26,625 nucleotides of DNA from a virus: positions 1 through 26,625 of IMG/VR virus record IMGVR_UViG_3300030117_004072; one strand, written 5' to 3'. Positions within the stretch are counted from its first letter, which is position 1. The number at the start of each line of letters is the position of its first letter. Of this stretch, positions 1 through 26,625 are shown piece by piece. The notes under the pieces were generated by a model. It ran no database searches. It saw nothing but the letters and a program-made list of their open reading frames with translations, and had not been told where the DNA came from. Both the position numbers and the translations under genes were made by a program.

Positions 1-139
1 TGGTGTTTGGCGACCTCCGTTCTTAATTAGCGTCAGGCACTATATCTAGTTAACTGTATTCTCAATAAGGGGTGCTAGATTAGTAAATGAATACACCTAA
101 ATACTGGTCAAAACAAATGTAACGCACTAGGATAGTGGC
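1..139 (+). promoter_or_regulatory. Non-coding leader upstream of the ParB-like gene, weak promoter candidate
   Basis: No convincing ORF is present in these first 139 bases. A possible extended -10 element, TGCTAGATT, lies at 73-81, but no -35 box sits at normal spacing (TTAACT at 50-55 is 20 nt away). An AGGAT at 128-132 could act as the ribosome binding site of the gene starting at 140. The stretch may be the promoter of the rightward late region or the end of an intergenic space cut by the window. No cos-like or pac-like signal is recognisable. Confidence 0.25.
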
Positions 140-781
140 ATGACAGAACAGAAAGTAAACAAAAACTACAATGTTGCAATGGCTCAAAAAATTGAGCTTT
201 GGGATTTAGAAAGGTTGCAACCTTATGAAAAAAATGCAAGAGAACATAGCGAAAAACAGATTGCACAAATAGCAGCAAGCATTGTTGAATTTGGTTTTTT
301 GAATCCTATTTTAGTTGATAGTGATGACGGCATTGTCGCTGGTCATGGTCGGCTGTCTGCTGCAAAAGAATTAGCTTTAGAAGTAGTGCCTGTTGTCGTT
401 TTAGATCATTTAACCGAAAATCAAAAAAAAGCATATATTCTTGTTGATAATAAATTAGCGGAAAATGCTACATGGAATGAAGAGTTGCTTGCTGAAGAAG
501 TAATCAAATTAAACTTGCAAGACTTTGACTTAAATATTTTGGGCTGGACAGAAAATGAGTTAAAAGAAATTATGGAATATGAAGATGATTTTGATGATGG
601 TATTAATGCAACTGATGGTAGTGATGAATTAGACCAAGCAGATACTATGGTCGTTGTAGGTGGATATAGATTTAAACTACCAAGAGAACATTACATGAAA
701 TGGCGGGATGAAATTAGGGCAGATGTAGGTTTTGAAGAAAGTGATGTAAATGCCGAAATTCAAAGGAGGTTAGGTTTTTAA
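140..781 (+). CDS. ParB/Srx-like N-terminal domain protein
   Basis: This 213-aa protein has a ParB/Sulfiredoxin-type domain at residues 18-105, with the hallmark GHGR at 68-71 following a beta-strand rich segment (LNPILVD, DDGIVAGHGR). In many proteobacterial phages and prophages this domain is fused to an adenine-specific DNA methylase, and the run 'DHLTENQKKAYILVDNKLAENATW' region (88-112) is typical of those fusions. Here the methylase is absent. The remainder (113-213) is acidic and unrecognised. The stop codon overlaps the next start as TAATG. An internal Met at residue 14 is an alternative start; the ATG at 140 is preferred because AGGAT lies 7 nt upstream. ParB-like folds can bind or hydrolyse CTP or cleave DNA; the role here is unknown. 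Confidence 0.82.
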   Translation: MTEQKVNKNYNVAMAQKIELWDLERLQPYEKNAREHSEKQIAQIAASIVEFGFLNPILVDSDDGIVAGHGRLSAAKELALEVVPVVVLDHLTENQKKAYILVDNKLAENATWNEELLAEEVIKLNLQDFDLNILGWTENELKEIMEYEDDFDDGINATDGSDELDQADTMVVVGGYRFKLPREHYMKWRDEIRADVGFEESDVNAEIQRRLGF

Positions 782-2310
782 TGACTATTAAGTTAGTGGG
801 GTTAGATGACCTTAACCCCTCCGCATATAATCCTAGAACGGCTGACCCAAAAAGACTAGATATTATTGAACTAAGTTTACGAAAACTAGGATTTGTTTTA
901 CCAGTTTTTGCAGATGCGGAAGGCGAGATATTAAGTGGACACCAAAGACATTTAGTTGCATCAAGAATGGGTTTAAAAAAAATTCCTGTTAGTTTTACAA
1001 AACCACTTGAGTTAAATATAAGAAAATCAATCAACATTGCATTTAACAGAGGAACAAATGACATGGCTGCTGTTGACACCCCAGCATCATTAACTGAAGC
1101 ATTACAAAAAGCAGATGTGTTTGGTCTTGCACAAAAGCTGCCAGATTTGAGCAATGAGGAAATAGAAAAAAGATGTATGAACACAGTTACAAAAAACGTA
1201 AAAGAGCTAACAAAAATAAATAATGGTCGTTGGGTTCAATATGCAAAAAACGCAGCAAGGTCATTAAATAATCATGGAGTCACAATGCCTATTATTTGCA
1301 CAGAAGATGGAATGGTTGTAAATGGATTAGGTCGTTTAGAATTAGCTGCTGAAAAAGGACATAAAACTGTAGAAGTTGTTTATATTACTGAACTTGAAAA
1401 AGAATTTACTTTTGCCATGTTGAACTATTTAACTATGGATTTTAATATTCACGAAAGATATGAGGATATGTTGAGATACAACAGTTTTCGTAGAGCAATG
1501 GCTATTCGTGACTATTTAGGCAGATGTTTTACTTTTGCAATACTGGGAAGAAAATCAAGCAATACATTTGATGTAACAAAACCTAAAAGCAAAAAATTTT
1601 GGATAAAAAATTATGGTTCAACAGTTTTAGATTTTGGTGCGGGATTATTAAGCGAAACAAAACTACTGCAAAGTGTTGGAGTTGATTGTGTACCGTTTGA
1701 GCCGTTTAGATTAACAAAAGGCACATCAGATATTGATAGAGATTTAAGTATAGATACAACAAAAAAATTTTTAGAAAGAGTTGCAAGTGGAGTTGAATTT
1801 AATTCAATATTTTTAAGTGCAATTATGAACAGTGTTCCTTTTTACCAAGATAGGGTTCATATTTTAAAAATTATTGCATCTTTATGTAGTCCTAAAACAA
1901 AAGTCTTTGCGGTCAGTGCATCAACAAAACAGGCGGGTTATAGATTAACAAGTGGTGCTGAATTTATAAACAGGCAAGATAGCAGCCGTTTACAATTTAG
2001 ATTAGATTATGAACCCAGAATAACTATTGCAGATTTTACGGCAGTTCCAAAGGTACAAAAATATCACACACCAGAGGAATGGTACGAGCTTTGGAAGTCA
2101 CAATTTGAAAAGGTAAAAGTTACAGAAAGTGCAAATAATGTTGAATGTATCGCAATAAAAGCGAGGTCAGTAAACCATGAAGAATTAAGTCAGGCACTAG
2201 CATTTGAGTTCAATTTGCCCTATCCTAGTGGTAAGAGGATGAACTTAGTAAACGAAGCTATTACTGCCTTTAGCCAAAGATTGCAGTGCGAACTGCCTAG
2301 CCCAAAATGA
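781..2310 (+). CDS. Two ParB-like domains fused to a methyltransferase-like domain
   Basis: The 509-aa protein appears to have three parts. Residues 5-75 form a ParB-like domain with GHQR at 53-56. Residues 140-205 look like a second, divergent ParB-like copy with NGLGRL at 181-186 in the GxxR position. Residues about 278-460 resemble a class I SAM-dependent methyltransferase: VLDFGAG at 282-288 fits motif I and E307 fits the ribose-binding acid of motif II. Target-recognition or catalytic motifs such as DPPY or NPPF are not seen, so the base or substrate cannot be assigned. The gene overlaps the previous one by 1 nt and the next by 4 nt (ATGA), implying co-translation. It could act in DNA modification or in regulating packaging; this is inference. 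Confidence 0.7.
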   Translation: MTIKLVGLDDLNPSAYNPRTADPKRLDIIELSLRKLGFVLPVFADAEGEILSGHQRHLVASRMGLKKIPVSFTKPLELNIRKSINIAFNRGTNDMAAVDTPASLTEALQKADVFGLAQKLPDLSNEEIEKRCMNTVTKNVKELTKINNGRWVQYAKNAARSLNNHGVTMPIICTEDGMVVNGLGRLELAAEKGHKTVEVVYITELEKEFTFAMLNYLTMDFNIHERYEDMLRYNSFRRAMAIRDYLGRCFTFAILGRKSSNTFDVTKPKSKKFWIKNYGSTVLDFGAGLLSETKLLQSVGVDCVPFEPFRLTKGTSDIDRDLSIDTTKKFLERVASGVEFNSIFLSAIMNSVPFYQDRVHILKIIASLCSPKTKVFAVSASTKQAGYRLTSGAEFINRQDSSRLQFRLDYEPRITIADFTAVPKVQKYHTPEEWYELWKSQFEKVKVTESANNVECIAIKARSVNHEELSQALAFEFNLPYPSGKRMNLVNEAITAFSQRLQCELPSPK

Positions 2311-2780
2311 ACAAAATTATTTTACTTGACCTTAATAGCACATACGCTGAAAATGCGATGCAAGTTCATATTATGCGTAAAGGTATTTATAACGTAAATA
2401 GTGAATTTTATAGAAAGTGGCTTACAAGTTTATTGCGAAAGTATAAAGTCGTTATGCTTACAAGTAGACCCGAATACTATAAAACACAAACCTTAAGACG
2501 TATTAAGGATTTAGAAAAATGGCAACCAGATAACGCTTACTTCAATAAATGGCGATTACCAGCACCAACAGCAAAAGAAAAAATGCTCCATGATTATGTA
2601 TGGCCTGAGTATGGTTACATGGAAGAAACAGAATACATTGCCATTGAAAGTAATTACAAAACTCAAGATATGTTTAGAACACATGGCATCAACGCATATA
2701 CACAGCAAGAAATATACAAAAGTCCACAATTATTAGATGGTGGCAATGCAACAGGCACAAATTTAGAACTAAATTTATGA
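2307..2780 (+). CDS. HAD-like phosphatase-fold protein with altered motif I
   Basis: This 157-aa protein resembles the HAD superfamily. The N-terminus KIILLDLNST (3-12) fits motif I, with D8 as nucleophile, but the usual second Asp is N10. LTSRP (51-55) fits motif II, K90 or K92 may be the motif III lysine, and IAIESN (111-116) sits where motif IV acids usually occur, keeping only one Glu. Phages encode related small proteins, sometimes annotated as polynucleotide kinase 3'-phosphatase-like. The substitutions make classical phosphatase activity uncertain; it may bind nucleotide or use a variant mechanism. The gene overlaps both neighbours by 4 nt (ATGA). Confidence 0.6.
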   Translation: MNKIILLDLNSTYAENAMQVHIMRKGIYNVNSEFYRKWLTSLLRKYKVVMLTSRPEYYKTQTLRRIKDLEKWQPDNAYFNKWRLPAPTAKEKMLHDYVWPEYGYMEETEYIAIESNYKTQDMFRTHGINAYTQQEIYKSPQLLDGGNATGTNLELNL

Positions 2781-3430
2781 AAATACCTAGCGATTGGACA
2801 TTTGAAACAAAAGAGGTCGCCACAAAATTTGACCGCCATGTTCGTGAGCAGTTGCCATTTTATGAACTTGCGACAAATGCAATAGGTCATGTTGCCAGAC
2901 ATTACATACCAGAAAATGGATTAATTTATGACTATGGTGCAGCTACAGGAAATATTGGCAGAACACTTGCACCGATATTAAAAAAAAGAAATGCAAATCT
3001 AGTAGGCATTGAACCTTCGCAAGCAATGATTGATATTTATGATGCACCTGGCGATGTGATTTGTTCAAAAGCAGAAGATTTTATACCAGAAAACTTTGAT
3101 TTAGCGATATTATTTCTAACTTTGATGTTTGTTGAACCTTGCAAAAGACTTAGATTAATGAAATTACTGCGAAATAAGTGCAAATTAGGCGGTGCTATTG
3201 TTGTTTTTGACAAATTAGAGCCAATTAGCGGTTATCCAGCAACAATTTTTTACAGATTAACTCTTGCGGGTAAAAAAGCTGCTGGAACTGACGCAAACGA
3301 AATTATTGAAAAGGAATTAAGCTTGAGTGGGGTACAAAGACCAATTACCGAATATCAATTAGGTGGAGATAGTCATTTGTGGTTTAAATATGGCGATTTC
3401 GGTGGTTGGTTGATTGAAAAAGAGGTTTAA
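2777..3430 (+). CDS. Class I SAM-dependent methyltransferase, CmoA-like
   Basis: The 217-aa protein has a class I methyltransferase fold. Motif I is YDYGAATGNIG (51-61), followed by an acidic residue at E79 (VGIEPS). The N-terminal arrangement (W7-T-F, ATKFDRHV, PFYE, then about 20 residues to motif I) recalls CmoA, the carboxy-SAM synthase of tRNA wobble-uridine modification, and its phage homologues. The phage substrate is not evident. No membrane segment is seen. It overlaps the HAD-like gene by 4 nt and ends 3 nt before the small terminase gene, so it probably belongs to the same transcript. The methyltransferase fold is confident; the precise reaction is not. Confidence 0.75.
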   Translation: MKIPSDWTFETKEVATKFDRHVREQLPFYELATNAIGHVARHYIPENGLIYDYGAATGNIGRTLAPILKKRNANLVGIEPSQAMIDIYDAPGDVICSKAEDFIPENFDLAILFLTLMFVEPCKRLRLMKLLRNKCKLGGAIVVFDKLEPISGYPATIFYRLTLAGKKAAGTDANEIIEKELSLSGVQRPITEYQLGGDSHLWFKYGDFGGWLIEKEV

Positions 3431-3433
3431 ATC

Positions 3434-3934
3434 ATGGATGCAAAAGCTTATGCAGAACATAGAGGTGTTTCAAAAGCTATGGTCACAAAATATCTGCAAA
3501 ATGGTTTTATTCCAAGTGCAAAACAAATTGGTAGAAAATGGTATATAGATGCTGATAAAGCAGATGAAGAACTTAATGCTGCATTAGGTAGAGATCAAAG
3601 TAAAGAACCAAAAATAAAACCCAGCGAATATATTGATAAATCACAAAAAACACCATTGCCTTCGTTAGCAGCAAACAGAGCAATTAAAGAAATGTATGCA
3701 GCTAGAATAAGTAAACTTGAGTTTGAAGAAAGGTCAAAAAAATTAGTACCTTTAGACCAGTTAAAACTTGAGTTATCAAAGTTGCATTTATCAGTTAGGG
3801 ATAATTTACGAACAATACCTGATAGGATTGCACCGATAGTTGCTGCTGAAACAGACCCAGCTAGAATACACTCAATAATTTCATCAGAAATTAGAGATTG
3901 CTTGGAGGGGCTTAAAACTATTGACATTAGTTAA
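3434..3934 (+). CDS. terS: Terminase small subunit, Nu1-like
   Basis: This 166-aa protein has an N-terminal winged-helix segment at residues 1-50 (SKAMVTKYL...QIGRKWYI), like the DNA-binding head of lambda Nu1 and related phage packaging proteins. The middle (73-105) carries the 'PSLAANRAIKEMYAARISKLEFEE' type helix seen in Nu1-family small terminases, and the C-terminal half is helical with 'IPDRIAP', 'AAETDP' and 'EIRDCLEGL'. It lies immediately before the large subunit and overlaps it by 14 nt. It should recognise the packaging site and recruit TerL. Classification rests on the motifs together with position. Confidence 0.85.
   Translation: MDAKAYAEHRGVSKAMVTKYLQNGFIPSAKQIGRKWYIDADKADEELNAALGRDQSKEPKIKPSEYIDKSQKTPLPSLAANRAIKEMYAARISKLEFEERSKKLVPLDQLKLELSKLHLSVRDNLRTIPDRIAPIVAAETDPARIHSIISSEIRDCLEGLKTIDIS
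3904..3910 (+). promoter_or_regulatory. Strong ribosome binding site supporting a TTG start
   Basis: GGAGGGG lies 10 nt before the TTG at 3921, inside the end of the small terminase gene. It settles the start of the large subunit: the first in-frame ATG (residue 56) would remove the conserved N-terminal WSERHR and PGQW segment of GpA-type terminases. Confidence 0.7.
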
Positions 3935-5801
3935 AGACCTAATTAAAGATTGCATAAATTGTTTGCAATTTGAAGAACCTTTGAATGTAAGTCAATGGTC
4001 AGAAAGGCATAGAGTATTAAGTTCAAAAGCCAGTAGTGAACCTGGTCAATGGAAAAATAAAAGAACACCATATTTAATTGAACCTATGGATTGTTTGTCA
4101 ACGGATAATCCTATACAACGTGTCGTTTTACAATTTGCATCGCAACTTGGAAAAACAGAATGTGGGTCAAATTGGCTCGGCTATGTTATAAGTCATTCGC
4201 CAGGTGCAATGTTGATGGTTCAACCTACTTTAGAAATGGCAAAAAGATTAAGTAGACAAAGGTTAGAAGGGCTTATTAATGAAACACCAATTTTGGCAGA
4301 TTTAGTTGCACCTTCACGAAGCAGAGATAGTGGAAATACAATGTTTTCAAAAGATTTTCCTGGCGGAATAATGGTTTTGACAGGAGCAAACTCAGCAGTG
4401 GGTTTACGTTCTATGCCTTGTCGCTATATTTTTATGGATGAAATTGATTCATTTCCAAGTGACCTTGATAACGAGGGAGATGCTGTAAGCCTTGCAGAAA
4501 AAAGAAGTATGACATTTAGTAGAAGAAAAATATTATTAACATCTACACCAACTATTAGAGATTTAAGTCGTATTGAACAAGAGTATTTAGAAAGTGACCA
4601 AAGACGTTATTATATTCCTTGCCCTTTGTGTGGCGAATATCAATATTTAAAATGGTCACAAATTAAATGGGAGGACAATAACCCGAAAACTGTTAAATAT
4701 GAATGTGAACATTGCAATGAAAAATTTGAAGAAAAACATAAGCCAAGATTTTTAGAAAAAGGAGAATGGCGAGCTACTGCTCCAAGTGATGGTAAAACTG
4801 CTGGATTTCATTTAAACGGACTATATTCTCCATTAGGTTGGAAAAGTTGGGAAGAAATCGTAAGCGATTTTATTAAAGCAAAAAGTGATGCTCCTAGACT
4901 AAAAAGTTTTGTGAACACAGTACTGGGAGAAACTTGGGAAGAAGATTACGCAGCTAAAGTTGGTACAGATGTACTAATGGAAAGGGTTGAGTCTTATGAG
5001 TCTAATTTGATACCAGAAAAAGCTGTAATACTGACAGCAGGGGTTGACGTACAAGATAATAGACTTGCGGTATCTGTTTGGGGTTGGGGTCGTGGCGAAG
5101 AAGGCTGGCTTATAGACCATCAAGAAATTTATGGCGATCCTGGCGGAATGGAATTATGGAAACAATTAGATCAACTATTACTTAGACCTTTTAGGCATGA
5201 ATTAGGAAATCAATTTAAACCAGATATAATTGCTGTTGACTCAGGTGGTCATTTTACTTCAGAAGTTTATGCCTACACTAGAGATCGCAGAAAGCATGGT
5301 GTCATTGCGATCAAAGGTGCGAGTATAAAAGATAAACCTCCAATAGGCAAAGGAAAAAAATTAGATTTAAACTGGAAAGGCAGAACAATAAAACAGGGTG
5401 CTGAATTATTTACAGTTGGAACAGATACAATAAAAACAACATTATTTTCAAGGTTACGTCATAATGATGTTGGGGCGGGTTATCTTCATTTCAACGTAAA
5501 TGCAGATGAAGAATATTTCAAACAATTAACAGCAGAAAAACAGGTTATTAGATATGTAAAAGGTTTCCCAGTTCGTGAGTGGGTTAAGAAATCTTCAGCT
5601 AGAAACGAAGCTCTTGACACGCTTGTTTATTCTTATGCAGCACTTCATAGACTTTATCAAAAGCGAGATAGAAGAACAATTTGGGATAATTATGAAGAAA
5701 GAGGGCGAATTAAGGGCAAAATAAAGGATGATAAGACCTATTTAGATGAGTTAAGATATAAAAAGAAGGCTCAAAAGCCTAAATTCGTTTCTCAATGGTA
5801 A
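3921..5801 (+). CDS. terL: Terminase large subunit, GpA family
   Basis: This 626-aa protein is the packaging motor of the lambda GpA type. The conserved N-terminal W-S-E-R-H-R and PGQW (26-44) are followed by a Walker A-like SQLGKTE (74-80), Walker B FMDEID (171-176) and coupling motif TSTPT (207-211). A four-cysteine cluster (C234, C237, C262, C265) resembles the zinc-ribbon-like insertion of this family. The C-terminal nuclease is marked by GVDVQDNR (D376), AVDSGG (D440) and NEALDT (D566). Length is normal for the family. Translation starts at TTG with a strong upstream GGAGGGG and overlaps the small subunit by 14 nt. Lambda-type GpA enzymes usually cut at cos sites, but no cos site is recognisable here. 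Confidence 0.95.
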   Translation: MTLVKDLIKDCINCLQFEEPLNVSQWSERHRVLSSKASSEPGQWKNKRTPYLIEPMDCLSTDNPIQRVVLQFASQLGKTECGSNWLGYVISHSPGAMLMVQPTLEMAKRLSRQRLEGLINETPILADLVAPSRSRDSGNTMFSKDFPGGIMVLTGANSAVGLRSMPCRYIFMDEIDSFPSDLDNEGDAVSLAEKRSMTFSRRKILLTSTPTIRDLSRIEQEYLESDQRRYYIPCPLCGEYQYLKWSQIKWEDNNPKTVKYECEHCNEKFEEKHKPRFLEKGEWRATAPSDGKTAGFHLNGLYSPLGWKSWEEIVSDFIKAKSDAPRLKSFVNTVLGETWEEDYAAKVGTDVLMERVESYESNLIPEKAVILTAGVDVQDNRLAVSVWGWGRGEEGWLIDHQEIYGDPGGMELWKQLDQLLLRPFRHELGNQFKPDIIAVDSGGHFTSEVYAYTRDRRKHGVIAIKGASIKDKPPIGKGKKLDLNWKGRTIKQGAELFTVGTDTIKTTLFSRLRHNDVGAGYLHFNVNADEEYFKQLTAEKQVIRYVKGFPVREWVKKSSARNEALDTLVYSYAALHRLYQKRDRRTIWDNYEERGRIKGKIKDDKTYLDELRYKKKAQKPKFVSQW

Positions 5802-5804
5802 AAC

Positions 5805-6383
5805 GTGACCTTTCCTAAAAAATTCTTCGCTGGCGATATTGTTCAATGGCGATTAGATGCAACTACTGACACATTTGGCGACCCAATCAGCAGCCCTGAT
5901 TGGTCAGTTATTTATTATTTAAGAACTAATACAAATGCTGAAGGTGCAACTGTAAACAGTTCAGCTTATGGAACTGGTTTTGCTTTTGAAATAGCTCCAG
6001 CAACTACAGCAAATTTTGATGCTGGTAGTTGGTTTTATCAAGCGGTAGCAAATGAAAGCGGAAACAAAAAACAAACAATAGCAAGCGGAAGATTTGAAGT
6101 TTTAGCATCAAGAGCATATACAGGCACTCCCGCAGCTTTAGATGGAAGAACACAACTTAAAAAAGATTTTGATGCTATAGAAGCTGCAATAAGAGCAATT
6201 ATTGATGGTGGTGTTGTTCAAGAATATAAAATTGGAAGTCGTGATGTTAAAAAATATGATTTAACTGAACTAATAATGTTGCGAGATAAATATAAAGGTA
6301 TGTTAGTTCGTGAGCAAAAAGCTGAAATGATTGCAAACGGTCTTGGTAATCCACATAATTTATATATTCGCAATAGAGGTTAA
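5805..6383 (+). CDS. Probable head-tail connector: beta domain fused to gpW-like C-terminus
   Basis: The 192-aa protein starts at GTG 3 nt after the terminase stop; no clear Shine-Dalgarno and no earlier ATG exist in frame. Residues 1-103 are beta-rich and look like a single Ig-like or fibre-type sandwich (DWSVIYYLR, SWFYQAVAN, SGRFEVLAS). Residues 112-192 form a helical region with 'IDGGVVQEYKIGSRDVKKYDL' features and a following helix, the pattern of gpW-like neck proteins (two helices with a small beta hairpin). Lambda W occupies the same terminase-portal position. The fusion is longer than lambda gpW (68 aa). Function is inferred from position plus the C-terminal pattern. Confidence 0.6.
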   Translation: MTFPKKFFAGDIVQWRLDATTDTFGDPISSPDWSVIYYLRTNTNAEGATVNSSAYGTGFAFEIAPATTANFDAGSWFYQAVANESGNKKQTIASGRFEVLASRAYTGTPAALDGRTQLKKDFDAIEAAIRAIIDGGVVQEYKIGSRDVKKYDLTELIMLRDKYKGMLVREQKAEMIANGLGNPHNLYIRNRG

Positions 6384-6385
6384 TC

Positions 6386-7858
6386 ATGGCTTGGCATACT
6401 CCTTTTACTAGACTTTTTACTCAAGAGCAAAAAGTACAAAAATTAAAAAGACGCAGATACGCAGGGGCAGCAATTTCACGTTTAACTGATGGATGGGTCA
6501 CAGGTAACACTTCAGCAGATGCGGAAATTAAGACGAGTTTACGCAAATTAAGAGATCGTAGCCGTCAATTATGCCGAGATAACCCCTATGCAAAGCAAGC
6601 TAAGAGAACAACACAAATAAATGTTATTGGTCAGGGTGTAAAACTTCAATGCTTAGTTCCAGCTATTAGAGGTGGGAAAAAAGATAAAAAATTAAGCATG
6701 ATGATTGAAAAAGCATGGAGAGAATGGTGTAAAAGAGATCATTGTGATGTTTCTGGTCAAAAAAGTTTTTTTATGTTGGAAAACATGATGGTTGGAGCTT
6801 TAGTTGAGAGTGGTGAGGTATTTTTTAGAATTGTTAGAAAGAAATTTGGCAGAAGTAAAGTAGGACTTGCTTTAGAGATTATTGAAGCTGATTTATGTGA
6901 TGACGAATATCAAGGAAAAGTTTTACGAAAAGGCAATGAGTGGAGAATGGGTATCGAAGTTGATAAGTTTGGAAGGCCACAACGATATGCTTTTCTAAAT
7001 CGACATCCTGGCGATTATTGGTTTCAAGATGCTTATGTTGATAAAAGACATACAATAATTAATGCAAATGAAATAATCCATTTATTTTTACCAGAAAGAC
7101 CAGGTCAAAATCGTGGTGTTCCATTTTTTAGCTCAATAATGGATGATATGCACCAACTCGCTGGTTATGAAAGTGCAGCCGTCATTCGTGCGAGGGCAGG
7201 GGCTTCATTAATGGGTTTCATAAGTTCAAGTGAAGGCGAGCTTGAAGCTGATGATGTAGAAGCAGAACAAAGACTTACAGATTTTGAAGCTGGAGTTTTT
7301 AAATATCTAAATCCTGGCGAAGAAATAACAGTTCCAAATATAAGCAGTCCTGACGCACAATATGAAGGTTTTGTGAGAGCAAAAATTAGAAGGTTTGCAT
7401 CTGGTTTAGGTTGCAGTTATGAAACTATAAGTCGTGATTTTAGTGAAACAAATTACAGTAGTTCACGATTAAGTTTGCTTGAAGATAGAGAACATTGGAA
7501 AATGCTTCAAACATATTTTGTAGAGAATTTTCATCAACGTATTTTTGAAGAATTTTTAGATGCTGCCGTTTTATCAGGAGTTTTAAAATTACCAGATTAT
7601 GAGTTAATGCCAGAAAGGTATTTATCTCCAAGATGGCAGACAAGAGGTTGGAGTTGGGTTGACCCTAAAAAAGAAATTGAAGCATTTAGACTTGGAGAAG
7701 CTGCTGGATATTATACGAAGTCACAAATAATGAGTATGTTAGGAAAAGATTTTGATGATAACGTAGATCAAATTAGGGCAGAAAAAGAAACTTTAAAGGA
7801 TGCTGGAGTACAATTAGACCTTGATTTAGACGGTTCAACGGCAATTAGTGGAGATTAA
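6386..7858 (+). CDS. Portal protein, lambda gpB family
   Basis: This 490-aa protein is a lambda-type portal. The N-terminus has the family's 'R.R...RDNPYAKQA....I.VIGQGVKLQ' pattern (about 55-90), followed by W-x-x-W-C helices, then IIHLF.PERPGQNRGVPFFS (about 232-250) and 'GLGCSYETISRDFSETNYSSSR' type residues (about 345-366), which are conserved in portals of this class. It should form the dodecameric vertex for DNA entry and tail attachment. It lacks the C-terminal C/Nu3 protease-scaffold arrangement of lambda; the protease here lies in the downstream fused gene. Its TAA stop shares the TTAA palindrome with the stop of a convergent small gene. AGAGG precedes its start at 6386. Confidence 0.95.
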   Translation: MAWHTPFTRLFTQEQKVQKLKRRRYAGAAISRLTDGWVTGNTSADAEIKTSLRKLRDRSRQLCRDNPYAKQAKRTTQINVIGQGVKLQCLVPAIRGGKKDKKLSMMIEKAWREWCKRDHCDVSGQKSFFMLENMMVGALVESGEVFFRIVRKKFGRSKVGLALEIIEADLCDDEYQGKVLRKGNEWRMGIEVDKFGRPQRYAFLNRHPGDYWFQDAYVDKRHTIINANEIIHLFLPERPGQNRGVPFFSSIMDDMHQLAGYESAAVIRARAGASLMGFISSSEGELEADDVEAEQRLTDFEAGVFKYLNPGEEITVPNISSPDAQYEGFVRAKIRRFASGLGCSYETISRDFSETNYSSSRLSLLEDREHWKMLQTYFVENFHQRIFEEFLDAAVLSGVLKLPDYELMPERYLSPRWQTRGWSWVDPKKEIEAFRLGEAAGYYTKSQIMSMLGKDFDDNVDQIRAEKETLKDAGVQLDLDLDGSTAISGD

Positions 7859-8028
7859 GGCTTTTCTTTAAGCCATTGATCTAAAAAATATTCTTTTAAT
7901 GCTTGTTTCCTTTCTTCTCGTTTTTTCTCTGCAATAATATGCAAACGTAAACTTCTTAAAAAGTTCATTCGTGCAAAATGGGTCATGTTTTGCCAATTTG
8001 TTTCAGCTACTCTTACAAAATCATCCAT
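7855..8028 (-). CDS. Small basic helical protein (57 aa), hypothetical
   Basis: A complete minus-strand ORF of 57 residues starts at ATG (8028-8026), overlapping the stop of the upstream minus gene as TAATG, and ends at TAA (7857-7855). It begins MDDFVRVAET, contains FARMNFLRSLRLHII, a charged run EKKREERKQALKEYF and ends in KEKP. Predicted structure is mostly helix, with no signal peptide or membrane span. It is the third gene of the minus-strand cassette, and the coupled start supports it being real. Its stop overlaps the portal stop on the other strand. No family is recognised. Confidence 0.6.
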   Translation of the reverse strand: MDDFVRVAETNWQNMTHFARMNFLRSLRLHIIAEKKREERKQALKEYFLDQWLKEKP

Positions 8029-8381
8029 TATTTCTCTTCTTCACAATGCGGACAGTTTGGACTTACTAATTTTTTTTGCAATATGGAAGTTAAAAATAAA
8101 ATCGCAACCATAGAGGGCGGTTGTTCTTCGCCCTTAAACATAATTTTTACAGTGCTGTCTGGAAACTCAATACCGTCTTTAGTAACTAAAAAAGTATCGT
8201 CAGCATCTTCACTGTTTGGAACTTGGCTCACTAAGTAACAGCTTTCGCCATTACTCATTCTTACTCCTGTGGGTTTGTAATCCATAAAGTCCAAACCCAT
8301 TTCTGTTAATCCTGTTTCCAAATGTTTCATAAAATTAGTTGTATTTTTATGTGGATTAAATTTTGGCTCTTTGGTTGTCAT
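8028..8381 (-). CDS. Hypothetical protein of the minus-strand cassette (117 aa)
   Basis: The protein is unrecognised. Its N-terminal half is polar with a helix around residues 13-34; the centre (45-82) is predicted beta-rich (SCYLVSQVP, TFLVTKDG, STVKIMFKG); a hydrophobic helix follows (90-105); and the C-terminus ends with a CPHC pair and an acidic EEEK tail, which could bind a metal together with another site. The start is well supported: AGGAGGT on the minus strand at 8394-8388 lies 6 nt before the ATG. The gene starts directly after the DUF2786 gene's stop, with no gap, and overlaps the 57-aa gene by 1 nt, so the three genes probably form one operon. Confidence 0.72.
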   Translation of the reverse strand: MTTKEPKFNPHKNTTNFMKHLETGLTEMGLDFMDYKPTGVRMSNGESCYLVSQVPNSEDADDTFLVTKDGIEFPDSTVKIMFKGEEQPPSMVAILFLTSILQKKLVSPNCPHCEEEK

Positions 8382-9122
8382 TTAGCTACCTCCTAATCTG
8401 TAAGCTGCTCTGCCACTAACCTGTCTGTTAAGTCCTACGTTTCTTCCGTAGTTACCTCCACTGGTTGCACCTTGTCCTCCGCTTGTTGTATAACCTCCTC
8501 TAGTACCTACTCTTGGGTACTTCTGCTTTCTTAATGCAAGGCTAGTCTGTTTTTGTTTTTGGTCTTTGTCTTGTAAAGCTAAACCACTGACTTGTACATT
8601 GTTAATCACTGTACCCTCGCTTCTTTCTTGCTTTTTCATTTCGCTAAGTCTGTAAGCAACATTCAAAGCCCATGTTTTTCTAAAGCTGTAGTTAAAACAT
8701 CTGTCTGTAAATATTTGCTCTTTTTTAGCTTTTTTAAGGTCAACAAGTAACTGGTCTAATAAATATTCTGCATATAAAATAATTTGTATTTTGTTACCTC
8801 TAGTAGCAAAAATATCTATTTCGCCTTGTCCTGTTAATACTTCGCCATTAAAGTAATCAGCTACAGCTTGCACAATAGTCACAGTTGCAGGGTCAAGTCT
8901 TGTATTTTTTGTTCTGCCTTTGCTGTCAACATAAAGCCAATGCACTGCTTCGTCATCTTCTGGGTTATGGCTGTCTAAAGCAAGGGTGCGTTCTAGTTCT
9001 TGCAAAGTCATATTGTGCTTTGCAAGTTGTTCTTGTAACTTGCGTTCTGCAACTGCTTTTTCTCCAGCGTTTGTACTTTCTGTAAGTCTTAGTAACTTAC
9101 CTAAAAAGCTTGTGTCTCTCAT
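8382..9122 (-). CDS. DUF2786 domain-containing protein
   Basis: The 246-aa protein begins with a DUF2786-like helical domain (residues 5-48: LGKLLRLTEST...EKAVAERKLQEQLAKHNMTLQEL). A second domain follows at about 60-160 (DUF7168-like), containing W62, VQAVADYFNGEV and a helical LLDQLL...TWALNVAYRL region. The C-terminus (205-246) is Gly/Ser-rich and ends in GLNRQVSGRAAYRL, as in other members of this family. DUF2786 proteins are common in phages and bacteria but have no established function known to me. The gene lies first behind its own promoter, opposite to the structural genes, in the manner of a phage accessory gene (moron). AGGA lies 10 nt upstream of the ATG. Confidence 0.83.
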   Translation of the reverse strand: MRDTSFLGKLLRLTESTNAGEKAVAERKLQEQLAKHNMTLQELERTLALDSHNPEDDEAVHWLYVDSKGRTKNTRLDPATVTIVQAVADYFNGEVLTGQGEIDIFATRGNKIQIILYAEYLLDQLLVDLKKAKKEQIFTDRCFNYSFRKTWALNVAYRLSEMKKQERSEGTVINNVQVSGLALQDKDQKQKQTSLALRKQKYPRVGTRGGYTTSGGQGATSGGNYGRNVGLNRQVSGRAAYRLGGS

Positions 9123-9179
9123 TTTTTTAAGTCCTAACTTGGGGTTTACGGTTCGGGTATCGTTCCCTTACCTATTAAT

Positions 9180-9208
9180 AATATAGCATTTATATTAAAA
9201 AAGTGCAA
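9180..9208 (-). promoter_or_regulatory. Sigma70-type promoter of the minus-strand cassette
   Basis: Read on the minus strand, TTGCAC (9208-9203) is followed by a 17-nt spacer and TATATT (9185-9180), matching the -35 and -10 consensus well. The expected start of transcription is about 9173, giving a leader of about 50 nt before the DUF2786 ATG. The leader contains a GGGAA/TACCC imperfect inverted repeat and AAGTTAGGACTT close to the start codon. The plus-strand side of the same gap (9209-9260) holds only weak promoter-like A/T motifs for the capsid gene. Confidence 0.6.
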
Positions 9209-9260
9209 GTTTGTTTTTACCAAATTTAAAGTATTATGTTATATATCTGACATTTTATAA

Positions 9261-12161
9261 ATGGCAAATGTAAATGGAACAGAAATAGATTTATTTCCTA
9301 CAGAGGGCATGAAAACTGCTGCGAAAAGATATAAAAAATGGAAAAGCGAGGGCAAAGGTGGCGGAACTCAAGTTGCTGCTGTAAGAGCAACACAGATTAT
9401 AAGTGGCAGAGAATTATCAGTTGACGTTGTGATGCGTATGCACTCATTTTTTGCAAGACATGAAGTTGATAAGCAAGCTGAAGGATTTAACTCAGGAGAA
9501 AAAGGTTTCCCAAGTCGTGGAAGGGTGGCTTGGGATGCGTGGGGCGGGGATGCTGGTTTTAGCTGGAGCAAGCGTAAATCTGCTGCAATTAAAAAAGCAA
9601 GAGAAAGATTTGATAATGGAGAGTTTACTGAAGAAAGACCTTACCCAAATGAACACGCTGCTAGAATACGCAGACCAGAACAATATGATACATTTCGTAG
9701 AGTTGTAGATAGAGGCGGAGAGGGTATTGATTTTATTTTTGGTATAAAGGAAGATATAGATGAAGTTGAACTTCAATCTATAAGATTTAAACTTAGTAAG
9801 TTCTCTGCGGAGGAAGCTCGTACTTGGTTACAAGAAAATGAGTACAATGCTATTAAGTTTGAACCCGCAACTAACGAAAAAACTATGAAACAAAAATTAA
9901 TGGATTTGCCCCCAGAACAAAAAGCTGCACCTGACGAACTCAAAGTTGGAGATTTTGTTTCATGGAACGCTAGTGGTGGCAGGGCAAGAGGTGTTATTGA
10001 AAGAATTGAACGTGATGGACAAATTGACGTTCCTAGTTCTGAGTTTGTAATCAATGGTACTGCTGATGACCCTGCTGCTTTGATTTGTGTTTATAGAAAA
10101 GCAGCTAATGAAGCTGGTTATATCAAAACAGATATAAAAGTTGGTCACCGTTTCAGCACATTAACAAAAATTCAGCCTTTGCAACTAGCAGAGAGTTATG
10201 ACGAGTCAAGGCCGTACCATGATGACGATAAAAAGAAAAAAGATGAAGAAATATCACAATTTCGTAAATTAGACTTAAAAGAACTTAAGGCAAGAAATAA
10301 AGGCGAATCATTAATACAAACAAGAGAATTAAAAGCACAAATTGAGTCAGACGGAAAAGAACTTTATATGAGTTTTTCTTCTGAAGAGCCAGTGCAGCGT
10401 TATTTCGGTACTGAGGTACTTTCTCACGATCAGGGGGCTGCCGACCTATCACGTTTAAATAACGGAACAGCCCCTTTCCTTTGGAATCATAATCGTGACG
10501 AAGTTCTTGGTGTAGTTCAAAAAGCAGAAATTGGGGATGACAAAAGAGGTTATGCAACTGTTAAATGGTCAAGAAACCCAAATGCTGTAGAAAAACGCAC
10601 AGATGTTGAAGATGGCATAATTTCGCAAGTAAGTTTTGCATATCAAATAAACGAAATTGAAGAACGTGGCGATCAAATGGTCGTAACAAAATGGAAGGCT
10701 ATGGAAGTTAGCTTGGTTTCAGTGCCAGCAGATTCAACCGTTGGAGTAGGGCGGAGTATAGAAGAAGAGGATAGTATAGAAAGTAAGAAGGTTGCTGAGT
10801 CTCCTCCAAAAGATGATGCAACTGCTCTTGAGCAATCAAGAGAAGCTTTGACGGCTCAAGCTCCGTCATCTAGTCCAAATCTAACTTCCAAAAACATGGA
10901 GCAAAAACCAGAAACGGAAGCTGCAAGCAAAGCCGTTGAAGCAGAGCAAAAACGCAGTGAGTCCATAATTATTGCTGAAAGAAATCGCAGCAATGCGATT
11001 GCAGCAATGGGCGAGAAATATTCTTGCCCCGATTTAGCACACAAACTAAATCAAGAGGGTGCATCTGTTGAAGATGCCCGCCACGCAATCAACACATACA
11101 GGGAGGAACGTCTTAACACTGTGGAACAACATCAAATTCAAAAGTCACCAGAAATTGGCTTAGACCAAAAGGAAATCAAAAGATTTTCATTTACAAGAGC
11201 TTTAAATGCTTTAGCAAACCCAAGTGACAGGGCTGCACAAGAAGCTGCTGCTTATGAACGTGAAGTTTCTGAAGCTACATCAAAAGCTTACGGTAAGCCA
11301 GCAAGTGGAATACTTGTTCCTAATGAAGTGCTTTCAAGAGACCTAACTGTAGGTACTGCAACTGCTGGTGGAAACCTTGTTGCTACTGAACTATTATCTG
11401 GCTCATTTATTGACGTTTTAAGAAACCGCATGGCGGTTATGGCTACTAATCCAACAACTTTAACTGGATTACAGGGCAACGTATCAATCCCAAGAATGAC
11501 ATCAACATCCACAGGATATTGGGTAGGCGAGGGGTCAGCACCTTCAGAATCACAACAGGCTTTTGACCAAGTCAACATGACACCAAAAACTGTTGCTGCA
11601 TTTGTTGATTATTCAAGAAGATTATTACTTCAATCATCTATTGATGTCGAGTCAATGATTAGGGATGATTTAGCGAAGGTAATTGCTACAAAATTAGATC
11701 ATACAGCTATCTATGGTACTGGTTCTTCAAACCAGCCTTTAGGTATTAAAGATACAAGTGGTATCGGCTCACAAACAATAACAACATTTGGAACTTTTGC
11801 TGAGTATATCGGCATGGAAACTGATGTTGCTGCTGCTAATGCTGATGTTGCAAATATGTTCTACCTAATCAATGCTTCTGCTAGGGGTGCATTAAAGTCA
11901 ACTGAGGTTGCATCTAACACAGGTAAGTTCGTATTTGAAAACAACGAAATCAACGGCTATCCAGCTATCACTACAAACCAACTTGCAAACAATGATGCAG
12001 TGTTTGGAGATTTCTCTCAGTTTGTAATGGGCTTCTGGTCTGGTCTTGACTTAACTGTTGACCCATTCGCTGGAGCAACAAGCGGTAATGTAAGAGTTAT
12101 TGCACTTCAAGATGTTGATTTTGCAGTTAAGCAAGCTGGAGCTTTCTGTTTCGGTACTTAA
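9261..12161 (+). CDS. Prohead protease - scaffold - major capsid polyprotein with extra N-terminal domains
   Basis: One uninterrupted 966-aa ORF carries several head functions. Residues 14-115 contain a conserved phage segment around RMHSFFARHEVDK (58-71) and AWDAWGGDAGFSW (90-102). Residues 137-202 form a second region (QYDTFRRV, GIDFIFGIK, IRFKLSKFSAEEARTWL). Residues 226-304 look like a Tudor/DUF2945-type beta domain (GDFVSW, GGRARGVIERI, GTADDPAALICVYR). Residues 350-500 match HK97-family prohead protease, with H410 in LWNHNRDEVLG and S458 in QVSFAY as likely catalytic residues. A charged linker (500-560) and a helical scaffold-like part (560-640) precede an HK97-type major capsid protein (about 685-966), with GGNLVATELLSG and WVGEGSAPSES. 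No Shine-Dalgarno precedes the ATG. Confidence 0.92.
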   Translation: MANVNGTEIDLFPTEGMKTAAKRYKKWKSEGKGGGTQVAAVRATQIISGRELSVDVVMRMHSFFARHEVDKQAEGFNSGEKGFPSRGRVAWDAWGGDAGFSWSKRKSAAIKKARERFDNGEFTEERPYPNEHAARIRRPEQYDTFRRVVDRGGEGIDFIFGIKEDIDEVELQSIRFKLSKFSAEEARTWLQENEYNAIKFEPATNEKTMKQKLMDLPPEQKAAPDELKVGDFVSWNASGGRARGVIERIERDGQIDVPSSEFVINGTADDPAALICVYRKAANEAGYIKTDIKVGHRFSTLTKIQPLQLAESYDESRPYHDDDKKKKDEEISQFRKLDLKELKARNKGESLIQTRELKAQIESDGKELYMSFSSEEPVQRYFGTEVLSHDQGAADLSRLNNGTAPFLWNHNRDEVLGVVQKAEIGDDKRGYATVKWSRNPNAVEKRTDVEDGIISQVSFAYQINEIEERGDQMVVTKWKAMEVSLVSVPADSTVGVGRSIEEEDSIESKKVAESPPKDDATALEQSREALTAQAPSSSPNLTSKNMEQKPETEAASKAVEAEQKRSESIIIAERNRSNAIAAMGEKYSCPDLAHKLNQEGASVEDARHAINTYREERLNTVEQHQIQKSPEIGLDQKEIKRFSFTRALNALANPSDRAAQEAAAYEREVSEATSKAYGKPASGILVPNEVLSRDLTVGTATAGGNLVATELLSGSFIDVLRNRMAVMATNPTTLTGLQGNVSIPRMTSTSTGYWVGEGSAPSESQQAFDQVNMTPKTVAAFVDYSRRLLLQSSIDVESMIRDDLAKVIATKLDHTAIYGTGSSNQPLGIKDTSGIGSQTITTFGTFAEYIGMETDVAAANADVANMFYLINASARGALKSTEVASNTGKFVFENNEINGYPAITTNQLANNDAVFGDFSQFVMGFWSGLDLTVDPFAGATSGNVRVIALQDVDFAVKQAGAFCFGT

Positions 12162-12166
12162 TTCAC

Positions 12167-12484
12167 ATGAAAGTATCGCTGCTTAGAAACACAATGATAG
12201 CTGGCATCCCAACGGATGCTGGCTCTATTGTTGAAGTTGAGCAACATATTGGCGATATGTTAATTGGTATTGGCAAAGCGGAAGCTGTGGTCGAAACTTG
12301 CGAAGCACCAATAGCAGAGCCAGATGTTGAAGAAACTACAGATGAAACTGATCTTAGTTCAATGACTAAGGCTGAGTTAGAAACCTATGGTCGTTCTATT
12401 GGTTTAGAACTTGATAAAAGGTTAAACAAGTCAACGCTTCTTACACAAATTGAAGAAGCAATCAAAAAAATAGAGGTAAATTAA
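12167..12484 (+). CDS. Small head-region protein with HeH/LEM-like C-terminus
   Basis: The 105-aa protein follows the capsid polyprotein by 5 nt. Residues 1-42 form a compact beta-rich unit (KVSLLRNTMIAGIPTDAGSIVEV...MLIGIGKAEAV), a pattern shared by small proteins beside phage capsid genes. An acidic linker (46-62) leads to a helix-extended loop-helix segment (64-100: SSMTKAELETYGRSIGLEL...STLLTQIEEAI) like HeH/LEM or Rho-N folds. Its role is not established; head completion or nucleic acid contact are possibilities. The next gene begins directly after its stop codon. Confidence 0.6.
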   Translation: MKVSLLRNTMIAGIPTDAGSIVEVEQHIGDMLIGIGKAEAVVETCEAPIAEPDVEETTDETDLSSMTKAELETYGRSIGLELDKRLNKSTLLTQIEEAIKKIEVN

Positions 12485-12868
12485 ATGTCTGTTTTACAGC
12501 AAAATTTAGACAAATTAACTGTCGTAGCTGGTAAAGCCACTGGTGCTGTAACAAGTACAGCGACAAGTTCAGCTATAGATTTACTTGAGTATGATGGCGA
12601 TGTTCTTTTAGTGCTAGATTGTGCTGCTGGAACAGGTACAAGTCCAACTCTTGACGTTAAAATTACAAACTCTGACGCAAGTGGTGGTACTTATACTGAC
12701 CTTTCGGGTGCTGCTTTCACACAGGTAGTAGATGCTGCTTCAATGCAAACACTTGTAATTAACAAGGACAGTGCAGAGAGATACATCAAAATTGTTCAAA
12801 CAATTACTGGTTCATCTCCATCATTTACTTTCAGCATCAATCTAATTGGTGTTAAAAAGTATAGTTAA
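12485..12868 (+). CDS. Probable head decoration or minor capsid beta-sandwich protein
   Basis: The 127-aa protein is Ser/Thr/Gly-rich and almost entirely predicted beta strand. It shows a pattern common in phage head regions: a short N-terminus, SAIDLLEYDGDVLLVLDCAAGTG (29-51), PTLDVKITNSDASGGTYTDL, a 'RYIKIVQTITGSSPSFTFSI' strand pair and a basic KKYS end. Its place between the capsid and neck genes, just before a terminator, suggests a high-copy structural protein, probably a capsid decoration protein. The match is to a general pattern rather than a named family. AGAGG in the end of the previous gene serves as the ribosome binding site. Confidence 0.6.
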   Translation: MSVLQQNLDKLTVVAGKATGAVTSTATSSAIDLLEYDGDVLLVLDCAAGTGTSPTLDVKITNSDASGGTYTDLSGAAFTQVVDAASMQTLVINKDSAERYIKIVQTITGSSPSFTFSINLIGVKKYS

Positions 12869-12875
12869 AATATAT

Positions 12876-12897
12876 AGCCCTCTAACGAGGGCTTTTT
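12876..12897 (+). terminator. Intrinsic terminator after capsid/decoration genes
   Basis: A 7-bp GC-rich stem AGCCCTC (12876-12882) / GAGGGCT (12887-12893) with a TAAC loop is followed by a short T run to 12897. It starts 7 nt after the stop of the decoration-like gene and ends 3 nt before the next ATG. The 3' arm contains GAGGG, 9 nt before that ATG, so the stem may also cover the downstream ribosome binding site. Confidence 0.8.
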
Positions 12898-12900
12898 CCT

Positions 12901-13191
12901 ATGGCAATTACTGATGTTCCAAATACTTATTTACTTGATTTTGGTCAAGATGTAACTGTTGGCGGAAGTACTGTCAAAGGGATTTTAGATATGCCAGATG
13001 AAATAGTAGCTGGCGATATGGTTGTGATAACAGATTATTTATTAACAGTAAAAACTTCAGATTTTTCAAGTGTTTCTCTTGGAGATACAGTAACAACAAA
13101 TTTAAGTGGTTCATCAACAGCTTTTGAGGTAAGAACAAAAAGAATGATTGATGACGGCACATTTTCACAGATAACACTTAGCAAAACATGA
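12901..13191 (+). CDS. Head-tail joining / head closure protein, FII-like
   Basis: The 96-aa protein is predicted all-beta. It contains LLDFGQDVTVGGSTVKGILDMP (11-32), a 'DYLLTVKTSDFSSVSLGDTVT' strand pair and a terminal DDGTFSQITLS. This arrangement is seen in small phage head-tail joining proteins (gpFII or related closure proteins). The gene sits between capsid and tail terminator genes, as expected. It begins directly behind a terminator and overlaps the following gene by 4 nt (ATGA). The only Shine-Dalgarno candidate is the GAGGG in the terminator stem. Confidence 0.65.
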   Translation: MAITDVPNTYLLDFGQDVTVGGSTVKGILDMPDEIVAGDMVVITDYLLTVKTSDFSSVSLGDTVTTNLSGSSTAFEVRTKRMIDDGTFSQITLSKT

Positions 13192-13616
13192 CAACAAAAA
13201 GGGAAACAATATTAGCTCAACTTAAAACTCAGTTAGCAAATACAACTGGAGTTGGAAATCGTATTTATAGAAGCAGAGTTACACCTGTTGATCGTAGTGA
13301 AGGAAAAGTATTAATTATTGAACCCATAAGTGATAACTGTGAAGTACAGGCAAATAGATTAAGATGGACATTAAATGTAAGACTTAGTGTTATTGCAAGA
13401 GGTTCAGCATCAGAAACTTTAGATCAAAGTGCTGACCCCACTGTTGAATCAATACATTCAAAAATTTCAACTGATGTTACTTTAGGTGGAAATGCCATAG
13501 ATATGACTCCACGCAATGTTTCTTTTGATTTAATTGATGGCGACCAACCTAGCGGAGTGGTAAGTTGCGAGTATATTATTATATATCAGACATCAACTAC
13601 TGATTTATCCACTTAA
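13188..13616 (+). CDS. Tail terminator-like protein (gpU/Z position)
   Basis: The 142-aa protein begins with a helix (RETILAQLKTQLANT) followed by RIYRSRVTPVDRSEGKVLIIEP (25-46), alternating strands (RWTLNVRLSVIARG) and a helix (DPTVESIHSKIS), and ends in a strand-rich CEYIIIYQT. This mixed alpha/beta order is typical of the siphovirus tail terminator fold (lambda gpU, HK97 gp10). It is encoded between the head-closure and tail tube genes, as expected for this role. It would cap the tail tube and join it to the head. The assignment rests on order plus fold pattern. Confidence 0.65.
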   Translation: MTTKRETILAQLKTQLANTTGVGNRIYRSRVTPVDRSEGKVLIIEPISDNCEVQANRLRWTLNVRLSVIARGSASETLDQSADPTVESIHSKISTDVTLGGNAIDMTPRNVSFDLIDGDQPSGVVSCEYIIIYQTSTTDLST

Positions 13617-13627
13617 ATGACGCTATT

Positions 13628-13771
13628 ATGGAAGATAAGTATGCTGGTCAAGGGGGAACATACCTTATTGACCCCAAAACTGGTAAGAAAAAGCTGATTA
13701 GGCAGACTTTACCAGCCCAACCAACCGAATCTTTACCACAAGAGGAAACTTCCAATGCCAAAGAGGACTAG
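13628..13771 (+). CDS. Small conserved-type phage protein (47 aa)
   Basis: This short ORF fills the gap before the tail tube gene. It begins MEDKYAGQGGTYLIDPKTGK and ends in an acidic tail with QEE and NAKED. The 'GQGGTY..DP.TGK' pattern resembles tiny proteins found just before tail tube genes in other proteobacterial phages, which supports it being real. It overlaps the tail tube start by 17 nt. Its codons for QEE supply the AGAGGA ribosome binding site for that gene. No function is known; no clear ribosome binding site precedes its own ATG. Confidence 0.55.
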   Translation: MEDKYAGQGGTYLIDPKTGKKKLIRQTLPAQPTESLPQEETSNAKED

Positions 13772-14687
13772 ACTAAGAGCTTTACTCGCAAAAGATGAAA
13801 GCTCATACGGCTCTGACCCTACTGCTACAGGGTCAGCAAATGCTATTTTATGCACAGAGCTTTCTATTGAGCCTATTCAATCAGATGAAGTTACAAGAGA
13901 TTTAGTCCGTAGCTATTTAGGAAACTACGACACACTTTTAGCAAACACTCGGGCACAGGTAACAATAACTGTTGAAATGGCTGGAAGTGGTGCTGCTGGA
14001 ACTGCCCCTCATTATGCACCTTTGTTTACTTCTTGTGGCATGAGCCAAACGATAGCAAGTGGAACAAGTGTTACTTATGCACCTGTCAGCAGTGGTTTTG
14101 ATTCATGCACAATAGTTTTTAATGCAGACGGTATTCAACATAAATTAACTGGATGTCGTGGAACATATAGTTTGAACTGTGAAACAGGTTCAATACCTAC
14201 AATTACATTCGTAATGACAGGTCTTTATAATGCTCCAACTGATACAACAATGCCAACCTGTACATTCCAAAATCAGGCTGACCCACTTGTATTTAAAGAC
14301 GGAAATACCTCTGCTTTTCAGTTTCATAGTTTTGCGGGTGCTTTAAATTCGTTTAGCTTTGATATGAACAATGAAGTTGTTTATAGAGAGCTTGTTGGTG
14401 GAACTAAGGAAGTTATGATAAATAATCGTACACCTGGCGGTTCAGTACAAATTGAGAGTATTGCATTATCAGCAAAGAACTACTTTACAAATGCCACATC
14501 CAATACAACTGGAAATAATACATTTTTACATGGAACAACTGCTGGAAATAAAGTAACAGTGACAATGCCAGCAGCAAATATCACTGCTCCAGCTTATGCT
14601 TCAGTTGATGATATTGATATGTTAGACCTTGCATATACCGCAAAGCCTAATAGTGGAAATGATGAAATTTCGATTGTATACACTTAA
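13755..14687 (+). CDS. Major tail tube protein
   Basis: The 310-aa protein matches the phage tail tube type. It has an N-terminal LRALLAKDESSYGSDPTATGSANAIL (8-33), ELSIEP, a conserved 'RDLVRSYLGNY' segment (48-58) and VEMAGSGAAGTAPHYAPLFTSCG (73-95), all typical of proteobacterial siphovirus tail tube proteins. The rest is beta-rich (GCRGTYSLNCETGSIPTITFVMTG). It would assemble as hexameric rings around the tape measure. It lacks an obvious C-terminal Ig domain of the lambda gpV kind. AGAGGA lies upstream at 13740-13745, and a strong terminator follows the gene. Confidence 0.85.
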   Translation: MPKRTRLRALLAKDESSYGSDPTATGSANAILCTELSIEPIQSDEVTRDLVRSYLGNYDTLLANTRAQVTITVEMAGSGAAGTAPHYAPLFTSCGMSQTIASGTSVTYAPVSSGFDSCTIVFNADGIQHKLTGCRGTYSLNCETGSIPTITFVMTGLYNAPTDTTMPTCTFQNQADPLVFKDGNTSAFQFHSFAGALNSFSFDMNNEVVYRELVGGTKEVMINNRTPGGSVQIESIALSAKNYFTNATSNTTGNNTFLHGTTAGNKVTVTMPAANITAPAYASVDDIDMLDLAYTAKPNSGNDEISIVYT

Positions 14688-14714
14688 AAATCTATTTACT
14701 TTTAGTCATAAGAG

Positions 14715-14749
14715 GTTAGACTATGCGTTACATAGTCTAACTTTTTTTT
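14715..14749 (+). terminator. Strong intrinsic terminator after the tail tube gene
   Basis: A perfect 11-bp stem, GTTAGACTATG (14715-14725) / CATAGTCTAAC (14731-14741), with loop CGTTA, is followed by eight T residues (14742-14749). The last T directly precedes the ATG at 14750. AAGAGG at 14710-14715 lies at the base of the 5' arm. If the hairpin forms in read-through RNA, the distance from this Shine-Dalgarno to the start codon is reduced to about 8 nt. Confidence 0.88.
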
Positions 14750-15145
14750 ATGGCTTTAGTAATCAACAAAATTAAATCTTTTAAATGGAGTGTTAATTAT
14801 GAATACCCAGATGATGATGAAAATGTAGAAGTGAAATTTAAAGCTATTTTCAAACGTATGCCACAAAAATATATTACAAAGATGGCAAAATTAGCTACTC
14901 CAAAACTTGATAAAAATGGCAAAGAGTTACCCAGTGATTTTGACCCAACCCCAATGGCAAATGAGGTCTTAATTGGTTGGGAAGATGTTAACCAAGAAAA
15001 TGATGATGGCGATGAAGTGCCTTTAGAGTTTAATAAAGAAAATAAAGAAAACCTTTTAGACCTTCCTATGATGCCAGCTTTTATTGTTTTCGCATATTAC
15101 GAGGGAATAACAGGTAAAAAACTAAAAAACTTACAGGGGCAATAG
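14750..15145 (+). CDS. G: Tail assembly chaperone, G-like
   Basis: The 131-aa protein sits between tail tube and tape measure, the place of lambda G. It is polar and acidic, with FKWSVNYEYPDDDENVEVKF (10-29), a 'LIGWEDV' segment (74-80) and a late 'DLPMMPAFIVFAYYEGITGKK' region typical of tail assembly chaperones. Near its end the codons CTA AAA AAC form a canonical slippery heptamer; ordinary decoding ends at TAG 15143-15145. A -1 shift makes the longer GT protein. Its start immediately follows the T run of a terminator. Confidence 0.82.
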   Translation: MALVINKIKSFKWSVNYEYPDDDENVEVKFKAIFKRMPQKYITKMAKLATPKLDKNGKELPSDFDPTPMANEVLIGWEDVNQENDDGDEVPLEFNKENKENLLDLPMMPAFIVFAYYEGITGKKLKNLQGQ

Positions 15146-15456
15146 ACCATTTATTAGAAGGGTCAGTTGAAGATTATTCACATGATGATGCTGCTGTTCT
15201 AAATATAAAAGGATTGCCCCAAAAACGAATTGAAGAGGATTACGAGGTTTGGGAAGAAAACTGGGAATCAGTAATGATTTTTATAAAAATGATGACGCAA
15301 TGGCGAACAACTATGGGCGGTGTTATTGGTTTAGATTATTCTGTTTTACAAATGATGTTTGAGTTGTATGATGTAAGTAATAAAACAGATACACTAGAAA
15401 ATATACAAGTCATGGAACGTCATGCTATTAAAATTTTAAATAAGGATAAAAAATAA
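15118..15456 (+). CDS. T: T part of the GT tail chaperone, read by -1 frameshift
   Basis: This frame is open from 15118 (after TAA 15115-15117) to TAA 15454-15456 and has no ATG near its beginning. Reading from the slippery site gives LTGAIDHLLEGSVEDYSHDD... followed by KRIEEDYEVWEENW and 'KIL' helices. The fused GT product would cover 14750-15456: 127 residues of G, then 108 residues of T, 235 in all. A separate TTG start at 15214 is possible, but it lacks a properly spaced Shine-Dalgarno and would remove part of the continuous domain. By analogy with lambda, GT would bind the tape measure and recruit tube subunits during assembly, then leave. Confidence 0.82.
   Translation, partial: KTKKLTGAIDHLLEGSVEDYSHDDAAVLNIKGLPQKRIEEDYEVWEENWESVMIFIKMMTQWRTTMGGVIGLDYSVLQMMFELYDVSNKTDTLENIQVMERHAIKILNKDKK
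15124..15130 (+). promoter_or_regulatory. Programmed -1 ribosomal frameshift site
   Basis: A AAA AAC occurs in the correct X XXY YYZ phase relative to the G frame. It is five codons before the G stop (TAG 15143-15145) and seven nt after the upstream stop of the T frame. A weak downstream pairing, GACC (15145-15148) with GGTC, is possible, but no strong stimulatory structure is evident. Confidence 0.85.
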
Positions 15457-18060
15457 ATGGCATTAAATCTTGACACCACTTTTCGTTTAAAAGCCAAAGT
15501 TGAAGGAGCAAAAAGTGTTGATAATTTTAAAAAGCAATTAAAAGGTTTAGATACTAGCTCAAAAATGAGCAAAGCCCAGTTGGGTAAAATGAATATAGAG
15601 ATAAATAGGATGGCGAGGGCTGCTGGTAATACAACTAGAGGATTAAGACAACATATTAAAGCACTAACATTATTAAGAGATAGAACAGAAATTGGTGGTC
15701 GTGCATATAAAAGATTAGGCGGTCAAATTGATAATTTAAAAAGAAAACTTAAAGGCTTAGATGGACAGGCAATAAGCACTGGAAATAGATTAGCTTCATT
15801 ATTAGCAACAGTTGGTGTTGGTCGTGCTATTCGTGGTGTTGTTCGTGGTGCATCAAGTTATGAAGAAGAAGTAAAGAAAACAGCAGCTATTGAAGGAGGA
15901 GGTAATTTTGCACAAATTGATGAAAGCATAAGAGCAACTGCACAAGTCGCTGCTGGTACACCTCAAGAAGTTGCAGAACTAGCAACAGTTCTTGCAAGGG
16001 CTGGTTTTGACGCTGACCAGATAAGCGGTTCATTAAATGGTATCGTTCTTGGTGCGGAAGCTACAGGAGTCGCTTTTGCTGACGTTGGTTCTATTGTTTC
16101 TAATAATTTAAACGCTTTTGGATTGGGTGTCGAAAATACAAATGCTTTAGTTGATATTTTAGTCGCAACTGCTAATAGTTCTAATCAAAGTATTTTAGAC
16201 TTAGGCGAGTCTTTAAAATACGCTGCTCCAGTAGCTAAAGCTTTTGGATTAACTGTTAATGATACTGCTGCTACGATAGCCCTTTTAGCTGATGCTGGAA
16301 TAAAAGGAAGTGAAGCTGGTACAGCATTAAGAAGCGGTTTATCAAGATTGCAGATTGCTGCTAGTGGTGCGGATGGTCAATTACTTGGAGTAAGTCGTGG
16401 AACTCAAATGCTTACAAAAGGTTTTAAAGCTTTAAGTTCAGACATTTTAGATGTAAATGGAAACCTTAAGCCAATGGATGAAGTACTAATAACACTTAAA
16501 AGAGATTTAGAAGGTGTTGCAAATACAGGACAAAAAGCTGAAATTGCAAAAGCTATATTTGGACAAGAACAAGGCTCAAAGTTTTTAGCTTTATTAGGTA
16601 GAAGCGAAGAAGAAATTAGAAACACATTTGAAACAATAAGAAATAGTCGTGATGTAACTGAAAGAACAAGAGAAGCAATGGCTAGTTTTGGTCTTACTAC
16701 AAAAATTTTAGGAGGTAACTTTGAGGTTGTTACTAATCAAATAGGTGCTGCTTTTATAGCAGTTTTACATCCACTAGCAAGATTGTTAAATGATTTATTA
16801 ACTGCTGCTTCACGACTTCCAACTCCCATAAAAGGTATCGCTGCTGCTTTAGCTGCAACTGGACTAGCTGCAACTGCTGTTGCGACAACTATGGCTGCTT
16901 TCAAAGCTGCAATGAGTTTGTCATTTTTTGCTGCTATCAAAACTTCATTGATGGGTATGGCTGGAGGTTTCTTAGCAGCATCAAAAGCTGCCATAATATT
17001 TTTGGCAACTAACCCATTTGGATGGGCTGTTCTAGCTATTGCTGCTATCGCTGCTCTGTTGATTAAATTCAAAGGATTACGAGAAGGTCTTATTAATTTA
17101 TTAAAAAATATCCAAAATTTTTCTAAGTCCGTAATAAAAAATATTATGGGTATTGGAAAGGGATTTATACAAATGATTAATAAATTTATAATAAATACAC
17201 TTACAAAATTATCAAAAATACCACTTATAGGAAGAATTTTTGGAGGTCAATTAGCTACTTTTGAAAAGTTAGGAGAAATAGTTGTTGATATAACAGATAA
17301 AGCCAGTAAAACTATTGGCGATGCTAAAGCAATTATTGATAAAGGTGTACAAAAAGCTGGAGAAGTGACCAGCAATGTCGTAACAACTGTCACTGAAGGT
17401 GCATCTAATATTCTTGGCGGTGGGGATGGTACAGCAGGGGTAACTGATGAAACTGGAGAAAAGCAAAATCAAGTTCTTACAGGCATGAAGCAAGGTCTTG
17501 AGGATTATCAAAAAAAAGTAAATGATGTTGCTGGAAATATTAAAAATGCAATGGGAAATGCTTTACAAGGTATGGAAGATGCACTTGTTAATTTTGTAAT
17601 GACAGGAAAACTAGCATTTGGCGATTTAGCAAGATCAATTATTGCTGATATTGCAAGAATAGCTATACAACAAACAATAATGGCTCCAATAACTGGTTTT
17701 TTCTCAAATATTTTTGGAGGTGGTAGTGCTAATGGAAATGCTTTTGTAAATGGAGAGGTTCAAAAATATGCTTATGGCGGAATAGTACGCAGACCAACCC
17801 TATTTCCTATGAAAAATGGAATAGGTCTAATGGGAGAAGCTGGAGCAGAAGCGATACTTCCACTGAAACGAGGTAGTGACGGAAGATTAGGGGTAACTTC
17901 TGCTGGTAGTGGAGGTATGAGTGTTGTAGTTAATGTTGATGCGTCAGGAAGTAGCGTAGAAGGCAATGAAGAAGAAGGTAGGTCGCTAGGATTGGTTCTA
18001 TCAACAGCTATTACGGCTGAACTAATCAAACAAAAAAGACCAGGAGGTTTATTAGCATAA
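15457..18060 (+). CDS. Tail tape measure protein
   Basis: The 867-aa protein sets tail length. Residues 1-115 are helical and basic. Residues about 130-420 match the phage tail tape measure core (TP901/PhageMin_Tail type: SYEEEVKKTAAIEGG, LATVLARAGFDADQI, LADAGIKGSEAGTALRSGLSRL, AKAIFGQEQGSKFLALL). Residues about 450-540 are strongly hydrophobic, as expected for segments that enter the host membrane. The C-terminus has the lambda-type motif ALVNFVMTGKLAFGDLARSI (about 709-728) and YGGIVRRPTLFPM...LMGEAGAEAILPLKRG (773-806). It is relatively short for a siphovirus tape measure, implying a fairly short tail. It starts directly after the T stop and overlaps gene M by 1 nt. Confidence 0.95.
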   Translation: MALNLDTTFRLKAKVEGAKSVDNFKKQLKGLDTSSKMSKAQLGKMNIEINRMARAAGNTTRGLRQHIKALTLLRDRTEIGGRAYKRLGGQIDNLKRKLKGLDGQAISTGNRLASLLATVGVGRAIRGVVRGASSYEEEVKKTAAIEGGGNFAQIDESIRATAQVAAGTPQEVAELATVLARAGFDADQISGSLNGIVLGAEATGVAFADVGSIVSNNLNAFGLGVENTNALVDILVATANSSNQSILDLGESLKYAAPVAKAFGLTVNDTAATIALLADAGIKGSEAGTALRSGLSRLQIAASGADGQLLGVSRGTQMLTKGFKALSSDILDVNGNLKPMDEVLITLKRDLEGVANTGQKAEIAKAIFGQEQGSKFLALLGRSEEEIRNTFETIRNSRDVTERTREAMASFGLTTKILGGNFEVVTNQIGAAFIAVLHPLARLLNDLLTAASRLPTPIKGIAAALAATGLAATAVATTMAAFKAAMSLSFFAAIKTSLMGMAGGFLAASKAAIIFLATNPFGWAVLAIAAIAALLIKFKGLREGLINLLKNIQNFSKSVIKNIMGIGKGFIQMINKFIINTLTKLSKIPLIGRIFGGQLATFEKLGEIVVDITDKASKTIGDAKAIIDKGVQKAGEVTSNVVTTVTEGASNILGGGDGTAGVTDETGEKQNQVLTGMKQGLEDYQKKVNDVAGNIKNAMGNALQGMEDALVNFVMTGKLAFGDLARSIIADIARIAIQQTIMAPITGFFSNIFGGGSANGNAFVNGEVQKYAYGGIVRRPTLFPMKNGIGLMGEAGAEAILPLKRGSDGRLGVTSAGSGGMSVVVNVDASGSSVEGNEEEGRSLGLVLSTAITAELIKQKRPGGLLA

Positions 18061-18410
18061 TGGCAACTTTTCCAAATATTTCTCCAAGCTATCAAGTAAA
18101 TAAAATTAGTACTCCAAAGGTACGAACTGTTGAGCTTGGGGATGGATACCAACATAGAATTATGTTTGGTTTAATTGAAAATCAAACTGCAAAAGAATTT
18201 AATTTACAATGGGTCAATCTTTCTGAGGCAGACGCAGATACAATAGAAACTTTTTTATATGATCGTGCGAATGACCAAGCCAGTTTTGACTACACCCCTC
18301 CCGAAGAGCCATCATCAATGAAATTTATTTGCAAAAGATGGGAAAAAACAATTCCTTACCCCACTTATGCAACAATTCGTGCGACTTTTGAACAGGTTTT
18401 TGAGCCATGA
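18060..18410 (+). CDS. M: Minor tail protein M-like
   Basis: The 116-aa protein fits the phage minor tail protein M family. It has an N-terminal 'FPNISPSYQVNKISTPKVRTVELGDGYQHRI' region (4-34), NLQWVNLS, a helix ADTIETFLYDRAND, FDYTPPEE (77-84) and a terminal FEQVFEP. Lambda gpM acts in the tail tip between the tape measure and L. It overlaps the tape measure by 1 nt (TAATG) and gene L by 4 nt (ATGA). Confidence 0.92.
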   Translation: MATFPNISPSYQVNKISTPKVRTVELGDGYQHRIMFGLIENQTAKEFNLQWVNLSEADADTIETFLYDRANDQASFDYTPPEEPSSMKFICKRWEKTIPYPTYATIRATFEQVFEP

Positions 18411-19399
18411 GTACTGCTCCAATTATTACTGACCTCCAAAAGGTCAACCCTTCAGCAATTATTGAGCTTTTTGAAATAACACTTGATGCGAACCTTCATG
18501 GCTCAACACAAACTTATAGATTTCATAACGGTACAAGTCTTAATGCAAATGGCGATATTTTTTTTAATTCAAATCAATATTTAAAAATGCCTATAGAAGC
18601 AGATGGCTTTGCTTTTCAACGTGGTCAACTACCAAGACCAACATTAAAGGTCAGCAATGCACTTGGAACAATTACAGCAATCTTATTAAACGTAAATACA
18701 GTAACAAGAGGAAACGATCTTACAGGTGCAACGGTTACACGAATAAGAACACTTGCAAGATATTTAGACCATGTTAACTTTCCTGTCACAACAACCACTT
18801 CAACGACCACTGAAACCATTGCTGACCCTGCTGACGCTGAAACTGTCACATATACCGTCACAGTTGCGAATGTAGGCGGTTCAAATATTTTTCTTATAAA
18901 TGGAAGTAATAAGCCAGTTTTAACTATGAAACGTGGTTCAACATATATTTTTAATCAAGCTGATGCTTCAAATAGTGGACACCCTTTAGCAATAAAATCT
19001 GATGCGGGTGGAAGTCAAACAACCACTGTTTCTGGCACTGCTGGTCAAGCTGGTGCGACAGTTACCTATCAGCCAGCATATCCTTCAGCACCAAATGACC
19101 TTAGATATTACTGCACTGTTCATGGAAATAATATGGGAAATACAATAACAATGAATAATCCAAATACAACTACTCAAACGACAACAACAAGTTCAAGTCA
19201 GCAAGTTAATATATTTGGTACTCCTGACCCAAATGCTGAGTTTCCAAGAGAAATTTATAAAATTGACAGAAAATCATCAGAAAATAGAGAGCTTGTAGAG
19301 TTTGAATTGGCTGCTGTTTTTGATTTGGCTGGTATTCGTGCTCCTAAAAGACAATGCACTAGAGCAGAATTTCCATCAATAGGTACTTTTATTGGATGA
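18407..19399 (+). CDS. L: Minor tail protein L-like with inserted cupredoxin-like domain
   Basis: The 330-aa protein has gpL-type ends: residues 1-125 (DLQKVNPSAIIELFEITL, GFAFQRGQLPRPTLKVSN, then TRIRTLARYLD) and 268-316 (IFGTPDPNAEFPREIYKIDRKSSENRELVEFELAAVFDLAG..APKRQC). Between them, bounded by Thr-rich linkers (127-136 and 254-265), lies a beta domain (about 145-250) of cupredoxin type. Its H192 (GHPL), C236, H239 (YYCTVH) and M243 match the ligand order of a type 1 copper site. Only one cysteine (C317) remains near the C-terminus, where lambda gpL has a cysteine-rich iron-sulfur domain, so that domain seems missing. It overlaps both neighbours by 4 nt. Confidence 0.88.
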   Translation: MSTAPIITDLQKVNPSAIIELFEITLDANLHGSTQTYRFHNGTSLNANGDIFFNSNQYLKMPIEADGFAFQRGQLPRPTLKVSNALGTITAILLNVNTVTRGNDLTGATVTRIRTLARYLDHVNFPVTTTTSTTTETIADPADAETVTYTVTVANVGGSNIFLINGSNKPVLTMKRGSTYIFNQADASNSGHPLAIKSDAGGSQTTTVSGTAGQAGATVTYQPAYPSAPNDLRYYCTVHGNNMGNTITMNNPNTTTQTTTTSSSQQVNIFGTPDPNAEFPREIYKIDRKSSENRELVEFELAAVFDLAGIRAPKRQCTRAEFPSIGTFIG

Positions 19400-20103
19400 A
19401 CTGGAAAGAAGCTGCACTTGCACACGCAAAAGAACAAGACCCTAAAGAAAGTTGTGGTTTGTTGTTAAATATCAAAGGTAAAAAAAGATATTTTCCATGC
19501 AATAATCTTGCAATTTCGAATTATCAATGTTTTATTTTAGACCCTGTTGATTATATAAAAGCTGATAATACTGGCGAAATAATTGCAATAGTGCATAGTC
19601 ATCCAGTAACACCTCCCATAGCATCACAAGCCGACATGGTTTCATGTGAACAAAGTCAATTAGTTTGGTATATTGTTAATCCAAAAACAGAAACATGGGG
19701 CGAATACAAACCCTGTGGATTCAAACCTCCTTTGCGTGGTCGTGAATGGGTTTGGGGTGTTCAAGATTGCTATACACTTGTTCGTGATTGGTACAAAGAA
19801 GAAAAAAATATTATTCTTACAGATTGGGTAAGACCTACAACTTTAGAAGAATTTAACAAAAATCCTATGTTTGAAGCTTGTTATGAACAAACTGGTTTTA
19901 GAGAGTTAAATGCAGACGAAAAACTTGAAAATGGCGATTTACTTTTTATGTCAATTTTTGAAAAAGGTCTAAATCATGTAGCAATTTTTTTAAATGGCGA
20001 TGTTTTACATCATTTAACAGATAGACTAAGCTGTATAGAACCATATTCAAATTGGTTGCAAAAATGTACTGGTAAGAGGTTACGTTATGTTGCGAAAAAT
20101 TAA
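19396..20103 (+). CDS. K: Tail tip peptidase K-like: JAMM plus NlpC/P60 domains
   Basis: The 235-aa protein has two hydrolase domains. Residues 1-105 form a JAB/MPN+ domain with E18 (KESCGLL), H67-S-H69-P and S77-x-x-D80, a complete zinc-metalloprotease set. Residues about 112-235 form an NlpC/P60 domain with C125 (DCYTLVRDW), H194 (NHVAIFL) and H205/H206 as the likely catalytic cysteine, histidine and third polar residue. In lambda-like phages gpK acts at the tail tip, with a presumed role in peptidoglycan cleavage or tip processing. Both active sites look intact. The gene overlaps I by 17 nt, as in many lambda-like phages. Confidence 0.93.
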   Translation: MNWKEAALAHAKEQDPKESCGLLLNIKGKKRYFPCNNLAISNYQCFILDPVDYIKADNTGEIIAIVHSHPVTPPIASQADMVSCEQSQLVWYIVNPKTETWGEYKPCGFKPPLRGREWVWGVQDCYTLVRDWYKEEKNIILTDWVRPTTLEEFNKNPMFEACYEQTGFRELNADEKLENGDLLFMSIFEKGLNHVAIFLNGDVLHHLTDRLSCIEPYSNWLQKCTGKRLRYVAKN

Positions 20104-20686
20104 GCTATATGGAGAGCTTGCTGAATATGTTGGTCATAAAGAGTTTGAAGTAAAATGTGATACTTTACCTTTAGCTGTAAGTTTTTTAATAAATAATTTT
20201 GAAGGTATAGAAAAATATATGAGTCCAAATTTATATCAAGTAAAAGTTGGTAATTATGATATTGATGAAACAGAAATACACAACCCAATAGGTTCACAAG
20301 ATATTCATTTTGTTCCAGTTATAAGTGGTGCTGGCAGAGGTGGCTTGGGAAAAATATTATTAGGTGCTGCATTAATAGCTGGAGCATTTTTAATTCCTGG
20401 CGGAGCTACTTTTTCATTAAAGGCTGGTCTTGGCGGGAGTTTTTTAGGAAAAGCTGCTGTTGGTATTGGTTCTGCATTGCTTTTAGGTGGTGTCAGTGAA
20501 ATGCTTTTTCCGTTACCTACTCAAAAAGATTTTGATAATGCAAGTGACCCACGTTTATCATTTAGTTTTAGCGGTCTGCAGAATACAAGTCGTGCGGGAA
20601 CTCCAGTACCATTAGTATATGGAGAAATATTTACTGGCTCAGTGATTATTAGTGCAGCCGTTGACACTCAACAGGTACAAGCATGA
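20087..20686 (+). CDS. I: Tail assembly protein I-like
   Basis: The 199-aa protein has a ubiquitin/MoaD-like beta-grasp N-terminus (residues 1-80: KIKLYGELAEYVGHKEFEVK, AVSFLINNF, IHFVPVISGAG). A Gly- and Ala-rich hydrophobic segment follows (84-150). The C-terminal tail has SDPRLSFSFSGLQNTSRAGTPVPLVYGEI (153-181), a conserved stretch of gpI proteins. In lambda, I works with J, K and L to make the tail tip. It overlaps K by 17 nt and J by 4 nt. Confidence 0.9.
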   Translation: MLRKIKLYGELAEYVGHKEFEVKCDTLPLAVSFLINNFEGIEKYMSPNLYQVKVGNYDIDETEIHNPIGSQDIHFVPVISGAGRGGLGKILLGAALIAGAFLIPGGATFSLKAGLGGSFLGKAAVGIGSALLLGGVSEMLFPLPTQKDFDNASDPRLSFSFSGLQNTSRAGTPVPLVYGEIFTGSVIISAAVDTQQVQA

Positions 20687-23600
20687 GTAAAAAAATTATT
20701 AGAGGTGCTGGAGGAAGACCAAGCCCTCCGCCCCCAAGACAACCAACAAGAACACCTGATACACTTCATAGTCGTCAGTTTGCAACTTTTTTAGACTTAC
20801 TATCAGAGGGAGAAATAGAGGGGTTTGCAAGTCCTTCTAAGGAAGGATTATCAAAAGGAACTACTGCATATAACAACGCTGCTTTAAAAGATATTTTTCT
20901 TAATGACACACCAATATTAAGGTCAAACGCAAATTCATCTAACCCAGCAGATATTGATTTTAATTATCAAGACGTAACTTTTACACCAAGATTTGGAACA
21001 TCAGACCAAACAAAAATTTCAGGTATTCAAAGTAGTTCAACTACTGTGAATGTAGGTGTTACTGTGACGGCTGCAACTCCTGTAACAAGACAAATAACAA
21101 ATACAGATGTTGATGCTGTTCAAGTAACAATTTCATTTCCACAACTTCAAAAAGCTACAAACGAGGGAGATTTACTTGGCTCAACAGTTAGTCTAAAAAT
21201 ACAAGCTCAATATAATAGCGGTGGTTTCACTGATGTAATTAGTGACATAGTAACAGGAAGAACTGCTGACGCTTATCAAAGGTCATATAGAGTAAACCTT
21301 ACTGGTTCATTTCCAGTTGACATAAGGGTTGTTCGTGTTACTGCTGACAGTACAGACTCAAGCCTTGTTGATGCTTTTCAATGGACAAGTTATGGAGAAA
21401 TTGTTGATGATTCAAATAGATACCTAAATAGTGCCTATGCTTCATTGCGTCTTGACTCAATGCAATTTAGCTCTATACCTAGAAGAAAATTCAGGTTAAG
21501 AGGTATAAAGGTAAGAATACCAGGTGCGGGTGCAAACAGTTCTGGTACTCCAACTGTAAATTCTGCTACTGGTCGCATTGAATATCCAACTGGATATATT
21601 TTTAATGGAGTAATGGGGGCTGCGGTTTGGACTTCATGCCCTGCAATGATACTTTTAGATTTATTGACAGATACAAGGTATGGTTTTGGAAATCATATTA
21701 CAGACAGTACTTTAGATTTATTTTCATTTGTTAATGCGAGTAAATTTGCAAATACGTTAGTTGATGATGGTCAAGGAGGGCAAGAAGCAAGATTTAGCTG
21801 TAACGTCAATATTCAAAATAGTGGAGAAGCATTTGATCTTATTAATGAACTTGCTGGAGTAATGAGGTGTATGCCAATCTGGTCAGCAGGTTCATTGACT
21901 CTTACTCAAGATAAACCAACAGATGCTAGTTATATTTTTAATTTATCTAATATAAGTTCTGAAGGTTTTACATATCAAGGAACAAGTCTTAAACAAAGAA
22001 ATACTGTTATTTCTGTTTCGTATTTTAATATGGACAGCCAAGAAATAGATTTTGAGGTTGTAGAAGATACGGCTGCTATCAATAAACTTGGAGTTATATT
22101 AAAACAAGTAAAAGCTTTTGCTTGTACGAGTCGTGGTCAAGCTGCAAGGTTAGGGAAGGCAATATTATTCACTGAGCAAAATGAGTCAGAAACGGTTACT
22201 TTTTCAACTTCTATTGACTCAGGTATTGTCGTAAGACCAGGTGCAATAATTGAAATTGCTGACCCTATGAGGGCTGGTGTTAGAAGAGGTGGAAAAGTAT
22301 CTTCAGCAACAACAACACAAATCACTGTTGATAATTCAACAGAAACAGATTTAGCTACAACAAATAATCCAACCCTTAGTGTGATATTGCCTGACGGTAC
22401 TGTTGAAACAAAATCTGTCACAGGTATATCAGGAAAAGTAATTACTGTTGATTCGGCATTTTCACAAGCTCCAAACAATAATGCTTCTTGGCTTTTACAA
22501 AATGATTCAATTCAAGCACAAAAATTTAGAGTAATAAATGTTGAAGAGCAAGATGGGATTAATTATTCTATTACTGCACTTTCTTATATAAATGAAAAAT
22601 ATGCTTTTATTGAAGATGGTGCATCATTACCAGTAAGAACAGTAACAAATCTTACTGAGCTTAAAGACCCTCCAAGTGCATTACAAGCTGAAGAAAAATT
22701 AGTTGTTATTAATAATCAAGCCGTTTCAAAATTAATTGTAAGTTGGAAACCTGTCACAGGTGTAACTCAATATCAGGTTAATTACAGATTTAATAATGGT
22801 AACTATGTATCAACAACAGTATCTAGCCCTGACTTTGAAGTATTTAACACTTCTATAGGAACTTATGAAATACAAGTTTTTAGCTACAACACAGCACTTG
22901 AATTATCAAGTAATTCAACTGATCTTACTTTTAACACCGTTGGAAAAACAGCCGTACCGACAGATGTATTAGGTTTATCAGCAGAACCCATAAACGAAAA
23001 ATTAGTTAGATTACGTTGGAATCTTGCAACTGATTTAGACGTTTTACATGGAGGTCAAGTTTATGTACGACATAGCTCAAAAGTTGACGGAAGCGGTACT
23101 TTTACAAACTCAATTGATTTAATACAAGCACTAGCTGGTAATACAACTACAGCAGAAGTTCCATATTTAGAAGGCGAATATATTTTAAAATTTAGGGATG
23201 ATGGTGGCAGATTTAGTTCTGGAGAAACAAGCGTAATTTTAGATTTACCAGATAATCAAGCACCTTTAATAACATTAACAAGACGTGAAGATAACGATAA
23301 TCCAAAATTTCAAGGTGCAAAAGTTGATGTTGCTTTTGATGCAACAACAAATTCTCTTAACTTAATTGGTGGCGGTCAATTTGATGCAATAACCGATTTT
23401 GACGCAGTTGGCTCTATTGATGATTTTGGAGGTATAAAACCACTTGGAACTTACGATTTTGGTGGTGGTGCGGGTCAAACATTTTTAGATTTAGGTGCTG
23501 TTTATAGCCTTGACCTAAAACGTCATTTTTTAACTGAAGCTTTTTATCCAAATGACCTTGTTGATAGCAGAACCGCTAATATTGACACTTGGACAGATTT

Positions 23601-24090
23601 TGACGGTGCAACTGCAACTGACGTTAACGCAGAAATGCTTGTTCGTGTAACTCAAGATGACCCTAGCTCTGGTTCGCCAACTTATAGCGCTTTTCAAACT
23701 TTTGCAAATGGAACTTATAAAGGGAGAGGTTTTCAGTTTAGAGCTAAATTAACAAGTAATGACCCTGCACAGGATATTAAAGTTACAGAAATTGGCTATA
23801 CAGCATCATTGCAAAGAAGAACTGAGCAGCCACTCGCAGTTATCGCTTCTGGGGCTGGAGCAAAAGCTGTTACATTTATTCATCCATTTTTTACAGGTAC
23901 ATCTGGATTAGGCGGTGTGAATAGTTCTTTGCCTACAGTTGGAATCACAGCCCATAATCTTGGTAGTGGAGAATATTTTGAATTAACAAATATTTCAAGA
24001 ACTGGTTTTACAGTTCATTTTAAAAACGCATCAAATGCAAGTATTGACAGAAATTTCACATATCAAGCTGTTGGCTTTGGTAAAGGTTAA
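20683..24090 (+). CDS. J: Tip attachment protein J-like (central tail fibre/host specificity)
   Basis: The 1135-aa protein is a lambda J homologue of about usual length. The N-terminus is proline-rich (PSPPPPRQP), then DTLHSRQFATFLDLLSEGEIEGF (25-48), typical of J. Residues about 300-480 hold the Phage-tail_3 type region (GYIFNGVMGAAVW...LLDLLTDTRYGFG, FDLINELAGVMRCMPIW, and then KQVKAFACTSRGQAARLGKAIL). Two FN3-like repeats lie at about 662-745 and 758-850. The C-terminus (about 880-1135) is beta-rich, with DAITDFDAVGSIDDFGG and FTYQAVGFGKG, and is the likely receptor-binding part. It overlaps I by 4 nt. Confidence 0.95.
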   Translation: MSKKIIRGAGGRPSPPPPRQPTRTPDTLHSRQFATFLDLLSEGEIEGFASPSKEGLSKGTTAYNNAALKDIFLNDTPILRSNANSSNPADIDFNYQDVTFTPRFGTSDQTKISGIQSSSTTVNVGVTVTAATPVTRQITNTDVDAVQVTISFPQLQKATNEGDLLGSTVSLKIQAQYNSGGFTDVISDIVTGRTADAYQRSYRVNLTGSFPVDIRVVRVTADSTDSSLVDAFQWTSYGEIVDDSNRYLNSAYASLRLDSMQFSSIPRRKFRLRGIKVRIPGAGANSSGTPTVNSATGRIEYPTGYIFNGVMGAAVWTSCPAMILLDLLTDTRYGFGNHITDSTLDLFSFVNASKFANTLVDDGQGGQEARFSCNVNIQNSGEAFDLINELAGVMRCMPIWSAGSLTLTQDKPTDASYIFNLSNISSEGFTYQGTSLKQRNTVISVSYFNMDSQEIDFEVVEDTAAINKLGVILKQVKAFACTSRGQAARLGKAILFTEQNESETVTFSTSIDSGIVVRPGAIIEIADPMRAGVRRGGKVSSATTTQITVDNSTETDLATTNNPTLSVILPDGTVETKSVTGISGKVITVDSAFSQAPNNNASWLLQNDSIQAQKFRVINVEEQDGINYSITALSYINEKYAFIEDGASLPVRTVTNLTELKDPPSALQAEEKLVVINNQAVSKLIVSWKPVTGVTQYQVNYRFNNGNYVSTTVSSPDFEVFNTSIGTYEIQVFSYNTALELSSNSTDLTFNTVGKTAVPTDVLGLSAEPINEKLVRLRWNLATDLDVLHGGQVYVRHSSKVDGSGTFTNSIDLIQALAGNTTTAEVPYLEGEYILKFRDDGGRFSSGETSVILDLPDNQAPLITLTRREDNDNPKFQGAKVDVAFDATTNSLNLIGGGQFDAITDFDAVGSIDDFGGIKPLGTYDFGGGAGQTFLDLGAVYSLDLKRHFLTEAFYPNDLVDSRTANIDTWTDFDGATATDVNAEMLVRVTQDDPSSGSPTYSAFQTFANGTYKGRGFQFRAKLTSNDPAQDIKVTEIGYTASLQRRTEQPLAVIASGAGAKAVTFIHPFFTGTSGLGGVNSSLPTVGITAHNLGSGEYFELTNISRTGFTVHFKNASNASIDRNFTYQAVGFGKG

Positions 24091-24106
24091 GATTTTGAGT
24101 TATGAT
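24077..24106 (+). promoter_or_regulatory. Candidate promoter before the fibre genes
   Basis: TTGGTA (24077-24082), an 18-nt spacer and TATGAT (24101-24106) resemble a sigma70 promoter overlapping the end of gene J. The expected RNA start is about 16 nt before the fibre ATG. No terminator separates J from the fibre gene, so read-through expression is equally possible. Confidence 0.3.
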
Positions 24107-24128
24107 AAAAACAATATTTGTTGAATAA

Positions 24129-24713
24129 ATGGCTCAACATGACGGAGTTATAGCTAATGGAACTGGAGCCGCAGTTCGAGCCGATATAAATAATTTTATT
24201 GCTGCTGTTTTTTCTAATAATTCAAGTTCTGGTGCATTAACAGATAATTTTGCTTTTCAATGGCACGTTGATACAGCAAGCAATCTTATGGAAATAAGAA
24301 ATGCTGCTAACAATGGCTATATAGAAGTTGGCGATGTAACTCTTGCAAATCTTGGCTTAATGAAAAGGGCTGGAGGTACTTTTACAGGAAAAATAATTCA
24401 TAATTATACAAGTTCATTAAATTTACCAAGCGGTACAACAGCCCAGAGGGATGGAAGCCCTGCTGTTGGGATGATTCGTCACAATAGTCAGCTAAACCAG
24501 TTTGAAGGCTATAACAATGGTGCATGGGGTACTATTGGAGGTGGTGCGGGTGCGACAGGCGGTGGAACTGATGAAGTATTCTTTGAATCAGACACAAATG
24601 TAACTCAAGATTATACGATAACATCAGGAAAAAATGCACATACAGTAAGTCCTACAATTAATTCGGGTGTTACTATTACTGTGCCATCTGGCAGTTTACT
24701 TGTTATTCTTTAA
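24129..24713 (+). CDS. Tail fibre-like protein
   Basis: The 194-aa protein starts with MAQHDGVIANGTGAAVRADINNFIAAVF (1-28), a form common at the N-terminus of fibre proteins of marine phages. It continues with a 'LPSGTTAQRDGSPAVGMIRHNS' unit (99-120) and QFEGYNNGAWG, typical of phage fibre repeats, a Gly-rich hinge (137-146), and a C-terminal segment beginning DEVFFESDTNVTQDYTI and ending in VPSGSLLVIL. It is probably a trimeric fibre or tip-associated protein. No Shine-Dalgarno precedes the ATG. Host range cannot be inferred. Confidence 0.75.
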   Translation: MAQHDGVIANGTGAAVRADINNFIAAVFSNNSSSGALTDNFAFQWHVDTASNLMEIRNAANNGYIEVGDVTLANLGLMKRAGGTFTGKIIHNYTSSLNLPSGTTAQRDGSPAVGMIRHNSQLNQFEGYNNGAWGTIGGGAGATGGGTDEVFFESDTNVTQDYTITSGKNAHTVSPTINSGVTITVPSGSLLVIL

Positions 24714-24715
24714 TT

Positions 24716-25402
24716 ATGGCTTTAAACATTAACGGCACTACTGGTATTTCTGGGGTTGATGGAAGCGTATCTGCCCCTGCTGTAACTGGAACGGATAGTA
24801 ATACTGGTATAACATTCCCTGCTGCTGACACTATTAAATTTTCAACTGGTGGTGTTGAAAGAATGGCGATTACAAATAGTGGTATTAGTGGTATTTCTGG
24901 CGGTAAAATTCTTCAAGTTGTTTCAACATTAAAAACAAATGTTTTCTCAACTAATGCTTCCTCTATGCAAGATGTAACAGGATTAAATGTTGCAATTACA
25001 CCTTCTAGTGCATCTAGCAAAGTTCTTATAACTGTTTCTATATCAGTTGGTGGAGAACATAGTGCAATCGTGGGTATAAATCTTTTAAGAGGGTCAACTG
25101 TTGTTGCAGCAGGGGATGCTAATGTTAGTAACCATAATTTAGTTACTTTTGGAGCAGCTACAAATGGTAATTCATCAGCAGGTAGTGGTAAATATCAATC
25201 AGAGACACATTCTTATACATTTCTTGATTCTCCAAATACAACATCTGCCACAACCTACAAAATACAAGTTAGAAACGTTAGAGCTTCATTTAATGAATAT
25301 GTGGTAATTAATTCTGCGTATCAAGGTGGACAGGCAAACGATAACTCTACTTATGTTATAAATACAACTTCAACAATAACAGCACAGGAGGTTGGACCAT
25401 AA
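24716..25402 (+). CDS. Tail fibre / structural protein, cassette 1
   Basis: The 228-aa protein has a short N-terminal module (1-60: MALNINGTTGISGVDGS, FPAADTIKFSTGGVERM) found in cyanophage- and pelagiphage-like fibre proteins. After GKILQVV (63-69) the C-terminal domain is beta-rich, with AITPSSASSKVLI, HSYTFLDSPNTTS and a terminal QEVGP. The same C-terminal plan recurs in the protein at 25713-26333. Its last codons contain AGGAGG (25386-25391), which serves the next gene, 10 nt before that gene's ATG. The stop overlaps the next start as TAATG. Confidence 0.75.
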   Translation: MALNINGTTGISGVDGSVSAPAVTGTDSNTGITFPAADTIKFSTGGVERMAITNSGISGISGGKILQVVSTLKTNVFSTNASSMQDVTGLNVAITPSSASSKVLITVSISVGGEHSAIVGINLLRGSTVVAAGDANVSNHNLVTFGAATNGNSSAGSGKYQSETHSYTFLDSPNTTSATTYKIQVRNVRASFNEYVVINSAYQGGQANDNSTYVINTTSTITAQEVGP

Positions 25403-25710
25403 TGGATTTTGAAGCAATTGTAAAAGCATACCCATCTATAACAACGATTGACGATTCTTTTGTTAATTATGGTTTAGATGCAAGTGGCAATAAAGTTTCT
25501 ATAGTGCAATCAAATGTTGATGCTGCACGAACCACATTAAATACTGAAGCAGCAGCGATAGCTTATCAATCTACAAGAGAACCTTTGTATCCATCTTTAG
25601 GAGACTTTGCAGATGCAATGTATTGGAATAGTAAGGGAGATTCGACTAAACTAGAAGCATATTACGCTGCCTGTGAAAAGGTAAAAACCGACAATCCGAA
25701 ACCTAGTTAA
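25402..25710 (+). CDS. Small fibre-associated protein, cassette 1 (102 aa)
   Basis: The protein has an N-terminal helix (DFEAIVKAYPSITT), a strand region, then VQSNVDAARTTLNTEAAAIAYQSTR (35-59) and LYPSLGDFADAMYWN (62-76), ending NPKPS. The 'YPSLGD..D..Y' unit with a KP end is common in small proteins that accompany fibre genes in marine phages, and it resembles chaperone-like fibre partners. A paralogue begins at 26333. Translation is coupled to the fibre gene by TAATG. Its role, fibre assembly or minor tip component, is inferred. Confidence 0.65.
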   Translation: MDFEAIVKAYPSITTIDDSFVNYGLDASGNKVSIVQSNVDAARTTLNTEAAAIAYQSTREPLYPSLGDFADAMYWNSKGDSTKLEAYYAACEKVKTDNPKPS

Positions 25711-25712
25711 CC

Positions 25713-26333
25713 ATGACAGCAAAGATTAAACTAAACGCAGCATCAGGTGGTGGGTCTTTTAGCTTACAAGCACCCTCTTCTTCTGCTAATAACAGAGTTT
25801 TTACATTACCAGATTCAGCAGATGCAACACTTTTAACTAGCACCACAGCTACAGGTAAAATTCTTCAAGTTGTACAAGCAACAAAAACTGATACTGAATC
25901 AATCACTATCTCAACTCAAACAGTTTATCAATATACAAATCTTAGTGCTAGTATCACACCTAGTGCAACAAGTAGCAAAATTTTAGTAATAATGCATTTA
26001 AGTTTTTGTAGCGAAGCTGATGTAAAAACCCATTATGGTGTACAAAGAACTATTGGTGGAAGTAGTGCAACAAGTATAGGAATTGGCGATGCTGCGGGTA
26101 ATAGACAAAGAATGTCTGGTGGAGATTTAACTAATACTAATCCTGCCCATACAGTTCATTATAGTTTTTTAGATTCTCCATCAACAACATCTGTATGTGC
26201 TTATTATCCAATAATGGCACATGATTCAAGCAGTTCTAAAACTTTTAAATTTAATAGGAGTAATGGAGATAGTGATAGCGCTCAAAATGCTAGATATATG
26301 TGTTCCATAATTTTACAAGAGGTGGGAGCATAA
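25713..26333 (+). CDS. Tail fibre / structural protein, cassette 2
   Basis: The 206-aa protein opens with a different short N-terminal module (MTAKIKLNAASGGGSFSLQ, NNRVFTLPDSADATLL), a form common in phage fibres. It then shares with the previous fibre a C-terminal domain: GKILQVV..TKT, SITPSATSSKILV, HYSFLDSPSTTS and QEVGA. The middle of this domain is highly diverged. Its end encodes AAGAGG (26317-26322), used as the ribosome binding site of the next gene, and the stop overlaps that start as TAATG. No clear ribosome binding site precedes its own ATG. Confidence 0.75.
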   Translation: MTAKIKLNAASGGGSFSLQAPSSSANNRVFTLPDSADATLLTSTTATGKILQVVQATKTDTESITISTQTVYQYTNLSASITPSATSSKILVIMHLSFCSEADVKTHYGVQRTIGGSSATSIGIGDAAGNRQRMSGGDLTNTNPAHTVHYSFLDSPSTTSVCAYYPIMAHDSSSSKTFKFNRSNGDSDSAQNARYMCSIILQEVGA

Positions 26334-26625
26334 TGTCTTTAGATCACGAGGCTATTTTTAAGGCGTATTCAGATTGTGTAAGAGTTGATGATGGCACAGG
26401 TGCATTTAAGGCAGACGGCTCACAGATAACTTTAGTTCAATCTGACATTGACGCTGCAAGAGTTACTTTAGATGCTGAAGCTGCTGCTGTTAAGTACAAA
26501 ACCGATAGAACGACTAATGGTTCTACGATTTATGCTTCTTTTGGAGACCAACTTGATATGTTGTACAAGGATATTGTTGCAGGTAAACTAGATACAACTG
26601 GAACGTGGGCTACCCACATCAAAGC
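26333..26625 (+). CDS. Small fibre-associated protein, cassette 2 (partial, runs off the window)
   Basis: The open frame has 97 complete codons with no stop before the window end. It starts MSLDHEAIFKAYSDCVRVDD and contains VQSDIDAARVTLDAEAAAVKY and YASFGDQLDMLYKDI, aligning throughout with the protein at 25402-25710. By analogy only a few residues are likely missing; the paralogue ends in VKTDNPKPS. Translation is probably coupled to the fibre gene upstream. Confidence 0.7.
   Translation, partial: MSLDHEAIFKAYSDCVRVDDGTGAFKADGSQITLVQSDIDAARVTLDAEAAAVKYKTDRTTNGSTIYASFGDQLDMLYKDIVAGKLDTTGTWATHIK

Follow-up and report, generated by a model that had tools for sequence, protein, structure and literature searches.

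A cassette of minus-strand genes between the portal and capsid genes of an uncultured phage is probably a unit for early transcription that sits in reverse orientation at a fixed place within the late operon of head genes; its products would act against host restriction or other defences, or adjust host functions. The window, that is, the whole stretch of 26,625 bases analyzed here (GC 36%), is a contig of an uncultured virus and holds the late operon, encoded on the plus strand, of a phage whose lambda-type portal is 47–51% identical to the portals of the Synechococcus phages S-CBS1, S-CBS3, and S-LBS1.

The slot is flanked on the left by the portal gene (6386–7858, plus strand; PF05136, E 1e-99) and on the right by a protease–major capsid fusion gene (9261–12161, plus strand; PF04586 and PF05065). 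Between them, the three minus-strand open reading frames described in an earlier note on this DNA are in place: the cassette core gene, encoding a 246-aa DUF2786/DUF7168 protein in the form termed allele A (8382–9122; a phrog_421 profile match, E 2.6e-17, covers residues 9–240), a second core gene encoding a 117-aa protein that ends in CPHC (8028–8381), and a 57-aa basic ORF (7855–8028) occupying the variable position of the cassette. The coupling that the note had pointed out is also present in the sequence. The ATG of the CPHC gene abuts the DUF2786 stop codon and has AGGAGGT upstream, a TAATG overlap at 8028 provides the start of the 57-aa gene, and the stop of the latter overlaps the portal stop. 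No terminator-like site was found at the cassette end near 7855, the weak internal sites being about as numerous as expected by chance. Since a clear terminator is missing and the cassette stop overlaps the portal stop, transcription of the cassette and of the portal gene would be convergent.

Other parts of the window have features of their own. Two ParB-like genes, the second of them long (phrog_5475), and a tRNA-methyltransferase-like gene (phrog_4752) are located directly before the gene for the terminase small subunit (140–3430). The long capsid fusion (9261–12161) comprises a phrog_2859-like N-terminal region of about 120 aa, a weak Tudor-like stretch, the prohead protease, and the capsid; its N-terminal parts vary among relatives, and for S-LBS1 and L027 the alignment begins only at about residue 330–360. 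Moreover, a tail gene (19396–20103) combines Prok-JAB and NlpC/P60 peptidase domains.

A survey of 80 portal relatives delimits the slot. Where the portal is at least 81% identical to that of the window, a minus-strand island of about 1.0–2.3 kb occupies every visible portal–capsid junction, and where it is at most 68% identical, portal and capsid genes adjoin with no island, as they do in S-CBS1, S-CBS3, S-LBS1, and CRP-831. Two phages with portals 77% identical show both states, L026 carrying minus-strand genes that are unrelated but stand behind a similar promoter and L027 having no minus-strand island. Most islands end in a stop codon that overlaps the one of the portal gene, irrespective of the terminal gene. 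The DUF2786 gene lies beside the capsid gene and on the opposite strand at all 20 loci found in IMG/VR, with the portal gene on the other side wherever the contig reaches that far. This constant place at the portal–capsid junction could mean that the proteins are head-assembly or packaging factors. Nevertheless, such a role is very unlikely, since the cassette stands on the opposite strand with its own promoter, is missing from phages that have the same head genes, and exchanges its cargo for unrelated genes, while DUF2786 genes occur outside the head genes in other phages; a virion-assembly function deduced from position was rejected in view of the opposite strand and of the relatives that share these head genes but have no cassette.

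The layout agrees with the phage accessory, or moron-like, module proposed earlier in view of its own conserved promoter, opposite orientation, absence from distant relatives, and modular cargo. The two larger genes are neither scattered, unlinked, nor degraded in related genomes, where the first gene is linked to the slot in the same orientation in every case. In the part of PMC2784084 that deals with P-SS2 and cites Hendrix et al. 1999, a moron is a transcriptionally autonomous gene in the structural region of a phage. The cassette shares with morons a promoter of its own, the opposite strand, absence from otherwise collinear relatives, and exchangeability, but unlike them it comprises several genes, the first of which is constant, lacks a clear terminator, has a leader of early type, and shows no sign of prophage expression. 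A comparable arrangement is the inverted cluster gp05–gp17 of Pseudomonas phage PB1 (Pbunavirus), a lytic phage in which the DUF2786 gene (gp09; 4029–4808, minus strand) belongs to a cluster on the minus strand, located between the terminase and the head genes; however, this cluster has 13 genes, other neighbours, and a different junction, and belongs to an unrelated phage. Likewise, P2-like phages and P4-like satellites have variable hotspots of antiviral genes (PMC9122126) that combine a fixed locus and conserved flanks with exchangeable genes for host interaction, but those hotspots carry anti-phage defence systems, whereas no defence family was matched in the cassette and its promoter looks early.

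The protein encoded by the first gene does not reach the Pfam gathering cut-offs (18.4 versus 25.5 bits for DUF7168 and 16.5 versus 23.9 bits for DUF2786). A low-confidence AF2 model (pLDDT 58.6) matches DUF2786/DUF7168 phage proteins in BFVD, and this fold search supports the predicted kinship. No relatives of the protein were found among GenBank phages, where the product of the other allele had one weak match (pVco-14), nor were close relatives found in bacterial genomes, and a sequence search of solved structures gave matches at chance level only. The second protein has a CPxC motif near its C-terminus that is invariant in an alignment of 11 sequences and doubled in L019 to a zinc-ribbon-like pattern. 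Its AF2 model (pLDDT 85.8) gave nothing significant in a fold search, and GenBank phages contain no relatives. A DsbA-like redox function of the motif was rejected because of its extreme C-terminal place, a CPKC variant, and the doubling in L019, which make a zinc-ribbon-like role likelier. Searches of the window proteins gave no match in PADLOC and only chance-level matches in NCBIfam.

Compared with relatives, the window has dN/dS values of 0.04–0.21 for DUF2786 allele A and 0.16–0.26 for the CPHC gene, and these low ratios indicate functional protein genes under purifying selection. None of the fetched loci, in turn, contains a relative of the 57-aa ORF, and its weak Pfam hit (PoNi_C, E 0.014) lies under the cut-off as one of many chance-level hits; it is plausible as a gene, the coupling being the single argument. 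Thus, the three-gene unit described earlier is not conserved as such: the third ORF is an orphan and the set is not fixed. This orphan is what could be cited for a cassette of degrading or spurious ORFs without function, an explanation of negligible probability; for the two larger genes, dN/dS well below 1 and the conservation of promoter and hairpin described below largely refute it.

The content of the slot is modular. Besides allele A, which encodes 246 aa, the DUF2786 gene has an allele B of about 273 aa whose product is 37–40% identical to that of A. L007, with 89–90% identity to the window flanks, carries allele A, and L016, L019, and L024 have portals about 91% and capsids 86–91% identical to those of the window, yet carry allele B; at the DNA level, identity falls from 75–92% in the flanks to about 45–55% inside the cassette. 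As the sequences show, therefore, phages whose portal proteins are about 91% identical have exchanged two DUF2786 alleles. The order of the cargo is DUF2786 first, usually CPHC next, and then variable genes. The CPHC gene is missing in L004, L005, L018, L105, and L106, and L021 keeps it, although two different genes replace DUF2786 there. Further cargo encodes a zinc-ribbon-like protein of 63/64 aa and proteins of 90/95, 70/74, and 82 aa.

A further cargo is a Mom-family DNA modification gene (PF25680, E 2e-38; phrog_1384, E 9e-55; for Mom chemistry, see PMC7824862) in the operon of L016, L019, L024, and L098, which suggests a function of the operon in DNA protection in some relatives. The gene is absent from the window and most relatives. 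The cassettes of these four phages resemble the com–mom operon of Mu in containing a Mom-type gene, sometimes with a small zinc-ribbon gene adjacent. On the other hand, Mom is missing in the window, the com–mom operon of Mu includes neither DUF2786 nor CPHC, and the zinc ribbon of the cassettes does not match the Com family. The 63/64-aa zinc-ribbon-like protein is encoded at the end next to the portal gene in the cassettes of L003, L004, L005, L018, L024, and L105, standing directly beside Mom in L024, and it recalls Com, a small zinc protein with control over Mom in phage Mu. In other phages, DUF2786 genes lie beside DNA ligase and dexA (PhiW-14), beside a PurA-like synthetase and dUTPases (Ghobes), or among small genes (phiM12). 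PhiW-14 and members of the Queuovirinae such as pVco-14 have modified DNA, and this, together with Mom in the present group, hints by analogy at a possible role of DUF2786 in DNA protection and provides a lead.

The promoter that the earlier note assigned to the cassette is present and conserved in relatives. It consists of a -35 element TTGCAC (9203–9208), a 17-nt spacer, and an extended -10 element, TGC TATATT, with the -10 hexamer at 9180–9185 (whole element 9180–9208, minus strand). A simpler sigma-70 scan of the window gave matches not above chance, and the pattern TTG-N17-TGN-TATAYT has a single match in the window, the cassette promoter, against 0.06 expected; it is the extended -10 together with conservation in relatives that makes the promoter more than a chance occurrence. 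Promoter and gene start are kept in six relatives with the same DUF2786 allele, and the promoter stands upstream of the first gene in all islands, including that of L021 with its different first gene; the promoter of L026 has a form without TG.

The predicted mRNA begins with a hairpin, GGT-AA-GGG (AACGATA) CCC-GA-ACC (9150–9172, minus strand), identified by RNA folding of 21 leaders and an alignment of 18. In this alignment, 90.8% of cells pair, against 29–52% when the partner is slid by 1–3 columns, and two-sided changes occur at two pairs, although the 18 leaders are related sequences and the shuffle counts are not probabilities. The loop is conserved. The hairpin is followed by an ACCCC motif (9141–9145) and by AGGA (9132–9135), a Shine-Dalgarno-like sequence before the DUF2786 start, both on the minus strand. 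A covariance model of the leader found no other match of convincing score in the loci searched, and a pattern search of IMG/VR gave matches solely in front of this cassette.

Such a conserved 5' hairpin with a conserved loop, together with convergent transcription, overlapping stops, and the lack of a clear terminator, is also what might be expected of a regulatory device, in which convergent transcription, or a DUF2786 or CPHC regulator acting on the hairpin, delays the late genes and the cargo is secondary. This explanation is quite unlikely, since the hairpin is kept in L021 without DUF2786, an analogous hairpin exists in L026 without DUF2786 and CPHC, and the stems differ in the early-region leaders of a relative.

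These leaders were found in G005, a cassette-bearing relative of 49.8 kb and the one relative on which the early-region comparison is based. Its stretch L128 contains genes for exonuclease VIII, RecT, and SSB, and genes of recET/ssb regions are early genes. Between L128:6700 and 15500, early-region ORFs without a Shine-Dalgarno sequence are preceded by eight leaders composed of a promoter of the TTGCRT-N17-TATAYT type, a 5' hairpin, and ACAACCCC, the sequence in which the ACCCC motif of the cassette leader recurs. All eight copies of ACAACCCC in L128 belong to such promoter–hairpin modules, and the stem sequences differ among the eight. A Markov model predicts 0.1 occurrences of the arrangement up to the ATG for the eight seen, and a stricter descriptor gives 7 in L128 against 0.03 expected and 1 in the window, at the cassette, against 0.045, expectations that are optimistic because the descriptors were written after the first examples had been seen. 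The stronger argument is the contrast between early and late regions, as no promoter–hairpin–ACCCC module occurs in 29 kb of late region. Moreover, the gene that comes first in the cassette of L021 shares 71% identity with L128:13528–13728, which itself stands behind one such module. ACAACCCC with its promoter and 5' hairpin forms an apparently undescribed early-gene leader, the promoter–hairpin–ACCCC arrangement of which is shared by the cassette; a search of the collection for the pattern returned G005 and one chance hit only.

The leader also bears on a lysogenic-conversion moron, which would be expressed from a prophage while the late operon is repressed and could cause, for example, superinfection exclusion. 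Prophage-expressed morons typically have a promoter of their own and run in inverted orientation, and the related S-LBS1 is annotated with an integrase. However, this explanation is unlikely: no PF00589 tyrosine integrase was found in 12 contigs, which are fragments, no portal relative appeared in prokaryote genomes in a scan for close relatives only, and the promoter and leader match those of recombination and replication genes. Consequently, the lysogenic expression suggested earlier found no support, whereas the early expression and anti-defence function considered alongside it are indirectly favoured by the Mom cargo of four relatives and by the module common to the early region, in spite of the lack of a PADLOC match.

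In the early transcription unit that is preferred here, host RNA polymerase would read the cassette soon after DNA entry from the constant extended -10 promoter. Like the early-gene leaders of the relative, the transcript would open with a hairpin followed by ACCCC, and this hairpin may serve to protect or tune the message. The promoter would drive the DUF2786 core gene, usually the CPHC gene, and the exchangeable cargo, and the proteins of the unit would most likely act against restriction or another host defence, or adjust host functions. Later, plus-strand late transcription through the unit could silence it by antisense RNA or by collision, a step proposed because no terminator separates the unit from the portal gene. 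A bolder and rather doubtful extension is that promoter (TTGCRT-N17-TATAYT), 5' hairpin of free stem sequence, ACCCC, and ATG, in the early region without Shine-Dalgarno sequence, form a portable early-expression module. This would act as a docking unit: gene sets placed behind it would become early even inside a late operon, some phage or host factor not yet described recognizing a feature of its RNA or DNA. In this extension, DUF2786 and CPHC would be a new counter-defence pair.

The slot is fixed and easily searched, either by the portal–capsid junction or by the leader hairpin, and uncultured phages swap there genes that probably act on the host. Its association with Mom, a known type of anti-restriction gene, gives DUF2786, which is little mentioned in the literature searched, a testable context. 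Moreover, the repeated leader offers a handle on early-gene expression in this phage group, in which a unit of early type can sit embedded in a late operon.
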